Shown here: positions 1-64,000 of the stretch, one piece after another
How positions within the stretch are numbered: the stretch's first letter is position 1
How the letters are laid out: the number at the start of each line of letters is the position of its first letter
NCBI GenBank assembly: GCA_040755695.1
Contig: JBFMAK010000001.1
Span: forward strand, 192,637 to 256,636
Reading direction: 5' to 3'
DNA length: 64,000 bases
Source of the DNA: Candidatus Diapherotrites archaeon
GTDB lineage: Archaea > Iainarchaeota > Iainarchaeia > Iainarchaeales > 1-14-0-10-31-34
Position numbers and translations under genes: made by a program
Notes under the pieces: model-generated
The model's input: only the letters and a program-made list of their open reading frames with translations
Database searches by the model: none
Told to the model about the DNA's origin: nothing

Positions 1-687
1 CAAAAAATTTAAGGCAATCTCCCTATTTGAAAGCAATATTGTTTGGGCAAGATTTTGTGTTTCCTCTTTAAACTGAATTGCAATCTCTTTGCTGTAACAC
101 CTGTAAGCATTGGCTGAACCAAACGCCTGTTTTTCCCGGATATAGCCCTGTGAAATTTTCTTTTCTGTTACCGCCATTTTTTTCCCGAATAGTTCACTGA
201 AATAATTTATTACAGTATTAATAAAATCCATTTTTTCAGGTGAAGGTTTTTGAATGAATTGAACCTCCCCGTGGGTTCTACTCAAATAGATGCTTCCGTC
301 AGTATTAATGGCTCCAAGCAAGTAAGCCATTCTCTTGTCCTTTTCAGAACATTCATTTAATTCAGTAATTTTGCTTACAGATAAAACCATTTCTTTTCCG
401 CTTAAAATTTCTTTCATTTCTTTTGAAACCAAATTGAAGCCATCAAAGGTTGGCACTTTATGGTCTTCAGTTATTTTTAAGCTGTTTCCCTTCATTTTTC
501 CTGTTTGGGAAACAGAAACTTCAATTAGTTCAGCCGATCTTTTCATTGAAGCAGTAATTTTTTTCCATTCAATCTGCAGAGAGTTTTTATTTAGAGAAAG
601 AGTATATAATTCTTCTTTGTTATCAAAAATTTCTTTTAAGGTTTTGAACCCTTTATTTGTTAAGATTTTGGTGTCGCCAGAAAAGCA
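1..687 (-). mobile_element. Intein in PEP synthase (N-terminal 229 residues)
   Basis: Begins at Cys425 of the host frame with the splicing block CFSGDTKILTNKGF. A TEDHKVPTFDG segment fits block B, with the T..H pair used in N-terminal splicing. A LAGLIDADG-type motif, YLLGAINTDGSI, lies about 145 residues in, so a homing endonuclease domain is present at least in part. The insertion is directly before the phosphorylated His of GGRTCH, the site used by the Methanocaldococcus PEP synthase intein. The C-terminal splice junction is off the window. Confidence 0.92.
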
Positions 688-1959
688 GGTTCTTCCCCCT
701 TTATTTGTTATAATCGCTGAAGCTATTTTCATTATTGGCTCCCAGTCAGGGTCAGTCATGTCGGTAACAAGGATTTCCCCTGGCTTGAATTCCTCTATTT
801 TGGAGGCGTCCTTTATCACTCTTACCTTTCCTTTGCCTATCTTTGAGCCAACGCTTTCGCCTTTGACAATCACTCTGCCTTTTTCTTTTAATACAAATTC
901 TTCCAATACATTTCTGTTCTTCTGGGACTGCACTGTCTCAGGCCTTGCCTGAACAATGAAAAGATTTCCTGTAACCCCATCCTTGGCAAATTCAATATCC
1001 ATTGGCTTGAATTTGCCTGCCTTTGAAGAATAATATTCTTCAATAATTAAAGCCCAACTTGAAAGCTTAAGAATTTCTTCGTCGCTCAAAGTGAATTTCT
1101 TTCTCTCATGCTCTGATACCTCAATCTTTTTTGTTGCCTTGCTTGAATCATGGGCATAAACAATCTTTGTTCTCTTCTCTCCTAATTTCTTGCTTAAGAC
1201 TGCCTTTTTTCCCTGCCTTAAAGTTGGCTTGAATACAATGAATTCATCAGGCGTAACAGCGCCCTGCACAACGCTTTCGCCCAAGCCCCATGAACTGTTA
1301 ATTAATATTGCTTCCTGGAATCCTGTTTCAGTGTCAATAGTGAATATTACACCGCTTGAGGCAATATCAGAGCGCACCATCTTCTGCACTCCAACAGAAA
1401 GAAAAACTTTGGAATGATCAAAGCCCTTGTCTTCCCTGTAAGAAATGGCCCTGTTAGTGAACAAGGAAGCAAAACATTTCTTCACTGCCTCCAAGAGTTC
1501 TCTTGGGCCCCTCACATTCAAGAATGTTTCCTGCTGGCCAGCAAAAGAGGCATCAGGCAAATCTTCTGCTGTGGCGGAACTCCTGACAGCAACGTCAGGG
1601 TTGTGCCCGTACTGAAGCCCTAAATGATGATATGCATTCTCTATTGCTTCCTCTAATTCTTCAGGCATTTTTGACCTCAGAATTGCAGTCCTGATTTTTT
1701 CTCCTCTCTCCATTAATTCTTTTACTCTGTGGATATTCAATCCTTTCAATTCATGCTTTATCTTTTCATTCAATCCTGTCTTCTCAAGGAAATGCTTGTA
1801 GGCAGAAGCAGTAATACAGAAGCCGTTCGGGATGGCAATGCCTTTAGAGGAAAGATTCCTGTACATTTCCCCCAAAGAAGCATTCTTGCCTCCGACCAAT
1901 GGAACGTCTTCAATTCCAGTCTGGTCAAACCATAAAATGAATTCCTTTGTTTTCTCCAT
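1..1959 (-). CDS. ppsA: Phosphoenolpyruvate synthase, intein-containing, 3' end beyond window
   Basis: Makes PEP from pyruvate, ATP and water for gluconeogenesis. From the ATG at 1959 the frame stays open for 653 codons to the window edge. Residues 1-424 are the N-extein: an ATP-binding PPDK_N domain with VGGKNASLGEM near residue 20 and VAVRSSATAEDLPDASFAGQ near residue 105, then the start of the swivelling phosphohistidine domain. At the catalytic motif GGRTCH the Cys is followed not by His but by FSGDTKIL, so an intein begins there. The rest of the intein, the catalytic His and the C-terminal PEP-binding domain lie outside the window. A TATA-like box at 1989-1999 suggests a leader of under 10 nt. 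Family identity is certain; the full product cannot be seen. Confidence 0.95.
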   Translation of the reverse strand, partial: MEKTKEFILWFDQTGIEDVPLVGGKNASLGEMYRNLSSKGIAIPNGFCITASAYKHFLEKTGLNEKIKHELKGLNIHRVKELMERGEKIRTAILRSKMPEELEEAIENAYHHLGLQYGHNPDVAVRSSATAEDLPDASFAGQQETFLNVRGPRELLEAVKKCFASLFTNRAISYREDKGFDHSKVFLSVGVQKMVRSDIASSGVIFTIDTETGFQEAILINSSWGLGESVVQGAVTPDEFIVFKPTLRQGKKAVLSKKLGEKRTKIVYAHDSSKATKKIEVSEHERKKFTLSDEEILKLSSWALIIEEYYSSKAGKFKPMDIEFAKDGVTGNLFIVQARPETVQSQKNRNVLEEFVLKEKGRVIVKGESVGSKIGKGKVRVIKDASKIEEFKPGEILVTDMTDPDWEPIMKIASAIITNKGGRTCFSGDTKILTNKGFKTLKEIFDNKEELYTLSLNKNSLQIEWKKITASMKRSAELIEVSVSQTGKMKGNSLKITEDHKVPTFDGFNLVSKEMKEILSGKEMVLSVSKITELNECSEKDKRMAYLLGAINTDGSIYLSRTHGEVQFIQKPSPEKMDFINTVINYFSELFGKKMAVTEKKISQGYIREKQAFGSANAYRCYSKEIAIQFKEETQNLAQTILLSNREIALNFL

Positions 1960-1988
1960 TCAAACCGTATTAAATAGAATTCAAGGAT

Positions 1989-1999
1989 TTTTAAATATA
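1989..1999 (-). promoter_or_regulatory. TATA-like box upstream of ppsA
   Basis: TTATATTTAAA on the minus strand is centred about 35 bases upstream of the ppsA ATG, which places transcription start roughly 8 bases before it. No SD sequence lies between, consistent with near-leaderless initiation. Inferred from position and composition only. Confidence 0.45.
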
Positions 2000-2028
2000 A
2001 CTAAAATCAGTTGAAAGGCCTGAATTAA

Positions 2029-3237
2029 TTATTTTTTCTTTAGCAAATAGATGAGCCTTTCAATCCTGTTCTTTCTGTCGCTGTACGGGAATGGAACTGC
2101 TTTGGGGTCAATTTCAGGCATTGGGTTGTAAATAACAAAATTTTGCAGGAAAACTTTTTCGCTCACCCTGAATTTTTTTCCGCTCGCAGAAGGAATTACC
2201 GGCAGGATTATGCAGGCAATTTTTTCGAACTTCATCACTTTTGCTGCCTCATTGAAAAATCTGCTGTAAATTGCTTCAAGCCCTGAAATTATTTTCCTTG
2301 CCTTTTCCTCTGAAGGGAATTCCTTCAACAAAGGTCCCAGATGGGGCTCAGAGACAATCTGGTCAAAAGAATTCCTTTTAATGAAAGAGCTTAATTTAGT
2401 GCTGTCGCCTTCAATTATTTCCCACTCATTTTTTGCATTAAACTTCTTTGAATACCATTCAAGGTTCTTTCTCGCCTGCACTGCAGTCTCAGGATTAATT
2501 TCAATTCCAATTGCATTCAATCCATTATTCAAGGCTTCCATTGGAATTGTTGCAATCCCACAGAAAGCATCCAATACAGTGCACCCTTCACCATTTGCCT
2601 GGCTTAAGTTAAGCATTATCCTTGCAAGCCTCAAGGAAATTGCCTCCAAGGGCTTATTGCAAGGCCTTTCTTCATCCCTTTCCTTTAATTTGAATGGATC
2701 AAAGCAGGCAATACTCCTCCCAACAAACAATTCTTTTCCGTGAGAAAAAAATATTAGATCTAATCCTTTCCCAATCAAATCCCATTTCATTACATCTGAA
2801 GGATTAATCTGCCTTGAGCCCTTCTCTGTCCTCTCATGCCTTGCATGCTTTAACACAGCCTTCAGCTTTAATTCCTTAAACTTCCCTTTCAGAAAAACTA
2901 AAGCATATTCAGCCAAGGCGGAATGCCTTCCCCCAGAGAAATCGTTTACCCCGTAAAAGAATTTCTTCGGGAAAAAACCGAAATCAATTCCTTCTTGCAT
3001 TCCTTTCTGTAATTCTTTTGCGCTCTCTGCACTGCACAATACTTCTGCGATCTTTACTGTGCCTCCAAGAGCATTAATTGCCTTCTGTGCATCTATTGCC
3101 CGAGGGAATTCAATTAGTGCTGCGTCCTCATTGAATGCAATAATATTGAATTCAATTTCCCTGACCTTAAAATAGCATGCAATCTCTGCCAGCGAAATTT
3201 TATTGTCCCTTCCCAAAACAAAAATCAGCTGCTGCAT
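2029..3237 (-). CDS. THUMP-domain RNA methyltransferase (Trm11/TrmG10-like)
   Basis: A 402-residue protein of the class that methylates guanosine in tRNA, such as G10 N2-methylation by Trm11/TrmG10. The N-terminal half (about 1-170) fits a THUMP/ferredoxin-like RNA-binding region. The C-terminal half is a Rossmann methyltransferase with SAM motif I LDAFCGIATIPMEAL near 245-260 and the acidic motif GIEINPE. Where TrmG10 has a DPPYG catalytic motif IV, this protein has VSEPHLGPL, so its exact target is open. It lies 3 bases downstream of the L10e gene on the same strand, which suggests co-transcription. Assignment to COG1041 is confident; the modified position is not. Confidence 0.85.
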   Translation of the reverse strand: MQQLIFVLGRDNKISLAEIACYFKVREIEFNIIAFNEDAALIEFPRAIDAQKAINALGGTVKIAEVLCSAESAKELQKGMQEGIDFGFFPKKFFYGVNDFSGGRHSALAEYALVFLKGKFKELKLKAVLKHARHERTEKGSRQINPSDVMKWDLIGKGLDLIFFSHGKELFVGRSIACFDPFKLKERDEERPCNKPLEAISLRLARIMLNLSQANGEGCTVLDAFCGIATIPMEALNNGLNAIGIEINPETAVQARKNLEWYSKKFNAKNEWEIIEGDSTKLSSFIKRNSFDQIVSEPHLGPLLKEFPSEEKARKIISGLEAIYSRFFNEAAKVMKFEKIACIILPVIPSASGKKFRVSEKVFLQNFVIYNPMPEIDPKAVPFPYSDRKNRIERLIYLLKKK

Positions 3238-3240
3238 TAT

Positions 3241-3963
3241 TTACTCTTCGCCTGAAATCTTTTGCTTGACCTTGTCTTTCTCTAATTCCTTCTTTAATTC
3301 AGCCTTCTTGTCTGCCTTCCCTTCCTTTTTCTCTGTCTTCTCTTCAGCCTTTTCCTCTTTTGCTTCCTCAGGCTTTGCTTCCTCTTCTTTTTTCTCTTCA
3401 ATAAGCCTTACCCTCTTAGGCTTTGTTCCAATTGATGCAACATCTGTTCCAACCCTCACAGAAAGCTTGCAGGGAATCTTAGGCTGTGCCTGCATCAAAG
3501 ACTTCCTTGCAGCCTCAATGAATTCCTCGTCTATCAGCATGCTGAAAATCTTCTGGCCTTTCCTGACCCTTACAGCCCTTCCAATAGGCTTGCCGTAAGC
3601 ATGGCTCATGCCTTTGGTAACACGGTCTGCTCCTGCTCCTTGAGCCTGCTTGTTCTCCCTCAAAATCTGATAAGGATACACCCTAATCTTCATGAAATAA
3701 TTGTCTTTTCCTGCAAGCTTTGCAATAGACTTGTTCACTGAAATCCTTGCAGACTCCAAGGCATTATCCCTTATCTGAATGCCTTCCCCCACAATCAAAT
3801 CAACGACATGAGAATATTCTTTCAATGGATTGCCCATATTAAACTGCCTTGTCTTCACATAAGGAGCAGAGCCAATATAGTTCTTCCTGTGCACCTTGAT
3901 GGCTAGCCTTGAGAACGCAGGCTTGTCCTTGCTCCTATAGCACTTTCCTGGCCTTAAACCCAT
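3241..3963 (-). CDS. rpl10e: Ribosomal protein L10e (uL16) with charged C-terminal tail
   Basis: Large-subunit protein near the A and P sites. The start MGLRPGKCYR, the segment KPAFSRLAIKVHRKNYIGSA, and GAGADRVTKGMSHAYGKPIG are diagnostic of archaeal L10e. The family is usually about 160-180 residues. This one is 240 because residues from about 178 form a Lys/Glu/Ala-rich, low-complexity, probably unstructured tail. It is first of a likely two-gene unit with the THUMP methyltransferase and is divergent from glutaredoxin. The tail is real in frame with no stop; its function is unknown. Confidence 0.96.
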   Translation of the reverse strand: MGLRPGKCYRSKDKPAFSRLAIKVHRKNYIGSAPYVKTRQFNMGNPLKEYSHVVDLIVGEGIQIRDNALESARISVNKSIAKLAGKDNYFMKIRVYPYQILRENKQAQGAGADRVTKGMSHAYGKPIGRAVRVRKGQKIFSMLIDEEFIEAARKSLMQAQPKIPCKLSVRVGTDVASIGTKPKRVRLIEEKKEEEAKPEEAKEEKAEEKTEKKEGKADKKAELKKELEKDKVKQKISGEE

Positions 3964-4073
3964 TATTTCACCTTAAAAAAGAGAAGAATACAAAAAGCAT
4001 TCAATTACCAATTCTTTCCTCGAAATGCTTTAAAATACTTTTCCTTGAATGCTATTTAATCGGAGGCAATAAA

Positions 4074-4310
4074 ATGAATGTAATTGTATACTCTACGCCA
4101 ACATGCCCTTACTGCCATATGGTAAAAGACTACCTCAAACAAAAAAATGTTTCCTTTCAAGACATTGACGTTGCAAGAGACCAGAGCAAAGCCCAAGAAA
4201 TGATAAAGAAATCAGGCCAAATGGGAGTGCCAGTAATAGACATAGACGGCAAAATCATAATAGGCTTCGACAGGCCAAGACTGGAAGAAATACTCAAAAA
4301 CAACAAATAA
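4074..4310 (+). CDS. Glutaredoxin-like thiol-disulfide protein
   Basis: A 78-residue thioredoxin-fold protein with the redox motif CPYC at residues 11-14, the cis-Pro motif MGVPVIDIDG near 50-59 and the terminal GFDRPRLEEIL typical of NrdH/glutaredoxin-family proteins. It probably reduces protein disulfides in the cytosol. The ATG at 4074 is chosen because GGAGG at 4062-4066 sits about 7 bases upstream; an in-frame extension upstream lacks any family similarity. It stands alone, divergent from L10e and followed by the hairpin and tRNA-Cys region. Confidence 0.92.
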   Translation: MNVIVYSTPTCPYCHMVKDYLKQKNVSFQDIDVARDQSKAQEMIKKSGQMGVPVIDIDGKIIIGFDRPRLEEILKNNK

Positions 4311-4383
4311 TCCTATTTTTTCTTTTTTCAATTACTATTCTTTTTAATTAATTACCCACTCAATAATTAATTAAATCACAAGT

Positions 4384-4461
4384 TTTCGGCGCAGCCGAAA
4401 TCCTATTATTGTCCTTTCAGGGCAATAATAGTGTGTAGTGTCAACTGATAATATTCAGTTG
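4384..4461 (+). repeat. Chain of three intergenic hairpins before tRNA-Cys
   Basis: Three stem-loops follow one another. TTTCGGC at 4384-4390 pairs with GCCGAAA at 4394-4400. CTATTATTGTCC at 4403-4414 pairs with 4420-4431 (12 bp including one G.T). CAACTGA at 4442-4448 pairs with TCAGTTG at 4455-4461, whose last base is the first base of tRNA-Cys. Nothing in the 150 bases between glutaredoxin and the tRNA looks coding. Confidence 0.85.
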
Positions 4462-4726
4462 CTGGGGTGGCAGAGAGGCCATGCACCCGCCTGCAGTCCC
4501 AAGCCTTTTCTCTTTTTAGGAAAAAGAGAAAAGTCTACGGTCTATCCAAAAGAGAAAAAAAATTGCAGTTTATTATTTTCTTTTTTGGGGCACAATTAAA
4601 ACCAATGGTTTTAATGTGCATTTAATTCCTCCGGGAATTAAATTGCAACGTACCACTTTTTTCTTTTTAAAAAAGAAAAAAGGGGCCGTGAGCGGGAGAT
4701 CGAGGGTTCGAGTCCCTCCCTCAGCT
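4461..4726 (+). tRNA. tRNA-Cys(GCA), interrupted by a 194-nt intron
   Basis: Exon 1 is 4461-4496 and exon 2 is 4691-4726, which includes the T discriminator usual for tRNA-Cys. Joined, they give a 7-bp acceptor (GCTGGGG with CCTCAGC, one G.T), a 3-bp D stem, anticodon stem CCCGC/GCGGG, loop CTGCAGA with anticodon GCA, and T arm GAGGG-TTCGAGT-CCCTC. CCA is not encoded. The intron sits between positions 37 and 38, the canonical archaeal site. The whole tRNA can be folded base by base from the sequence. Confidence 0.9.
4497..4690 (+). other. Hairpin-rich tRNA-Cys intron
   Basis: This 194-nt intron folds as a chain of stem-loops: 4505-4517 with 4521-4533 (13 bp perfect, polypyrimidine/polypurine); 4546-4558 with 4576-4588 (13 bp, one G.T); 4590-4603 with 4607-4619 (13 bp, one bulge); 4620-4629 with 4634-4643 (10 bp perfect); 4656-4668 with 4670-4682 (13 bp perfect). 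It holds no plausible reading frame for a homing enzyme. Removal by the archaeal tRNA splicing endonuclease is inferred from the position. Confidence 0.82.
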
Positions 4727-4831
4727 TTTCTTTTTTTCCTAATTTTCGGGTTGAATTCAGAAAGAATTAAAAAGGGTGAATGTGTTACTATAATAGTTTT
4801 TCAATTTTAATCGTTTTTGGGAGGTAGAGTT

Positions 4832-5005
4832 ATGGCAAATGTATGCGATAAAAAAGGAGGTCTAGTTTTCGGAATAATCCTAATCATATTAGGTCTTGGC
4901 TGGCTGTCAAGCGATTTGGGGTGGCTCGCACAAAACATTTCATGGGGTGCATTAATAGTCATATGGTTGGGGATTGGAGCTCTATTCATGTGCATGAAGA
5001 AATAA
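4832..5005 (+). CDS. Small two-span membrane protein
   Basis: A 57-residue protein that I do not recognise. The ATG at 4832 is preceded by GGGAGGT at 4819-4825, a strong ribosome binding site that decides the start. After a short polar N-terminus (MANVCDKKGG) it has two hydrophobic stretches, about residues 11-24 and 37-53, each with several Gly and Trp, and a short basic C-terminus. It resembles small LiaI/DUF5668-type membrane proteins in its pattern, but that is only a resemblance. It stands between tRNA-Cys and the ThiI-like gene. Confidence 0.7.
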   Translation: MANVCDKKGGLVFGIILIILGLGWLSSDLGWLAQNISWGALIVIWLGIGALFMCMKK

Positions 5006-5057
5006 AAACCAAAAAAATTAATTGTTTTTTAATTCCTTTTCTTTCATATTTTCTTAA

Positions 5058-5921
5058 ATGCCAGAAGAAACTCTCCTACTAATAAAAACTGCCTCAGAGA
5101 TCGCCATAAAAAGCCATTTCGTGAGAAACTACTTCACTAAAAAATTAATTAAAAACATAAAGAACTCCCTGAAGGCAAAAGGCATAAAAGCAGAAAAAAT
5201 AATTAGAGGGCAAGGCTTCCTACTCTTATATACAGAAAAAGGGCAGGAAACAATAAAACTTCTGGAAAAGATTTTTGGAATTCACTCAATTGCAAAAACA
5301 AAAGAAAGTTATGTAGAAGACATGATTGATATTAAGCAGGCTGTCTTCTCTTACGCAAAAAAATTCCTGCTCCCGGGAGAAGGCTTTGCCCTGCGCGTTT
5401 CAAGGGAGGGCGAGCACAGCTTTTCTTCACGGGATATTGCAGTACAGTGCGGCAAAAAAATAATGGATTCAATTCCCGGCCTGAAAGTAGACCTTTCAAA
5501 GCCAAAAAAAGAATTGTTCATTGAACTGCATGAAAAGCAGCTTTTATTATATTCAAAAAAGATTTCTGGCCCTAAAGGCCTTCCAGTAGGTGTAGAGGGA
5601 AAGGCTGCAGTCCTGTTCAATGGCACAAAGGATGATTTCACTGCCTCTATTTTGATGATGAAGAGGGGCTGCAGGATTACTGCATTAATTGAAAAGAAGA
5701 ATCCTAAAATAAATAGAACCCTCAAGAAACTGCTGGAGTGGAATTCCTTTAAGCCAATAAAAACAATTTTCTGGAATGAATTGCGGAAGGACAATAGAAT
5801 AAAAGCTCTGGTTTTGCCTTTAACTAAATTGAATAATAAAACGCTGCAGGAAATTGCATCAATAAAAAACAAAAGCAATACTATGGTATTAGAGCCGGCT
5901 CTCTTTTGCTCTCATATTTAA
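5058..5921 (+). CDS. ThiI-like THUMP protein with degenerate PP-loop
   Basis: 287 residues. The N-terminal part follows ThiI, the tRNA 4-thiouridine synthetase: NFLD-like start (LLIKTASEIAIKSHFVRNYF), then THUMP with FALRVSREGEHSFSSRDIA and LSKPKKELFIELHEKQLLLY, and GPKGLPVGVEGKAAVLFNG. Family members continue with a PP-loop SGGxDS that binds ATP. Here the same place reads LFNGTKDDF, with neither the Gly pair nor the Ser, and the protein stops about 90 residues later, short of the usual length near 380 or more. The C-terminal domain is therefore present but eroded. The frame is intact, so RNA binding may persist; sulfur transfer is unlikely. It sits directly upstream of a basic protein and Mre11. 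Confidence 0.75.
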   Translation: MPEETLLLIKTASEIAIKSHFVRNYFTKKLIKNIKNSLKAKGIKAEKIIRGQGFLLLYTEKGQETIKLLEKIFGIHSIAKTKESYVEDMIDIKQAVFSYAKKFLLPGEGFALRVSREGEHSFSSRDIAVQCGKKIMDSIPGLKVDLSKPKKELFIELHEKQLLLYSKKISGPKGLPVGVEGKAAVLFNGTKDDFTASILMMKRGCRITALIEKKNPKINRTLKKLLEWNSFKPIKTIFWNELRKDNRIKALVLPLTKLNNKTLQEIASIKNKSNTMVLEPALFCSHI

Positions 5922-5927
5922 AGGAGT

Positions 5928-6218
5928 TTGAGCAAAAAATTGATTATGCTGAATAGAAGGGAAGCCGAATTAAGAAGAAAAATAATAGAATTGACTAAAT
6001 ATATTCAAAGACTTGATAAAACCATAAAATTGCCCCAAACCTCTGTTTTAGAAAAACAATACAGGACTTCGCTTTTGCGCGCTGCAAATGAAGCAATAAA
6101 AGAAAAAATAGAAAAAGGGAAAGAGCTTGGCAGATTAAGGCATGAATTGAAATTATTGAAAACAAAAAAAAGAAAACCTAAAATTCCTCAAATCAGGAAA
6201 ACCAGAAGGAGACCTTAA
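5928..6218 (+). CDS. Small basic coiled-coil protein, unknown
   Basis: 96 residues, unrecognised. Residues about 10-80 are charged with heptad-like spacing and predict as helical coiled coil. The C-terminus (KKRKPKIPQIRKTRRRP) is strongly basic, which suggests nucleic acid or ribosome binding. The start is uncertain: TTG at 5928 lies too close to AAGGAG (5921-5926), while ATG at 5946 is too far from it. It begins 6 bases after the ThiI-like gene and its last base is the first base of the Mre11 start, so the three probably form one transcript. Confidence 0.6.
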   Translation: MSKKLIMLNRREAELRRKIIELTKYIQRLDKTIKLPQTSVLEKQYRTSLLRAANEAIKEKIEKGKELGRLRHELKLLKTKKRKPKIPQIRKTRRRP

Positions 6219-7489
6219 TGAGGATTGCAGTTATATCTGACCTACACTTGGGTTTTGGCAGGAAAACTGAAAGGGAAGAAGAAAGCTATGATAATGCAAG
6301 GCAGGCATTCGAGCAGGCGCTCAAAGAAAAAATTGATTTAATCCTTATTCCAGGAGACATATTTGATGCCTCTGTCCCGAGCACTGAAAGCTGGCACAAG
6401 GCATTCAAGCTGTTTTCAATTCCAGAAAAAATTAAAAAAGAAGATATTTCGATTGAAACAGGGAAAAAGAAAATTCATTTCTCAGGCATTCCAATCATTG
6501 CAATCCACGGAACCCACGAGTACAGAGGAAAAGAATACAAGAACTCTCTTCAGGTGCTTGAGAGCGCAGGAAAAATAATTTACTTGCACGCGCAAACAGC
6601 AGAAATAACAAAAGGGAAAGAGAGAATTGCAGTGCACGGCCTTGGAGGCATACCAGAAAAAAAGGCCTTGGAGGTATTCAGGCTCTGGAACCCAAAGCCA
6701 TTGCACGGAATAAAGAATTTCCTTATGTTCCACCAGTCCATAAAAGAGTTCCTTGCAACAGAAGACGAAATGAGCGTTACACTTTCACTTGAACATTTGC
6801 CTAAAGGCTTTAATTACTACATTGACGGCCACTTGCACTGGAATTCACAAAAAAAATTGAATGAAGGCCTTTTCATTGTAAGCGGCTCAACCATTATAAC
6901 GCAAATGAAAAAACTGGAGTCAGAGAAACCAAAAGGATTCACAATAATTGATACAGAAAAAATGGATTGTAATTTTACTCCAATTGAAAAACAGAGGAGG
7001 CTTTACTACAAGAAATTCTCTTTCCATAATTCTTCAATGGAAGAAGTAAAGAATTCAGTGAAGGAATTCATTCAAGAAAGCCTGAAAGAAAACAATTCAG
7101 AATTAACCCCCTTGATGAGAATAAAGCTTTCAGGCACTCTAGCAAAAGGCCTCTCGCAAGGCGATTTGGACTTAAAGGAGATAAATGAAGGCTTCTCCGG
7201 AAAGGCAATTCTTTCAATTGAAAAGGATTTTTCCCTGCAGGAATTCAAGAAAAAAATCTCTGAGCTCAGGGAAATGCAGAAATCAAAGCAGTCCATTGCC
7301 GCCCTCGGATTCCAATTGCTCGAAAAGCATTTGGGGGCAACGAACTTCAGCAAGGAAATCGAAATGAAGCGGTTGTTTGACCTTTTAGCAGAAGACGAAA
7401 TAGAAAAAGCAGAGCAGTTCATTCTTGAAGCAAAAGCAAAAAAAGGAATTAAAGAAAAAAGAAAAGAAAAGATCAGCGACTTTGCCTGA
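6218..7489 (+). CDS. mre11: Mre11-like DNA repair nuclease
   Basis: 423-residue calcineurin-like phosphoesterase of the Mre11/SbcD group, the nuclease that processes DNA double-strand ends with Rad50. The metal-binding motifs are in order: AVISDLHLGFG (residues 4-14), LIPGDIFD (near 45), AIHGTHEYRG (near 97, Thr where GNH is usual), MFHQS (near 170) and GHLHW (near 206). A charged C-terminal region follows. Rad50 is not in the window, although the two genes are usually paired. The gene converges on acetyl-CoA synthetase alpha with a 17-base overlap at the 3' ends. Confidence 0.88.
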   Translation: MRIAVISDLHLGFGRKTEREEESYDNARQAFEQALKEKIDLILIPGDIFDASVPSTESWHKAFKLFSIPEKIKKEDISIETGKKKIHFSGIPIIAIHGTHEYRGKEYKNSLQVLESAGKIIYLHAQTAEITKGKERIAVHGLGGIPEKKALEVFRLWNPKPLHGIKNFLMFHQSIKEFLATEDEMSVTLSLEHLPKGFNYYIDGHLHWNSQKKLNEGLFIVSGSTIITQMKKLESEKPKGFTIIDTEKMDCNFTPIEKQRRLYYKKFSFHNSSMEEVKNSVKEFIQESLKENNSELTPLMRIKLSGTLAKGLSQGDLDLKEINEGFSGKAILSIEKDFSLQEFKKKISELREMQKSKQSIAALGFQLLEKHLGATNFSKEIEMKRLFDLLAEDEIEKAEQFILEAKAKKGIKEKRKEKISDFA

Positions 7490-8855
7490 AATAGTATTCT
7501 GTTAATGCCTTCAGTGATTTTGCTGCATTGAATGCGCTGCTGAAGGTGTTTATTTCCTCTTTCTCTAATGCCTTCTTGTGTATTTCGCTGTACTCGCCCC
7601 CGGCAGAAACAACAAGCATTGGCTTTGCGTGCTTTACCCTTATTTCTTGCACTACCTCAATTACCTCTGAGTCAATTGTTGGAACCTGAAATAATAATAT
7701 TACAATTAGTGAATCAACATTAGGGTCTGATATGACTGCCTCCAACACAGTCTTGTATCTCTTGTTGTCTGCGTCCCCTGTTAAGTCAATTGGGTTCTTT
7801 ATTATTGCATAAGGGGGGCAGTTCTTTTTTATTTCCGCTTTCTTTTCTTGTGTCATTTCAGCCAACTTCAATCCGTGCTGTAATACAGCATCTGTTGCTA
7901 ATACTCCGTAGCCTCCTCCGTTGGTGATTATCTGCACTCTGTCACCTTTAGGCACAGGCTCTCTTTCAAAAACCCTTGCATAATCGAATACTTCCTCCAT
8001 TGTTGTTGCAGCAATCATTCCTGTCTGCTTTACCATTGCCTTGTATACTTCAATGCTTCCAGCCAATGCGCCAGTATGGCTTTGCGTTGCTTTTGCGCCT
8101 CCTTCAGTTATGCCTCCCTTAATGAAGATTACAGGCTTGCGTTTTGCCACAAGCTTTGCTTTCTCGAAGAACTTTCTTCCGTGCTTTACTCCCTCCAAGT
8201 AAATTACAATAACCTTTGTTTCCTTGTCTTTTCCTAAGTATTCAAGGAGGTCTGCTTCATCTATGTCCATTGCATTTCCGTAAGAAATGAATTTGTTTAT
8301 TCCATATCCTTTCAGTGAAGCCCAGTCAAGTATTGCTGAACCTAAAGCTCCTGACTGGCTTATGAAAGAAATCCTTCCGTTGTGGGGCCTCTCAAGCCTG
8401 TATGAAGGCAGGAATAATGTGTCTACTCCATGCTTTAAATGCATTACTCCAAGGCAATTTGGGCCTATTACCCTCATTCTGGGGAACTTCTTCATTGCTT
8501 CAGCTAATTTCTTTGTTAGTTCTTCATTCCCAATCTCATGGAATCCTGCGCTGATGATAATTAATGCTTTCACCCTCTTTTTCCCGCATTCAATTACTGT
8601 TTGAGGAACAAATTCTGATGGAACGCAGATTACAGCCAAGTCAATTTTGAAGGGGGCATCCTTTATTGAACTATAAACCTTGCGGTCTAAAATTTTCCCA
8701 AGTTTTGGATTGACTGGAACAATCTTTCCCTTGAATTTTGAGGTAATGAAGTTCTCCATTATCACATGCCCTATTTTGCCAGGGTCATGGGAAGCCCCAA
8801 TTACTGCAATATTCTTGGGCTTAAAAAAATAATCTAAGGAATTCATTTTAGTCAT
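7473..8855 (-). CDS. acdA: Acetyl-CoA synthetase (ADP-forming), alpha subunit
   Basis: 460 residues, the usual length for the separate alpha subunit. It converts acyl-CoA, ADP and phosphate to acid, ATP and CoA, the energy-conserving last step of peptide or sugar fermentation in archaea. It shows an N-terminal CoA-binding Rossmann fold (NIAVIGASHDPGKIGH), the succinyl-CoA ligase-like region and the phosphohistidine motif SHTGALAGS. The beta subunit that carries the ATP-grasp domain is not in the window. It overlaps the upstream cutA by 8 bases and lies in the same direction as the porCDAB operon, which supplies acetyl-CoA. Confidence 0.93.
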   Translation of the reverse strand: MTKMNSLDYFFKPKNIAVIGASHDPGKIGHVIMENFITSKFKGKIVPVNPKLGKILDRKVYSSIKDAPFKIDLAVICVPSEFVPQTVIECGKKRVKALIIISAGFHEIGNEELTKKLAEAMKKFPRMRVIGPNCLGVMHLKHGVDTLFLPSYRLERPHNGRISFISQSGALGSAILDWASLKGYGINKFISYGNAMDIDEADLLEYLGKDKETKVIVIYLEGVKHGRKFFEKAKLVAKRKPVIFIKGGITEGGAKATQSHTGALAGSIEVYKAMVKQTGMIAATTMEEVFDYARVFEREPVPKGDRVQIITNGGGYGVLATDAVLQHGLKLAEMTQEKKAEIKKNCPPYAIIKNPIDLTGDADNKRYKTVLEAVISDPNVDSLIVILLFQVPTIDSEVIEVVQEIRVKHAKPMLVVSAGGEYSEIHKKALEKEEINTFSSAFNAAKSLKALTEYYFRQSR

Positions 8856-9171
8856 CCCCTATTTCAACCATTTCTTTGACCCATTCAAAGTATTCATTGC
8901 TGCCTTTAATGATTGGAATAAAAGAGATTGCAGGATTCTCATAAGAATGGATTTTTTTGACTTCCCTTACAATTTCTTCTGCCTTGACTTCAACTGTTTT
9001 TGCCAGAATCAATGTTTCTGTTTCCCTGCAAAGCTTTCCCTTCCAGTAATAAATTGAATTAATTTTAGGCACAATATTGGCGCAGGCAATCAAGCGCTTT
9101 CTAACAAGGATTTTAGCAATATTTTTTGCTTCCTTCAAATTCTTTGCAGTAATGTAAACCAGCACAAACAT
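8848..9171 (-). CDS. cutA: CutA-family protein
   Basis: 107-residue trimeric ferredoxin-like protein linked in bacteria to divalent-cation tolerance; its true role in archaea is unsettled. The family pattern is clear: VYITAKNLKEAKNIAK, RLIACANIVPKINSIYYWKGKL split across residues about 28-48, the Glu-rich middle (ETETLILAKT) and HSYENPAISFIPI. It lies between porB and acdA on the same strand. The intergenic gap to porB carries a nested hairpin. Confidence 0.92.
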   Translation of the reverse strand: MFVLVYITAKNLKEAKNIAKILVRKRLIACANIVPKINSIYYWKGKLCRETETLILAKTVEVKAEEIVREVKKIHSYENPAISFIPIIKGSNEYFEWVKEMVEIGDD

Positions 9172-9188
9172 TTTTCAACCGCCTCTGC

Positions 9189-9245
9189 CAGTTGACGTCA
9201 GTGTACTACATTCGTTGCGCTCAGTAGTACTTACTTCGTAAACTG
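9189..9245 (-). repeat. Nested hairpin between porB and cutA
   Basis: GTACTAC at 9203-9209 pairs with GTAGTAC at 9224-9230 around a 14-base loop. An outer CAGTT at 9189-9193 pairs with AACTG at 9241-9245. It lies after the porB stop and ahead of cutA, so it may be a terminator, a processing site or part of the cutA leader. Confidence 0.65.
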
Positions 9246-9247
9246 TT

Positions 9248-10171
9248 TTAATATTCACTCACGTTCCAGAATTCTCCCTTATTGAATTTCTCCCATTCTT
9301 CATTTATTTGCTTCTGTATTACTGCAATTTCATCTTTATTCAGGTGGGCATATCTTCCCTGCATTTTGAGTGCCTCTTCAATTGGAATCATCCTTGGCTG
9401 AACTGTCACCTTGAAGAAATTGTTTTCTATTTCATACAAAGGCCATATGCCTGACTGGACCATTAGCTCGCCAATTTTTCTTCCTTTGTCCTGGTCCAAG
9501 AGCCAGCCCGGAATGCATGGCGCAAGCAATTCAATGTATTTAGGGCCATTGATTGATGCTGCCTTCTGCAGTTTCTTAATGAAATCCAATGGGAATGCAG
9601 TGCAGGCAGTTGCAACATATGGCGCTCCATGCGCCAGCATTATTTTTGTCATGTGCTTTCTCGGGTGAATGTTTCCTTCGGTCCTGCCTGCAACAATTGG
9701 GGTAGTAGAAGTTCTTGCATACAATGGTGTTGCAGCAGTCCTCTGGTAGCCTGTATTGGCGAAAACCTCATTGTTGTAGCATACGTGAATTATGTTTTCG
9801 TACCTGTCAAACATTCCGCTCAAGGCCTGAAAGCCTATGTCGTATGTTGCCCCGTCCCCTGCATAAACCACAATTACTGCTTTTTTATCTAACCCTTTTC
9901 TCTTGAGGCCTGCGAGAATTCCTGCTGCAGTTGAATCAGCATTCTCTATTGCGTTGTGCACCCAGTTCACTTTATAGGGAGTGAAAGGATAATTTGCTGT
10001 CAGGGTCATGCATCCAGCGCTGTTCACCATTATTGCATTCTTTCCTAGTGCCTTGAAAACATATTTAATTCCCAGTACTGGCTGGCAGCCAGAGCAAGCA
10101 AAAGTGCCTCCTCCAATGAAGTCTTCTCTTCCAATTTCTTTTATTGTTTCTATTGCTTTCACATCAGCCAT
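9248..10171 (-). CDS. porB: Pyruvate:ferredoxin oxidoreductase, beta subunit
   Basis: 307-residue thiamine diphosphate-binding subunit. CSGCQP near residue 26 supplies Fe-S ligands, and VYAGDGATYDIGF near 100-113 is the TPP/Mg motif. NNEVFANTGYQRTAATPL follows, as in POR beta chains. With alpha, gamma and delta it oxidises pyruvate to acetyl-CoA and reduces ferredoxin, and can run in reverse. It overlaps porA by 13 bases and ends the four-gene operon. Confidence 0.95.
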   Translation of the reverse strand: MADVKAIETIKEIGREDFIGGGTFACSGCQPVLGIKYVFKALGKNAIMVNSAGCMTLTANYPFTPYKVNWVHNAIENADSTAAGILAGLKRKGLDKKAVIVVYAGDGATYDIGFQALSGMFDRYENIIHVCYNNEVFANTGYQRTAATPLYARTSTTPIVAGRTEGNIHPRKHMTKIMLAHGAPYVATACTAFPLDFIKKLQKAASINGPKYIELLAPCIPGWLLDQDKGRKIGELMVQSGIWPLYEIENNFFKVTVQPRMIPIEEALKMQGRYAHLNKDEIAVIQKQINEEWEKFNKGEFWNVSEY

Positions 10172-11295
10172 TTTCTCTCCTCTTTTCTTGCCTTAAGCAA
10201 TTCATTGAATATTGCCTTGAAGTCTTTTACTGAAACCATTTTTCCTCCTAGAGAAATAATGTAATTTGACACTGTCTTTTTTCCGTCTGCAATACATGCT
10301 TTAATTTCGGGATAAAGGATTCCTGAAATTCCAGCAGAAATATTCTGGTCCACTACAGCAATCCTTTTCGCTTTCTTTAATGCATTTTTTATTTTCTCTT
10401 CAGGGAATGGTCGAAGAATTCTAATTCTAAGCAATCCCGCTTTTTTTCCTTTTTTTCTCATTTGCCTTACAGCAGCCTTTGCAATAGTGGAATTTGCTCC
10501 CATCATTACAATTACTGCCCGCGCGTCTTTGCTGTAAAATTCTTCAATTAAGTCATAATTCCTTCCAGTCAACTTGAACCATTCCTTGTGCGCTTCCTCC
10601 AAGGCCTTTAATGCATTCAATTGCGCTTTATGTAATTGGCTCTTGAAGTACATGTATTCTTCAATGCAGGGCGTCCCCAAAGTCATTGGCTTACACAAAT
10701 CGATTTTCACTTCCAGTTTCAGTTCAGGCAGAAATTTGTCTACAAGCTCTTGTTCTGGAATATTCACTTCCTCTCTTGTGTAAGACAGAATGAACCCATC
10801 CATTCCAACAAGTGAAGGCAGAAGAATCCTCTTGTCCTCTGAGACTTTGAAAGCAATAATAATTGAGTCTAAAAGTTCCTGGTTTGTTTCAGCCATGAAC
10901 AAAAGCCAGCCTGAATCCCTCATTGCCAGAAAATCATTATGGTCAGGCCATAAAGTTATTGGGGCAGCTATTGCCCTGCAGCCGTTAACCATTACTACAG
11001 GCATTCTTGTGCCTGAAACAATTGGAAGAATTTCATGCATTAACATTAATCCCTGCGATGATGTTGAAGTGAAAGTCCTGTTCTCTGTCATCTCAGAGCC
11101 TAATGCAGCGCTCAACACAGAGTGCTCTGATTCTGCAAAGAGGAGCTCCAAGTCAATTTTTCCTTCTGCCTTCCATTCGGAGAGTATTTCCATTAATTCT
11201 GTTTGAGGGGTAATTGGAAATACTGGGATTACCTGCACTTTGCAGAGCTTTACAGCCCAGGCGCAAGCACTGTTTCCGTCAAGCAATTCAATCAT
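10159..11295 (-). CDS. porA: Pyruvate:ferredoxin oxidoreductase, alpha subunit
   Basis: 378 residues. The Pyr-binding domain shows VIPVFPITPQTELMEIL at about 23-39, the ESEHS motif and the run TSSQGLMLMHEILPIVSGTR, and continues with ITLWPDHNDFLAMRDSGWL; these match POR rather than 2-oxoglutarate enzymes. The C-terminal transketolase-like domain includes AVIVMMGA and VVDQNIS. It is third in the porC-porD-porA-porB order and overlaps porB. Confidence 0.94.
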   Translation of the reverse strand: MIELLDGNSACAWAVKLCKVQVIPVFPITPQTELMEILSEWKAEGKIDLELLFAESEHSVLSAALGSEMTENRTFTSTSSQGLMLMHEILPIVSGTRMPVVMVNGCRAIAAPITLWPDHNDFLAMRDSGWLLFMAETNQELLDSIIIAFKVSEDKRILLPSLVGMDGFILSYTREEVNIPEQELVDKFLPELKLEVKIDLCKPMTLGTPCIEEYMYFKSQLHKAQLNALKALEEAHKEWFKLTGRNYDLIEEFYSKDARAVIVMMGANSTIAKAAVRQMRKKGKKAGLLRIRILRPFPEEKIKNALKKAKRIAVVDQNISAGISGILYPEIKACIADGKKTVSNYIISLGGKMVSVKDFKAIFNELLKARKEERKWLM

Positions 11296-11305
11296 TCATT
11301 CACCT

Positions 11306-11611
11306 TTATTCCCCTTTTGCTTTCACCATTTCAATGCATTTCACAGGGCAGACTTCAGCGCAGGAAGCACAACCCTTGCATATCTGAAAATCAAATTGAA
11401 TTGAGTCGTCAGGCATTCTCTTTACTGCTGTGTCAGGGCAGTGAAGCCAGCATAACAGGCACTTGATGCACTTGCTTGAATCAATTTTCGGCTTTAACAT
11501 CTTCCACGAGCCAGTGTCAGGCATTTCGCCCATTCCCGTAATTGAAGCAGGGATTCCTTTTATGCCTTCATACTTCAATTCTTTTTCTGCAACTAGCCTG
11601 CTTCCCTTCAT
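11306..11611 (-). CDS. porD: Pyruvate:ferredoxin oxidoreductase, delta subunit (2[4Fe-4S])
   Basis: 101-residue electron-transfer subunit with two ferredoxin-type clusters. CIKCLLCWLHCP (near 48) and CKGCASCAEVCPVKCIE (near 78) supply the Cys ligands. The lead-in GSWKMLKPKIDSSKC is typical of PorD. Its start overlaps the end of porC by 4 bases, and porA begins about 10 bases after its stop. Confidence 0.95.
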   Translation of the reverse strand: MKGSRLVAEKELKYEGIKGIPASITGMGEMPDTGSWKMLKPKIDSSKCIKCLLCWLHCPDTAVKRMPDDSIQFDFQICKGCASCAEVCPVKCIEMVKAKGE

Positions 11612-12135
11612 TGTTTCACCATTTCAAAGCATTTCCTTGCAGCATTCATGTTCTTTGAAATTAATTCTTCCTTTTTTGCCCCCAATTCAATTCTAACAGC
11701 TTCCTCAAGTTTCTCAAAAGAGATTTCAAGGAACAATTTCAGGAAGGCCCCAAGCATTGCAATGTTTGCTGTCTGCCTTCCTGTCTCCTGCAGTGCAATC
11801 GATGTTGCGTCCATAACCCAGAAATTTTTCTTTTCGATTTTCTCGTGCGAGTTGATAAGGACTTTTGTTTCCTTTTTTGCTCCGCTCAAGGTCTTCTTTC
11901 TTTCAATTGTGTCGTCCAGTATTATAATGAAGTCAGGCTCAAAGATATAGCCCCTCAATTCAATTGGCTTCCTGTCAATCCTTACAAAGCTTGTCACTGG
12001 GGCACCCTGTCTTTCAGCTCCATACACGGCAAAATCCTGTGTCTGGAACCCGCTTAAGTATGCAGCCCTTGCAATTATTTGCGCGCTCTTCTTTACGCCT
12101 TGGCCTCCTCTCCCATGGATCCTTACTTCAATCAT
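11608..12135 (-). CDS. porC: Pyruvate:ferredoxin oxidoreductase, gamma subunit
   Basis: 175 residues, the first gene of porCDAB. The start MIEVRIHGRGGQGVKKSAQ is the family signature, followed by YGAERQGAPVTSFVRI and the ANIAMLGAFLK region. The gamma subunit interacts with the CoA-side domain in assembled POR. The gene order gamma-delta-alpha-beta with overlaps is the common archaeal arrangement and implies one transcript. Confidence 0.95.
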   Translation of the reverse strand: MIEVRIHGRGGQGVKKSAQIIARAAYLSGFQTQDFAVYGAERQGAPVTSFVRIDRKPIELRGYIFEPDFIIILDDTIERKKTLSGAKKETKVLINSHEKIEKKNFWVMDATSIALQETGRQTANIAMLGAFLKLFLEISFEKLEEAVRIELGAKKEELISKNMNAARKCFEMVKQ

Positions 12136-12197
12136 TTTTTGTTCACTCGCTGAAAACCATAAAGATTAAGGAAAAAGATTAAATAAAATTAGCGTTT

Positions 12198-12947
12198 TCA
12201 GCCCAAAAACTTGAGTGAAAGCATTAAAAGTATCCCAAAAACAAAAGCAATCAATTGAGCAAAAGATTTTTCCATTTTAACTTCTTTATGCATTTCAGGA
12301 ACCAAATCACTCAAAGCAATGTACATGAAGTTTCCTGCAGCAAAAGGAATAAGATAAAATAAATAATTAGAGAAAGAAAAGAACTGGCTGAATACAATCA
12401 CAATTAATGCCCCAGCAAAAGAGGTTAATGCAGTCAGGAAATTCAATTTGAGCGCCTTCACTTTGCTCAGGCCAGCATGAATTAATACTCCAAAATCCCC
12501 TATCTCCTGAGGTATCTCATGAAATATTACTGCAATTGTTGTTGCAATGCCTACTGGAATTGAAGCAATAAAGCTGCCTGCAATAATTACTCCGTCAATG
12601 AAATTATGCACTGAATCCCCGACCAGATTCATGTAAGCCAAAGGATGAGGGTGTTCCTCCGAGGTTGCAACATGGCAGTGCCTCCACTGAATGAACTTCT
12701 CCATAACAAAAGAAACTATTATCCCCAACAAAACAAAAAAAGACAATTCAAGCGTGAAACCTTTCCCTGCTGCCTCAGGAAGCAAGTGAATAAATACATC
12801 ACCTAAAAGGCCTCCAGCAGAAAAGCTCACCAAGTAAAGCAGAGCCTTCCTTAAAGCAGAATCCTTCAAAGAAAAAGTGAACACCCCAATAAAAGAAATC
12901 AGGCTCACAACCAGAACGCTTGCAAGAACATAAATTAATTCAGTCAA
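12198..12947 (-). CDS. ZIP-family divalent metal transporter
   Basis: 249-residue membrane protein with about eight hydrophobic segments. The metal-site helices read NLVGDSVHNFIDGVIIAGSF (TM4-like, His-Asn and Asp) and VIFHEIPQEIGDFGVL (TM5-like HEIPQE), which define ZIP. A loop with HCHVATSEEHPHPL between helices is a likely cytosolic metal sensor. It probably imports Zn or Fe. It follows an SdpI-like gene on the same strand with a 16-base gap. Confidence 0.93.
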   Translation of the reverse strand: MTELIYVLASVLVVSLISFIGVFTFSLKDSALRKALLYLVSFSAGGLLGDVFIHLLPEAAGKGFTLELSFFVLLGIIVSFVMEKFIQWRHCHVATSEEHPHPLAYMNLVGDSVHNFIDGVIIAGSFIASIPVGIATTIAVIFHEIPQEIGDFGVLIHAGLSKVKALKLNFLTALTSFAGALIVIVFSQFFSFSNYLFYLIPFAAGNFMYIALSDLVPEMHKEVKMEKSFAQLIAFVFGILLMLSLKFLG

Positions 12948-12963
12948 TTAGAAACCACTCTAA

Positions 12964-13626
12964 TTACTTCTTCTTTTTTTCTTTTTCTTCAAGTTCCCTA
13001 AACTCGAAATAAGAGTAAAGAACAGACCAAGCCAGGATGAGAATCAATGGAACGAAAAGAATCCAGAAAAAGAACTCAGGCAGAACAATTCCCAACAACA
13101 AAATCAACGCATAAAGCCTGAATAACTTGCCTCCCATTTTATGGGTCTTATTCCATACTTCATCGCTTGCAAGAGTCCAGGGAAGCCTTATTCCAATCAA
13201 GTAATTCCTTTTGGCTTTGCTTATAAGGAAACCACAGAAATAAAATAAAAGAGAGAAACCAGGAACAAGCATTACAACAAAATCAAACCTTTTTCCCAAA
13301 TTCCAGAAAATTGAAAGCAGGTAAAGGTAAACCATGAAGAAAATGAATACAGCCCTGAAGATGTCATACTCCCTCCTAAACAACTGAATATTTTTCTTGA
13401 GAGGATCAATTTTGGGCACAACCCATAACACCAGATACAAGATAACAATCATTACCGGAATCAAAAAGAGCGCGTAAGCCTTTGACATAAAGCCGTCAGC
13501 TTCGCCTGCAATATTCCAGTGCGTCACCATTAATGCAGGCATAAAAGAATATGCAGCAAAAGCAGAAACAAAAATCATTACAATAAGCAGAACCTGCATG
13601 AACTCAAGCAAAAAAGGCCTTTTCAT
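12964..13626 (-). CDS. SdpI/DUF1648-like membrane protein
   Basis: A membrane protein of about 220 residues with six or more hydrophobic segments. PALMVTHWNIAGEADGFMSK near residues 29-48 is the DUF1648 signature, and NYLIGIRLPWTLASDEVWNKTHK split across residues about 150-172 is the SdpI signature. In Bacillus, SdpI gives immunity to a killing peptide; in archaea the role is unknown. The ATG at 13626 is preferred over TTG at 13641, as neither has an SD sequence. The tail is Lys/Glu-rich. It precedes the ZIP gene. Confidence 0.82.
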   Translation of the reverse strand: MKRPFLLEFMQVLLIVMIFVSAFAAYSFMPALMVTHWNIAGEADGFMSKAYALFLIPVMIVILYLVLWVVPKIDPLKKNIQLFRREYDIFRAVFIFFMVYLYLLSIFWNLGKRFDFVVMLVPGFSLLFYFCGFLISKAKRNYLIGIRLPWTLASDEVWNKTHKMGGKLFRLYALILLLGIVLPEFFFWILFVPLILILAWSVLYSYFEFRELEEKEKKKK

Positions 13627-13683
13627 TGCATCACAATACAATTAGAAAAGAAAGAAATAAAAAGCAAACAATTAATTTGCAGT

Positions 13684-16389
13684 TTAAGGCAGGAAATCCT
13701 TTGACTTGATTTTTTGGGGCAGGTAGTCTTCTGTTATGAACCTGATCCCCTTCTTGCTTAAGGCTTCCAGTTCCAGCTTGATTGCCTTGTCTTTCATTCT
13801 GGCGAATTCTTCCTGCCATTCCTTTTTCCTGAACCACTCATAGCCCTTCATTTCATTAAGTCTTTTCTCATCCAACTTATTCAACTTGATTGTCACTTCC
13901 TTCGGAATCTTGAATGTCTCAACATCTTTCACTGTAAGGCCAATGTATTTGGTCTCAGGCGTTGCAAGCTTCTCTTCAGAGTAACTCAAAGAAATTGAGC
14001 CTTGTTTTATCACAGAATAAATGTACATTCCCCAGGGGTCTGCATCCATCAAAGCAAAAACAGGAAGCTTGAATTCCCTGTTCAGCCTTTGCACAAGCCT
14101 TCTTTCAGCCCTTGAAGGCTGGCCTCTTCCGGTGATTATAATGCACTTGTTCTTCTGCCAGAACCTGTCTTCATTAAACCTTTTCCAGACAGCATCTTTT
14201 TCAATGAACAAGACATATTCTGCACTCAAGTCCTTTATTTCAATTTTTTCTGGCTCAACATTTGAGGGAACACCCCAGCCGCCAGAACCCATTTTAGTCA
14301 AGTCAATTGTGTCCTTTCCGTCCTTTATCTTTAGGTCTCCTGCAATCACCCCTTTTGAAGAAGCAGCCAAATGCAGTTCTTCCCTCAGTAAATTCAATGA
14401 AGCCTCAATGTCTTCTATGCAGGGGTCCGAGTTATGCAGAAGCAATAATCCTGTTCCTCCAATAAAATTTTGAATTGGTCTGACACAGAAATCCATTGTA
14501 TATTCTGGCACTTCAGCTTTTTCTATTGATTTTATTTTATCCCAGTAAATGTCTGACTCAAGAATTAATTGCAATTGTTGAACATATTCATTGTTTGCAT
14601 TTCCTAATGTGGAAATTATTTTTCTGACCATGTTTCTACTTACTTTTTCGCTTTTTTCAATGCGGCTAAAATTCATTTCTTTATGGGTTTTTTCTCCTAA
14701 CGCAATTCCTTTTCTGGCTTTTTTGATTAAATTCCCGATTCCAGAAATCTTATCGCTTGAAGTCATTGTTGTTTTTTCAAAGGAATCATTATAATCACCA
14801 GTAATTTTTGAAAGTTCTCCTGAGTAATCCCTGTTTCCTACTCTAACCTCAAAAGCGTTGTGTTTTGGAAGGGTTCTCTTGTATTCATAGATATTTGCAA
14901 ATAACCCTAATCTCAATAGAAGGAATGTTATTCCGTCAACTAATTTTTTGCTTGTTGTGTGAAACCTTATTTCGAATCTTGGTCCTTTGCTTCCATCCTC
15001 TCTTCTGAAACTGTAAATAAATGCTTGAATGCATTCTTTTGGGGAATCCAATAGTAATGGAGGAATTTCTTTATCCCAGGCTTTCTCAAACTTTAATCCA
15101 ACTCCATATTGCAATATGTGTGAAAGTGAGTCATAGCCAACATTTAGTCTATACGTGCCGTCTTTGCATTTAAGTAATTTCTTTGAGGAACATCCCCCAA
15201 AGATTTCTTCGAAAGCTTGCTTGAATTCCTGTAAATATTCAATTGATTTGTTGTTTATTGATACTCTGAACTCTTTTCTTTTTCTTTCTATTATTGATAA
15301 ACTTCCTTCACTCAAAAGAGCCCCCAAAACAATTCCCAATCCCCTTTTCTTTTCAATAGTGCATTTATATTTATGTTGTGATCCTTTTCCAGAGATTCTA
15401 ATCTTTGGCATTAAGTCCTCTATCTGGGGGTTGGTTTCTTTTATCAGTTTTAGTGGAAGCGTTTTCCAGTGTTCCCAATTGGCTTTTACAGTCGGCGGAT
15501 TGTTCTTAAACTTATTTTTTAAAATATATTCTTTCACTCTCTCTTTTCCAATTCTATTTATGGTCAAATTTATAGTTTCTTTGTCTGATTTCAAATAGAT
15601 TTTTTCAATTATTTCTTCAGGAGCATTTTCAATTAAAGAGTAGATTATATTTATTGGTTCAGTGTTTTCTTTTATTGAGATTCTTCTTGGAATTGCGATG
15701 TAGCCCCCTTTTTTCAGTTCTGATGTTTTTATTTCAACTGGAAACCCTTCTCTTACGGTAAATAAACTGTGTGATTTTGTTACTTTTACAGCTCTCCCTG
15801 AACTAGTTTTGATTTTGACTGCCTCATTTGGCGGATGAACGATTATGTAATCTGTTTTGTGTTCTGCGATTTTTTGTTGGCTATCAAATCCGCACACACT
15901 AATATTATTAATTGATATAATTTTTCTTTCAGGTTCATCAACTTCGACTGTGCCATTTTTTTCAGCAAACCTTACAACCTCGTCTGCACTTACTAATTTT
16001 AATTTTCCGTTTAATCTTACCAAGACAGTTTCATCCGGGCAGATGCTTTCACTCTGGTCTTCAAAAGTGTTTTCCTGTGTGCCTTCAATTGTGTGCTTTA
16101 ACGCATAATACAAGTCCCTGATTGAAATCGTTGCCTTTTCTTCTATTACTTTCCTTATTTCTGATGCAACCAGTAATGTCTGCATGAATTTTCTTGTGTG
16201 GGCAATATTCAGGAACTGCCTTTGGGACATCTTGTCGCCTAATTTTATTGTCTGGCTCTTTTTATCGAAATAAATATTGTTCAATGACCTTACAGGAAGT
16301 TCATAAGAGGGATTCCTGCCTGCTTCAATCTGCTGCAATATATCCTGGCCTGCCTCAACCAGCTTCTTTACTACTTCCTTGTCTTCCAT
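13684..16389 (-). CDS. top6A: DNA topoisomerase VI subunit A, with one intein
   Basis: The Spo11-like subunit that cuts both DNA strands in the type IIB topoisomerase. Exteins are residues 1-114 and 654-901, together 362 residues, a normal length. The catalytic Tyr lies in SIRDLYYALKH (Tyr94 or Tyr95). The TOPRIM metal residues are in LFIEKDAVW and MDADPWGMYIY. The intein (115-653) interrupts the conserved DQSES-DP sequence just after the catalytic domain; the spliced product reads DQSESDPCIEDIE as in other Top6A. The ATG directly abuts the Top6B stop, so the two subunits are co-translated. Confidence 0.96.
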   Translation of the reverse strand: MEDKEVVKKLVEAGQDILQQIEAGRNPSYELPVRSLNNIYFDKKSQTIKLGDKMSQRQFLNIAHTRKFMQTLLVASEIRKVIEEKATISIRDLYYALKHTIEGTQENTFEDQSESICPDETVLVRLNGKLKLVSADEVVRFAEKNGTVEVDEPERKIISINNISVCGFDSQQKIAEHKTDYIIVHPPNEAVKIKTSSGRAVKVTKSHSLFTVREGFPVEIKTSELKKGGYIAIPRRISIKENTEPINIIYSLIENAPEEIIEKIYLKSDKETINLTINRIGKERVKEYILKNKFKNNPPTVKANWEHWKTLPLKLIKETNPQIEDLMPKIRISGKGSQHKYKCTIEKKRGLGIVLGALLSEGSLSIIERKRKEFRVSINNKSIEYLQEFKQAFEEIFGGCSSKKLLKCKDGTYRLNVGYDSLSHILQYGVGLKFEKAWDKEIPPLLLDSPKECIQAFIYSFRREDGSKGPRFEIRFHTTSKKLVDGITFLLLRLGLFANIYEYKRTLPKHNAFEVRVGNRDYSGELSKITGDYNDSFEKTTMTSSDKISGIGNLIKKARKGIALGEKTHKEMNFSRIEKSEKVSRNMVRKIISTLGNANNEYVQQLQLILESDIYWDKIKSIEKAEVPEYTMDFCVRPIQNFIGGTGLLLLHNSDPCIEDIEASLNLLREELHLAASSKGVIAGDLKIKDGKDTIDLTKMGSGGWGVPSNVEPEKIEIKDLSAEYVLFIEKDAVWKRFNEDRFWQKNKCIIITGRGQPSRAERRLVQRLNREFKLPVFALMDADPWGMYIYSVIKQGSISLSYSEEKLATPETKYIGLTVKDVETFKIPKEVTIKLNKLDEKRLNEMKGYEWFRKKEWQEEFARMKDKAIKLELEALSKKGIRFITEDYLPQKIKSKDFLP
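14431..16047 (-). mobile_element. Intein in Top6A (539 aa)
   Basis: I place the start at Ser115 (SICPDETVLVRLNG) rather than Cys117, because this restores the extein sequence and aligns residue for residue with the first Top6B intein. Block B is VTKSHSLFTV. The endonuclease domain has LGIVLGALLSEGSL and a second degenerate motif AFIYSFRREDGS. The end is GTGLLLLHN followed by +1 Ser. It looks complete and possibly still homing-competent. Confidence 0.93.
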
Positions 16390-19300
16390 TTACTCTTCAC
16401 CTTCTCCTTCTCTTATTGACCCCTTTTTCTTTTTTCCTTTCCCTTCCTTCTTCTGCTTTTTGAGCTCTTTCTCAATCTCTTTCTCCAGTTCTTCATCGCT
16501 TTCCTCTTCAATCCTTTTCTCTTCCTGTTCTTCCAGCTTCAATTTTTTGAGCACGATATCAAGCAGTTTCTTTTCAATTGATTTCTTTTCTTTTCCTGTA
16601 AGCGCTGACACAGCATAAGCAACTTCTATTGCATACTTCATGTACATTCTTTTCTTTTCTTGTTTCTCTTTCTCTTTTCTTTTTCCTACAATGTATCTTA
16701 CAATTTTTCTTCCTGCATCCATCAAGGCAAGCCTTAATTCTTCTAATACCTCCTCTTCGTCTGCTATTGCCTGCTTTCCTGCTGAAGTGTAAGGCACATA
16801 AACTGAAATTAGATTAACAAACACTGTCAATGGAGCATTATCTACATCCTGTATTCCATATCTCCTCCAGTCAATGGTCTGGACTGCCTTTGTTATAGCG
16901 CAGCCTCCTCCGTCAAATAATAAGGGAGCCCTGTTTGCAAACCTCATTACCTCAATCTTTCTTCCAGTGCTTTCTTCTTTTCCTTCTTCTTTATTGTTTT
17001 CGTTTTGCCTTCCTGCTTCCCCCCCATAAGCCACTGCAACCTCTACTTGAAATGGGAAGCCTCCCCTGTACACTTGAGGCTTTCTCGTTATTACGCTCAG
17101 GAATTCAGGCTTTACAATTGATTTAAGGGAAACAGTAACCTGTTCTTCGCCTATAGGCCTTAAGGAATCAGCGCTCGGAGCAATAAAGTCTATTTCCTTG
17201 AAGCATTTGATTATTTCTTCTGCTTCAGCCCATTCTAATTTCTTTGGGTCCTTGTTCATGTCAAAAGAAACTTTTTTTATTATTTCTTCTATTGCCTTGT
17301 CTCCCATCCTGTCGAATTCGTTTTTCAGGAAAGAAGAAACCTTTCTTGACTCAGCGTATTTTGCCATTGTGATTAGTTCATCCACTGTAACCCCTTTCGG
17401 GTGAGGCAGGACTGGCTGCGCAGGCTTTGGAATTTCTTTTATTGTCCTCTTGAATGTTGTCTTTGCTCCTTCAGGGTCAATAAAGGTTATTTCAGCGTGA
17501 GGATTGGCAATTGCAGTCCTCCTCAAGTACTCTAAAGGCCCTTGCTCTGAAACCCTGTACAGTACGTCCTTGAATTTTGCCTGGATTGCAACCCCCCTGA
17601 AAGGCTTGTCTATTTCCTGCAGGCTCATTATTTTTGGCTCATTCTTTTTGGGGTCAATTGTTAATTCCAAAGAAATTGCTTTTCCTTTTCCTGTTCCTGT
17701 AATAACCCTCACAGGCTTTCCTGTTGTTGTCTGAGAGAACATAGTAACACCTGAATTATGGCATACAACGCCCCCTGCTATGAAATTATGGTGCCTTTCT
17801 ATCTCTAAATCATAAACAAATTCTTCATTGTTTTTTTCGATTGAAATGTCTTTTACTTCGAGCCAGCAGACATCAGCATTTGCAAGATTATAAATTAACT
17901 CATTTTTCTCTCCTATTACTTGAATTACTTGCTGCAGTGAATTCCTGCTAATATTTTTGTTGTGTACGGCTGAATAGGAGGCCGTTGGAAGTGCAGTTAA
18001 AGGCAGATTGTTTTTTGCAAATAATTCTCTTATTAATGGATTTATGTTAGGGATTGTGTCAGTAAAAGTGTTTGTTTTTTTGGAATTCAATATTTTAATC
18101 AATTGTTCTGTTTTCTTGTCTTCGCTGAAACCTACTTTCTGCAAAAATTTGTACAAATTACTTTTTTCGGTTATTGTAAGCCTTTTCTGTTCTCTGCACT
18201 TATTTATGTTTGCATGAATTCCAAGCCTTAAGAGAGCATAAAACAGTTGCTCTAAGGTCAGGGGATTATATAAAATCAAACTAACAGTTCTTTTTTTGAT
18301 GCTCACACTGCCTTCTGCGTCAAACAACCCTTTAACATATGCCGAAATAATTTCTTCTTTTTGGGACATCAAATTATTTGATAAAACAAAGCAATCTGAT
18401 TTTTTTCCTCTCTTGACCCCAAAGAACTCAAATATTTCTGAAAGAATTTTGGGAGAGCATTGCACTGTATAATATTTCTTTTTTTCATGGAAGTATGTCT
18501 GGGTTTTCAGCCCAAATTTTTTTTCTATGATTTCTTTATATTTATTTATAAGTTCTTTATTTTTGTTTGTAAATGTAATGTTTACGCCCCATTCGTCATC
18601 TTTGCCTGAGTTTAAATGGCCGTCTCCTGCTATGAGCCCCGCAATCCACGCTGTTTCTTCATCCAAAAATAACGGTATTTTAGAATAAGTTCCATTTCTT
18701 CCGATGTTGGCTATTCTATTAATAAGTTCTTCTTCTATAAAGCCAACGTCTTCTCCTAAAATTTTTATTAATTTAAGTGTAGGCCTGCCTCGTGGATTTC
18801 TATTGTTCATTTTCCTGTTAAACCAGTTTCTAAGCCTGTCTTTTTTAATTCCAAATTTTTTTGATATTTTGTTAAGAGACTTGTATTTTTTCAAGAGCCT
18901 TTCCTTTATTTCTTGAACTAGTTCTGGCTCATCAACCTGAATTGTTAAATCATCAAATATTTCAAGCATTTTGGTTGAATTCGTAAAAGCAAATAGTTTA
19001 TTTGGCGCTGCAATTTTTGTTCCTTTTATTATTTCATCTGCTCTAATCCATTCAAGTTTTCCATCATTTATTGTCAGCACAGGATTTTCAGGCGTCAAAA
19101 GAATTTGCCTTCCTTTTAAGGTATTGATTTTAATAAAATAAGGGTTTTTTATTTTCCAGAATTTTGAAATCTTTGCTGGAACAAGCTTTAATGTTTTTGA
19201 GTCAAGGCTTATGCATTCGCCTGGAATTTCTTTTTCAACAATTTCTTTAATCGGAATAATTCTGCCGTCAGAAAAAGGAACTAAAGTATCGCCTTTCATG

Positions 19301-21306
19301 CATGCGCCTATCCCTTGCTGTCCCCTGCTTTGCACTCTCCTGTGGAATTTTGTTCCTGCAAGCAGTTGGCCCAAGGCCTTTCCTACAGTGTCTTTTGTGA
19401 GTCCAGGGCCATTGTCTTTTGCTGTAACCTCATAGAATTCTTCTCCTAATTCTTGAATTTTGATTTCAATGTCCGGGAGAATTCCTGATGACTCACAGGC
19501 ATCAAGGGAATTATGCAAGCAGATTGCTCCAAAGCCCCCAACAAAATTTTCATCTCCTCCCACTGAATAATCATAAACATATTCATTTTCTTTTGGTTCC
19601 CTTTGACTTATTTCAGTTACCTGCAATACTCCGAGATCGCCACCTAAAAACAAAGCGGTTTCTTCTGATGCTTGTGCTTCATTTATTTTGAGAGAAACAA
19701 GTTTTTCATAACTTGCTATTTGCTGCCCTCTTTTGTTTATTGCCCATTTCAGTTTTGGTTCAATTACTGCAGTAATGCCTCCAATGCTCAACGGATAAAA
19801 GTTCAAAGGAGAATTTTTCTGCTTCAAATAAAATTCAATAATATGACTTTCATTAAAATGTGTTGCAATACTTTTTACTGTTCTTTCACTTGCTTTTTTG
19901 CTTTGATAACTGTAAGAATAACTCAATGCAGACAGCAGGTATTGCAGATCAACAATCAGTTCGCTGCTTGCAGTAGCTAAAGTGATTTTTTGATTCAATT
20001 CAAATCTCTTTTCTTTTAGGCAGTTGAAAAGTTTTTGTGACGGATAACCATCTCCTGAAAGATAAGCAAAAAGAAATTCCCTTGCGAGATCTTCGCTTGC
20101 ATTAAAAACAATTCCAGGAATTCTTTTCTGCCTTGCACCTAAACCACAGCCAAATATGTTTATTAGAATAAATGCTATTGTTGAAGGCAGTTCAATGTTT
20201 ACTGCTGTCTCATGGGCTTTTCTTATCACTGGCTTGAATCCAAACAATTCTTTGATTATTCCTGAATTGTATTCAATTATTTCTTTTTTGTGGGCGCCAA
20301 ATGAAAGGCTTGAAGATTTTAATGTTTTTCTTGTGCTTCCTTCAGCAATAAAAAATCCAAGGAACTGCATTAGCCCAGAGTTTACCTCCAGTTCAATCCC
20401 TATTTTGTACTTGCAGTGCCTTGCCCCAAGCCTGCAGTCGTAAAACAGTTTTCTTTCTTCTTGGCTTAAAATTTTTAATAGTCTTACAGGCAGCCTGTCG
20501 CATTTCATGTAATTCCTGTAAAAATCCAAGTGCCTTTCAGTTGGGTTCAATTGAGATTTTATTTTATTCTTGATTTGTTCATTTGAATATAGAATATCTT
20601 TAACTCCAAAAATGCTGAATTCTTTTAATCTTTCATCCTCTATCTTCATGCATTCTTCCAGCAGGTTTATTTCTCTCTTTGTTTCTTCAATCCATTTATT
20701 TCTTGGAACAATAATGTAATCGCCAACATTTAATTCATCTGCTTTAATGCTTTTTGTTCTTCCGTTCTCCAAAGTAAATAGGCTGTGATGTTTTGTTGTT
20801 TCAACGCATCTATTGCCAACTGTTTTTATTTTGAATATTTTTTCAAGGTCTTTCATTCTATGCCTGTGAACCGACTTAACTTCCTTGAATTTCAATTTAT
20901 TTGTTTTCTTGTCAAAACACAGCACTTCAATTTCTTTTAAATCCCTCAACGAGTCAATTTCTTGTTTTTCGTTGAACTCAAAGCCTTTCTTCTCCATTAA
21001 CTCATCAATAATTTCTCCAATTCTCTCAATCTTTGCAGTCCCATTAACTCTAACAACACTTGGTGTATCCCATGTAACAGAATTCGTGGAATATTCATGT
21101 ATTATTGTTGTTAGCGTTCTAACTTTCCCGAAAAGCCCAAGCATCTGCCTGTTCTTCTTGAAGAATTCCGCTACGCTGTGCTCCTTGAAGTCTTTTGCTA
21201 ATTCTTCTGCTGTAACCAAAGGCTTCAATTGAATGCCGGGATTGCTTTCCTGGCTCTTCTGCTGGCTTGCCTGCTGGGTTTTTACTTTTTCCTGCAAAGG
21301 ATTCAC
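16390..21306 (-). CDS. top6B: DNA topoisomerase VI subunit B, with two inteins
   Basis: The GHKL ATPase subunit that dimerises on ATP and gates the DNA. 1638 residues; without inteins 1 (76-599) and 2 (669-1184) it is 598. ATP-site motifs: IIHEYSTN-SLDACESSG (N box), AKDNGPGLTKD (G1), SRGQQGIGA-SGVTMFSQ (lid). The transducer domain follows (RPIGEEQV, FVNLISVYVPYTSAGKQA), then a Lys/Glu-rich tail of about 60 residues longer than usual. GTG at 21306 is the first in-frame start, as a stop codon directly precedes it. Top6A follows immediately. Confidence 0.96.
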   Translation of the reverse strand: MNPLQEKVKTQQASQQKSQESNPGIQLKPLVTAEELAKDFKEHSVAEFFKKNRQMLGLFGKVRTLTTIIHEYSTNSVTWDTPSVVRVNGTAKIERIGEIIDELMEKKGFEFNEKQEIDSLRDLKEIEVLCFDKKTNKLKFKEVKSVHRHRMKDLEKIFKIKTVGNRCVETTKHHSLFTLENGRTKSIKADELNVGDYIIVPRNKWIEETKREINLLEECMKIEDERLKEFSIFGVKDILYSNEQIKNKIKSQLNPTERHLDFYRNYMKCDRLPVRLLKILSQEERKLFYDCRLGARHCKYKIGIELEVNSGLMQFLGFFIAEGSTRKTLKSSSLSFGAHKKEIIEYNSGIIKELFGFKPVIRKAHETAVNIELPSTIAFILINIFGCGLGARQKRIPGIVFNASEDLAREFLFAYLSGDGYPSQKLFNCLKEKRFELNQKITLATASSELIVDLQYLLSALSYSYSYQSKKASERTVKSIATHFNESHIIEFYLKQKNSPLNFYPLSIGGITAVIEPKLKWAINKRGQQIASYEKLVSLKINEAQASEETALFLGGDLGVLQVTEISQREPKENEYVYDYSVGGDENFVGGFGAICLHNSLDACESSGILPDIEIKIQELGEEFYEVTAKDNGPGLTKDTVGKALGQLLAGTKFHRRVQSRGQQGIGACMKGDTLVPFSDGRIIPIKEIVEKEIPGECISLDSKTLKLVPAKISKFWKIKNPYFIKINTLKGRQILLTPENPVLTINDGKLEWIRADEIIKGTKIAAPNKLFAFTNSTKMLEIFDDLTIQVDEPELVQEIKERLLKKYKSLNKISKKFGIKKDRLRNWFNRKMNNRNPRGRPTLKLIKILGEDVGFIEEELINRIANIGRNGTYSKIPLFLDEETAWIAGLIAGDGHLNSGKDDEWGVNITFTNKNKELINKYKEIIEKKFGLKTQTYFHEKKKYYTVQCSPKILSEIFEFFGVKRGKKSDCFVLSNNLMSQKEEIISAYVKGLFDAEGSVSIKKRTVSLILYNPLTLEQLFYALLRLGIHANINKCREQKRLTITEKSNLYKFLQKVGFSEDKKTEQLIKILNSKKTNTFTDTIPNINPLIRELFAKNNLPLTALPTASYSAVHNKNISRNSLQQVIQVIGEKNELIYNLANADVCWLEVKDISIEKNNEEFVYDLEIERHHNFIAGGVVCHNSGVTMFSQTTTGKPVRVITGTGKGKAISLELTIDPKKNEPKIMSLQEIDKPFRGVAIQAKFKDVLYRVSEQGPLEYLRRTAIANPHAEITFIDPEGAKTTFKRTIKEIPKPAQPVLPHPKGVTVDELITMAKYAESRKVSSFLKNEFDRMGDKAIEEIIKKVSFDMNKDPKKLEWAEAEEIIKCFKEIDFIAPSADSLRPIGEEQVTVSLKSIVKPEFLSVITRKPQVYRGGFPFQVEVAVAYGGEAGRQNENNKEEGKEESTGRKIEVMRFANRAPLLFDGGGCAITKAVQTIDWRRYGIQDVDNAPLTVFVNLISVYVPYTSAGKQAIADEEEVLEELRLALMDAGRKIVRYIVGKRKEKEKQEKKRMYMKYAIEVAYAVSALTGKEKKSIEKKLLDIVLKKLKLEEQEEKRIEEESDEELEKEIEKELKKQKKEGKGKKKKGSIREGEGEE
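17755..19302 (-). mobile_element. Second intein in Top6B (516 aa)
   Basis: Starts at Cys669 (CMKGDTLVPFSDGRI) and ends VVCHN before +1 Ser. Insertion is in the ATP-lid motif GQQGIGxSG. The endonuclease domain carries AWIAGLIAGDGHL and AYVKGLFDAEGSV, two well-preserved LAGLIDADG motifs, so it is likely active. It contains RDRLRNWFNRK, a helix-turn-helix-like stretch found in such enzymes. Confidence 0.94.
19510..21081 (-). mobile_element. First intein in Top6B (524 aa)
   Basis: Starts at Ser76 (SVTWDTPSVVRVNG) and ends AICLHN before +1 Ser. It splits the GHKL N box between Asn and Ser (EYSTN-SLDA), where Asn binds Mg-ATP. Block B is TTKHHSLFTL. Endonuclease motifs are LMQFLGFFIAEGST and FLFAYLSGDGYP. 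Its N-terminal block is clearly related to that of the Top6A intein. Confidence 0.94.
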
Positions 21307-21327
21307 CTAATAAAAAAAACATTAAAA

Positions 21328-21858
21328 TTATAATTCAAATTTCTTGAATGATTCTTTCCTCAAAAACTTTTTTGCCCTGTCATGCGATGCGCCTTCAAGC
21401 AGCAGTTCAATTGCCTTTTTTGCCTTCTCTATTTCCTCAAGGCCTCCTATTATGGATATTGTTTTGCCGTAAACAGAAATCAAGGCTCCTGTGCTCCTCT
21501 CAATTTCTTCTCTAACTCTACCTTCCCGTCCAATCACTCTGCCTTTCTTCTGCTTGATCAATTTCTCTGATTTTCCAAGCAATTCACTTAAATCAATTAT
21601 CTCCAAGTAATTGTCTTTTTCCTTCAACAAAAAAGCGTGCTCAGGCGAAAAACCCCGAGCTATAGCCTTAATTATGTTGAGTGCAATATAAAAATTTAAT
21701 GCATTTCCCGCATCAGATTTTACGTCTATATCCCCTGATTCTGAATCAACTTCAATGCTTGTTTTTGTTGCCCTTTCAATGCCTTTTTTTGTCTCTCCAT
21801 GAAGCCCAATTATGACTGCAATCCTGTCCTTGGGCACCTTCAAATACTCTTCAATCAT
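21328..21858 (-). CDS. KH-domain RNA-binding protein (Pno1/Dim2-like)
   Basis: 176 residues with two KH domains, the archaeal counterpart of Pno1/Dim2, which acts in small-subunit maturation next to the Rio kinases and Nob1. The first KH is MIEEYLKVPKDRIAVIIGLHG, and the second has the GxxG loop in RVIGREGRVREEIERSTGA. The ATG at 21858 is preferred to 21873 because a TATA-like box (21891-21900) puts transcription start near 21868. Rio1 lies just upstream on the same strand, matching the functional link. Confidence 0.9.
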   Translation of the reverse strand: MIEEYLKVPKDRIAVIIGLHGETKKGIERATKTSIEVDSESGDIDVKSDAGNALNFYIALNIIKAIARGFSPEHAFLLKEKDNYLEIIDLSELLGKSEKLIKQKKGRVIGREGRVREEIERSTGALISVYGKTISIIGGLEEIEKAKKAIELLLEGASHDRAKKFLRKESFKKFEL

Positions 21859-21890
21859 CAAAAAAACCATCAAAAATAACCTAAAAAAAG

Positions 21891-21900
21891 CATATATATC
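21891..21900 (-). promoter_or_regulatory. TATA-like box upstream of KH gene
   Basis: GATATATATG on the minus strand is centred about 38 bases before the chosen ATG. It implies that the KH-Top6B-Top6A genes can be transcribed separately from the aIF2-beta to Rio1 block. Sequence inference only. Confidence 0.45.
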
Positions 21901-21943
21901 TTTCCTGCAAAAGGTTTAAATTCAATTCCAAAAGGCAGGAATT

Positions 21944-22708
21944 TTAAACAAATTCAACAGCCTTTTTCACTTCTTCATAAGCTTCTTCAAAGCTTTTCTT
22001 CAAGCCTTTCTTGGAGAAGTAATTGCTTACATTTCTTAAGTCTCTCTCGAAGAATTCTCTTGCTTTTGGGTGGGAGGCAAGTACAGCCTGGCCTATGTCT
22101 ATGAGCACTAATTCCTGTTCTCCTTCAGATTCTCTCACTAAAACATTGTATTCGCTTAAATCAGAATGCACTAATCCGGCCTTGTACATTCTTGCAATCC
22201 ATTCAATCATTGTATTGTATGCCTTACTCAAATCTTTTATGTCTGTTTCTTTCATTGTATTTGATGGAATTCCATTCACTCCAATGAATTCCATTACCAA
22301 AACGTTCTTCTCAAAACCCAAAGGCAATGGAACTCTAACGCCAGCCCTTCTTGCTAACTCTAAATTCTTGAATTCTTTTTTTGTCCAGGCAAAAATTAGT
22401 TCGTGTTTTTCTTTGGGAACCTGCTTGAATCTCTGGTCTCCTTGAATGTAGGCGCTCATGTTCTTGAAGTCTGATGTTGTAATGCGATAAATTTTTACTG
22501 CGCGGAAGTTTCCTGCCCTGTCCCTTGCCCTGAATACATGTGCTTCCTTTCCTGTTGAAATCACAAACTCTAATTCTTCTATCAGGCCTTTTGTTGCAAG
22601 CTTGTGGACTGCGGCAATTGTCTTTTCGTCGAATACTTTTGCGAAGACCCTTTGAGTGCTTTCTTCTTTGATGAATTCTTTTAGTGACTCAAATTCTTTT
22701 GGCTTCAT
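21944..22708 (-). CDS. rio1: Rio1-type atypical serine kinase/ATPase
   Basis: 254 residues. Rio1 acts late in 30S/40S subunit maturation. The nucleotide loop STGKEAHVFRARD (near 51-63) is the Rio1 hallmark, followed by RAVKIYRITTSDFKNMSAYI. The catalytic loop is VHSDLSEYNVLV (near 181) and the metal loop LIDIGQAV (near 201). It follows aIF1A by 11 bases on the same strand in a translation-factor cluster. Confidence 0.95.
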   Translation of the reverse strand: MKPKEFESLKEFIKEESTQRVFAKVFDEKTIAAVHKLATKGLIEELEFVISTGKEAHVFRARDRAGNFRAVKIYRITTSDFKNMSAYIQGDQRFKQVPKEKHELIFAWTKKEFKNLELARRAGVRVPLPLGFEKNVLVMEFIGVNGIPSNTMKETDIKDLSKAYNTMIEWIARMYKAGLVHSDLSEYNVLVRESEGEQELVLIDIGQAVLASHPKAREFFERDLRNVSNYFSKKGLKKSFEEAYEEVKKAVEFV

Positions 22709-22719
22709 AAAAAATTAGT

Positions 22720-23049
22720 TTAAAGCGGAAGGTTCTTCAATAAACCTTTTTTTTGTATGTATTCCCTCTGGAATCCAAGGTATCTCCATACAATGTCTGC
22801 TTTTGAGGGCTGGAAGTCCCACACTTTAATTAAAATCAGGTCGCCTTCCCTTATCCACACCTTTTTTTTCATTTTGCCTGGAATCCTGCAGTTCCTTTCC
22901 TTTCCGTCTTCTGCTATTGCCTTGATCTGGTTGACTCCAAGCAGTTGCGTTGCAATAGCGAACTGCTCTCCCTCTTTCCTGTTGGGCATCCTTATCCTTC
23001 TAATGCTTTCTTCTTCGCTTAACTGTTCCCCTCTTTTTTGCCCGTTCAA
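22720..23049 (-). CDS. aif1A: Translation initiation factor aIF1A
   Basis: 109-residue OB-fold factor that binds the A-site region of the 30S subunit during initiation. RIRMPNRKEGEQFAIATQLLG and the run CRIPGKMKKKVWIREGDLIL are the family pattern, as is KADIVWRYLGFQREYI. The start is TTG at 23049; the SD sequence AAGGTG sits 8 bases upstream within the last codons of the DUF424 gene, so translation is probably coupled. Confidence 0.96.
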   Translation of the reverse strand: MNGQKRGEQLSEEESIRRIRMPNRKEGEQFAIATQLLGVNQIKAIAEDGKERNCRIPGKMKKKVWIREGDLILIKVWDFQPSKADIVWRYLGFQREYIQKKGLLKNLPL

Positions 23050-23054
23050 TTAAA

Positions 23055-23345
23055 TTACACCTTGTATACTTGAATGTGAGGAATATTATTTATTCTTATT
23101 ACCTCTTTCTCTGAAGCAAGGCCTGATTTCAGTGCAATTCCAACAGCTTTTTCTCCAACCAAATTCGCTGAACTGCATTCTTGGAGAAGCAGCTCCAGTT
23201 CTTTTTCTTTAATCAATTCTCCTTTATAAAAATTAGGGCTGACAAAAAAATTTATTTTCCCTTTCTTCAATGTTTTCCCCACAAGCTCTCTGTCGCACGC
23301 AGCCAGCACTGTCTGGCCCTGAATTGAATGAATTTTATGGTACAA
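23055..23345 (-). CDS. DUF424 protein
   Basis: 96-residue archaeal protein of unknown function. The family start (YHKIHSIQGQTVLAACDREL), KINFFVSPNFYKGELI and the central ANLVGEKAVGIALKSG match DUF424. A TTG at 23345 is the apparent start. It sits between aIF2-beta and aIF1A, a neighbourhood typical of DUF424, which suggests a role in translation; that is inference. Confidence 0.85.
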   Translation of the reverse strand: MYHKIHSIQGQTVLAACDRELVGKTLKKGKINFFVSPNFYKGELIKEKELELLLQECSSANLVGEKAVGIALKSGLASEKEVIRINNIPHIQVYKV

Positions 23346-23355
23346 GTGCTCACGC

Positions 23356-23790
23356 TCACAAGTGCTTTACTGGGCTTATTGCGCCGCAGGCCTCGCATCT
23401 CATTACCTTTACGCCTTGCCTGTCAATGAATTTGGTGTCAGGCCTGTTGCACTCCCTGCACAAAACAAATTCCTTGATGTAATTATGAATCAATTCTGTG
23501 ACATTCTTTTCGGAGAATTTTCCGTTCAGGATAAGCCTCCCTTCTGAAACAAAACAAGCTGTTCCAATTTCTCTTGTAATAAACTTCAGCAAATGCTTTT
23601 CATCCCTGTTAATTAACTTTAGAATTGAAGAAAAATTTTTGACTATGGTTTTTGTTCCTTCAATATGGCTTTCTACCACAGGCATCTCAAACCTTTCCTT
23701 TGCCAGAGCCTGCTTGGGCAGGGACATGTATAATCTGTCCAGCATTTTTTCATAATCCATTGAATCCTTTGCAGTCATTTCATCACTCAA
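23356..23790 (-). CDS. aif2b: Translation initiation factor aIF2 beta subunit
   Basis: 144 residues. Part of the aIF2 trimer that delivers initiator Met-tRNA. DYEKMLDRLYMSLP is the alpha helix that binds aIF2-gamma. The central alpha-beta domain includes KHLLKFITREIGTAC, and the C-terminal zinc ribbon has CRECNRPDTKF and MRCEACGA. The start may be TTG at 23790 or ATG at 23778. First gene of a run with DUF424, aIF1A and Rio1. Confidence 0.96.
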   Translation of the reverse strand: MSDEMTAKDSMDYEKMLDRLYMSLPKQALAKERFEMPVVESHIEGTKTIVKNFSSILKLINRDEKHLLKFITREIGTACFVSEGRLILNGKFSEKNVTELIHNYIKEFVLCRECNRPDTKFIDRQGVKVMRCEACGAISPVKHL

Positions 23791-23869
23791 AATATAGCAA
23801 AATAATTTCTAATAGAAAAAGTATATTAATTAATTCTTTCCATATTAAAGTGAAAGCAAAGGTTTTGCT

Positions 23870-24469
23870 ATGGATTTAAGTTTTCTTTTGAATGATCTCC
23901 TTCGCTCTCTAGGTCTTGTGGGCCTGTTTCTGGCTTCACTTATAGCAAATGCTGCAATATTCCTTGTGACACCCATAGATGTAATAGTGGTTATTGCAGG
24001 CTCAATAGGCTTATGGCATCCAGTAGTAATAGGAATTGTTGCCGGGCTTGGAGGCGCATTAGGGGAAATGACTTCCTACTTTATTGGCTTGGGCGGAATA
24101 AAGCTCGTGGAAAAAAGATTTGAACTGAAGACAGTATTCTTTGATTACGTGAGAAAAAGGCTTGACAAGTGGGGTTCTATCTTCATTTTCTTTGCTTCTG
24201 TGACACCATTCCCTTTTGATTTTGTTGGAATTGTGGCAGGGCTCATAAAGTATGACTGGAGGAAGTTCTTTATTGCAATGCTCGCAGGAAAAATAATCAA
24301 GTACGCATTGCTTGCTTATGCAGGATTCACGGGAATAAAACTGCTGAAGCTGGTTTTCCTTGAGAGAGCTGAAATGCAGCCCGTATTCCTTGCAGGCCTT
24401 GCCCTTCTAATAATACTGATTGCAGGCGTCTATTACCTCACGAAAAGGGAGGTTAAAGAACATTTATAG
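23870..24469 (+). CDS. VTT-domain (DedA/SNARE-associated-like) membrane protein
   Basis: 199 residues with five or six hydrophobic segments. The VTT pattern is visible as GGALGEMTSYFIGLGG near 65-80 and FFASVTPFPFDFVGIVAGL near 103-121, which is followed by the basic FIAMLAGKIIKY. Family members are thought to scramble or transport lipids. It is divergent from the aIF2-beta operon, and a basic protein starts 13 bases after its stop. Confidence 0.83.
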   Translation: MDLSFLLNDLLRSLGLVGLFLASLIANAAIFLVTPIDVIVVIAGSIGLWHPVVIGIVAGLGGALGEMTSYFIGLGGIKLVEKRFELKTVFFDYVRKRLDKWGSIFIFFASVTPFPFDFVGIVAGLIKYDWRKFFIAMLAGKIIKYALLAYAGFTGIKLLKLVFLERAEMQPVFLAGLALLIILIAGVYYLTKREVKEHL

Positions 24470-24482
24470 GGTTGTATTTATT

Positions 24483-24824
24483 ATGCCGGGAAAGACAAGA
24501 AGAAGATTTTTGATAAGGCAAAAGCAGAAAAGGAAAAAAAAAATAAAGCAAAGAGCAAAAGAAAAAGTTTTTTTGTATGATGGCAAAGATTTAGTTTTTA
24601 GCGTAAAAGTTCTAAAAAAGGCTCCGCCAAAAACCTTGGAAAAAATTAAGAAAGCCCTTGTAAAAAGGGTTCCTGAATTGGTTAGTGAAGGTTATTTGTA
24701 TGATTTAATGGAATTATACTCAATTCCTGAACTAATTAAAATTCTTGAAAAAGAGGGAGCATACGAGCGCGATATTACAGAAAGATTAAAGACAGGAAAA
24801 ATTAAGCAGAAATATAAATTTTAA
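24483..24824 (+). CDS. Small basic protein, unknown
   Basis: 113 residues, unrecognised. Residues 1-30 are extremely basic (MPGKTRRRFLIRQKQKRKKK), suggesting RNA or DNA binding; the rest predicts as helical. The ATG at 24483 follows AGGGTTG about 10 bases upstream. It sits just behind the VTT gene and converges on the AbiE pair. Confidence 0.6.
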   Translation: MPGKTRRRFLIRQKQKRKKKIKQRAKEKVFLYDGKDLVFSVKVLKKAPPKTLEKIKKALVKRVPELVSEGYLYDLMELYSIPELIKILEKEGAYERDITERLKTGKIKQKYKF

Positions 24825-24854
24825 TTAACGGTTTCAGAATACAGAAAACCCTAA

Positions 24855-25625
24855 TCATTGTTTTATTTTTCCTTTCAGGAATCCTTTTATTTCCTTTTTT
24901 ACTTGCTCGTAATCTGGGGCTCTGTAGATAAGCCCTCTTAGCTCTTGTTCGAATTCTTTCCTGCCGCAAAAATTTAATGACCTCATTCTTTTTCCCGCTT
25001 CCCTGAATTTTTTTTCAGTCAATCTTTTATTGAATTCCACTTTGTTCTGAATCATAAGCCAGACGTCAAGAAAGTCTCTTGCCTTTCCCCTTGCATACAT
25101 TGCCCTGATTTTTTCTGCAAAAATTTCTTTTTCCTGCATGACCAAAACAAAGTATCTTGGAATGTCGGTGTAGTCTTGTATTGCCTGTCTCCACTCAGGT
25201 TTAAGATGCAGTTCAGTTCTTTTTTCCGCATCAATGCTGATGGTGTTGGTTGACTCAATTCTTCCAACAAACAATGGGCCCTCAAACCTTATTTTTGCAG
25301 TGTAAGCTTCTTTGAACAATTCCTCTTTTACGAAAGAATAGTTTAATCCAAGCAAAGAGCTTTGCTTTAAAGCCTTGCGAACTAATTCTTTTATTTTCTT
25401 TGGATTTAAATTAGAATTGAAATCCAAGTCCTCTGAAAACCGAGGGTAATTGAACATAATCTTTAAGGCAATTCCACCTTTAAAAATCATTTTATCTGTT
25501 TCTTTAAATAAATTAAATAAGAAGACGTTTTGCAGGTAATCCTTTTCCTGAAAGTAGGACTGAATGCCATTCTTTTTTGCCATAAACCTCAGTTCTTCTA
25601 TAGAAATCAATGTATTTCCCTCCAT
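24855..25625 (-). CDS. AbiEii-like nucleotidyltransferase toxin
   Basis: 256-residue member of the DUF1814/AbiEii family, the toxin of type IV AbiE systems; characterised members are nucleotidyltransferases. The active-site pattern KGGIALKIMFNYPRFSEDLDF (residues about 50-70) has the GG and the Asp-Leu-Asp pair, and AEKIRAMYARGKARDFLDVW is the second conserved block. The gene overlaps the AbiEi-like gene by 19 bases, the expected order antitoxin then toxin. It may act in phage defence or plasmid upkeep; the family assignment is solid, the role inferred. Confidence 0.88.
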   Translation of the reverse strand: MEGNTLISIEELRFMAKKNGIQSYFQEKDYLQNVFLFNLFKETDKMIFKGGIALKIMFNYPRFSEDLDFNSNLNPKKIKELVRKALKQSSLLGLNYSFVKEELFKEAYTAKIRFEGPLFVGRIESTNTISIDAEKRTELHLKPEWRQAIQDYTDIPRYFVLVMQEKEIFAEKIRAMYARGKARDFLDVWLMIQNKVEFNKRLTEKKFREAGKRMRSLNFCGRKEFEQELRGLIYRAPDYEQVKKEIKGFLKGKIKQ

Positions 25626-26416
25626 TCAAGTAATTTCTTGTTATTAATAATCAAATTCCATTTTTTATTGTATTCATTGCTCTTTGGAAGCGTTGAATCA
25701 AGCTTTGAGTAGCCTCTTCCAATCCTTTTCTGCAGTTTCTTTAAAATAGTTGGCTCTGTCTTCAAATCCAGCAATTCAATCAAGTAGCCCAATCTTTTAT
25801 TCAAAGACTTGTTGTTCATTCTAAGACAGTAACCTGCCAACTTTTTTTGATTCAATTCGCTCCAAGCATTAAACAATGCTTTTGTTGTTTCGCTTAGCCC
25901 GCCAGCATGTCTTGGAAGGAAAAGCGAATCAATTAATGCTTTCTCTTTTTCTGCAATAATAATCCTTTCTTTTTTGGTTCCTTCAAACTTGTATCCGAAA
26001 AACCTCTTCTTGCTTAAGGTCACATACTTTACTCTTAATTCTTTTCTTTGGATGTCTTGTTTTCTTTTGGTGGTTGCAATAAAAATTGTTTCCGGGAGTT
26101 GTTCAGTAAATTTATAAACAGAAAGAGCACTCCAAAAGCTGATGTAAGAAGGCCACACAGAAAAAGAAGCAAGCGCAAGAGGGTTGGCATAAGATCCGAA
26201 AACTTCTACAGAATATTTGCCGCCTTCAATTCTTTTGATTATTTTCTTCTTGTGCAAAGAATAAATGATTTTATAGCATTCCTCCCTGCTCAAACCAGAA
26301 AGTTTTTGAAGATTGCCCACCTCAAAATAAGGAAGGCCGGCATTCAATATTTTTTCCAATAAAAAGAACTCTTTTGGGGAAATAGAAGATTTTACGTTAA
26401 TTTTCCTTTTTTTCAT
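25607..26416 (-). CDS. AbiEi-like antitoxin with winged helix
   Basis: 269 residues. The N-terminal winged helix (about 15-65: FFLLEKILNAGLPYFEVGNL, then LSREECYKIIYSLHKKKI) is the DNA-binding part of AbiEi antitoxins, which repress their own operon. The middle (YISFWSALSVYKFTEQLPETI, about 90-110) and KEKALIDSLFLPRHAGGL are AbiEi family blocks. It lies directly upstream of the toxin gene. A short A+T-rich gap separates it from the presenilin-like gene. Confidence 0.85.
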   Translation of the reverse strand: MKKRKINVKSSISPKEFFLLEKILNAGLPYFEVGNLQKLSGLSREECYKIIYSLHKKKIIKRIEGGKYSVEVFGSYANPLALASFSVWPSYISFWSALSVYKFTEQLPETIFIATTKRKQDIQRKELRVKYVTLSKKRFFGYKFEGTKKERIIIAEKEKALIDSLFLPRHAGGLSETTKALFNAWSELNQKKLAGYCLRMNNKSLNKRLGYLIELLDLKTEPTILKKLQKRIGRGYSKLDSTLPKSNEYNKKWNLIINNKKLLEWREIH

Positions 26417-26454
26417 AAAATAATTACAAATGTTCTAATTTATAAATATATGCC

Positions 26455-27336
26455 TTAAAACACAGAAAACCCTAGTGCTGCACTCAATGCAATCATTGCA
26501 AGCATTAGGATTGTTTGAGGCGGCAGCGCAGGCAAGGCTTTCCCAACATGCTTTGAACTGTAATCTATTGTAAGGAGCAATCCAACAAGAGAGCCTGCAA
26601 GCACAAGGGATGGAGCAAAAATACTTCCAGGAAAAGACACCTTTGAGAGAGAGGCCTCAAGGACGCTTACAGTAAGGGTGAGAGGAATCACCATGTCCCC
26701 TGTGCCTAACTCGAATGTGTGCTCTTTTGTTGGGAGGGCGAAAGTGAAGGAAAGATTCTTGCTTGTAATCTCTTTAGCTAAAGTCACCATGTGCTTTGTC
26801 TTGAATACTGCAATTAAATCGTAGACAGCAAGGGCTGCAACGAATAATACTACTGGAATTATGCCTAAAGTTATTCCAATCAATGCCCCTGCGCCTGCTG
26901 CAGCAATAACTGAAGTAATGTTCCTCAATAAAATGCTTTTCTTCCACACCAGCCTTACGAATACTGCAAGAATTCCTGCAGCCAGTATTTCAAGCCCGCC
27001 GAATGGAAGAACAATTGAAGGAAAAAACAAGTTGAGTACAGCAAGAAGCACGATGTTTGTTGTGCCGAAGATTACTAAGGACTCAAAGACCTTGAATATT
27101 AATGCAATGAACTGCCTGAAGAACTTAATTACGAGCAATAAAATTCCAGTGAAGATCAGAATGTAAGCAATCAATGCAATTGAGTTTATTACGTCGTTAG
27201 GGTTCTGGTTCACTATCGCAGGCTGTTCTATGAGCCCTGAATTTTTTTCCCTTATTAACTCAAACCCTACAACCAGCCCAATCAATTGCGTTATGAAAAA
27301 CAAGGCAACCAGCTGCACTACAAGCTTCCTGTTCAT
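26455..27336 (-). CDS. Presenilin-like intramembrane aspartyl protease
   Basis: 293 residues, nine hydrophobic segments. The two catalytic Asp are in LAVYDLIAVFKTKHM (YD motif, near residue 174) and LGTGDMVIPL (GxGD motif, near 216). ALPALPPQTIL near the end is the PAL motif that shapes the active site. Archaeal homologues cleave membrane-spanning substrates; natural targets are unknown. It lies between the AbiE pair and MCM, same strand. Confidence 0.92.
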   Translation of the reverse strand: MNRKLVVQLVALFFITQLIGLVVGFELIREKNSGLIEQPAIVNQNPNDVINSIALIAYILIFTGILLLVIKFFRQFIALIFKVFESLVIFGTTNIVLLAVLNLFFPSIVLPFGGLEILAAGILAVFVRLVWKKSILLRNITSVIAAAGAGALIGITLGIIPVVLFVAALAVYDLIAVFKTKHMVTLAKEITSKNLSFTFALPTKEHTFELGTGDMVIPLTLTVSVLEASLSKVSFPGSIFAPSLVLAGSLVGLLLTIDYSSKHVGKALPALPPQTILMLAMIALSAALGFSVF

Positions 27337-27407
27337 TTTATTTCACTTTTTGCTTTAAGCCAAAAAGAAATAGGAAGGAATTTAATTTAAATTGAACCCC
27401 AAAAAAA

Positions 27408-30400
27408 TTATTTCTTTTCTGTTACGTCAATGAAGCCGTGCCTTTTCTCGTAGACTTCTCCCCTGCGCTTTAATTCGTTGATTATGTCGTTGACTTTGTC
27501 TTTCTCTATGCCTTGGGTTGCTGACTCTTCCACTATGTCTATTACTGGCACCATGTCCATTTCCCTTGCCTTCTCCCTGATAATGTTGAGTACAACCCTT
27601 AAATTCTGAATCTTTGAGTGAGGTTGCCCTGAAGTTATTAAGTCAATGTCAATCTTTCCTGTTGTAGGATCAACAACAACCTCCTGCAGTGATGCCCTCA
27701 CAAGCCTTATTGCCCTTTCTGCGTCCTCTTTCTCTACTTTGTCGTTTAACCTTACTCTTGCACTCGCTTCGCTCAGCCTTACAAGGCCTTCCAGCTGCCT
27801 GTGGGTTGCAGCATAGCTGCCTTCCTTTTTTCCGAGCTCCCTTAAATTCAAGTAGAATTCAGAGATGGCTTTTGTTGCCTCTTCTGTTAGAATTGGCGCA
27901 ATATGCTGCCTTGCATAAGCAATGTATTTCTTGAGCAGGTCAGGCTCAATTGGAGGAGTAATGATTTTCTCTAATTCCTCCAGTTCTTTTGCTTTCACTT
28001 TTTTTCCGCTCTTTTTCTCTTGAATTATTATTTCTCCTGCCTGGTGTGTCATGAGGATGTGAGTTGCGATCTCTTCGTCTTTCACTCTGTCCAGTACATC
28101 TTTAATCAAGAAGAACAAGTCAAACCTTGAGACAAGTGTCGGAGGAAGATTTATCTGCTCCATGTAGGGAGTGAATGGGTCAAAGCGAGCGAACTTGGGG
28201 TTTGCTGCAGCAAGAATGCTTGTCTCTGTCTTGAATCTTGTGACAATGCCTGCTTTTGCCACTGAAATCATTTCCTGTTCCATTGCCTCGTGCATTGCGC
28301 TCCTGTCGTCTTCATCCATTTTATCAAATTCATCCACAATTCCAATTCCGCCGGAAGCAAGCACTAATGCTCCTGCCTTCAAAGTCCAGCCGCCTTCTCC
28401 GAACTCGTCTTTTTCTGCGCTGGCAGTGTTATGCACAAAAAAGCCGTTTGAAATGAAATTATGAGCTCCATTAACAGTAAAGTCGTAAACATATTCATAA
28501 GAGGGAATTATTTCTCTTTTTTTTATTACTTCTTCCCAAAAAAGGTCAGAATTAGCAAGATTATCTAATAACTCGTTTCCAATCTTTTCATTTAATTCTT
28601 TTAGTTTTTCTCTTGAGGGCTTTGTTTTTCCTTTTCTGTAACCCCAATTGCCTTTTTTTCCCAGAAGCCCGCTTATTTCAGGAATTAAATCAATGTTTGT
28701 TCCTGAACTATTTAGGCTGCTGATAATTTCATTTAAGGAATCCTTTTTTTCTTTCAGGTTGAATTCGATTTTTTTCCTGAATTTTACAAGGTTTTCTTTG
28801 CCTCTTATTTCAATACAGTATTGATCATTGTTGCTTTTTACCGTGATTTCTTTTCCTTTTGCTATTGTTCCAGCTTTCTTTCTTAACCTTAACTTGCTGT
28901 GAATACCGAATTTAAGCAGGCATAATTGAAGTGTTCTTGCAAGCTCAAAGCTTATTGTACCTAAACCGACATGAGGCGACCCAAAAGAGGATTTTGAAGT
29001 GTAACCATCAGTATCAAAAAGCCCTTGAAGGAATTTTAAAAGAATGTTGTTAGGAAGCTCTGATGCAAAGCATGAAATTTTATTTTCAATTTTTTTGTTG
29101 TTAACGCCAAACTCTTTTATTATATCATAAAAAAAACTGAATTTTATTCTCCTGCCTGGGACCTTCCCTTTTTCTTGCAGTTTTTCAGGTTTTATCCCAA
29201 ACAATTCATAACACAACACATCTATTTCTTGCAATATCTGTTCTGAAGTATTATAAATTCTGGTTTGAGTTGAACCTCTGCCTAAATAAATGTTCCCATC
29301 CCCCAAAACAAGCCCAGCAAGGTATGCAATTCTTTCATCATTTAAAAGCAATGGCACCCTAAAATTTTTTCCGTATCTAATAAACAACTCTTTTATTTCT
29401 TGAGCCAATTCTTTTAATTCAAACCCTGCATCAATTCCCATCTCTAAAAACAAATACAGAGGCATTCCTTGGTAGAATTTTCCTGAACGCCACATATACA
29501 TTCTCTCTCTTTTTAACTTGTATATTGCAGCAATGTCTTGCAAAGAACTATATTTTTCTGTTAATTTATTTGTTATTTCAGTGAATTTCTTTGAAACATT
29601 ATTTTTGATTCTTATATTCTCGTTTTTATTTAAGACTTCAACACAGTATTTTTCTTTTGCTTTCCCTTCAGGGAGCTTCCTTGCAGTAGCAACAAAGTCT
29701 CCTTCACTTAAATCATTTGATTTGACCCATTCAGTCCTGTTTTCTTTAATTCTAAGAAGTTTGGTGTTTTGGGTTATGCTCAAACTTTTGCCCGACCTGA
29801 CTTTTATTTCAACCATTTTTTCTGGAGCCTTAATTCTCCAAATTTTTTCAACTGGCTTTTCTTCCATTTTCAGGTTGTCGTTCAATACTATAGAATTTAA
29901 GCCTTCGACTTTGTTGGAGAAAGCCCCAATCAGTTCTTCATCTGCATTTTTTTCATTGAATTTTTCTTCAACAAAATCTTTTATTTCTTTGAAGCCGTTT
30001 TCATTCAATACAAGAGAATCAGGGGCAACGCACAGGCCCACGCCCGACGTCGTCTTGCCGGCTGTGTAAATGCTCTTTGGGGCAATTATGTTCACTGCCT
30101 GCAGTATGGCAGATTTTGCAACGCCAGGGTCTCCCACCAATAGGATGTGAATGTTCCCCCTTATGCTTGTCTTTCCCGGAAGCAGTTTTTTTACGCCTCC
30201 AAACAATTGCAGCCCGATTGATTCCTTTACTATTTCGTGGCCGTAGATTGCAGGGGCAATGGATGCAGTGATCATGTCATAGATTTTAGGGTTTTTTGCT
30301 AATTCTTTTATTTTTTCTTCTTCTTCTTTTGTTACTTCCACTTCCTCGAATTCTTTTGCTGTCTCCTCTAAATGGATTGCTTCCAAGTATCTCCTAAACA

Positions 30401-31130
30401 CAAGCCTTGCAGGCTCTTTTGGAGGCCTCAACCTCAGAATTCCAACGATCCTTGTCCTGTCTCCCGCGCTCACCTTATTCACTAAGTCATGGGTGACATT
30501 GATCTCCAAATTCACTGCCTGCTCTGAGCCCCTAAGATATTCTAATGGTTCTTGAATTTCGATCTTCTGGTGGTCAATGAATTCTGATTCCTCTGGAATC
30601 AGCCTGAAGTCCTTGTGCTTGCATTCGCATAATGCAGGCATTCTCTTTCCTGTCTCGCTCTGGTTGATTTTGTACTTGTTGCCGCAGCGCCTGCACTCCC
30701 ATGCTGCAACCTTCAATTTCGGCAGCACATCAGTAATCTGCCTTATGACTCCTTCAACTGAAATTAATTTACCTAAATGCTCTGCCCCAATATCCCTCAA
30801 GTAAGGCTGCCTGTCCTTTGGCAAATTAAAAAACCTTATGAATGGAGCGAATTCTTCCACGCTCAAGGTAGGAACATCAATGTGCTGTATTGCAATTGAT
30901 GCTGCCTCAAGCACGTAATCAGGATTCTCCAATAATGAATCAGACAATTCAAAATCAAATCTTTCCAGGTCCTTAAAATCAATTACAAGAGACCTTTTCT
31001 CCGGGTATTCTGCTGCAAGCCTTTCAATCTGCTTTTTGTAGACATGCTCAAAGAATTGCTCGAATTTGGCTACAAAAGGATTCTCTTCAGCCTGCTCTGC
31101 CAGAACTTCAACTTCCTTTTCTTGCGCCAT
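27408..31130 (-). CDS. mcm: MCM replicative helicase, with one intein
   Basis: Replicative DNA helicase. The ATG at 31130 is preferred over 31145 because GGGGAG lies 4 bases before it. Exteins total about 705 residues. The N-terminal domain has a zinc ribbon (CRRCGNKYK, then CECKHKDF). The AAA+ domain has Walker A LLVGDPGVAKSAIL, Walker B IVDEFDKM and the Arg finger PTLVSRFDLFF. The intein splits the sequence GKTTSGVGL-TASAEKDEF just after Walker A. A C-terminal winged helix closes the protein. Confidence 0.96.
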   Translation of the reverse strand: MAQEKEVEVLAEQAEENPFVAKFEQFFEHVYKKQIERLAAEYPEKRSLVIDFKDLERFDFELSDSLLENPDYVLEAASIAIQHIDVPTLSVEEFAPFIRFFNLPKDRQPYLRDIGAEHLGKLISVEGVIRQITDVLPKLKVAAWECRRCGNKYKINQSETGKRMPALCECKHKDFRLIPEESEFIDHQKIEIQEPLEYLRGSEQAVNLEINVTHDLVNKVSAGDRTRIVGILRLRPPKEPARLVFRRYLEAIHLEETAKEFEEVEVTKEEEEKIKELAKNPKIYDMITASIAPAIYGHEIVKESIGLQLFGGVKKLLPGKTSIRGNIHILLVGDPGVAKSAILQAVNIIAPKSIYTAGKTTSGVGLCVAPDSLVLNENGFKEIKDFVEEKFNEKNADEELIGAFSNKVEGLNSIVLNDNLKMEEKPVEKIWRIKAPEKMVEIKVRSGKSLSITQNTKLLRIKENRTEWVKSNDLSEGDFVATARKLPEGKAKEKYCVEVLNKNENIRIKNNVSKKFTEITNKLTEKYSSLQDIAAIYKLKRERMYMWRSGKFYQGMPLYLFLEMGIDAGFELKELAQEIKELFIRYGKNFRVPLLLNDERIAYLAGLVLGDGNIYLGRGSTQTRIYNTSEQILQEIDVLCYELFGIKPEKLQEKGKVPGRRIKFSFFYDIIKEFGVNNKKIENKISCFASELPNNILLKFLQGLFDTDGYTSKSSFGSPHVGLGTISFELARTLQLCLLKFGIHSKLRLRKKAGTIAKGKEITVKSNNDQYCIEIRGKENLVKFRKKIEFNLKEKKDSLNEIISSLNSSGTNIDLIPEISGLLGKKGNWGYRKGKTKPSREKLKELNEKIGNELLDNLANSDLFWEEVIKKREIIPSYEYVYDFTVNGAHNFISNGFFVHNTASAEKDEFGEGGWTLKAGALVLASGGIGIVDEFDKMDEDDRSAMHEAMEQEMISVAKAGIVTRFKTETSILAAANPKFARFDPFTPYMEQINLPPTLVSRFDLFFLIKDVLDRVKDEEIATHILMTHQAGEIIIQEKKSGKKVKAKELEELEKIITPPIEPDLLKKYIAYARQHIAPILTEEATKAISEFYLNLRELGKKEGSYAATHRQLEGLVRLSEASARVRLNDKVEKEDAERAIRLVRASLQEVVVDPTTGKIDIDLITSGQPHSKIQNLRVVLNIIREKAREMDMVPVIDIVEESATQGIEKDKVNDIINELKRRGEVYEKRHGFIDVTEKK
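28428..30032 (-). mobile_element. Intein in MCM (535 aa)
   Basis: Starts CVAPDSLVLNENGF and ends FFVHN before +1 Thr. The endonuclease domain has AYLAGLVLGDGNIY and FLQGLFDTDGYT, two good LAGLIDADG motifs. Insertion follows the SGVGL that is conserved in MCM proteins and after Walker A, so the helicase is inactive until splicing. VYDFTVNGAHNFIS is block F. Confidence 0.94.
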
Positions 31131-31331
31131 TTTCTCCCCATACAAATTAATGCAGTAAAGCCCTTTTGAATTCTTTTGGAAGCATTTTGCCCGTGAAATC
31201 CACTGCAGAATCAGGTAATGGGAGTTAATAATTGAGAGAAATTTTTTCCCCTATTAAATTACAGGTGAAAACAATAAAAGAATTTTGGGTTCAGAAACCA
31301 AACTTCAAAAAAATTAATTAAAGGCAATTAA

Positions 31332-34300
31332 TTATGCAGCAGGCTTTATTGGACTGCTTTTCTTTGCTTCCATTAGCATAACCACAAAGAATACTATCAG
31401 TATTAATGCAATTGCAGGCGCAGTGAATGGCATTAAATCAAACGGTTTCTCTCCAATGCAATCAATAGGACAGCTTTTTGCGTCTTCCCCTTCTTCGCAC
31501 TTGCTGTTTCCGCATTCTGTTTTTGCTGTAATAAACTGTAATAGCATTGCTCCTGGTTCGTATGCGTCTGCTCTTGCTGTTATTGAGTTGAATCCTTTTT
31601 CTGTTGTTAATGCAACCATTCCTTCACTGTTTGTAGTGTAAGTTTTTCCTGCGTAAACTACTGTAGCGTCAGGTACTGCAGAACCATTGTCTAAGGTCAC
31701 TAAAACATCTATTGTCTGCCCTGAAACAACCTCGGGGTTTTCGGTGCTTACTCTTAGGGAGGTTTTCTTTCCTTTAGGGCAGTCTTGCGAGCAGTTTCCG
31801 TGGTTTTCTCCTAGGTCGCATATGCTGTTGCCGCATAAAGATGAAGGCTCTTGCCCTGTTACGGTAATCCTTACAGTCTTATTGTTGTATCCGTCCTTCT
31901 TTACTGTAACAAGAGAGTATCCTTCTGTTGCGGTGAATTCTGTTTGGCCTTGGGCATTAGTGTATTGTGTTGTTTTGGCGTAAGTAACTGAAGCATTCTC
32001 CACAGGGTTTCCTGAACTTGAGTCTTTTGCTGTTACCATAAAGTTTGCTCCTGCATTTACTGTAGAAGGATTTAGTTCAACAGAGAATTCTTTTAGTGTT
32101 GGGCCGCCGCCTCCGCCACCGCCCCCCCCACCTGTACCGCAGTTGGGGATAACAGTATTAGAGCAAGCTCCAATAGAACAAGAGTCTGTAGTGCAATCGT
32201 TATTGTCATTGCAGTTCACCCCGCAACATAAGTCTGCTTTAATGCATGGATTCCAGGCTCCTTGTTCTGAGCATGTTTGGCTTCCGTTGCAGTTGTCTAT
32301 GGTGCAGGATTGAGTTTGCCCTGGAGTGCATATTCCGCATGACTGGCTTTCAGTTCTTGGAGTTGAATTGCAGTTTATGTCAGTGCAGGTTCTTGTCTGG
32401 CTTCCATTCAAACAAGAACTCCAGTCTCCGCACTGCCAGTTAGGAGTGCAAGGAACAGTGCAAGCACTAGACTGATAAACATTACTACAACAGTATCCTG
32501 TGTTGTATGCTGTGCCCCCGCACAAGCATCTTTGAGTTATTTGTCCTTCCGGACACAAAGAGCATGTTAGGTCTGCTCCTGAACAGTCTTCGTCTGTTCC
32601 ATTAGAGCATATTTCAGTTTGAGGAGAAGGGCAGCCGCCCCAAACATTATTAGTACAAGTTTCTGTTCCTACAGCACATATTCCTTGGTGTGCTATACTG
32701 CAAGACCTTGTTGTTCCGTTAGTGCAGGTTCCTGAAGATATTGTCAGGAACAAGTGTTTTGTCTGGTTTGAGTCAACTAATGGAGGGGCATAAGTTGTTG
32801 GAGTGTATTCTGAAAAGAACTCCCACCTGCTCCCTAAATTTCCTGTGGGCATTACACTCCAAGTATTGGTGCATGACTGGCCTCCTTTCAGGTTAGCGCA
32901 ATTAGTCTGTGGGTTACTGCTTGTAGTGTAGAAAGGCTGAGCGCCAACTGTAGTGCTTACAATCCCTTTTGTGCCCCCTGAACCTGAAGTATAGGTTATT
33001 GTAAGTTGTGGCCTTTGAGTTGTGCTGGCTGTTTCTGAAGAGAAAAGATAAGAATAGGCATCGCTTTGAGGTGAAGTAGGAGTTATTATTAAACCATTAT
33101 TCTGCCTTGAACCTGAAACCCACTGCTGCACTAAACTGACGAAAGCCGCACTCTGAACAGTAAAGAATCCTTGCTGGTTTGCAGCCAAAGAAATTGAATC
33201 AACTGCTGTACCATCATGGTCGTTGGGAGCATTGTCTGCGCCTAAAGCAGTCCATGGATTAGAGCCATCATAATAAACATTAGTGACTGTTAATTCACTC
33301 CAGTTCCTTCCATTCGCAATAGGATAAAGGGAGAGAGTAACAGCAGCGAGGTCATCGGAATCAATATATAACCTCAAAGAAGCAGAAGAAACAATAGAGC
33401 CAGGAGAAATAGAGCTCAAATTAAATTTAAGCAAAGCCCTCCTGTCATTATAGTCAGTTGAAGACCTCCTCAAATAAATAACTTCACCATTCCCTATATT
33501 AACATTTTCATTCTTACGAGAAAGACCGGAATCATCAATTCCTGTAGTATAATCTAATGTGACAGTTGGATCTAAAGTAGCTGAAAGAGAACCGCATTCT
33601 CCGCCAGTGCAGTCAACCCTTGAAGTGAAAGTGAAGGATTGATTTAAAGTTACATTTGCATCTGCAGTAGGGGTGATAAGTGAAGTTATAAGTTTTCCCC
33701 AGGGAATACTCCAAGAAACAGTACTCGAACCCTGCCCCCCAAGATTATCAGTGCAAGAAGCAACCAAGTTAAACTGACCAGAATCATTCAATCTTAAGTC
33801 AGCATTATCATAAACCCAGTAGCCTGAAGACTGTGTTGTTGTCTGCTGGCTGAAGAAAGTATTAGAGTCAGGAACATTTGTTAGGGAGAAATTTGCTCTA
33901 GCAACAGTTCCATCAGGGTCAGTGCATGAAGCCCTAACTCTAAGCAGTAAATCATTGTATGATAAAGTGTTGCATGTAACCCAGTTGCCTGAAGTATTCC
34001 TCTCACACTGCACTTGAGTCACAGTAGGAAGACTGTTTGCTCCTGTACAAGAGCCAGAACAACAATATCCTGTAGTACAGGAACCATTAATTGAAGTGCA
34101 AGAAGTATAAGTACTGCAAGCATTGGCATAACAAGTGCCGCCAGCAGTAGAACATTCAGGAATGGGTCCAGCAGGAATTAATACTACCCCCATTCCCATT
34201 GGGCCATTGTCTGTTAAAGTAATTGAACTTACTGCTGCCCCCTGAGTTCCATCAGCATTCAAGTTATAGTATGAACTCCCAAGATTTATTGTCATGCTGC

Positions 34301-35900
34301 CTCCACCACTATTTCTGGGTCTAGAAAACACTATTCCTTTGCTGAAGTCTCTTCTCCAAGCTTGATTACTGCCTTGGGTTACAAGAGTTGCTGGGCCAGC
34401 AGGCATTCCTATGTCTATTTCCATTAAGCCAAACCACCATCTATCAGGATAAGATAGGCCTACACCATAAGATGGCTCTGTTCCAAACAAGAAATAAAAT
34501 TTGTCGTCTTTCAGAATATAATATGAAGACAAAGCAAGTATTTTCACTTGGTCTGCAGTGCTGTTTCTCTTGAAATGGAAGAACAGATATTTTTCTTTTG
34601 CCTGCATTCTTTCGATATCACTTTTTTTGGAATTGAAGGTTCCCAAGGGAGTATCATAATCCATATAGCCTTCAAGCATTGATCCATCTGTCACATCATT
34701 TGCAAAATAAAAATTTCCTCCAATATTCCAAGGATTCCCTATGACATAAGTTGTGCCTGGAATGTTTGCTGTAAGAGCCTGCTTTATTTTTATTAGGACA
34801 TCCCTTAAATGATAGGAGAAGTTTCTGTCTGGGTTTTGGGGGTTGGAAAGTAAAAGTTCTGGCTCAAGGTATGTGCCTCCGTACACTGAGCCCTGCCATG
34901 GAGCAGTTCCAATTTTTTCCGGAACAAACTGGTCCCATACATTATCGTGAAATATTCCTAAAGGGCCATTACATGGAGGTCTCATGCTTTGCACTTCTTT
35001 TACTGCAAAAGCTACTGCCCAGTCCTTTGCTGTTGAGTTGCTTATGTTTACTGCAGTCTGTCCTTTTCCGTACACTTGAATTCTTGCCTTGTCTGGGGTC
35101 ATAGCAATAGCATTATGGTTTGGAGCAGAAGCTTTATCAACATAAAAAAATATGTAAGTATTAGAAGGAATAGTCCTGTTAAGGCATAAAGTGTTTGAGG
35201 TGCTGCTTGATACAGTGAAATCTTCTATTTGAGTATCAGATCCATAACCCATCCTGACAAAATCCCCAACCCATTCTCCTGAAGTCCAGCTCCTTCCCGT
35301 AACAGTAATGCAGGAGCCTGAATAACTAAATTGAGTGGGCTGCCCTGGAATTACAAATGCAAAATCAGTCTTCCAATTCCTTATGTCGTCCCCGTTAGGG
35401 TCATTCACTGGATCCCATCCAGGAATCAAGTGAGGGTATTCCTGGCTGCTTCCTCCTCCTCCACTATAATAATCAGACAGATTCTGAATTGTGTTTGTCT
35501 TCCAGTGGGCAAAACCGTTTTCTAATCTAATCCCCCTGCTTTGAAAATAATTAATTAGGTCAAGATAATCTGAGCCAGGATTGCCACCTGTATCCTCCTG
35601 TAGCACGTGATGGGCATTATAATATACTCCGTCAGGCTGGCTTCTTGAAAAATAATTGCAAGGGCACGTGCCATCGTCAGTGAGCCAGTCCAGGTGGTCA
35701 TTTAAAAATGGGCCTAAAGAGCTCCAAGGCATGGAAGGATTATAACTGTCAATGCAAGCAGGCTCGCAATTGTTGCATAAGCCTTTTGTTCCCCAGGTGT
35801 TCACTGAAGGGTGTGTTGGCCCGTAAGCGCTCACGCCCAAAGATAATAAAAGCAGAAAGGAAAAAACTGAAATTAACTTGATTGAATTAATTAATTTCAT
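31332..35900 (-). CDS. Large secreted, membrane-anchored Cys-rich surface protein
   Basis: About 1520 residues from the ATG at 35900, which starts the signal peptide MKLINSIKLISVFSFLLLL. In order: an N-terminal region of about 550 residues with features of a glycoside-hydrolase-like fold (WRRDFSKGIVFSRP near its end); Ig-like segments; a DNRLRE-type domain (VIYLRRSSTDYNDRRALLKF); Cys-rich modules, including a TSP1-like WQCGDWSSCLNGSQTRTC; an uninterrupted run of 10 Gly; Ig-like domains with two CGNSxCxxGE-type Cys repeats; a C-terminal membrane span and short basic tail. Probably displayed outside the cell, for adhesion or glycan contact. Enzymatic activity is a guess. Confidence 0.85.
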   Translation of the reverse strand: MKLINSIKLISVFSFLLLLSLGVSAYGPTHPSVNTWGTKGLCNNCEPACIDSYNPSMPWSSLGPFLNDHLDWLTDDGTCPCNYFSRSQPDGVYYNAHHVLQEDTGGNPGSDYLDLINYFQSRGIRLENGFAHWKTNTIQNLSDYYSGGGGSSQEYPHLIPGWDPVNDPNGDDIRNWKTDFAFVIPGQPTQFSYSGSCITVTGRSWTSGEWVGDFVRMGYGSDTQIEDFTVSSSTSNTLCLNRTIPSNTYIFFYVDKASAPNHNAIAMTPDKARIQVYGKGQTAVNISNSTAKDWAVAFAVKEVQSMRPPCNGPLGIFHDNVWDQFVPEKIGTAPWQGSVYGGTYLEPELLLSNPQNPDRNFSYHLRDVLIKIKQALTANIPGTTYVIGNPWNIGGNFYFANDVTDGSMLEGYMDYDTPLGTFNSKKSDIERMQAKEKYLFFHFKRNSTADQVKILALSSYYILKDDKFYFLFGTEPSYGVGLSYPDRWWFGLMEIDIGMPAGPATLVTQGSNQAWRRDFSKGIVFSRPRNSGGGSMTINLGSSYYNLNADGTQGAAVSSITLTDNGPMGMGVVLIPAGPIPECSTAGGTCYANACSTYTSCTSINGSCTTGYCCSGSCTGANSLPTVTQVQCERNTSGNWVTCNTLSYNDLLLRVRASCTDPDGTVARANFSLTNVPDSNTFFSQQTTTQSSGYWVYDNADLRLNDSGQFNLVASCTDNLGGQGSSTVSWSIPWGKLITSLITPTADANVTLNQSFTFTSRVDCTGGECGSLSATLDPTVTLDYTTGIDDSGLSRKNENVNIGNGEVIYLRRSSTDYNDRRALLKFNLSSISPGSIVSSASLRLYIDSDDLAAVTLSLYPIANGRNWSELTVTNVYYDGSNPWTALGADNAPNDHDGTAVDSISLAANQQGFFTVQSAAFVSLVQQWVSGSRQNNGLIITPTSPQSDAYSYLFSSETASTTQRPQLTITYTSGSGGTKGIVSTTVGAQPFYTTSSNPQTNCANLKGGQSCTNTWSVMPTGNLGSRWEFFSEYTPTTYAPPLVDSNQTKHLFLTISSGTCTNGTTRSCSIAHQGICAVGTETCTNNVWGGCPSPQTEICSNGTDEDCSGADLTCSLCPEGQITQRCLCGGTAYNTGYCCSNVYQSSACTVPCTPNWQCGDWSSCLNGSQTRTCTDINCNSTPRTESQSCGICTPGQTQSCTIDNCNGSQTCSEQGAWNPCIKADLCCGVNCNDNNDCTTDSCSIGACSNTVIPNCGTGGGGGGGGGGPTLKEFSVELNPSTVNAGANFMVTAKDSSSGNPVENASVTYAKTTQYTNAQGQTEFTATEGYSLVTVKKDGYNNKTVRITVTGQEPSSLCGNSICDLGENHGNCSQDCPKGKKTSLRVSTENPEVVSGQTIDVLVTLDNGSAVPDATVVYAGKTYTTNSEGMVALTTEKGFNSITARADAYEPGAMLLQFITAKTECGNSKCEEGEDAKSCPIDCIGEKPFDLMPFTAPAIALILIVFFVVMLMEAKKSSPIKPAA

Positions 35901-35928
35901 AATTAGTATACTAATAAGCATTTGGAAT

Positions 35929-36549
35929 TTATAAAATTATCGCGTGCTTTATGCCGTCCACAACGAACTGCACTGCAATTGAGGCCAAGATCAATCCCAT
36001 GATCCTGCTGAAGACCTTCAATCCAACGCTCTTAAAGACCTTCAATAAGATTTCAGATTTCAGCAAAATAATTAATGAGATTACATAAACAGCAATGGCC
36101 GCAATTACGAAGGCAACCTGCAATTCAGTTGTGTTGGCTGAATTAAAGAAAACAATCCCTGTGGTAATGGCAGCAGGCCCAGTGTGCAAGGGCACAGCCA
36201 AGGGGGTGACAGTAATGTTCTCTTTCTCTTCCTCTAATTCCTTCTCGCTGTATTCTGTCCTTGTCTTAAAGCCGAACAGCATCTCAATAGCAATAATGAA
36301 CAGGATTATGCCTCCTGCAATCTGGAAGGAATAAAGATTAATCTTCAAGTAATCGAAAATCTGCTGGCCTGCAAAAACCATCAGCATTAAAACAATGAAC
36401 GCAATAAGCATTGCCTTGAAAGCAATGGAATTCCTCTCCTTTTTGGTGTATCTTTCAGTGAGCGCAATAAATATTGGAACATTAGCTATGACATCCACTA
36501 CAACAAACAGTGAAACAAGCACTGAAACAAAAAACTCAATTAAAGCCAT
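35929..36549 (-). CDS. MarC-family integral membrane protein
   Basis: 206 residues, six hydrophobic segments. The family pattern is clear: VDVIANVPIFIALTERYTKKER near 18-39, the central VTPLAVPLHTGPAAITTGIV and the end RIMGLILASIAVQFVVDGI. The function of MarC/UPF0056 proteins is unsettled. It is divergent from MetRS and 28 bases from the surface protein gene. Confidence 0.92.
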   Translation of the reverse strand: MALIEFFVSVLVSLFVVVDVIANVPIFIALTERYTKKERNSIAFKAMLIAFIVLMLMVFAGQQIFDYLKINLYSFQIAGGIILFIIAIEMLFGFKTRTEYSEKELEEEKENITVTPLAVPLHTGPAAITTGIVFFNSANTTELQVAFVIAAIAVYVISLIILLKSEILLKVFKSVGLKVFSRIMGLILASIAVQFVVDGIKHAIIL

Positions 36550-36664
36550 TTAATTACCCTTAATTAAACCTGAATTAAAAAAATAGCAGTATTTAAAATA
36601 AAAAGTTATTGCTGGATTAAATAATAATTGCCTAAAATTCTCGTTCTATTTCAGATCTTGAAGG

Positions 36665-38200
36665 GTGGTTGAATTCAATAAAGAAAAAAAGTTCTATTAT
36701 ATTACAACGCCGTTGTATTACGTGAATGACAGGCCTCACATAGGCCACGCTTACACTACAATAGCAGCAGACGTTTATGCGCGCTATAAAAGAATGAAGG
36801 GCCTGAAGGTATTCTTTCTCACAGGAACAGACGAGCACGGCCAGAAAGTTGAAGGAGCAGCAAGGAATGCAGGCAAAAGCCCTAAAGAGTTTGTTGACTC
36901 TATTGCGCTAGAATTCAAGAAGCTGTGGGAACTGCTCAACATCAAGTACGATTATTTCATTCGCACTACAGACCCAGAACACGAAAAAGCTGTATTAAAG
37001 TTCTTCAACAAAGTGAATGACGCAGGAGACATTTACTTGGGCGAATATAAAGGCTATTACTGTGTGCCCTGCGAAACATACTACACTGCAAGCCAATTGA
37101 TCGAAGCAGACAAATGCCCTGACTGCAGGAGGCCAGTGCAATTAATGACTGAACCCTCCTATTTCTTCAAGCTCAGCAAATACGAGAAGAAACTGCTTGA
37201 GCACATTGAAAGAAATAAGGAATTCATTGAGCCTGAAGCAAGAAAAAATGAAGTAATAAACTTCATAAGGCAGGGACTGCAGGACTTGAGCATAAGCAGG
37301 ACTAGCACCAAGTGGGGCGTGCAGCTACCGAAAGACAAAAAGCACGTGCTGTACGTATGGTTTGACGCTTTACTTAATTACATTACTGCTCCAGGCTATG
37401 GCTCTGACTCAAAGAAATTCAATTCAATTTGGCCTGCAGACCTTCATCTCATGGGAAAAGAGATTGTAAGGTTTCATGCAGTAATATGGCCTGCAATGCT
37501 CTTGTCTGCTGGAATTGAATTGCCCAAAAGGGTTTTCGGGCACGGCTGGTGGACTGTTGAAGGACAGAAGATGAGCAAGAGCCTGGGTAACATGGTTGAC
37601 CCCATTGAAGTAAGCAGGAAATACTCAGTAGATGCCTTCAGGTACTTCCTTCTAAGAGAGGTTCCTTTCGGCTCTGATGGAGACTATTCAGAAAAAGCTT
37701 TAGTGCAGAGAATTAATTCAGACTTAGCAGACGATTTAGGCAATCTTTTGAACAGGACGATTGCAATGATACAGAAATACTTTAATGGAGAAATCCCTGA
37801 AGCAAAGAAATTGAACGAAAAAGAACTGCAATTGAAAGAATTCACACTAAAAAAAGCAAGGGAAGCAGATTTGTTTTTGGAGAAATTAGAATTCAGCAAA
37901 AGCCTTTACTGCATCTGGGAGATAATTTCCTCAGCCAATTCCTTCATTAATGAAAAAAAGCCCTGGGAGCTCGCAAAGAAAACAGAAAAAGAAGAATTAG
38001 CCTCAGTGCTCAACACTCTCGCAGAAACCCTGCGTGTTATCTCATTGCTTTTGTATCCTTACATTCCTGAAACAGCAGAGAAAATTCAATTGCAGTTAGG
38101 GATTAAATCACAAAAATTTGACGAAGCCTTTGAGTGGCCTTTGATTCCATCAAAAACAAAAACAGGAAGAATTGAAATACTTTTCAGGAAAGTGCAGTGA
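36665..38200 (+). CDS. metG: Methionyl-tRNA synthetase, bacterial-type short form
   Basis: 511 residues. Charges tRNA-Met. Class I signatures: HIGHAYT near residue 25, KMSKSLGN near 304. The zinc knuckle is CVPCETYY followed 18 residues on by CPDC. FYYITTPLYYVNDRPHIGHA and GHGWWTVEGQKMSKS split across the chain match the bacterial MetG2 group, not the longer archaeal form, and no C-terminal tRNA-binding EMAP domain is present. GTG at 36665 is the likely start. Probably acquired from bacteria, a repeated event in small-genome archaea. Confidence 0.94.
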   Translation: MVEFNKEKKFYYITTPLYYVNDRPHIGHAYTTIAADVYARYKRMKGLKVFFLTGTDEHGQKVEGAARNAGKSPKEFVDSIALEFKKLWELLNIKYDYFIRTTDPEHEKAVLKFFNKVNDAGDIYLGEYKGYYCVPCETYYTASQLIEADKCPDCRRPVQLMTEPSYFFKLSKYEKKLLEHIERNKEFIEPEARKNEVINFIRQGLQDLSISRTSTKWGVQLPKDKKHVLYVWFDALLNYITAPGYGSDSKKFNSIWPADLHLMGKEIVRFHAVIWPAMLLSAGIELPKRVFGHGWWTVEGQKMSKSLGNMVDPIEVSRKYSVDAFRYFLLREVPFGSDGDYSEKALVQRINSDLADDLGNLLNRTIAMIQKYFNGEIPEAKKLNEKELQLKEFTLKKAREADLFLEKLEFSKSLYCIWEIISSANSFINEKKPWELAKKTEKEELASVLNTLAETLRVISLLLYPYIPETAEKIQLQLGIKSQKFDEAFEWPLIPSKTKTGRIEILFRKVQ

Positions 38201-38205
38201 ATAAT

Positions 38206-38358
38206 ATGAAGATAATTGTTGCATCAAAAAACCAAGTTAAGGTTGATGCTGTAAAAGAAGAATTAATTGAAAAAATGAGTTCTGCGCTATTAAGTGAGAA
38301 AAATTTAGCCAAAGGATGGTTTTCAAAATTAGAAGATAAAGCGTGGAGCCACTTGTAA
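38206..38358 (+). pseudogene. Truncated DUF84/YjjX-like NTPase remnant
   Basis: A 50-codon frame that starts 5 bases after metG. Its first 18 residues (MKIIVASKNQVKVDAVKE) are the N-terminus of DUF84 inosine/xanthosine triphosphatases, including the nucleotide-contact SKNxVK. The rest (to KLEDKAWSHL) does not match the family, which normally runs about 170-180 residues. It looks like a fusion of the gene's first codons with a short remaining 3' part after an internal deletion. A short functional peptide is possible but less likely. Confidence 0.6.
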
Positions 38359-38378
38359 AAAAATATTTAAAATAAAAT

Positions 38379-38603
38379 TTATTTTTTGAAGGATTGGATC
38401 TTTACAAAATCATATATTGCCGCAATAGTGAAAATTATTTGGAGGATTACGAAAATTAGGTCATTGATGTAAACGCTGTAAATCAGCAGGCAGACTCCCC
38501 CCCCAACATAAAAAATATCCTGCTTTCTTCTTTTTTTAATCAAAATTCCCACAGCAATTAGGATAATTCCCAGAGCGCCAATCAGCTTGAAAAAGTCAAT
38601 CAT
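38379..38603 (-). CDS. Small three-span membrane protein
   Basis: 74 residues, unrecognised. Three hydrophobic segments (about 5-20, 31-45, 50-66) with a basic KKRRKQ loop after the first. Its size and pattern recall SemiSWEET-like or CBU_0592-like half-transporters, but no diagnostic motif is seen. It lies downstream of aIF5A with an 18-base gap. Confidence 0.6.
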   Translation of the reverse strand: MIDFFKLIGALGIILIAVGILIKKRRKQDIFYVGGGVCLLIYSVYINDLIFVILQIIFTIAAIYDFVKIQSFKK

Positions 38604-38621
38604 AATTTTGTCTTTTTTTTT

Positions 38622-39008
38622 TTACTTTTTCCTTAAAATTCTTACCTGTTCATCCAACTGCAAATACTCTACTTCGTCGCCTGCTTTTATGTCAGGAACG
38701 TCTTTGGGCATAGGGCAATTGAATGCCTCATAAGAAGCAGTGTCCATAAGGGAAAGAGTGTCTCCCATTACTGCTACCACTTGTGCATTGCTCCTCTTAA
38801 TTATTGGAACTTCAGCATCAGAGCCTGTTGGTTCAAGCAAGGTCCTCTTGTTTTCAGAGAAAATGTCTATTGCAGTAATCCTTGCTTTTGCGCTCCCGTG
38901 CTTTCCGGGCTTTGATTTTTCAATGTCAATTATCCTGCACGCGAAACCGTCAATTAGGACGTAATTTCCTTCTTTCAGCTGTCCGACCTTGACAAATTTT
39001 TTCTCCAT
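38622..39008 (-). CDS. aif5A: Translation factor aIF5A
   Basis: 128 residues. Promotes peptide-bond formation and termination at stalled sites. The hypusine loop is SKPGKHGSAK, whose central Lys is the one modified by deoxyhypusine synthase (enzyme not in the window). The C-terminal OB-fold follows (LMDTASYEAFNCPMP). Divergent from the NYN gene. Confidence 0.96.
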   Translation of the reverse strand: MEKKFVKVGQLKEGNYVLIDGFACRIIDIEKSKPGKHGSAKARITAIDIFSENKRTLLEPTGSDAEVPIIKRSNAQVVAVMGDTLSLMDTASYEAFNCPMPKDVPDIKAGDEVEYLQLDEQVRILRKK

Positions 39009-39033
39009 TTATAGTATTAAAGGAACAGCACTA

Positions 39034-39042
39034 ATTTTATAG
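39034..39042 (+). promoter_or_regulatory. TATA-like box upstream of the NYN gene
   Basis: ATTTTATAG is centred about 30 bases before the ATG at 39068, so transcription probably starts within a few bases of the start codon. No SD sequence is visible. Inferred from spacing. Confidence 0.45.
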
Positions 39043-39067
39043 CTTACGGTCGCTTCTTTCTGTATAT

Positions 39068-39559
39068 ATGGCAGAAAATGTATTAAGCAGGGTGAAGAAA
39101 TCCCTCTTCGAAAAAAAGAAGAAAGAAAAACAAGAAAAAAAAAGGAATATTGCAGTATTCGTTGACGGCCCAAACATCCTGAGAAAGGAACTTCAGATTG
39201 ACTTGGAGGAAGTTAAAAAAGTTTTATCAAATTTTGGGAACATAAAAATAGGGAAAGTCTTCCTGAACCAGTATGCTTCGGACAAGCTTCTTGAGGCAGT
39301 AGCCAACCAAGGCTTTGAGGCAGTAATTGCAGTAGGGGATGTTGACGTTTACATGGCTGTGGACGCAACAGAGGCAGTATTCAATCCCTCGATTAACACG
39401 ATTGCCTTTGTGACAAGGGACTCTGATTTTCTGCCCGCAGTAGTGAAAGCAAAAAGCCACGGAAAAGACACTATTGTTGTATTGGCTGAAGAGGCTTCGG
39501 CTGCAGCATTAAAGAACACGGCAGACTATGTCATTGTTTTAGGCAAAAGGAAAGCATGA
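39068..39559 (+). CDS. NYN-domain (PIN-like) protein, LabA/DUF88 family
   Basis: 163 residues. Acidic residues typical of NYN ribonucleases are visible: AVFVDGPNI near 27-35, VGDVDVYMAVDA near 94-105, and VTRDSDFLPAV near 119-129. After a basic N-terminus (KKSLFEKKKKEKQEKK) the domain covers the rest. Likely a metal-dependent RNA nuclease; substrate unknown. It precedes the DUF2226-roadblock-MinD genes on the same strand. Confidence 0.85.
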   Translation: MAENVLSRVKKSLFEKKKKEKQEKKRNIAVFVDGPNILRKELQIDLEEVKKVLSNFGNIKIGKVFLNQYASDKLLEAVANQGFEAVIAVGDVDVYMAVDATEAVFNPSINTIAFVTRDSDFLPAVVKAKSHGKDTIVVLAEEASAAALKNTADYVIVLGKRKA

Positions 39560-39634
39560 AGGCAAAGAACACAAATAATTTTTTATTAAGAACCCGCATT
39601 AAAATAATTAATGGAATGAATTGCAGGAATTTTT

Positions 39635-40138
39635 ATGGATTTAATTGAAGGCGAAGTAATAGAGCAAGGAAAAAACCTGAAAGAAATAGACTTTAAGGGG
39701 GTCATAATCAAATTAATTAATTCAAAATTTTCAGGCTACATCAACCTGCTCATAGAAGGATTTGACGGCCTTGAAGAGGGAACAATTGTGATGAGAACAG
39801 GCTCAATAATTGCCTCATCCTATGAGTACTTAAAGCACGGAATAATAGTTAACGGCAATCCTGCTGTGCCCCAATTCTTTAATGCAGCAGGTGCAGCATA
39901 CGGGGTATTGGACATTTACTCCTTCAAGCCAACGGACGCAGAACTGGTCATTGCAGTAAACCCTAAAGTAAGGGTTACAATAGACATAAGGCAGAGCGAT
40001 ATTGACAAGCTTTACAAGAAAATTTTCTCTGACGTCTACGCAAAAAAAATCCTTGCAATGGTCTCAGAGCAAAAGCCCTCAAAGTACGAGGCATTAAAGA
40101 AGCTGGGCTTAGGGGAAGTAGTAGAGAGTGAAACATAA
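39635..40138 (+). CDS. DUF2226 protein
   Basis: 167 residues. The family pattern (LKEIDFKGVIIKLINSKFSG, then GTIVMRTGSIIASSYEYLKHG and the FFNAAGAAYGVLDIY block) matches archaeal DUF2226. The fold seems related to DUF4388-type regulatory domains; function unknown. The roadblock-like gene begins 2 bases after its stop and MinD follows, so the three are probably one operon. Confidence 0.75.
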   Translation: MDLIEGEVIEQGKNLKEIDFKGVIIKLINSKFSGYINLLIEGFDGLEEGTIVMRTGSIIASSYEYLKHGIIVNGNPAVPQFFNAAGAAYGVLDIYSFKPTDAELVIAVNPKVRVTIDIRQSDIDKLYKKIFSDVYAKKILAMVSEQKPSKYEALKKLGLGEVVESET

Positions 40139-40140
40139 AA

Positions 40141-40590
40141 ATGAGGATAGCTCCAATAAAAGCAATGAAAGCATTCGCTGAAGTATTATTAGGGTTAGAC
40201 AGCACTCACGTCCCTGAAAGCCAGATAAAAGCAATAAAAGACCTGCTCTCAAAATACAAGTTTGAGGTGACAGGAAAAGACATAAACAAGGTCCTCAGAA
40301 TCCTCAAGAAAAAGCATTTGGTTGACTCCATCCTCATAACCCAAAAGAATGGATCCATAATTGCAACAACAGAAAATGGTTCAAGCACAGCAGAAGCAAT
40401 TACAGGCACAGCCTTATGGAATTATATTTCATCAGAGCTCCCAAGGTCAGAGACAGCACTAATAAAAACAAATGCCTGGCACATGATAATGCCCTACAAG
40501 CAGAAAATCTACATCATCAAAGCTTCCTCCAATCTAACAACAATAGAACTCAGAGCCCTCGTAAAAGAATTGGAAGAATTTATTTCTTAA
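40141..40590 (+). CDS. Roadblock/LC7-like domain protein
   Basis: 149 residues. Residues 1-55 are helical and unplaced. Residues from about 57 have the roadblock pattern: KHLVDSILITQKNGSIIATT, a helix with TAEAITGTALWNYISSEL, then two strands (HMIMPYKQKIYIIKASS) and a final helix. Roadblock proteins act as platforms for small GTPases or for polarity and trafficking complexes. No GTPase gene lies nearby, but a MinD-type ATPase does. The call is by pattern. Confidence 0.65.
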   Translation: MRIAPIKAMKAFAEVLLGLDSTHVPESQIKAIKDLLSKYKFEVTGKDINKVLRILKKKHLVDSILITQKNGSIIATTENGSSTAEAITGTALWNYISSELPRSETALIKTNAWHMIMPYKQKIYIIKASSNLTTIELRALVKELEEFIS

Positions 40591-40660
40591 AAGAAATAGA
40601 ACCCTTTATAAAGCTTTAATTCCCAATAATAATAGAAGAAACTTTTTTTTGGGGGAGAAA

Positions 40661-41587
40661 ATGGGAACAGTATACGCTTTGGCCTCAGGAAAAGGCGGCA
40701 CAGGCAAAACCACTATAACAGCAAACCTAGGAATTGCCTTGGCGCAGAGAGGAAAAAAAGTATTATTGGTTGACGCAGACATTGCAATGGCAAACCTTTC
40801 CCTTTACTTGGGAATGCATTCCTCTCCAATTACACTGCATGACGTTCTCTTAGGGGAGTCAACCATCAGGGACTCAATATATGACGGCCCTGGCGGCATA
40901 AGTTTTATTCCCTCAGGTTTATCCTTTGAAAGCTACAGGAGGGTTGACTCTGACAGGCTGGGCCAGGTAATTGGGACAGTGAAAGAAGACTATGATTTCG
41001 TTTTAATGGATGGTCCTGCAGGAATAGAAAAGAATGTCATGGCAACTCTTGCAGCATCTGATTCAATCCTGTTGATTACAATGCCAATAAGCCCTTCAAT
41101 TGCTGATGTCCTCAAAACAAAAATTGTTGCTCAAAGGCTTGGAGCAAAACCTATTGGCGTAATAGTGAATTTCGTTAGAGGAGAGAAAGGGGAGATAACA
41201 GCAGACGACATTTCAAAAATGCTGGAACTTCCAATTTACGGCATGATTCCATACGATGACGACCTGAGAAGGAGTTTCATGCAGGAAAAAATTATTCCAA
41301 CAATCCTCACCAAGCCTAAATCAAATGGAGTAATGGCAATACAAGATGTTGCAGCAAAGCTTTCAGGAGCGCCAATAAAAATCGGAATAAAAAAAATTGG
41401 CCCAATAAAAGCATTTTTAAACAAATTGGCATCCATTTTTAAGAGAAAGCCAAAGCAGCCTAAACCGGAAAAACCAGAGAAAATAAAAAAAGAAAAAAAG
41501 CAGGCAGAAAAAGAAATAAGAGAAGAAAAAGAAGAGGAAGAAGAGTTCCCGGAAATAAGCGAAGAAAACATTGAATTAAAAAGGTGA
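40661..41587 (+). CDS. MinD/ParA-type ATPase with charged tail
   Basis: About 308 residues from the ATG at 40661, which is set by GGGGGAG at 40651-40657. The deviant Walker A is SGKGGTGKTT near residue 10, Walker A' is VDADIAMANLSLYLG, and Walker B is FVLMDGPAG. The last 60 residues are Lys/Glu/Pro-rich rather than the amphipathic membrane helix of bacterial MinD. Such ATPases position other structures. The DUF2226 and roadblock genes precede it, and LSm starts 5 bases after its stop. Confidence 0.9.
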   Translation: MGTVYALASGKGGTGKTTITANLGIALAQRGKKVLLVDADIAMANLSLYLGMHSSPITLHDVLLGESTIRDSIYDGPGGISFIPSGLSFESYRRVDSDRLGQVIGTVKEDYDFVLMDGPAGIEKNVMATLAASDSILLITMPISPSIADVLKTKIVAQRLGAKPIGVIVNFVRGEKGEITADDISKMLELPIYGMIPYDDDLRRSFMQEKIIPTILTKPKSNGVMAIQDVAAKLSGAPIKIGIKKIGPIKAFLNKLASIFKRKPKQPKPEKPEKIKKEKKQAEKEIREEKEEEEEFPEISEENIELKR

Positions 41588-41592
41588 AATTA

Positions 41593-41811
41593 ATGACGAA
41601 CAGACCATTCGATCTATTGAACGACTCAGTGGGAAAAGAGGTATTGGTAGTATTAAAAGGAGAGCTTTCAATAAGGGGCGTCCTAAAGGCTTTCGATGTA
41701 CACATGAACATCCTCCTAGAAAACGCAGAGGAATTCCAGGACGGCCAAATCAAAAAAAAGTACGGCAAACTAATCCTCAGAGGGGATAATGTAATACTAA
41801 TCAGCCCTTAA
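41593..41811 (+). CDS. LSm/Sm-like RNA-binding protein
   Basis: 72 residues. Forms a ring that binds U-rich RNA. Sm1: RPFDLLNDSVGKEVLVVLKG; Sm2: KLILRGDNVILI, with the RG pair. ATG at 41593 follows AAGGTGA at 41581-41587. In many archaea an L37e gene follows LSm; here tRNA-Ala does. Confidence 0.94.
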   Translation: MTNRPFDLLNDSVGKEVLVVLKGELSIRGVLKAFDVHMNILLENAEEFQDGQIKKKYGKLILRGDNVILISP

Positions 41812-41886
41812 TTTTTTCAGAATAAAAAAACAACTCTAATTCTGCTCAATTAAAAAAATTATTCAATTAAAAATTAGTTACTTGAA

Positions 41887-41958
41887 GGGCTGGTGGCGAA
41901 ATGGCATCGCACCCCCTTGGCATGGGGGAGGCTCCGGGTTCGAGTCCCGGCCAGTCCA
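41887..41958 (+). tRNA. tRNA-Ala(GGC)
   Basis: Acceptor GGGCTGG with CCAGTCC (one G.T), D arm 41896-41910, anticodon stem CCCCC/GGGGG with loop TTGGCAT (anticodon GGC), T arm CCGGG-TTCGAGT-CCCGG, discriminator A. 72 nt, no intron, no encoded CCA. Confidence 0.95.
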
Positions 41959-41963
41959 TCTAG

Positions 41964-41990
41964 CTTTTCTTTTTTCACAAAAAAGAAAAG
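41964..41990 (+). repeat. Perfect polypyrimidine/polypurine hairpin after tRNA-Ala
   Basis: CTTTTCTTTTTT (41964-41975) pairs perfectly with 41979-41990 around the loop CAC. It starts 5 bases after the tRNA and closely resembles the hairpins at both ends of the tRNA-Cys intron. It could be a terminator or processing signal. Confidence 0.8.
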
Positions 41991-42086
41991 TACAGTCTGC
42001 AAAAGAAAAAAGGGTAATTACCATAAAAGAAATTTTTTTATCCGAATTCTTCCATTAGGTTTTTATTTTATTAATCCTATTTTTTT

Positions 42087-43754
42087 ATGAAAAGAAGAAT
42101 AATTGGTTTTTGCATGGAGAAAAAAGAGGTTCTGCTTGAGAGCATTAGAAGGCTGTTCCAGTTAAATGTCTCGGACGAAGAAATAGTAATTGAACTGCAG
42201 GACGTAGGATTAAGCGCAGAAGATGCAAGAGAACTGATAAGAGAGGCAAGAGGTGAAACCAAAGCACAGCAGGCTGTCCAGCCAAAAAAATTGTCTGAAA
42301 TGACAGCAGAAGAGAGAAGGGATTTCAGGGCGACAAGAAGGGGCGGAAAAGCAGAAGAAATAATGATCCCCCAGGAAGTGCTCAAGCAGGCAGAAAAAGC
42401 AATCTCGCAAAAAGAAAAGCAAACAGAAAAAGAATTGACTGAAGAAGAAGAGCCAGAGGAAGTGGAAGAAGAAGTCAAAGCAGGCCCTCCAAGAAAAACA
42501 AAAGAAAAATTTGCGGGCAGAGAAAAACCAGGGGGCATCTGGGAGAAAGGAATACTTACAACCATAAACGAGAAACTAGAAGAAATTGAAGGAATAGAAG
42601 AAAACATAAATAAGGTAATGGACTCAAAGCTGCAGAAACTGTTCGAGAAAGAAGCAAAAAAGAACAAAGTGCTATTCGATTCAGAGTACTCCCTGCTTTT
42701 GGAAAAAATAAATTCCACTCTAGCGCAGAAAACAGAAGAATTCAACAAGATGATGAAAGCAAAAATGCTGGAATTAGATAAGGCAAGCAAGAACTACCTT
42801 GATTTAATGCAGAAAGAGTCAGCAAAAAAACAGATAACGCAAGGACTAATAGAAGAATTGAATTCCAAGATTGAGGATATAACAAAAACAAGAAAGAAAA
42901 TGCAGGAACAGTTCAGCGCAGAAATAGATAAAGTGAAAGCGCAGTCAGCGAGCTTCAGTGGCAATATTGAAGGCAAAATAGATGAAATGGAGGAAAAAAT
43001 AAATAAGGCATTAGAATTGGAAGTAAAAATAACCGAAGGCCTTGTGGCTGACGCTGAAGACAAAATAAAGGAATTCATTTCGCGGAAAGAAGGGGAAATA
43101 ACAAAAGAGTTCTCCGGCATAAAAGGAAGGCCTGCACAGCAGGAAGACGTAACAAGGTTTCTGGCTGAAGTCAAAAAGCTTGACTCATTCAAGCAAAGCC
43201 TCCAAGACCAGGTAACCCAATCAAAGAATGAACTGGAGAACATTAAAGGTGAATTAAAGAAACTTATTGCAGCCCAAATGGTTGAGGCCTCAACTGAAAC
43301 AGAAAACAAGATCAATGAATTGTTCGAGGAAAGAAAAGACGAACTGAAGGCTTTCGGCAAGGACTTGACAAAAAAACTGAACTTGAATGAGTTCGCCCAG
43401 AAAATGGAGGAACTCAATTTATTCAAGGACCAATTCATTAAAATGATTGACAAGAATGTATCAGAATTAAAGCAGACAAGACAAGAAATAGAAGAGGAAA
43501 CAGACAAGAAATCCAAATTGATTGACTCAAAAATCAATGCAGTAGACAGGAAAATGAAGGAACTGGCAGAATTCGAGAAAAACTTCGCCAAAGAAATGGG
43601 CCTGCAAGTAGAAAAGCTCATTGAAAAAAAGAAGAAGTCAGCAGAAGTAAAAATGGCCCGCAAATTAATCCCAAAAAAAGCCGAAGCCAGAAAACTAGGC
43701 AAGAAAGCCCTGCGCGAAACAATAAAAAAAGTGAAAAGAAAAAGGAAACGCTAA
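42087..43754 (+). CDS. Long coiled-coil protein
   Basis: 555 residues, or 546 if the ATG at 42114 (MEKKEVLLESIRR) is used; neither has an SD sequence. An N-terminal helical motif (IVIELQDVGLSAEDARELI) may be a small binding domain. An acidic low-complexity stretch spans about 110-135. Residues about 150-520 are continuous heptad-rich coiled coil, and the C-terminus (KKVKRKRKR) is strongly basic. I know no close family. It lies between tRNA-Ala and tRNA-Val. A structural or DNA-associated role is a guess. Confidence 0.75.
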   Translation: MKRRIIGFCMEKKEVLLESIRRLFQLNVSDEEIVIELQDVGLSAEDARELIREARGETKAQQAVQPKKLSEMTAEERRDFRATRRGGKAEEIMIPQEVLKQAEKAISQKEKQTEKELTEEEEPEEVEEEVKAGPPRKTKEKFAGREKPGGIWEKGILTTINEKLEEIEGIEENINKVMDSKLQKLFEKEAKKNKVLFDSEYSLLLEKINSTLAQKTEEFNKMMKAKMLELDKASKNYLDLMQKESAKKQITQGLIEELNSKIEDITKTRKKMQEQFSAEIDKVKAQSASFSGNIEGKIDEMEEKINKALELEVKITEGLVADAEDKIKEFISRKEGEITKEFSGIKGRPAQQEDVTRFLAEVKKLDSFKQSLQDQVTQSKNELENIKGELKKLIAAQMVEASTETENKINELFEERKDELKAFGKDLTKKLNLNEFAQKMEELNLFKDQFIKMIDKNVSELKQTRQEIEEETDKKSKLIDSKINAVDRKMKELAEFEKNFAKEMGLQVEKLIEKKKKSAEVKMARKLIPKKAEARKLGKKALRETIKKVKRKRKR

Positions 43755-43771
43755 TTAAAAAATTCTGAAAT

Positions 43772-43843
43772 TGGGCTTGGCCGGAATCGGACCGGCTGCT
43801 TCCACCATGTCAAGGTGGCGTCATGCCAATAGACCACAAGCCC
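43772..43843 (-). tRNA. tRNA-Val(GAC)
   Basis: On the minus strand: acceptor GGGCTTG/CAAGCCC, anticodon stem CCACC/GGTGG with loop TTGACAT (anticodon GAC), variable AAGCA, T stem GCCGG/CCGGC, discriminator A. The T loop reads TCCGATT, with C where almost all tRNAs have U55. It starts 8 bases after the stop of the thiolase gene on the same strand. Confidence 0.92.
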
Positions 43844-43851
43844 TTTTTTTT

Positions 43852-44880
43852 TTACTTCAATTTCTTTGTTTGAGCGCAGGAAAGCCTTCCCTCTTTCTTT
43901 GCTTCAGTCTTTCTTGCACTAACAATTTTTTGTCTGCTTAAATTTTTTAATTTACTGCAGAGAGCGCAGAGTTCTTTAGAGCTGGGGGCACCGCAGAAAG
44001 AGCATTCCTTGAGCTCTGCCTTTTTGTATTTTCCTTCAATCAAAGGCTTTAATTGCATGAAAAACCTTAAAATTGAATACTTTGTTCCGGGGAATTTTGA
44101 CTCCATCTGATTTATCATAGACCTGAATTCATTTCTTTTGGCCTGCCAGGAGAAAGGGCAGCATTCTTCTCCGTAATACTTTATTCCCTTGAAGTTCGCG
44201 TAAGCAATTATTTCGCTTTCAGGGCACTCATACAAAGGCTTAATTCTCGGAACAAATTGGTGAAAGGCCTTTACTCCTGCAATAGGGCCAAGCCTTGCCA
44301 TCCTAAGCAGGTCGTTATCAAAAAAATTCATTGCAATACTTTGAACTTCGTCATCCAAATTATGGCCTGTGGCAATCTTGTCCGCCTTTAATTCCATGCT
44401 CACGGCATTGAGAAGATGCCTTCTCATGGGGCCACAGAAGGAACAGCTTGAACCCAATTCTTCTTTTCCTTCAATTTTATTCATTATCTCCTGCATTGTT
44501 ATGCCGAACCTTTCCTTGAATTTCACTATTTTATAGGGAACCTTCCATTGCCTGCACTGCATTACAGCAGTCTTCAGGGCTTTATCCCTGTAGCCCTTAA
44601 TTCCCTCATCCAACATTAAAGCGGTTAATTCATTGCTCTTGGAGAAGAATTCATTCAAGAGAAAAAGCGTTGTAAGAGAGTCCTTGCCTCCTGAAACTCC
44701 CACAGCAATTCTCTCTCCAGGCTTGATTAAACGGAACTTCCTTACTGTTTTCTTTACCCTCCTCTCAAAGAATTCAAGGAAATGCTTCTCGCAGAAGTAA
44801 TGAGGCCCATAAGCAAGAAAGATCTTGTGAGGCCTGCTGCACCTGTCGCATTTCCTTTGCCTTGATTCCTTCAATTCCAT
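43852..44880 (-). CDS. tRNA 2-thiolation protein, TtuA/Ncs6 family
   Basis: 342 residues. Adenylates and thiolates U34 or U54 of tRNA. N-terminal zinc knuckle CDRC with FCEKHF; PP-loop GVSGGKDSL near residue 63; Fe-S Cys in SSCSFCGPMRRHLL and EECCPFSW; ATP-site ATGHNLDDEVQ; a second zinc knuckle CSFCGAPSSKELCALC near the end. All catalytic residues are in place, in contrast to the decayed ThiI-like protein at 5.1 kb. tRNA-Val follows directly. Confidence 0.93.
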   Translation of the reverse strand: MELKESRQRKCDRCSRPHKIFLAYGPHYFCEKHFLEFFERRVKKTVRKFRLIKPGERIAVGVSGGKDSLTTLFLLNEFFSKSNELTALMLDEGIKGYRDKALKTAVMQCRQWKVPYKIVKFKERFGITMQEIMNKIEGKEELGSSCSFCGPMRRHLLNAVSMELKADKIATGHNLDDEVQSIAMNFFDNDLLRMARLGPIAGVKAFHQFVPRIKPLYECPESEIIAYANFKGIKYYGEECCPFSWQAKRNEFRSMINQMESKFPGTKYSILRFFMQLKPLIEGKYKKAELKECSFCGAPSSKELCALCSKLKNLSRQKIVSARKTEAKKEGRLSCAQTKKLK

Positions 44881-44967
44881 TACCTTTTAAATTTCTTTCC
44901 CTTTAAAGATTTAGTAATAAATTAGGTATTATAAAACCTATTTTTTCAGTTTTTTTAGAGTGAAAAA

Positions 44968-45570
44968 ATGAGTTTCACGCAAGCAGTAAAGCAAACATTC
45001 CAGAAGGAATTTAAAGGGGAGAAGGACTCCTTTTATGACTACAAGAAAATCCAGAGGGAAAGACTGATAGAGTACAGGAAAGAGCCTCTGGCAGTAAAAA
45101 GAATAGGGAAGCCCACTAATATTCCTAGAGCGCACACTTTAGGCTATAAAGCAAAGCCAGGCTTTGTTGTAGTGAGAGTTAGAGTAAGGAAAGGCTCTGG
45201 AGTCCACAGGAGGCCTTCGAGGGCTAGAAGGCCGAAAAGGATGGGGGTAAACAAGTTAACCAGAAGGAAGTCTGTTCAGGCAATAGCTGAAATCAGGGCT
45301 TCAAGAAAGTATCCTAACTTGGAGGTATTAAATTCTTACTGGATTGGAGAGGACGGAAAAAACAAGTATTATGAAATAATCCTTGTTGACCCCCATAATC
45401 CTTCAATTAAAGCAGACAAGGAAATAAACTGGATCTGCAATAAAAACCAGAGGGGAAGGGCAGAGAGAGGCCTGACCTCAGCAGCAAAGAAAAGCAGGGG
45501 CCTCAAAAAGAAAGGCTTCGGCGCAGAAAAGGTCAGGCCAAGCAGAAGGGCACACGACAGGCAAGCATAA
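44968..45570 (+). CDS. rpl15e: Ribosomal protein L15e
   Basis: 200 residues, normal length for eL15. [20 protein letters not shown], then [20 protein letters not shown] and the [14 protein letters not shown] run are diagnostic. GAGTGAAAA lies just before the ATG. Followed by a small zinc-binding frame and RNase P p30. Confidence 0.97.
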
Positions 45571-45602
45571 TTTTTTGATATATTCCTTTAATTTTATTAT
45601 AT

Positions 45603-45764
45603 ATGAAAAAATGTTTTTGCGGCGGCAGCCTAACCGAAGAAACGGCAGTTACCCCTGAAAAAATTAACTATAAATACTTTAAATGCATTAAATGCAACGA
45701 AGAATTTTTGAGTTTAGGGCAATTGCATGAAGCAGCTGAAAATTATAGAGTAATTAAAAAATAA
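45603..45764 (+). CDS. Small zinc-ribbon-like protein
   Basis: 53 residues, unrecognised. MKKCFCGG at the start and FKCIKCNEEF near residue 30 offer four Cys (CxC and CxxC) for one zinc. ATG at 45603 follows the run TTTTATTATAT, a possible TATA box, with no SD sequence. It stands 32 bases after L15e and 20 bases before Rpp30. Small proteins of this kind are often nucleic-acid binding; no function can be assigned. Confidence 0.6.
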   Translation: MKKCFCGGSLTEETAVTPEKINYKYFKCIKCNEEFLSLGQLHEAAENYRVIKK

Positions 45765-45784
45765 TCCTTCAATAAAATGTTTTT

Positions 45785-46435
45785 ATGTTCGACCTGGTTT
45801 TTTTTAGCGAGAGAATTTCTGATTTGAAGGCAATAGCAGAAACTGAAAGCAGGCTGGGCAACAATACAGTAATCCTTGCAAAAAACTTTCATTCAGAAAA
45901 AGAATTGAATGAATTAAAAGAAAAAATTAAAGGAATAAACTTTAAATTTAAACTGTGCCATTTAATTACCGCCCCTGAACCAAAAGAACTCAACAAATTC
46001 AAGGGCAAAGCACTGGTTGCAGTGCTTGGAGGGAATGTTACCTTGAACAAGTTTGCTGTGAGCACCAAGGGAATTGATTTCCTGCTTCAGCCATGCAATG
46101 AAGGCCAATTAAGCTTTGATACAGCAATAGCGCAGACAGCAGCAGACAATGGAATTCCAATTGCTTTTGCCTTCAGCCAATTCCTTGAAATGGAAGGAGT
46201 AAGAAGAAGGGCCCTCTTCAGGAATTATTCTTTTACCTCAAGGCTCATAAGAAAATTCAAGTTGGAATGCATGATGTTCAGCGGGGCAAAAGGCCTTGGG
46301 CAGATGAGAAGCATTAAAGACTTAACCTCAGTACTTGTATTACTGGGTTTCACTAGAGAGCAGGCTGAAAGGCTTGCTGAAAGGAGTGCTTTGGAACTGT
46401 TCACGCAACGCGAACAATATGTTTATAAAAAGTAA
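45785..46435 (+). CDS. rnp3: RNase P protein Rpp30
   Basis: 216 residues, a TIM-barrel-like PHP-related subunit of archaeal RNase P, which trims tRNA 5' leaders. GKALVAVLGGNVTLNKFAVS, then KGIDFLLQPCNEGQLSFDTA and NGIPIAFAFSQFLEM mark the family. It heads the RNase P-proteasome-exosome run and is followed by its partner Pop5. Confidence 0.93.
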   Translation: MFDLVFFSERISDLKAIAETESRLGNNTVILAKNFHSEKELNELKEKIKGINFKFKLCHLITAPEPKELNKFKGKALVAVLGGNVTLNKFAVSTKGIDFLLQPCNEGQLSFDTAIAQTAADNGIPIAFAFSQFLEMEGVRRRALFRNYSFTSRLIRKFKLECMMFSGAKGLGQMRSIKDLTSVLVLLGFTREQAERLAERSALELFTQREQYVYKK

Positions 46436-46476
46436 ACAGCATGAAAAAAAATTTGAATAATTGATCAGGTGAAAAA

Positions 46477-46833
46477 ATGAAGCCTTTAAAAAAATCATTG
46501 AATGCAATCCCTCTTTCCCTGAGGGACAGGAAGCGCTACATAGTATTTGAATTGATTTCAGACAAAAAGTTGAGCGGGAAAGAGCTGAATTTTTCCTTGA
46601 ATAAATTATTCCTGCAATTGTATGGGGAGATAGGCTTTTCTAAAATGAATTTGTCCTTGATTAAATTCAATGAAGAGAATGGGAAGGGCATTCTGAGGTG
46701 CAGGCATTCCTTCCTTGAAGAAGCAAAGGCAGGAATCATGTTTTTGAGCAACAAAGCGAATGAAATCAAGTTGATTCCAAGAATAGTGCGCGTTACAGGT
46801 ACTGCAAGGAAGGCAAAGGAATTGATTGCCTGA
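46477..46833 (+). CDS. rnp2: RNase P protein Pop5
   Basis: 118 residues. SLRDRKRYIVFELISDKKLS at the start and GKGILRCRHSFLEEAKAGI in the middle match Pop5, which pairs with Rpp30 to form the catalytic-domain cofactor of RNase P RNA. ATG follows GATCAGGTGAAAAA, an SD of AGGTGA. Confidence 0.9.
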   Translation: MKPLKKSLNAIPLSLRDRKRYIVFELISDKKLSGKELNFSLNKLFLQLYGEIGFSKMNLSLIKFNEENGKGILRCRHSFLEEAKAGIMFLSNKANEIKLIPRIVRVTGTARKAKELIA

Positions 46834-46846
46834 ACCTTAAGTAAAG

Positions 46847-46856
46847 CTTTAAAAAC
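46847..46856 (+). promoter_or_regulatory. TATA-like box upstream of psmA
   Basis: CTTTAAAAAC implies a transcription start near 46878 and a leader of about 35 nt that contains the SD run GAGGGG at 46902-46907. This may give the proteasome-exosome genes a promoter of their own. Confidence 0.4.
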
Positions 46857-46914
46857 TATTTATGGAAAAAATAATAAGATAGGAGAAAAGGAAAAAGAAA
46901 AGAGGGGTTATGGA

Positions 46915-47655
46915 TTGTATCCTGTTTCTAGGGCTCAAACAGCAGCATACGACAGAGTTGCCACAATGTTCTCGCCTGACGGAAGGCTTTACCAAGTTGA
47001 ATATGCTTCAAAGATTGTGGAGCAAGGAACTTTAGGGTTAGGCCTGATTTACGATAAAGGCATACTCTTGGGGGCAGACAAAAAGGTAACCTCCCCGCTA
47101 ATACTGCCAGACTCAATAGAGAAATTATTTATAATTGACGACAAGATAGGGGCAATAAGTTCAGGCCTTGTTGGAGATGCAAGAAGGCTTGTGCAGGTTG
47201 CAAGGCAGGAATGCCAGGAAAATTATTATTACTACGAGGAATTACTGGACGTTGAAACTCTAGTAAAAAGGATTTCAGGGGTAATGCAGATCTTCACCCA
47301 GTACGGCGGCATGAGGCCTTTCGGGGTAAGCCTGATAATTGGAGGCATAGACTCTGACGGAACAAAAAAATTGTTCGAGACAGAGCCTTCAGGGGCCTTG
47401 GCTGAATACAGCGCTATAGCAATAGGGAAAGGGAAAAAAGAGGCAATGAAGGTGCTGGAGAAGGATTACACTTCAAACATCAAGTTCGAGGAAGGAGTGA
47501 ACTTGCTTATAAATGCAATAAAGAAAAGCCTTGCAGAGACAGAAAAACTGGACTACAACAGGCTGGACTTTGCCTTCATTGAAGAAGCAAAAAAGATTAC
47601 AAAAATAGGCAAAAGCGAATTAAAGTCAATAATGTCAAAAGCAAAACAGCAGTAA
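46915..47655 (+). CDS. psmA: Proteasome subunit alpha
   Basis: 246 residues. Outer-ring subunit of the 20S core. AYDRVATMFSPDGRLYQVEYA is the gate-forming alpha signature; ILLGADKKVTSPL and IGAISSGLVGDARRL follow. The start must be TTG at 46915, 7 bases after GAGGGG; the nearby ATG at 46910 is out of frame and closed by a stop. The beta subunit is not in the window. Confidence 0.97.
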   Translation: MYPVSRAQTAAYDRVATMFSPDGRLYQVEYASKIVEQGTLGLGLIYDKGILLGADKKVTSPLILPDSIEKLFIIDDKIGAISSGLVGDARRLVQVARQECQENYYYYEELLDVETLVKRISGVMQIFTQYGGMRPFGVSLIIGGIDSDGTKKLFETEPSGALAEYSAIAIGKGKKEAMKVLEKDYTSNIKFEEGVNLLINAIKKSLAETEKLDYNRLDFAFIEEAKKITKIGKSELKSIMSKAKQQ

Positions 47656-47699
47656 TCAATTGAATTTCAAAGTTCAAATAAAAAATTTTGTTTATTTCA

Positions 47700-47748
47700 T
47701 TTCAAGCAAAGCTTGAAACATTTCAATCCACTTCAGTTGAATTGAAAT
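47700..47748 (+). repeat. Two intergenic hairpins between psmA and sbds
   Basis: TTTCAAGC at 47700-47707 pairs with GCTTGAAA at 47711-47718. ATTTCAAT at 47720-47727 pairs with ATTGAAAT at 47741-47748 around a 13-base loop that begins CCACT. The second resembles the arm at 55778-55812, upstream of the MBL gene. Confidence 0.75.
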
Positions 47749-47791
47749 CCTTTAATTTTTTGGTTCACTTCATAAAAAAAGGTTTAATTTT

Positions 47792-48487
47792 ATGGTGAAA
47801 GTCAGCGAGGCAGTAATAGCAAGATACGAGCATTCAGGAGAAAAATTCGAGGTATTAGTTGACCCGAACCTTGCAATGGAGTTGAAGAAAGGAAATCAAG
47901 TGAACTTCGATGAATTGCTTGCAATTGACTCAGTATTCAAGGATTCAGCAAAAGGACAGGAAGCCAGCCCTGAATCAATAAACAAGGTATTCCATACAAC
48001 AGAAATAAAGGAGGTAGCAAGACAAATAATACTGCACGGCAGAGTGCAATTGACCACAGAACAGAAAAGGGAAATGACAGAGCAGAGGAGAAAAGAAATA
48101 ATAGACTTCATAGCAAAAAACGCAATGAACCCTCAAACAAGTTCCCCTCACCCGCCGCAGAGAATAGAGAACGCACTCCAGGAAGCCCGCATTACAGTAG
48201 ACCCCATGAAGAGCGTTTCAGAGCAGGTTCCGGAAATAATAAAAGAAATCAGGAAGCTCATACCGATTTCATTCGAGAAACTCAAGATTGCAGTAAAAAT
48301 TCCCGCGCAGTACGCAGGAAAAGCAAATTTTGTATTACACAAATACGAGGTAAAGCAGGAGGAATGGCTCAAGGACGGCTCGCTTGCAGTAGTAGTAGAA
48401 GTGCCGGCAGGAATGAAAGCAGAATTATTCAATGAATTAAATCATCTGACGCACGGTCAAATAGAATCAAAAATTCTGGAAAGATGA
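47792..48487 (+). CDS. sdo1: Ribosome maturation protein SBDS
   Basis: 231 residues in three domains. Promotes release of anti-association factor aIF6 from the large subunit. VSEAVIARYEHSGEKFEVLV starts domain I, NPQTSSPHPPQRIENAL lies in domain II and KIAVKIPAQYAGKANFVLHK opens the ferredoxin-like domain III. Its place just before rrp4 is standard in archaea. Confidence 0.96.
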   Translation: MVKVSEAVIARYEHSGEKFEVLVDPNLAMELKKGNQVNFDELLAIDSVFKDSAKGQEASPESINKVFHTTEIKEVARQIILHGRVQLTTEQKREMTEQRRKEIIDFIAKNAMNPQTSSPHPPQRIENALQEARITVDPMKSVSEQVPEIIKEIRKLIPISFEKLKIAVKIPAQYAGKANFVLHKYEVKQEEWLKDGSLAVVVEVPAGMKAELFNELNHLTHGQIESKILER

Positions 48488-48527
48488 CTTCAAAAAAACT
48501 AAAATTAAAAAACAGGAGAATTAAATT

Positions 48528-49178
48528 ATGACCAAAAAAATTGTAATACCCGGAGAACTGGTTACAGAGGAAAGGAAAAGGCTTGGAGACCATGTCTTCG
48601 TAAGAGACGGAAAAATTTATTCTGATGTGTTAGGGTTAGTGGAAGAAGACCCGAAGATTGCGTCAGTTGTACCACTTGAAGGAACCTACAAGCCCAAATT
48701 AAACGACATAATAATCGGGGTAATTGTCTCAGAGACATTCTCTGGGTTCATGACAGACATAAATTCCTTTTACAATTCATTCCTCTCAAAAGAGAAAGTG
48801 AATGAGCCATTAAGGCCTGGCTCAATAATTTCAGCAAAAATTGTTAGAGTGAACGAAGTAAACGAGGCAGACTTGGACGATGTAAGGGTATTCTACGGAG
48901 GCGAAATCATTTCCCTCTCACCAGTGAAAGTGCCCAGGGTAATAGGAAAGAACGGCTCAATGATGGAGGTCCTCAAGAAAGGCACAAACTCAAACTTTGT
49001 AGTTGGAAGAAACGGAAGGATTTGGGCTAAGGGAGGGAACATTGAATTGCTTGCACAGGCAATAGAAAAGATAGCAAGGGAAGCCCACCAGTCAAACCTC
49101 ACAAACAAGATAACAGAATTCCTTGCACAGCAAAGGAATGTACTAATGAACAACAGCGTGAATAACAACGCAAAATAA
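48528..49178 (+). CDS. rrp4: Exosome RNA-binding subunit Rrp4
   Basis: 216 residues: N-terminal domain (GELVTEERKRLGDHVFVRDG), S1 domain (DIIIGVIVSETFSGFMTDIN) and KH domain with the conserved VPRVIGKNGSMMEVLKKGT. Sits on the exosome cap and recruits RNA. Between sbds and rrp41. Confidence 0.96.
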   Translation: MTKKIVIPGELVTEERKRLGDHVFVRDGKIYSDVLGLVEEDPKIASVVPLEGTYKPKLNDIIIGVIVSETFSGFMTDINSFYNSFLSKEKVNEPLRPGSIISAKIVRVNEVNEADLDDVRVFYGGEIISLSPVKVPRVIGKNGSMMEVLKKGTNSNFVVGRNGRIWAKGGNIELLAQAIEKIAREAHQSNLTNKITEFLAQQRNVLMNNSVNNNAK

Positions 49179-49208
49179 ATTAATGTTTAATTCTAAAGGT
49201 GGAAAAAA

Positions 49209-49994
49209 ATGACGGCAAAAGAAGAAAAAGAAAAAAAGAAAGAAAAAGAAGAAAAAAAAATTTACGTTAACAAGAAAGGATTAAGGCTTGACGGAAGGAC
49301 AATAGACCAATTAAGAGAAATAAAAATAATGGCAGGTGTTCTCCCCAGGGCGAACGGTTCAGCCTACATTGAATGGGGGCAAAACAAGATTCTTGCCTCA
49401 GTGCACGGGCCAAGGGAAGCAATACCTAAACACACAGCAAACCCTTACAAGGCAATAGTCAGGTTTGACTACAGGATGGCAACATTCTCCGTGCCTGAAA
49501 GAAAGAGCCCTAAGCCAGGAAGAAGAGACATAGAAATAAGCAAGGTGTGCGGTGAAGCACTCGAAAAAGCAATCTTCCTGGAACAGTACCCTAATACCGC
49601 AATAGATATATGGGTTGAAGTATTAGACTCAAATGCAGGCAGCAGGGTGGCATCACTAACTGCGGCTTCAGTTGCATTGACAGACGCAGGCATTCCAATG
49701 AGAGACCTCATCTCATCTGTAGCAGTTGGAAGAATTGACGGAACGATTGTATTGGACTTAAACAAGGATGAAGAGGATGCACCAGATGCAGTAGACATGC
49801 CTTTAGGCATTCTGCCAAACACAAAGGAAATTGTACTGCTTCAAATGGACGGCTTAATGAAAAAAGAGGAATTCGACAAAGCCTTTGAATTAGGAATTCA
49901 GGGCTGCATGCAAGTCTACCAAAAACAAATAGAAGCACTAAAGAAAAAATATTCATTGGAAGAAAACATTGTGAAAGGTGAACAAAATGAGTAA
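49209..49994 (+). CDS. rrp41: Exosome catalytic subunit Rrp41
   Basis: 261 residues, RNase PH fold. Phosphorolytic 3'-5' subunit. LRLDGRTIDQLREIKIMAGV and NGSAYIEWGQNKILASVHGP open the fold; DYRMATFSVPERKSPKPGRR contains the RNA/phosphate Arg; the catalytic Asp region is PDAVDMPLGILPNT. SD AAAGGTGG precedes the ATG. Overlaps rrp42 by 8 bases. Confidence 0.97.
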   Translation: MTAKEEKEKKKEKEEKKIYVNKKGLRLDGRTIDQLREIKIMAGVLPRANGSAYIEWGQNKILASVHGPREAIPKHTANPYKAIVRFDYRMATFSVPERKSPKPGRRDIEISKVCGEALEKAIFLEQYPNTAIDIWVEVLDSNAGSRVASLTAASVALTDAGIPMRDLISSVAVGRIDGTIVLDLNKDEEDAPDAVDMPLGILPNTKEIVLLQMDGLMKKEEFDKAFELGIQGCMQVYQKQIEALKKKYSLEENIVKGEQNE

Positions 49995-50766
49995 CATTAT
50001 GTGGGAACTCCACTCAGACAAGATATTGAACTTAATAAAAGAAGGAAAAAGAATTGACGGAAGGCCATTAAACGATTACAGGAAGGTTTCAATTCAAAGA
50101 AATCCATTCCAGAACGCAGAAGGCTCAGCAAGGGTGCTCCTCGGGGAAACAGACGTAATTGTAGGAGTAAAATTTGATATAGGAGAGCCATATCCTGACA
50201 TGCAAGACGAAGGAACAATCTTGGTTGGAGCAGAGCTCCTTCCACTGGCTTCACCCACCTTTGAGTCAGGACCTCCTGACGAAGAATCAATTGAATTAGC
50301 AAGAGTGGTTGACAGGGGCATAAGGGAAAGCAAGGCAATAGACTTCAAGAAATTGTGCATAAAAGAAGGAGAACATGTTTTCATGGTGTTCGTTGACTTG
50401 TACGCAATAAATTATGATGGCAACCTCTTTGATGCATGCTCTATTGGGGCGCTTGCAAGCCTCTTAGATGCAAAAATACCAAAACAGGAAGACGGAAAAA
50501 TAATAAAAGGAGAGTACGAAGGAAAATTAAAGCTTTTAAGGAAGCCATTGCTAAGCACTTTCGCAAAAATTGGAACAACAATGGTGTTAGACCCAACACT
50601 TGCAGAGGAAAAAGCAATGAGCGCAAGGCTTTCAATTGCAACAACAGAGGACGACCAAATTTCAGCATTACAGAAAGGAGGCAGTGGATCACTGACAGCA
50701 CAGGACATAAGCAATTCAATTGAAACAGCAATAAGCAAAACAAAAGAATTAAGGAAACTTATATGA
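49987..50766 (+). CDS. rrp42: Exosome subunit Rrp42
   Basis: 259 residues from the ATG at 49987. Non-catalytic RNase PH-like partner of Rrp41 in the hexameric ring. GKRIDGRPLNDYRKVSIQRN and GSARVLLGETDVIVGVKFDI, with GTILVGAELLPLASPTFESG, are the family blocks. The SD (GAAAGGTGAAC) lies in the end of rrp41, so translation is coupled. Confidence 0.97.
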   Translation: MSNIMWELHSDKILNLIKEGKRIDGRPLNDYRKVSIQRNPFQNAEGSARVLLGETDVIVGVKFDIGEPYPDMQDEGTILVGAELLPLASPTFESGPPDEESIELARVVDRGIRESKAIDFKKLCIKEGEHVFMVFVDLYAINYDGNLFDACSIGALASLLDAKIPKQEDGKIIKGEYEGKLKLLRKPLLSTFAKIGTTMVLDPTLAEEKAMSARLSIATTEDDQISALQKGGSGSLTAQDISNSIETAISKTKELRKLI

Positions 50767-50793
50767 AAAGAATTTTTCAGGCGGTTCTTTAAA

Positions 50794-51351
50794 ATGGGCA
50801 AAACAGAAAAAGTAAAAACAACAGGGCGCTTTGGGGCAAGATACGGTGTAGGCATAAGGAAAAGGATAATAAAAATTGAATCAGAGCAGAGGAAAAAGCA
50901 TTTATGCCCTAAGTGCGGTTTCACTAGAGTGAAAAGAAAAGGCACTGGAGTGTATTACTGCACTAAATGCGAAACAGAATTTGCGGGCGGGGCATACCTT
51001 CCTGAAACAATGACAGGCGGCATAATAAAAAAGATGGTCACACAGAAAAGCTTCCTGCCAAACCTTGAAGTATTAATGGAAGCCAAAGAACTTGAAGAAA
51101 AAGGGGGCGTCACCCCAGAATTAATAGAAGAAATATCTGGAGAAAAAGAAGAAAGAGAACTGCCTGAAGAAAAAAGGGAAAAGGAAAAGCCGAGAGAAGA
51201 AAAGCAAAAAGAAAAATTCAGGAAAGAGAAAGAAGAAAGAAAACCCGAAAAGAAAGAGAAAAAAGAGGAAAGAAAGAAAGAGGGAAAAGGCATAATAGGG
51301 AAAGCCAAGTCTCTCTTCCAGCTAAAAAAAGAAAAAAGTGATAAAAAATGA
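50794..51351 (+). CDS. rpl37ae: Ribosomal protein L37Ae with long charged C-terminal extension
   Basis: 185 residues, about twice the normal size. Residues 1-90 are eL43: TGRFGARYGVGIRKRIIKIE and the zinc ribbon CPKCGFTRVKRKGTG..CTKCETEFAGGAY. From about 105 on, a Glu/Lys-rich stretch leads to a less biased C-terminus, IIGKAKSLFQL, that could be a short binding helix. The frame is uninterrupted, and its stop overlaps the rpoP start (ATGA), so the extension is real. Confidence 0.93.
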   Translation: MGKTEKVKTTGRFGARYGVGIRKRIIKIESEQRKKHLCPKCGFTRVKRKGTGVYYCTKCETEFAGGAYLPETMTGGIIKKMVTQKSFLPNLEVLMEAKELEEKGGVTPELIEEISGEKEERELPEEKREKEKPREEKQKEKFRKEKEERKPEKKEKKEERKKEGKGIIGKAKSLFQLKKEKSDKK

Positions 51352-51497
51352 AAAAAGAAGAAGGAAGATACAGGTGCCCTAAATGCAATGAATTCTTCGA
51401 TTTAGCGTCAGGCGCCATTGTAAGATGCCCTTCCTGCGCAAGCAAGATAGTATTAAAGCAAAGGCAGCCTGTGCTAAAAAAAATTGAGGCAATCTAA
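51348..51497 (+). CDS. rpoP: RNA polymerase subunit P (Rpb12-like)
   Basis: 49-residue zinc-binding subunit. YRCPKCNEFFDL and VRCPSCASKIVLKQR supply four Cys in the spacing seen in RpoP. It overlaps the L37Ae gene by 4 bases, the usual archaeal neighbour. Confidence 0.93.
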   Translation: MKKEEGRYRCPKCNEFFDLASGAIVRCPSCASKIVLKQRQPVLKKIEAI

Positions 51498-51519
51498 AAA
51501 AAAGAGTAAGTGACTTTCA

Positions 51520-52008
51520 TTGATCGCTACTACTTCCAGAAAGGCTTCAAGGCGCACTATTTCTCTTGCAAAAGAACTCAACAACTCAATTCCTAGCGCA
51601 AGATATGTTTCCAGGGGAAAACGGTCAATAGAGCAATTAGGGCAATCAGCCTTGCAGGAGGGAAAACAGTTCCTGCTGATTGTAGTAGAAGAATACGGCA
51701 ACCCAAGCGAGATAAGAATAATCAAAATCCATGAAAAGCAGTGGGGTTATTTTGCCACACTAAAAATTTCACTCCAGAAACTGCGGAAGGAATCAAGCAA
51801 ATTCAAGTCAAAAATTGAATTATTGAATATTTCAGTTGAATCCCCTCAACTCAAGAAACTGGTTGAAGAATTAGGCATCCACTCAGGCAAGAGCTCTCAC
51901 TTCACCCTTTCAGAAAAAAACAGTGTAATGGATTTCCTGAAAGAAGGCAAGAGCATTGGCCCGAAAATAAAAATAAAAGAGATTGTCTTCAATGAAGCCC
52001 AAATATGA
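51520..52008 (+). CDS. Brix-domain ribosome biogenesis protein (Imp4-like)
   Basis: 162 residues. IATTSRKASRRTISLAKELN is the start of archaeal Brix/Imp4 proteins, and QLGQSALQEGKQFLLIVVEE continues it. These bind pre-rRNA in subunit assembly. TTG at 51520 is the apparent start. It overlaps the Pcc1 gene by 17 bases. Confidence 0.87.
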   Translation: MIATTSRKASRRTISLAKELNNSIPSARYVSRGKRSIEQLGQSALQEGKQFLLIVVEEYGNPSEIRIIKIHEKQWGYFATLKISLQKLRKESSKFKSKIELLNISVESPQLKKLVEELGIHSGKSSHFTLSEKNSVMDFLKEGKSIGPKIKIKEIVFNEAQI

Positions 52009-52246
52009 ATTCAGCCTGAAGGTATTGTTTCCTTCAGCAGAAAACGCTGAAGTTATAATTAATTCCTTTAAGCCGGAGTTTAAGAGAGAACCATCAAACA
52101 GGGCTTCCTCCAGAGCGTTAAGAAAAAAAAATGTTCTGCAATTGAATATTAAGGCATTGGACTTAACTGCATTAAAAGCTTCAATGAATTCAGCCTTGAA
52201 AGCAATAATTTTATCCCATAAATTAATTGAATTGCAAACCAAATAA
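51992..52246 (+). CDS. pcc1: KEOPS subunit Pcc1
   Basis: 84 residues from the ATG at 51992. The dimerisation subunit of KEOPS, which makes t6A37 in tRNA. KYEFSLKVLFPSAENAEVII, RASSRALRKKNVLQLNIKA and ALKASMNSALKAIILSHKLI follow the family. Standard position between Brix and prefoldin. Confidence 0.9.
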   Translation: MKPKYEFSLKVLFPSAENAEVIINSFKPEFKREPSNRASSRALRKKNVLQLNIKALDLTALKASMNSALKAIILSHKLIELQTK

Positions 52247-52279
52247 AATTTGAAAATGCAAAAAAAAGGAGGCAAAAAA

Positions 52280-52639
52280 ATGAACGAAGACATACAGCAG
52301 GACGTAATGGAATTCGATAAAAGCAGGAGCCAGTTGCTCAACATTACAGCGCAGAAACAGCAGATGCAGTTCCAGAGCAATTCACTGAACGAGGCATTGA
52401 ACGAATTAGAGAAAACAAAAGAAAAAAAAGTATACAAGGCAGTAGGCAATATCCTCGTGCTAGTTCCAACAGATGCAGTGAAAAAGGAATTGAAAGACCA
52501 AAAGGAATCAGCAGACCTGAGAATAAAAACCTTACAGAAACAGGAAGACCTTACAATAGAGAAACTGAACAAGCTAAAGCACAAGATTGAATCAAAAGGC
52601 GAAAAGGCACCAGAAGAAGAAAAAGAAGAAGCAAAGTGA
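52280..52639 (+). CDS. pfdB: Prefoldin subunit beta
   Basis: 119 residues from the ATG at 52280, set by AAAGGAGG 7 bases upstream. Two coiled-coil arms flank a short beta hairpin (EKKVYKAVGNILVLVPTDAV). Holds unfolded proteins with prefoldin alpha, which is not in the window. The tail is Glu/Lys-rich. Confidence 0.95.
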   Translation: MNEDIQQDVMEFDKSRSQLLNITAQKQQMQFQSNSLNEALNELEKTKEKKVYKAVGNILVLVPTDAVKKELKDQKESADLRIKTLQKQEDLTIEKLNKLKHKIESKGEKAPEEEKEEAK

Positions 52640-53674
52640 TTGCAATTGCATTCACACCCTTCATTCAATTCATTCCTGCACTCAATCAAAGGAAAAAAAA
52701 TTGCCCTCCTCACGCACAGCGGGGCAGACGTTGACGCCCTCGCTTCAGCTTCCTCACTCTATTTCGCGCTCAAACCAGAATTCAAAACAAAAATAATTAT
52801 TCCAGACCACATTTCATTGAATGCAAAAATCCTTGCAGGGAAAACCCAAACCCCTTACACCATAAATGCTAATTCCCTCAGCGAATTCAAAGCCCTCATC
52901 ATAGTAGACTTGAATTCCATTGAAATGCTGGGCTCAATGAAAAAAAAAGTGCTTTCCTTCAAGGGCCCAATCCTCCTCATAGACCATCACACAAAAACTT
53001 CTCATCTTCCAAAAACAAAAAACTTCCATTCAATAATCGACCCAAAAAAAGTGAGTTCAACAGAGATTGTTTTTTATCTACTGAAAGAAAGCAAAATCAA
53101 GCTGAACCCTAAGACTGCCTCGCTGCTCGCAGCAGGCATTATTACCGACTCAGCAGGCTTCCATGTGGCTGACTCTGACACTTTTTCTTCAATGGCTGAA
53201 TTAATGAAGCAGTCAAAGAAAAGCTTTTCAGAAATAACAGAATTGTTTGAGTCAAAGCCTGAGCCAAGCCAGAAGATAGCAAAGCTGAAGGCAGCAAAAA
53301 GAGCCAGAATTTACAGGACTGGAGAATTCATTATTGTTACAGCAGAGATAGGGGCATTTGAAGCAGACGCTGCCTCAATACTGACAAGATTGGGCGCAGA
53401 CCTTGCCTTTGCAGGCAAAGCAGAAAAAGGCCTCATAAGATTGAGTGCTCGCGCGAATAATTTCTTTATCCTAAAAACAAGAATTGATTTAGCCAAAGAC
53501 ATTCTTTCAAAACTGGACAAAAAATTTGAAGGCAATTCAGGGGGTCATTCAGGGGCAGCAGGCTTCAACGGCAAAGGCGAGAGCATAGAGAAAGTGTTCT
53601 CTGAATGCCTTGCCTTGCTAAAAGAATTCCTTAAGCTTAAAAGCTTGAATGCAGAAACAAAAGAATACACTTAA
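52640..53674 (+). CDS. DHH-family phosphoesterase
   Basis: 344 residues. Motifs: LTHSGADVDALASA near 24-37, IVDLNSIEML, LIDHHTKT (DHH, near 115), AAGIITDSAGF and the DHHA1 motif GGHSGAAGF near the end. Probably a nuclease or pAp/cyclic-nucleotide phosphatase. The TTG start follows the prefoldin stop without a gap; this gene closes the superoperon. Confidence 0.88.
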   Translation: MQLHSHPSFNSFLHSIKGKKIALLTHSGADVDALASASSLYFALKPEFKTKIIIPDHISLNAKILAGKTQTPYTINANSLSEFKALIIVDLNSIEMLGSMKKKVLSFKGPILLIDHHTKTSHLPKTKNFHSIIDPKKVSSTEIVFYLLKESKIKLNPKTASLLAAGIITDSAGFHVADSDTFSSMAELMKQSKKSFSEITELFESKPEPSQKIAKLKAAKRARIYRTGEFIIVTAEIGAFEADAASILTRLGADLAFAGKAEKGLIRLSARANNFFILKTRIDLAKDILSKLDKKFEGNSGGHSGAAGFNGKGESIEKVFSECLALLKEFLKLKSLNAETKEYT

Positions 53675-53731
53675 TCAGATAATTAAAGCAAATTAAAAAA
53701 AAGAAAATGAATTAAAAAAGAAAAGATTCAT

Positions 53732-53989
53732 TCAAGGCTTGCATGTTGTCATATTGTCAATCATGCATCTCTGGTGGCATTCAATCCAACTGCACTGTGA
53801 GCCATCGGAAATATAATTGTCGCAAACGGCCTCACATTGAATAGATTTCTGCACTTGACTCTGCTGTATTTGAATAGCGCTACCAGTGTTAGCTGAGATT
53901 GTTCCAAGCAAGACAAGTTCCACTATCAAAGTGATTACCAGAGCTGCTATAAAAATTGAAGCCATCCTGTAGATTTTTGCTTCTGCCAT
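53732..53989 (-). CDS. Small secreted or membrane-anchored Cys protein
   Basis: 85 residues, unrecognised. One hydrophobic segment (about 11-32) after a short N-terminus suggests a signal anchor with the rest outside. The outer part holds six Cys (CEAVCDNY, CSWIECHQRC, CKP), probably disulfide-bonded. GGAGGAGAAAT precedes the ATG. Confidence 0.65.
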   Translation of the reverse strand: MAEAKIYRMASIFIAALVITLIVELVLLGTISANTGSAIQIQQSQVQKSIQCEAVCDNYISDGSQCSWIECHQRCMIDNMTTCKP

Positions 53990-54063
53990 TATTTCTCCTC
54001 CTTTTTTTTGTCAATTAAAATTTTAATAATTATAATAGAACTTTGAACTTGTATTTAAAGCTT

Positions 54064-54360
54064 TCACTCTATCCTGACTTTTGAGACAAAAGAGCATGGC
54101 TTGCAGTCGGATGCATTCTCTTCAACGTACCATCCGTCCTTTAATTCGGAGCTTCCTTTAACGTAAATGTGAAGGCTTCCGCTTGAATCACAGTAAGCGT
54201 CAGGCAGGGAGCCATTATATTTAAAGCAGTCTTTTGCGAGAGGCATTGGAACAAAGGCATGGCCTGAGAAGGCAAGATAGATTGAAGAGGCATAGCCTGC
54301 AATGAAGCCCAAGACCAAGGCAATTAATGTGAATTTCCATTTAACTCCTTTTTCTCCCAT
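54064..54360 (-). CDS. Small membrane-anchored Cys protein
   Basis: 98 residues, unrecognised. A transmembrane segment spans about 10-30, followed by an outer domain with four Cys (DCFKYNG, YCDSSG, DCKPCSF). With the gene at 53732 it makes two similar N-anchored, Cys-bearing proteins in tandem, perhaps surface or redox factors. Confidence 0.65.
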   Translation of the reverse strand: MGEKGVKWKFTLIALVLGFIAGYASSIYLAFSGHAFVPMPLAKDCFKYNGSLPDAYCDSSGSLHIYVKGSSELKDGWYVEENASDCKPCSFVSKVRIE

Positions 54361-54450
54361 TCAATCAACTCCAAAAAAACATTCAATTCAATTAAATAAT
54401 ATTCATTCGCCTTTAAATTCTTTTGCTGGAAAAACCCCCTTAAAGCAGAA

Positions 54451-54460
54451 AAATTTATTA
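54451..54460 (+). promoter_or_regulatory. TATA-like box for the gene at 54486
   Basis: AAATTTATTA is centred 30 bases before the ATG, so the transcript is likely leaderless (start near 54482). There is no SD sequence. Confidence 0.5.
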
Positions 54461-54485
54461 AGCCTGAGCACCTTATATTAAAAGC

Positions 54486-55133
54486 ATGAACTCAAGCGGT
54501 TTTGCCTTGATTGGGGCAGGCCTTACAGTAATCGTATTGATTTTAGGAGTGGCAGAAATAGCCTTCCTGGGAAAAATTGAGCCATACAATTACATCTTTG
54601 CAGCAATAGTATTCGTAATTGCTGCGGCAATGGCATTCAAGACATTCAGCGCAAGAGGCACAAAAGAAGCTTCAGTGCAACAGCAAAAAGAGCCTGAAAC
54701 AATTGAATTCAGGCCCCAGGAATTGAGTGCAGAAGAATTCATTGAGTCAAGCAAGTCAACAGGCGAAGAAGAAGGAAAAATGAGCCTAGACGAATTCATT
54801 CTCTCAAGCCCAAAAGAATTCAAAGAGAAAAAGGCAGAGGAAAGCACTGAAAAAAAATTAGATGCAATAAAAAGCAGCATTGAAGGGCCATTAGAAGAAG
54901 AAAAAGAAGAAAAGCCCGAATTAAAAGAAGAAAAAATAGAATTAGGGGAAGAATTAAAGGAAGAAGTTCCAGAAGAAGAAAAGCCCAAAAAGAAGGCCGA
55001 AGCACCTGATTACGAAATCATTAAGCCAAAATCAAAGCCTGCCGAAAAAAGGTCGCAGGCAGAAGAATACGAGGAAATGAAGAAGAAGGCCTTCAAAGAA
55101 CTCAAGAAACTGGTTGAAGAAAAAGAAGAATAA
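54486..55133 (+). CDS. Two-span membrane protein with long acidic/basic cytosolic tail
   Basis: 215 residues, unrecognised. Two hydrophobic segments (about 6-28 and 37-53), then about 160 residues rich in Glu and Lys that contain two similar short motifs, LSAEEFIESSK and MSLDEFILSSP. The repeat suggests a docking site used twice. The C-terminal 30 residues predict as a charged helix. Confidence 0.7.
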   Translation: MNSSGFALIGAGLTVIVLILGVAEIAFLGKIEPYNYIFAAIVFVIAAAMAFKTFSARGTKEASVQQQKEPETIEFRPQELSAEEFIESSKSTGEEEGKMSLDEFILSSPKEFKEKKAEESTEKKLDAIKSSIEGPLEEEKEEKPELKEEKIELGEELKEEVPEEEKPKKKAEAPDYEIIKPKSKPAEKRSQAEEYEEMKKKAFKELKKLVEEKEE

Positions 55134-55134
55134 T

Positions 55135-55293
55135 TCACTCTTTGTCTTTCTTTTTTTCTGTTAAATCCTTTGGAAGCCTTACAAACTTCCTGTACTTTGC
55201 TTTGGCCCAGCCTGGCGGCTGCTTCTTCCTTAAAGCAAATTCCTCTTTAAGAAGCTTCTTCCTTAATTTCTCGTCAACGTCAGTCTGCTTCAT
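55135..55293 (-). CDS. Small basic protein, unknown
   Basis: 52 residues: MKQTDVDEKLRKKLLKEEFA, then a KKQPPGWAKAKYRKFVRLPK core and a charged end. The core with PPGW and several aromatics looks conserved rather than random. Overlooked easily because of its length. Ends on the gene at 54486 with no overlap; the gene upstream ends 10 bases away on the same strand. Confidence 0.55.
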   Translation of the reverse strand: MKQTDVDEKLRKKLLKEEFALRKKQPPGWAKAKYRKFVRLPKDLTEKKKDKE

Positions 55294-55302
55294 TTTTCCT
55301 GC

Positions 55303-55632
55303 CTACTTGTAATTCTTTAAACCAATAAAGCACTGCTCGCAAATAAACTTCTCATTGAAGTACACTCCAAGGTTGTCTCTCTTCCCGCACAGGACACACA
55401 AGTCAATAATCTTCTCCCCTTTCTTTTTTACTTCTGAAGCCCAGCTGTAAAGAAGCTCCCAGGAAACCCATTTCGGGAGAACAAGCTCCTGCATTACCTT
55501 CTTGTCTTCAATCAGAATCCTGTCAATATGGCTGGGCCTTATGTGCTTCTCAATGTTTTCAATCCAGTTAATCTTCTCCTGGTCGCCCCTTCTCTTGAGC
55601 TCCAAGTACTTTTCCTCAAAAAGCGAGCGCAT
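55303..55632 (-). CDS. Zinc-ribbon protein, unknown
   Basis: 109 residues from the ATG at 55632. A TTG at 55698 would add 22 residues with no supporting signal. The C-terminal part has CVLCGKRD and FICEQCF, a four-Cys zinc site. The N-terminal part is helical with HIRPSHIDRI. Family not recognised. Confidence 0.6.
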   Translation of the reverse strand: MRSLFEEKYLELKRRGDQEKINWIENIEKHIRPSHIDRILIEDKKVMQELVLPKWVSWELLYSWASEVKKKGEKIIDLCVLCGKRDNLGVYFNEKFICEQCFIGLKNYK

Positions 55633-55777
55633 AGCAATTCCACTCAAACAAAAAATAATGGCTTTCGGAATTAATAAGTCTATCCCCTCACCTAGCAATT
55701 AAACAATCAAACCACAGTTATGTAGAAGTAATTAAATAGTTTTTAATAAACTTTTTGCACACATTCCTTTTGCATGG

Positions 55778-55834
55778 TTTCAATTCCACTGATTAAAATC
55801 AGTGGATTGAAATATGTCAAGAGGTTCTTGACAT
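55778..55834 (+). promoter_or_regulatory. Two hairpins in the leader of the MBL gene; the second pairs the start codon
   Basis: Stem 1: 55778-55794 with 55797-55812, 16 bp with one bulged T. Stem 2: ATGTCAAG at 55814-55821 with CTTGACAT at 55827-55834, 8 bp, loop AGGTT. The A and T of the ATG start at 55833 are in stem 2, and the SD-like AGAGGT begins at the stem-loop border. This could control translation. Confidence 0.7.
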
Positions 55835-56396
55835 GGCTGAAGTAAAGGTTTTAATTGAGGGATACACAACTGCTGATGCAAAAGAATCCGGCGAAGAAAA
55901 AACATGCCCGACAATTACCCTGGTTAAAGACAGGAATATCATAATGGTTGTAGACCCAGGCATACTTGAAGACCAAAGCATGCTTGCCGGAAAATTAAGA
56001 GAAGAAGGGCTAAGCATTAATGACGTGAACATTGTTTGCATAACCCATTCTCACATTGACCATTACAGGAATATAGGCATGTTCCCGAAAGCAAAAACAT
56101 TGGAGTATTACGGTTTATGGGACAAAAATACAGTTGAGGACTGGAAAGAGCAATTTACAAAAGACATAAAAATTATCAAAACCCCAGGGCACAATTATGA
56201 TTGCATAAGCCTTCTGGTAAAAACTGACAAAGGCATTATTGCAATTGTAGGGGATGTTTTCTGGAAAGAGAATTTTCCTGCTGACGACCCTTACGCAAGC
56301 AATAAAAAAGAATTAAAGGAAAGCAGGAGGAAAGTCCTTGCTGTAGCTGATTACATTATTCCAGGCCACGGAAGAATGTTCAAAGTCAAAAAATAA
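55833..56396 (+). CDS. Metallo-beta-lactamase-fold hydrolase
   Basis: 187 residues. The metal motifs are THSHIDH near 70-76, TPGHNYD near 113, IVGDVFW near 134 and the final PGHGRMF. The acidic VVDPGI is the strand-end Asp. Closest in pattern to short MBLAC1-like hydrolases; substrate unknown. The leader carries two hairpins. Confidence 0.88.
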   Translation: MAEVKVLIEGYTTADAKESGEEKTCPTITLVKDRNIIMVVDPGILEDQSMLAGKLREEGLSINDVNIVCITHSHIDHYRNIGMFPKAKTLEYYGLWDKNTVEDWKEQFTKDIKIIKTPGHNYDCISLLVKTDKGIIAIVGDVFWKENFPADDPYASNKKELKESRRKVLAVADYIIPGHGRMFKVKK

Positions 56397-56405
56397 TTCT
56401 TCTCT

Positions 56406-57167
56406 TTATGCGAGAGCATACTGCAGTGCTTCCTTGATGTCCTTGACTTCCTTGATTTCTACTTTCCAGCCCTGCTCTTTTGCGTAATCGTTCAGGTTCA
56501 AGGTCTTTGGAATGTAATTAATTCTCCTGATAATGAAGCTCCCCCTTCTTTCTTCTTTAACTTGCTGTTCATAATATGAAAGAGTGCTTTGTCCTTTTGG
56601 AACAAGGAATAATGCCATGTGGTTTTCCTCTGCTGCTGCAGCCTTTTCTATTACCCCGCCAATCTGGCCTATTGAACCATCTGCATTGATTGTTCCTGTC
56701 ATTACAATGTCTGCCCTCACCTTTTTTTCCTGCATTGCTGCAATTGTTGCTACAGTGAATGCTGCTCCGGCGCTTGGGCCTCCGATAAGCTGTGTGTTTG
56801 CGTCTTCAACTGAGTAAATTATGTCCTTGTCTTTAAGGCTTTTTCCTGTAATTGTTTCTGCCACGCCTGCTGCTGTTTCAATTGACTGCTGGGTGTCAGT
56901 TTCAACGAACGGGTTTGTGTTGAAGAGAACCCTTCCTTGCCCGTCCCTTATTTCTACAACTCCCTTGCTTATTACTCCTGCCTGACCTTGCTGTTTGACC
57001 GCAACAATGTTTGATGTAGCAGTATAAGTTTTTGAAGGCAGAGTGACAAGCGAGGTTACTGGCTTCTGCTGCTGCAAGAGATAGTATCCTGTTCCTATGC
57101 CTACAATGTACACTATGATTACTGCTGTAATTAATGCAATGCTGTTTATGCCTTTTTCTTTTGCCAT
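56406..57167 (-). CDS. Membrane-anchored S16 (Lon-type) protease
   Basis: 253 residues. A transmembrane segment spans about 9-30. The S16 domain has the catalytic Ser in QLIGGPSAGAAFT and the Lys in GQIGGVIEKAAAA. No AAA+ domain is present, so it differs from archaeal LonB. Standalone anchored S16 proteins are known in archaea, with unknown substrates. SD GGAGG is seen before the ATG. Confidence 0.88.
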   Translation of the reverse strand: MAKEKGINSIALITAVIIVYIVGIGTGYYLLQQQKPVTSLVTLPSKTYTATSNIVAVKQQGQAGVISKGVVEIRDGQGRVLFNTNPFVETDTQQSIETAAGVAETITGKSLKDKDIIYSVEDANTQLIGGPSAGAAFTVATIAAMQEKKVRADIVMTGTINADGSIGQIGGVIEKAAAAEENHMALFLVPKGQSTLSYYEQQVKEERRGSFIIRRINYIPKTLNLNDYAKEQGWKVEIKEVKDIKEALQYALA

Positions 57168-57195
57168 TTTAGTTTTCCTCCTTTAATTTTTACCT

Positions 57196-57606
57196 TTAAT
57201 TTTTGACATGAATGGAATTCCTTCCTTTCTTCACCTTGTTTTTTGCTGCATACTTCACCAGGTAATGGATTGTGCTCTTAGGAATTCCTGTAATCCTTGA
57301 TATTTCCCTCAGGCTCTTGTAATCGTTCTTCAACTCATTTATTTCTAAAATTTTGTTCAATTCAATGTCCAAGGGTCTTCCCTTCCTTTTCTCTTGAAGG
57401 ATTGTAATTCCTGCGCCTTCAATTAATTGCATTGCCTTGATGTTCAGTCTCCTGAAGGTTGAAGGGGAAGCGCTTATCTCCCTCAGCTCGCATCTTTCAA
57501 TCAATTGCTTTAACTTTGCTGCTTTTATTGGCCTCACTAAATGAATTGAAGTGCATTCAACCGGAATTGATTCAATTCTTGTTTCCTTGTCCACCAGGTA
57601 AATCAT
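57196..57606 (-). CDS. Helix-turn-helix protein, unknown
   Basis: 136 residues. The C-terminal part has a clear HTH, SLREISRITGIPKSTIHYLV (about 98-117), like those in resolvases and small regulators, plus a basic end. The N-terminal 70 residues are not recognised. It lies between the S16 protease and the PHP gene, same strand, so it may regulate them. Confidence 0.7.
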   Translation of the reverse strand: MIYLVDKETRIESIPVECTSIHLVRPIKAAKLKQLIERCELREISASPSTFRRLNIKAMQLIEGAGITILQEKRKGRPLDIELNKILEINELKNDYKSLREISRITGIPKSTIHYLVKYAAKNKVKKGRNSIHVKN

Positions 57607-57630
57607 TTAAATTTCTCCTAAAATTTGAAG

Positions 57631-58614
57631 TCATTTCTTTTGCCTCAAAAGCCTTTTCATTCCTGATTTTACCTTTCTCTTTATCCCTAATTTCGGCCTG
57701 GCAATCTTTTTTGCCACGTACTTCAGCCCCTGCAATGCCTCCTTCCTTTTCACTGACCTCTCCACAATTTTGTATATTCCCGGCATTGTTTCAATTATTA
57801 GGGGTCCTGCCCACACAATGTTTTCTTTTTTTTTGAGTTCACTCAAAAAGAGTTCATTGCTCAATCCTGCTTCAATGCTTTTCATTTTCATCATTCCTGT
57901 TCCAATCCTGTCAGCGCTGTGCGCATCAGAGCCTGCAGTAATGAATTTTGCTTGGGAGCCTAATTCGACTGCCTTAAAGCACCTCATTACAATATCAAAG
58001 GTCTGCCTTTCAATCTTTGAATGCACTTTTTTTGCAATCCTTGAAAGCCCTGTCTTTTTTGCCACGACATTTTTTTCAAGATAAGAGAAAAACCTTACAG
58101 GCCTCTTCACCCAATTAGACTCATACAGGAAATTGCTCAGGTTTCCGATCATTCCAGTGTAGCACTCTATTCCCAAATCATTTTTTCTCAGCAACTTCAC
58201 TAATTTTCCTGTTCCAATAACATAGCCTGCGCTGTCATAGTCAAAGCCGAATGGATGCGAGAAGCTCATAGTGAGAGAATTATCTTGCGCCAAGTTCAAA
58301 ACATTTCCAAAATCAACTTTCTTTGCATTCAAACTCTTTAAATCATAAATTCTTTCGTCCTCGCTGTAAAGCAGCACATGGCCTGCTGTAGTATTAACCT
58401 CCATTCCTGGAATGAGAAGAATATTATCAGGCTTGATTTTATTTAGGAGATCAAAGGCTTTTTTTGGATTCATGTCAGAATGTTCAGTAATTGCAACGGC
58501 ATTCAGGCCTAATTCTATTACCTTGTACCACCATTTAATTGGATTGACTTTTTTTTCAAGTAGGTGAGTGTGCAGGTCAGCAGAAATGGTTTTGGGTAAA
58601 AGCTCAAAAGGCAT
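57631..58614 (-). CDS. PHP-domain phosphoesterase
   Basis: About 327 residues from the ATG at 58614; a TTG at 58632 is possible, but a TATA-like box at 58630-58643 favours 58614. PHP motifs: ISADLHTHLL, AVAITEHSDMNP, LIPGMEVNT, MSFSHPFGFD and TAGSDAHSADRIG. The C-terminus is basic. Likely a metal-dependent phosphoesterase of unknown substrate. Divergent from an HTH regulator; a palindrome lies between. Confidence 0.87.
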   Translation of the reverse strand: MPFELLPKTISADLHTHLLEKKVNPIKWWYKVIELGLNAVAITEHSDMNPKKAFDLLNKIKPDNILLIPGMEVNTTAGHVLLYSEDERIYDLKSLNAKKVDFGNVLNLAQDNSLTMSFSHPFGFDYDSAGYVIGTGKLVKLLRKNDLGIECYTGMIGNLSNFLYESNWVKRPVRFFSYLEKNVVAKKTGLSRIAKKVHSKIERQTFDIVMRCFKAVELGSQAKFITAGSDAHSADRIGTGMMKMKSIEAGLSNELFLSELKKKENIVWAGPLIIETMPGIYKIVERSVKRKEALQGLKYVAKKIARPKLGIKRKVKSGMKRLLRQKK

Positions 58615-58653
58615 TATATAAAAGGGCTTCAATTAAAATAAAAAAATATGCAT

Positions 58654-58669
58654 TTCTGGCATGCCAGAA
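58654..58669. promoter_or_regulatory. 16-base perfect palindrome, candidate operator
   Basis: TTCTGGCATGCCAGAA lies in the divergent promoter region of the PHP and HTH genes, 13 bases upstream of a TATA-like CTTTTTATT (58683-58691). A second copy, TTCTGGCATCACAGAA (14 of 16), is at 58727-58742 inside the first codons of the HTH gene, 73 bases on, about seven helical turns. Confidence 0.65.
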
Positions 58670-58715
58670 TTACAATGCAAAGCTTTTTATTCCTGAAAGG
58701 CGTTCATTTTATTGC

Positions 58716-59018
58716 ATGAAAAATAATTCTGGCATCACAGAAAATTGCTTTGGCCTCAAAGAAAGGGAATTAATGCTTTACGACCTAATACTGAAGAATT
58801 GGCCTACTACTGCAATTGAACTGGCTGCCCACTGCAATGAAAGCATTGCCTCCAGGCACGAGAAAAAGAAGGCTTCAAGCAAATACTCTTACTACCTCAA
58901 GAAATTGATTGACAAGCAGTTGATTCTTTCAAAGCGCTCTGGCCACACATTAATTGTATGGCCTCTGGTAGTAGAAAAATACAAGGTAATTCACAGCATC
59001 TTAAATGAGAGAAAGTGA
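58716..59018 (+). CDS. Winged-helix transcription regulator
   Basis: 100 residues. A winged helix covers about 12-90: KERELMLYDLILKNWPTTAI, the recognition part SSKYSYYLKKLIDKQLI and a wing LSKRSGHTLIVWPL. The transcript is probably leaderless (TATA-like box 29 bases before the ATG). V4R gene follows 6 bases after its stop. A pair of palindromic sites around its start suggests autoregulation. Confidence 0.75.
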   Translation: MKNNSGITENCFGLKERELMLYDLILKNWPTTAIELAAHCNESIASRHEKKKASSKYSYYLKKLIDKQLILSKRSGHTLIVWPLVVEKYKVIHSILNERK

Positions 59019-59024
59019 TGTTTA

Positions 59025-59591
59025 ATGCTTAACCCCTATTACGATAAATTCATTTTTGTAGGCGAAATAAAATTCGTGAACAACAATTTTTCTCTCATGG
59101 AAATTCCTTTTACCATAATCCCTAACAGCATTCTCTCTGCCTTGAGCTCCACAGAAAACGAGGCCCTAAACAAGAAGATTTATTACTCTGCCAAGAAAAT
59201 CGTGAAAGAATCCTTGGTAAACGAATTCAATTTGAGGCCCAAGCTTGAAGGCAAAAACATTGCCTTATTCATGCATGACTTCCTCTCCAATTCAGGCTTT
59301 GGTCTCATAAAAGATGTTCAGGTTGACGAAAAAAACCTTAGGGCCATCCTGATTGTCTCAAACAGCGCTGTTGCAATGCAGTTGAAAGGAAAAATTTCAG
59401 AGCCCTGCTGCCATCTACTGCGCGGGATCCTGGCAGGAGCGTACAGCAATGCCTTCAATGCTGAATTGGACTGCCTTGAACTTCACTGCGCTTCCCAGAA
59501 CAGCAGTGAATGCGAGTTCATCGTGAACAAGAACAGCTCCTTTGACTTCGGCAAAGAAAACACAAGAAAACAATTAGACCCTGAAATATAA
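59025..59591 (+). CDS. V4R-like ligand-sensing domain protein
   Basis: 188 residues. The C-terminal part has the V4R pattern: ISEPCCHLLRGILAGAYSNA and LDCLELHCASQNSSECEFIV, with clustered Cys that may bind metal or a small ligand. It forms a two-gene unit with the HTH gene, as a sensor beside a regulator. Ligand unknown. Confidence 0.72.
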   Translation: MLNPYYDKFIFVGEIKFVNNNFSLMEIPFTIIPNSILSALSSTENEALNKKIYYSAKKIVKESLVNEFNLRPKLEGKNIALFMHDFLSNSGFGLIKDVQVDEKNLRAILIVSNSAVAMQLKGKISEPCCHLLRGILAGAYSNAFNAELDCLELHCASQNSSECEFIVNKNSSFDFGKENTRKQLDPEI

Positions 59592-59648
59592 GTGTAACTA
59601 TTATTGTTACACTTTTAACGTAAAGTGATACTATTATTGTATCACTTT
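59591..59648 (+). repeat. Two paralogous hairpins with identical loops and compensatory stem changes
   Basis: AGTGTAAC (59591-59598) pairs with GTTACACT (59606-59613), loop TATTATT. AAAGTGATAC (59622-59631) pairs with GTATCACTTT (59639-59648), loop TATTATT. The stems differ at TA versus AT, and both arms changed together. A third small stem, TTGGCA with TGCCAA, lies at 59710-59724. The rest of the 185-base gap before L44e holds no gene that I can support. Confidence 0.8.
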
Positions 59649-59776
59649 AGAAAGGTTTATATCAATCAAAGATTATCCAGGCCCCTGACTAATACAATAA
59701 AAAGTCGTATTGGCAAACTGCCAAAAGCCCCATTAATTTTAACCAGTTATCATCATACGGGAATATAGGCAATGAT

Positions 59777-60055
59777 TTAGGTTAATTCCACTTTTTTCAT
59801 TCTCTTGGGAATGACAAAAGGAATCTTTTTTTTGCAGACCAGGCATTCTGCCATGAATGCTGCCTTCTTGTTCTGCTTTTTCACTATTAAAGGGAACTTT
59901 GCTTTTCCGCCGTAGCCTTGCTTGTGCTTTTTCTTGAACCTTCTTGTCCCGAAAGCAAGCGACCTGGCCTTGCCTGTCTTGAATGCCTTCAGCTTGTGCA
60001 CTGTATGCTTCCTGCACTTCCTGCAGTAGACCTTTATTTCCTTAGGCAAATTCAT
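59777..60055 (-). CDS. rpl44e: Ribosomal protein L44e
   Basis: 92 residues, normal length for eL42. YCRKCRKHTVHKLKAFKTGK at the start, GYGGKAKFPLIVKKQNKKAA and the second zinc pair ECLVCKKK are diagnostic; the zinc is bound by CRKC and CLVC. S27e, its frequent partner, does not follow here. Confidence 0.96.
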   Translation of the reverse strand: MNLPKEIKVYCRKCRKHTVHKLKAFKTGKARSLAFGTRRFKKKHKQGYGGKAKFPLIVKKQNKKAAFMAECLVCKKKIPFVIPKRMKKVELT

Positions 60056-60105
60056 TCAATTTCACTCAATACTTTCTGCAAAGAAAACAATTTAAATAAG
60101 TGCTT

Positions 60106-60586
60106 TCATCTCTTAATGTTCTTCAATTTCGCGTACCATTCTTCTGTGCTCGACTTGTCAATCAATTCCAAAAACAGTTTGGCATTTTTTGTTTTGACGC
60201 ATTTCTTTGAATTCTCTCCCGTATCCTTCCAGGATTTTCTTTAATTCAATTCCAATTTCTCTTGGAACAGAATCAAGCTGTTCTTTCAATGCTTTCTCTT
60301 CAAACTTCTTTGCGTCAACGTATCTCTGCATTAATTTATGGGAATCATTGACCCTGCATTCAGGCATTTCATGGAACAATGAAATCAAAGCGCATTTTTG
60401 TGCGTCAGCCTTTTCCATTAAACCCAAAACATAAGAAACTGCAGCAGTCCTCCAGGCATGCTCTGCAACGCTCTCAGGATTCTTTACCCCTGCAAGCCAC
60501 CAGCCGCTCCTTGCAACCCTCTTCAATTGCCCTAATTCGTAAAAGAAGTTCAGCAATTTCCCTAAATCTTTTTTTTTTGCCATCAA
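60106..60586 (-). pseudogene. HD-domain hydrolase (YfbR/HDDC2-like), frameshifted with internal deletion
   Basis: The main frame (60158-60586, 142 codons) has family blocks LGKLLNFFYELGQLKRV, SGWWLAGVKNPESVAEHAWR and LFHEMPECRVNDSHKL, then loses similarity after LEGYGREFKE. In another frame (60106 to about 60215) the sequence continues VKTKNAKLFLELIDKSS..EEWYAKLK, which is the family C-terminus. About 35-40 residues, including the last metal-binding Asp, are missing between. As it stands the HD active site is incomplete. Confidence 0.65.
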
Positions 60587-60657
60587 TTTTCACACTAAAA
60601 TTTTTCAGATAAATAATTTAAAAAATGAAATGTATTAAAAAATTATTAGGGCATAAC

Positions 60658-60867
60658 ATGGATAAAATAATACTTTACTACAATAAAGAAACAGACGTTC
60701 TGGATTTGTCTTCAGGAAAGCCAAAGAAAGCATTATGCGAGGAAACAGAAGACGACCTAATAATAAGGAAGGACCCCAAAACAAAGAAAATAATTGGATT
60801 TACTGTGCTAAACTTTCAGAAAAGATTTGAAAACTCAAGAGAAAAAATCACCCTAAAATTTTTTTGA
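60658..60867 (+). CDS. DUF2283 protein
   Basis: 69 residues from the ATG at 60658. IILYYNKETDVLDLSSGKPK, EETEDDLIIRKDPKTKKIIG and FTVLNFQKRF match small DUF2283 proteins, which often sit in possible toxin-antitoxin or stress pairs. No partner is recognised next to it. Confidence 0.75.
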   Translation: MDKIILYYNKETDVLDLSSGKPKKALCEETEDDLIIRKDPKTKKIIGFTVLNFQKRFENSREKITLKFF

Positions 60868-60879
60868 GTTTAATTATGA

Positions 60880-61011
60880 TTAATGCTTAATCTTTGCAGG
60901 ATTATATTTCCTTATTTTTTCCAAAATTTTATCAAAATTTTCGGGCAGGAAGCTACCTGTCTTGTCCCGCACGTCAGCACTTTTCTTTGCAATAACAATA
61001 TTTTTTTTCAT
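60880..61011 (-). CDS. Very small protein, unknown
   Basis: 43 residues: MKKNIVIAKKSADVRDKTGS, LPENFDKILEKIRKYNPAKI. The codon use and charge pattern look coding. It starts 23 bases downstream of the prenyl synthase stop, same strand. It may be a degraded or regulatory frame. Confidence 0.4.
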   Translation of the reverse strand: MKKNIVIAKKSADVRDKTGSFLPENFDKILEKIRKYNPAKIKH

Positions 61012-61033
61012 ATTGACCCAACCATACTTACAA

Positions 61034-62104
61034 TCAAACCTTTCTCTTTATTGCGAATTCAGCGAACTCTCTGAGCCTTTCTTTTGCTTTGCCTTCAGGC
61101 AGGATTCCTTTTATTTCAGCCCAGCTTTTCTGCACTAATTCCTCTGCCTTCTTTCTCGCGTAATCTATTGCCTTATACTTCTCCATTAATTCTATTGCTT
61201 CAATTATTGTTTTTTTGTCTGAGGGATGAGAATTCAGGATTTCCACCAATCTTTTTCTTTCTTTCTCATTCGCTTTGCTTAAAGTATACAACACCATTAA
61301 AGTCCTCTTTCCCTCGTGGATGTCTTCCCCTATTCCCTTCCCTTTCTGGAATTCTTCTCCAGTCAAATTAAGAACGTCATCTTGTATCTGGAATACTACT
61401 CCAATTGATTCCCCGAACCTTCCAATCTTTTCAGTCTGCTCTTTTCCTGCATCTGCAAGTATTGCCCCAAGCTTTGCCGAAAGCCTTGCAAGCGTTCCAG
61501 TCTTGAAAGCGCACATCTGCAAGTACTGCCCTTCACTAATGCCCTCTTTTTTTCCTTGATGCCAGTAAATGTCTGTTGCCTGACCAAAAGACAATTTCAG
61601 CAATTCAATTGCGTACAAGTCATAAATTTTAGTTCTTTTCTCGTAACTCAATTTCATTAAATTCTTGTAAAGCAGAATTAATGGGAGAAAATACAAGGTG
61701 TTTCCAGCATTAATTGCAATGTCTATTCCGAAAATCTTGTGCGTGCACGGCTTTCCTCTCCTTAATTCTGAGTCATCTTCGATGTCGTCAACCATAATGC
61801 TTCCATTATGGGCGAATTCAGGCAACAACACAAAAGGCATTATCTTTTCTGCGCTTTTGCCGCTCAATGCCTCGTACACCATTAACATTAAGGAGGGCCT
61901 CCATCTCTTTCCTCCCCTGTCCAGAAAATCCCATATTGGCTCGCTTAAAGCCCTTGTTAATGTTTCCGTGTCATAGGAAAAAGAGGGCTTTCCTGCTGCC
62001 ATCTTAATCCATTTTCCAGTAATTTTTCTGGGAAAAAACCTCTCAATCTCCTTATTAATCTTTCCAGTATTCTCCTTCAAGTATTCCTCAATACTCTCCT
62101 TCAA
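61034..62104 (-). CDS. Polyprenyl (geranylgeranyl/farnesyl) diphosphate synthase
   Basis: 356 residues. Extends allylic diphosphates for archaeal lipids. First Asp-rich motif DDIEDDSELRRGKP, second VFQIQDDVLNLTG; GGKRWRPSLMLMVYEAL opens the fold. Chain length cannot be set from sequence alone. TATA-like box at 62129-62138 places transcription start within a few bases of the ATG. Confidence 0.94.
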   Translation of the reverse strand: MKESIEEYLKENTGKINKEIERFFPRKITGKWIKMAAGKPSFSYDTETLTRALSEPIWDFLDRGGKRWRPSLMLMVYEALSGKSAEKIMPFVLLPEFAHNGSIMVDDIEDDSELRRGKPCTHKIFGIDIAINAGNTLYFLPLILLYKNLMKLSYEKRTKIYDLYAIELLKLSFGQATDIYWHQGKKEGISEGQYLQMCAFKTGTLARLSAKLGAILADAGKEQTEKIGRFGESIGVVFQIQDDVLNLTGEEFQKGKGIGEDIHEGKRTLMVLYTLSKANEKERKRLVEILNSHPSDKKTIIEAIELMEKYKAIDYARKKAEELVQKSWAEIKGILPEGKAKERLREFAEFAIKRKV

Positions 62105-62128
62105 TTGATTTCCCCCGCTTTATTACAG

Positions 62129-62138
62129 CTTATATAGT
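62129..62138 (-). promoter_or_regulatory. TATA-like box for the prenyl synthase gene
   Basis: ACTATATAAG on the minus strand, centred 30 bases before the ATG at 62104. A TTTTTAAATTA at 62151-62161 is a candidate TATA box for the divergent KaiC-like gene. Confidence 0.55.
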
Positions 62139-62206
62139 TTAAAACAAAAGTTTTTAAATTAAAACAGCATTAATAAATAACTGAATTGAGTTTGAAGGTG
62201 AATTAA

Positions 62207-62965
62207 TTGATTGAAAGGGTTAAGACTGGAATTGATGGCTTAGATAAGGCATTAAATGGGGGCATTCCTGCACGAAACCTCGTGCTTATTTCAGGGGGAG
62301 CAGGAACAGGAAAAAGCACTTTATGCATGCAGTTTCTCTATAACGGAGCAAAAAAGTTCGGGGAGAAAGGACTTTACGTTTCAACAGAACAAAGAGAGCA
62401 AGACCTTAGAAAGCAGGCAGAACAGTACGGCTGGAATTTAATGGAATTAGAAGAAAAAGGCCTGCTGAAGATTGTATTCATTGATATAGTGAAGGAAAAT
62501 CATTTCCTTGAAAGGCTTAGGGAAGCAATAAAACTCTTCAGGCCTAAAAGACTCATCATTGACTCACTGAGCACGCTTGCAGACTACACCGCAGTAACAG
62601 ACTACTCCAAGAAGTCCTGGACTTTCGCTCAAATCCAGTCAGAAATCATTCCCACAGCAGTAACAGAAAACATCATGACAAAAAAAATTCTTGTGGCACT
62701 AATATCAGAATTAAAAGAGTTCGACAGCACTGTCCTCCTCACTTCTGAATTGCCTGAAGGCACAAATGATTTAAGCGCTGACAAAATAAGTGAATTTATT
62801 ACGGATGGGATAATAGTCCTGTATCATACCAATATTGGGGGGGAAGCTTTCGGCAACATTCAAATAAGAAAAATGAGATACACTTCTCACAGCCACGCAT
62901 TATATAACTTATTAATAACCCAGCACGGAATTGAAATTGGTGAAGAAACAACTGTTATGAAATAA
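62207..62965 (+). CDS. KaiC-like RecA-fold ATPase
   Basis: 252 residues, single KaiC domain. TGIDGLDKALNGGIPARNLV, Walker A SGGAGTGKSTL near 28-38, FLYNGAKKFGEKGLYVSTEQ and Walker B RLIIDSLSTL are typical. TTG at 62207 follows GAAGGTG by about 7 bases. Archaeal KaiC-like proteins are often signalling partners; a V4R gene follows 19 bases after its stop. Confidence 0.9.
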   Translation: MIERVKTGIDGLDKALNGGIPARNLVLISGGAGTGKSTLCMQFLYNGAKKFGEKGLYVSTEQREQDLRKQAEQYGWNLMELEEKGLLKIVFIDIVKENHFLERLREAIKLFRPKRLIIDSLSTLADYTAVTDYSKKSWTFAQIQSEIIPTAVTENIMTKKILVALISELKEFDSTVLLTSELPEGTNDLSADKISEFITDGIIVLYHTNIGGEAFGNIQIRKMRYTSHSHALYNLLITQHGIEIGEETTVMK

Positions 62966-62984
62966 GGGTGATTTTTGAGTGGTA

Positions 62985-63647
62985 ATGGGTTTATTAGCAA
63001 AATTGCTAATGACAAAACAACTTCGCTTTGAAGATGGAGTTATAAGCCTAAAAGATATTAATCTTACATTATTACCTTCTTTTTTTATAGCAGAACTCAC
63101 AAAATATTATAAAAAAGAAAATAATATGTCAAAATTTTATTTTATCTCATGGTATTGGGGTTATGTTCTTGTAAGAACAGTTAAAGAAAGATTTAAGCTT
63201 GACACCCCAGATCATGTGTATTCTCTTGGAATGGATTTAGGGGAAGCGATGGGGTTAGGTTTGTATAAAACACACGATTATTTTCCAGGGAGGTACACTC
63301 ATTTTGTGATTAAAACTAATCCTATTTTAAAATACTTTAAAAACGAAAAAATAGATGTGCCTATTGATTATTTTGTATCGGGGGCGATGGCAGGAGGGGG
63401 ATGTTTAGTTCATAACAGTGTTTGCCAAAATGTTGAAACCAAGTGTATGCATAAAGGAGATGCTGAATGTGATTTTTTGACTGGAACAGAAAAAGAATTA
63501 AAAGACAGGGGTTTATGGGATACTGCTGTTAAAAGATATGATTTGGATAAATATTATCCTTTGCAGAAAGAGATTTTTAATAATTATAATGAAGCAAATG
63601 AGGTCCAGCTTTTAGATTCAATTATTAATAAAATAGACTCTATTTAG
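62985..63647 (+). CDS. V4R-domain protein
   Basis: About 220 residues from the ATG at 62985; a GTG at 62979 is possible. The middle SKFYFISWYWGYVLVRTVKE and LGMDLGEAMGLGLYKTHDYF open the V4R fold; CLVHNSVCQNVETKCMHKGD and AECDFLTGT give four Cys of a likely metal site. Codon use is more A+T-rich than its neighbours, so it may be a recent arrival. Probably the sensor partner of the KaiC-like ATPase. Confidence 0.78.
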   Translation: MGLLAKLLMTKQLRFEDGVISLKDINLTLLPSFFIAELTKYYKKENNMSKFYFISWYWGYVLVRTVKERFKLDTPDHVYSLGMDLGEAMGLGLYKTHDYFPGRYTHFVIKTNPILKYFKNEKIDVPIDYFVSGAMAGGGCLVHNSVCQNVETKCMHKGDAECDFLTGTEKELKDRGLWDTAVKRYDLDKYYPLQKEIFNNYNEANEVQLLDSIINKIDSI

Positions 63648-64000
63648 CCTCTAATGCTTTTTAGCAAAGATGAAACTTTTGAATGTTCTTCTTCAATCAT
63701 TTTCTTGAAATTATTTATTGCTTCAATATTCTTTTGTTCATTAATCTTTTTTGATTTTTCTACGTAAAGATCAATAATTTTATTTAAATAATTATGGGCA
63801 TTTCCCTTTTCAATTAATAATATTATTGCTGTTTCAATACCATTTTGCTTATCATGTTCAAGGTCATCAATATCTTTTTTTATGAGGTTTACTGCTCTAA
63901 ATATTCTTGCTATTTTTACTATTTTATTGATATTTTTTTTATTTTCTTTTAAAACTATAAAAGGAATTTGCGCATATATATCCATATCTAAACTTCTGCA
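63644..64000 (-). CDS. Partial protein, possibly isoprenoid-synthase-related
   Basis: The frame is open to the window edge, so the ATG at 63985 is probably internal. 119 visible codons form the C-terminus, all helical. AVNLIKKDIDDLEHDKQNGI recalls the second Asp-rich helix of squalene/phytoene-type synthases, but this is only a pattern match. It overlaps the end of the V4R gene by 4 bases, tail to tail. Confidence 0.5.
   Translation of the reverse strand, partial: CRSLDMDIYAQIPFIVLKENKKNINKIVKIARIFRAVNLIKKDIDDLEHDKQNGIETAIILLIEKGNAHNYLNKIIDLYVEKSKKINEQKNIEAINNFKKMIEEEHSKVSSLLKSIRG

Follow-up and report, generated by a model that had tools for sequence, protein, structure and literature searches.

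A probably mobile, triplex-type repeat within and beside tRNA genes of a diapherotrite archaeon

The tRNA-Cys gene of a Candidatus Diapherotrites archaeon, within a contig stretch of 64,000 nucleotides analysed here (the window, to which plain coordinates refer), raises the question of how a tRNA gene comes to hold a 194-nt intron built of hairpins in series. An earlier note, made from the sequence alone, described a real tRNA-Cys at 4461-4726 and offered several origins for its intron. The gene itself is borne out by its cloverleaf, by a BHB motif at the splice junctions, and by tRNA calling with introns allowed, and its parts are as follows.

4461-4726, + strand: tRNA-Cys(GCA) gene, whole; cloverleaf complete, from reading the sequence and from intron-aware calling
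4461..4496, + strand: exon 1, positions 1-37, ending ...CTGCAG
4497..4690, + strand: intron, 194 nt, at 37/38
4691..4726, + strand: exon 2, positions 38-73, including U73
4491..4500, + strand: 5' half of the BHB; central helix CTGC 4491-4494, bulge AG/T 4495-4497 (slash, cut), inner helix CCC 4498-4500
4682..4691, + strand: 3' half of the BHB; inner helix GGG 4682-4684, central helix GCCG 4685-4688, bulge TG/A 4689-4691

The acceptor stem (GCTGGGG/CCTCAGC), D stem (GCA/TGC), anticodon stem (CCCGC/GCGGG), and T arm (GAGGG/CCCTC) are all readable, the anticodon loop CTGCAGA carries the GCA anticodon, and U73 is present. The intron occupies the canonical position 37/38, with the length and site originally described, and is bounded by two 3-nt bulges around a 4-bp central helix, CTGC/GCCG, in which three of four pairs are standard and one is a U33xC mismatch; cuts are predicted at 4496/4497 and 4690/4691. 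ARAGORN with introns allowed returns the identical span and intron length but shifts the anticodon, and none of Rfam, RF00005, and ARAGORN at default recovers the tRNA-Cys as a whole. The pre-tRNA folds with an energy of -104 kcal/mol, against -67.8 +/- 4.7 kcal/mol for shuffles (z = -7.7). The genome has a single PF01974 gene for the splicing endonuclease EndA, a 176-aa ORF of alpha4-like size, and the intron is presumably removed by splicing in the cell. Because its longest stop-free stretch is 57 codons, it holds no real reading frame, as had been noted, and it encodes no endonuclease of the homing kind; nor does it match any Rfam family at gathering score, Group I and other Rfam-described introns included.

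That the locus might be a pseudogene or an assembly artefact is suggested by nothing but the odd intron, and we give the idea hardly any credence: in a genome estimated to be 99.85% complete, this is the sole tRNA-Cys found (an exon query matches the 4461-4726 locus alone, and no other called tRNA is a tRNA-Cys), its identity features are intact, and three relatives assembled independently (G001-G003) have introns at the same position of the orthologous gene, with a matching upstream gene in G001 and G003. The locus is a functional-looking single-copy gene.

The intron was described as exceptionally long. It is unusual by the standard of reviews that give archaeal tRNA introns as 'less than 100 nt' (PMC4033280); by that of its own genome or order it is not. 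At least 25 of the 44 tRNA genes called in the genome have introns, which range from 20 to 216 nt and with few exceptions sit at 37/38, the calls being drawn from stretches around tRNA candidates so that the tRNA count is a lower bound; two introns, those of tRNA-Arg-TCT (216 nt) and tRNA-Gln-TTG (201 nt), are longer than that of tRNA-Cys. Across the order, many relatives have an orthologous tRNA-Cys with no intron, while in others the intron measures 86-254 nt. Published averages are 0.21 introns per archaeal tRNA gene and 0.84 in Thermoproteales (PMC8450103). Nor is the intron singular. BLAST of the tRNA-Cys region against its own genome finds matches in other tRNA introns, in tRNA 3' flanks, and in intergenic DNA, and related repeat modules fill about 15 other tRNA introns as well as following tRNA 3' ends and lying intergenically. 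Introns of different tRNAs are akin to one another, with 93.5% identity over 62 nt between Cys and Asn and 80% over 163 nt between Gln and Arg.

Read from its sequence, the tRNA-Cys intron is a composite of ~60-nt repeat modules, with two modules in inverted orientation and a double hairpin nested in the spacer of the right one.

4497..4559, + strand: left module (covariance model [CM] E 4.4e-12); terminus TCCCAAGC 4497-4504, Y1 4505-4517, loop 4518-4520, R1 4521-4533, spacer TCTACGGTCTATCC 4534-4547, third strand R2 4548-4559
4576..4592, + strand: part of the right (inverted) module; third strand Y2 TTTTCTTTTTT 4576-4586, leading portion of the spacer, GGGGCA 4587-4592
4591..4643, + strand: nested double hairpin, a second repeat family; hpA 4591-4618, hpB 4620-4643
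4656..4682, - strand: hairpin of the right module (CM E 2.6e-7); Y3 4656-4667, loop 4668-4670, R3 4671-4682

All five of the serial stem-loops described earlier are present. Hairpins 3 and 4 form the nested double hairpin, which splits the spacer of the right module (GGGGCA...ACGTACCAC) and has an 84% copy at C1:394773-394868 of the same genome (G000) by BLAST. Folding and sequence show Y2 of the right module also able to pair with R2 of the left. The first and last hairpins, which had been taken for near copies, are indeed of one polypyrimidine/polypurine type, but they belong to two separate inverted modules; the C positions differ between the left Y1 and the right Y3, and each third strand fits its own module. 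Since each module has its own Y sequence and third strand, local expansion, as the earlier note had suggested, does not explain the pair. Dual inverted modules are also found in the Asp, Glu-TTC, Gln, and Arg-TCT introns, while many copies elsewhere are single. We note that tRNA-Glu(TTC) (L093 1124-1380; G000 C3:46123-46379) apparently has a ~34-nt D-loop intron and a long dual-module intron at 37/38, and this apparent pair of introns led to its being listed under the wrong isotype.

The modules share one order: terminus (CTGCC or CCAAGCC), Y1, loop, R1, spacer, and third strand R2, over ~60 nt. The arms are A/T-rich and about 8-16 nt long, the first loop is mostly 3-4 nt, and the spacer is mostly 11 or 13 nt and of three types (GTGGTAAGTTGCCCC, GTCTACGGTCTATCC, and GTGTTACGTTATCCC), in each of which the terminus is able to base-pair with the start of the spacer once a C-pyrimidine mismatch at the hairpin foot is passed. 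The covariance model was built from ten 60-nt modules only, because a MAFFT alignment of unequal stem lengths was out of register. The window has two modules, against none in 20 shuffles. The hairpin covaries, with eight of 15 pairs changed on both sides and 96.7% paired, and its covariation score is reached by 0 of 500 shuffles.

A mobile element made of hairpins, one of the origins first proposed, comes near what we now regard as the best explanation, but the repeat also has the third strand, which mirrors R1 and, across lineages, covaries with Y1. In parallel orientation R2 complements Y1, as in the rule for intrastrand triplexes. In 27 modules of this genome there are three mismatches between R2 and Y1, against 52.7 when Y1 is shuffled among modules (minimum 35 in 5000 shuffles); in 56 modules from other contigs there are four, against 96 by the same control (minimum 74 in 2000 shuffles), although some modules share ancestry, so that neither this count nor that of 112 modules used below is fully independent. 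By base, R2 has G for a C of Y1 in 90 of 92 cases and A for a T in 506 of 506, in a tally whose first six positions are partly fixed by the search pattern, and the length of R2 follows that of the stem (rho 0.79). A plain direct repeat of R1 is ruled out as the source of R2 by 39 and 41 mismatches in the own-genome and other-contig modules, respectively, where the mirror rule leaves five and four.

The mirror rule is equally valid in tRNA-linked, inverted, and intergenic copies. Mirror copies are hard to make by templated copying, and they are read most naturally as the outcome of selection for contact among three strands; Y1, R1, and R2 may fold as an intrastrand triple helix (R-R-Y on one strand, Y-R-Y on its complement). 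A purine third strand, as in the sense-strand RNA form, makes a poor RNA triplex. Because the rule extends to tRNA-linked, inverted, and unbiased intergenic copies alike, DNA is the likelier molecule, and the triplex would most likely form as DNA. Third strands that covary with their hairpins over a natural set of sequences offer comparative evidence for selected triplex potential in cells.

These results bear on the proposal that the intron grew by local slippage or duplication of one polypyrimidine/polypurine hairpin. It would account for the likeness of the first and last hairpins, the recurrent purine tracts, and the tandem spacer-plus-purine arrays after tRNA-Arg (C1:48553-48707), but slippage cannot produce mirror copies, the left and right Y sequences differ while each keeps its third strand, and the best matches of the left module are in other tRNAs and intergenic DNA (93.5% and 94%); we consider it improbable and largely contradicted already.

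Module placement was recorded for 112 distinct modules, in a sample that includes tRNA-centred loci, so that its tRNA fraction is not a genome-wide estimate. One of these placements is seen in the window beyond the tRNA-Cys.

41959..42011, + strand: second module of the window, directly 3' of tRNA-Ala(GGC) 41887-41958

In all 33 sense modules within introns, Y1 lies 5-8 nt past the 5' splice site, this and the distances below resting on our home-made intron-aware caller, which favours BHB-consistent introns; 10 of the 112 are antisense intron modules. Modules beside tRNA genes point their hairpin terminus at the tRNA, flush (within 4-10 nt) with the 3' end in 18 of 19 cases and with the 5' end in five of five, and among the tRNA-adjacent modules collected the opposite polarity was never flush with a tRNA end. 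An alignment of G045 and G065 also places modules directly upstream of a tRNA. The element thus abuts the tRNA where RNase P, EndA, and tRNase Z cut. Of the 112, 42 are intergenic and unbiased in strand relative to neighbouring genes (14 versus 13). A weaker CM match lies at ~42069-42124, beyond the tRNA-Ala(GGC) module. Elsewhere in the genome, at C1:48553-48707 and C1:394409-394868 (L070 and L079), tandem arrays of spacer plus purine tract, in which one hairpin precedes several third strands, follow tRNA-Arg(TCG), tRNA-Ser(GGA), and tRNA-Pro(GGG).

T-rich arms and a position flush after tRNA 3' ends are what one would expect if the modules were bidirectional terminators or tRNA 3'-end signals. 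We think this very unlikely, as modules are also located within introns and immediately 5' of tRNA genes, and beside protein genes neither orientation is preferred.

Of 75 genomes of the order, 42 hold modules by covariance search at E<=1e-5, against none of 12 genomes of the class outside the order at the same threshold. The archaeon's own genome has about 37 at E<1e-3, and matches at E<=0.01, of which some weaker ones may be chance, occur in 34 of 53 close relatives, with 0 to 77 such matches per genome. Among named GTDB contigs, the spacer pattern is found almost only in Candidatus Diapherotrites or Candidatus ainarchaeum records, the others being a few MAGs labelled Pacearchaeota, Nanoarchaeia, Micrarchaeota, Aenigmatarchaeota, or DPANN, and archaeon GW2011_AR10. 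Turnover is visible within a genus: the left part of the tRNA-Cys intron is not the same in three congeneric species, and a G003 module between two conserved genes is missing at that intergenic position in both G002 and G001, a presence/absence case that could reflect loss. In another family (f13), the tRNA-Cys introns of G041 and G029 (L219 and L226) have hairpins of other kinds, none of them polypyrimidine.

The chief alternative is a structured RNA released by way of tRNA processing. Modules would be genes for, or parts of, a structured noncoding RNA freed by tRNA splicing and by 3' and 5' processing, on the pattern of box C/D RNAs carried in tRNA introns, or of tRNA-sRNA dicistrons, and the third strand would be part of the RNA fold. 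Fixed-orientation, flush contact with tRNA-processing junctions fits this well, as do the strong folding and the covarying hairpin. It sits poorly with intergenic copies that show no strand bias, with inverted copies inside a single intron, with copy numbers from 0 to 77 between genomes and fast turnover within a genus, with a mirror rule that is alike in tRNA-linked and intergenic copies, and with the lack of any Rfam family at gathering score. Given the copies outside tRNA genes and their lack of strand bias, a stable spliced-out RNA is unlikely to be the main reason for the structure, and overall we regard a noncoding RNA as an unlikely, if serious, alternative.

We instead favour, as the reasonably probable reading, a non-autonomous, probably mobile, triplex-type repeat that is tolerated in tRNA genes because EndA removes it. 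Such a repeat would spread unevenly through one DPANN order, settling intergenically, flush at tRNA 3' or 5' ends, or as introns starting from the 5' splice site. Within an intron, the inverted module termini would pair and supply the inner helix of the BHB, so that the single EndA could excise the element and the insertion would be tolerated. The partner of the central helix, 4 nt at the intron 3' end, varies between tRNAs and lies outside the element; it must either be in place beforehand or be gained. We identified no mobilising enzyme for the modules. The genome has five Y1 transposases (PF01797), but their role as mobiliser is unsupported: PF01797 is absent from many module-rich relatives (e.g., G003, G008, G031, and G047), and no modules lie in the flanks of four of the five genes in G000. 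No target-site duplication is demonstrated at the one filled/empty site aligned, where A-rich flanks hide any duplication. A repeat family found in dozens of genomes, both outside tRNA genes and as introns whose splice site adjoins a module terminus, bears on how archaeal tRNA introns arise. We speculate, more tentatively, that the modules represent a new class of archaeal mobile element, an intrastrand triplex that integrates by one fixed end precisely at tRNA-processing junctions (the 5' end, the 37/38 splice site, and the 3' end) and so creates introns, as introners do in eukaryotes.

Among published repeats, the nearest are intrastrand triplex motifs of bacteria, the PIT elements or TM-ECO (Holder et al. 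2015, PMC4666352), which share the order Y arm-loop-R arm-loop-R third strand and the purine motif, and likewise occur as many near-identical intergenic copies, in inverted pairs, and with patchy copy number in close relatives. In contrast, the modules are archaeal and tRNA-linked, with A/T-rich arms of variable sequence and a covarying third strand; the text of the PIT paper makes no mention of tRNA (PMC4666352). The second loop of the modules, mostly 11 or 13 nt, exceeds the 1-6 nt that the PIT finder allowed (PMC4666352) and the 0-10 nt of Hoyne et al., and is therefore outside the ITxF definition, so we describe the modules as working like ITxF/PIT, not as members.

REP/BIME and MITE repeats are, like the modules, short, palindromic, and noncoding, and occur singly or as inverted pairs in intergenic DNA. 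The modules differ in their tRNA-flush placement, their third strand, and the Y1-transposase link, which we did not find, many module-rich genomes having no dedicated Y1 transposase of the REP/RAYT kind; the dual elements do have terminal inverted repeats as in MITEs, but many copies are single. For tRNA introns, transposition is described in Thermoproteales (Fujishima et al. 2010, as reported in PMC4090602 and PMC4033280), where similar introns occur in different tRNAs of one genome and gain is lineage-restricted, as here. The accounts in those two papers describe the Thermoproteales cases as canonical and noncanonical BHB introns only, whereas ours are long and mostly at the canonical position, with a triplex signature and a repeat that is also found outside tRNA genes. 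Sugahara et al. (2012, PMC3293823) likewise modelled intron gain through a mobile element targeting a tRNA gene, although theirs was a 1.8-kb recombinase-bearing insertion and ours is a noncoding element of ~60-200 nt. A search of the literature collection used here for archaeal tRNA introns and miniature inverted repeats together found no paper.

The surroundings of the tRNA-Cys gene have further features. Just upstream, at 4383-4461, are three more hairpins in series (TTTTCGGCGCAGCCGAAA; CTATTATTGTCCTTTCAGGGCAATAATAG; CAACTGATAATATTCAGTTG), the third of which terminates on the first base of the tRNA. Downstream, 5058-5921 codes for a 287-aa ThiI-like protein with ThiI_fer and THUMP domains, in which the match to the ThiI catalytic domain is weak and partial.
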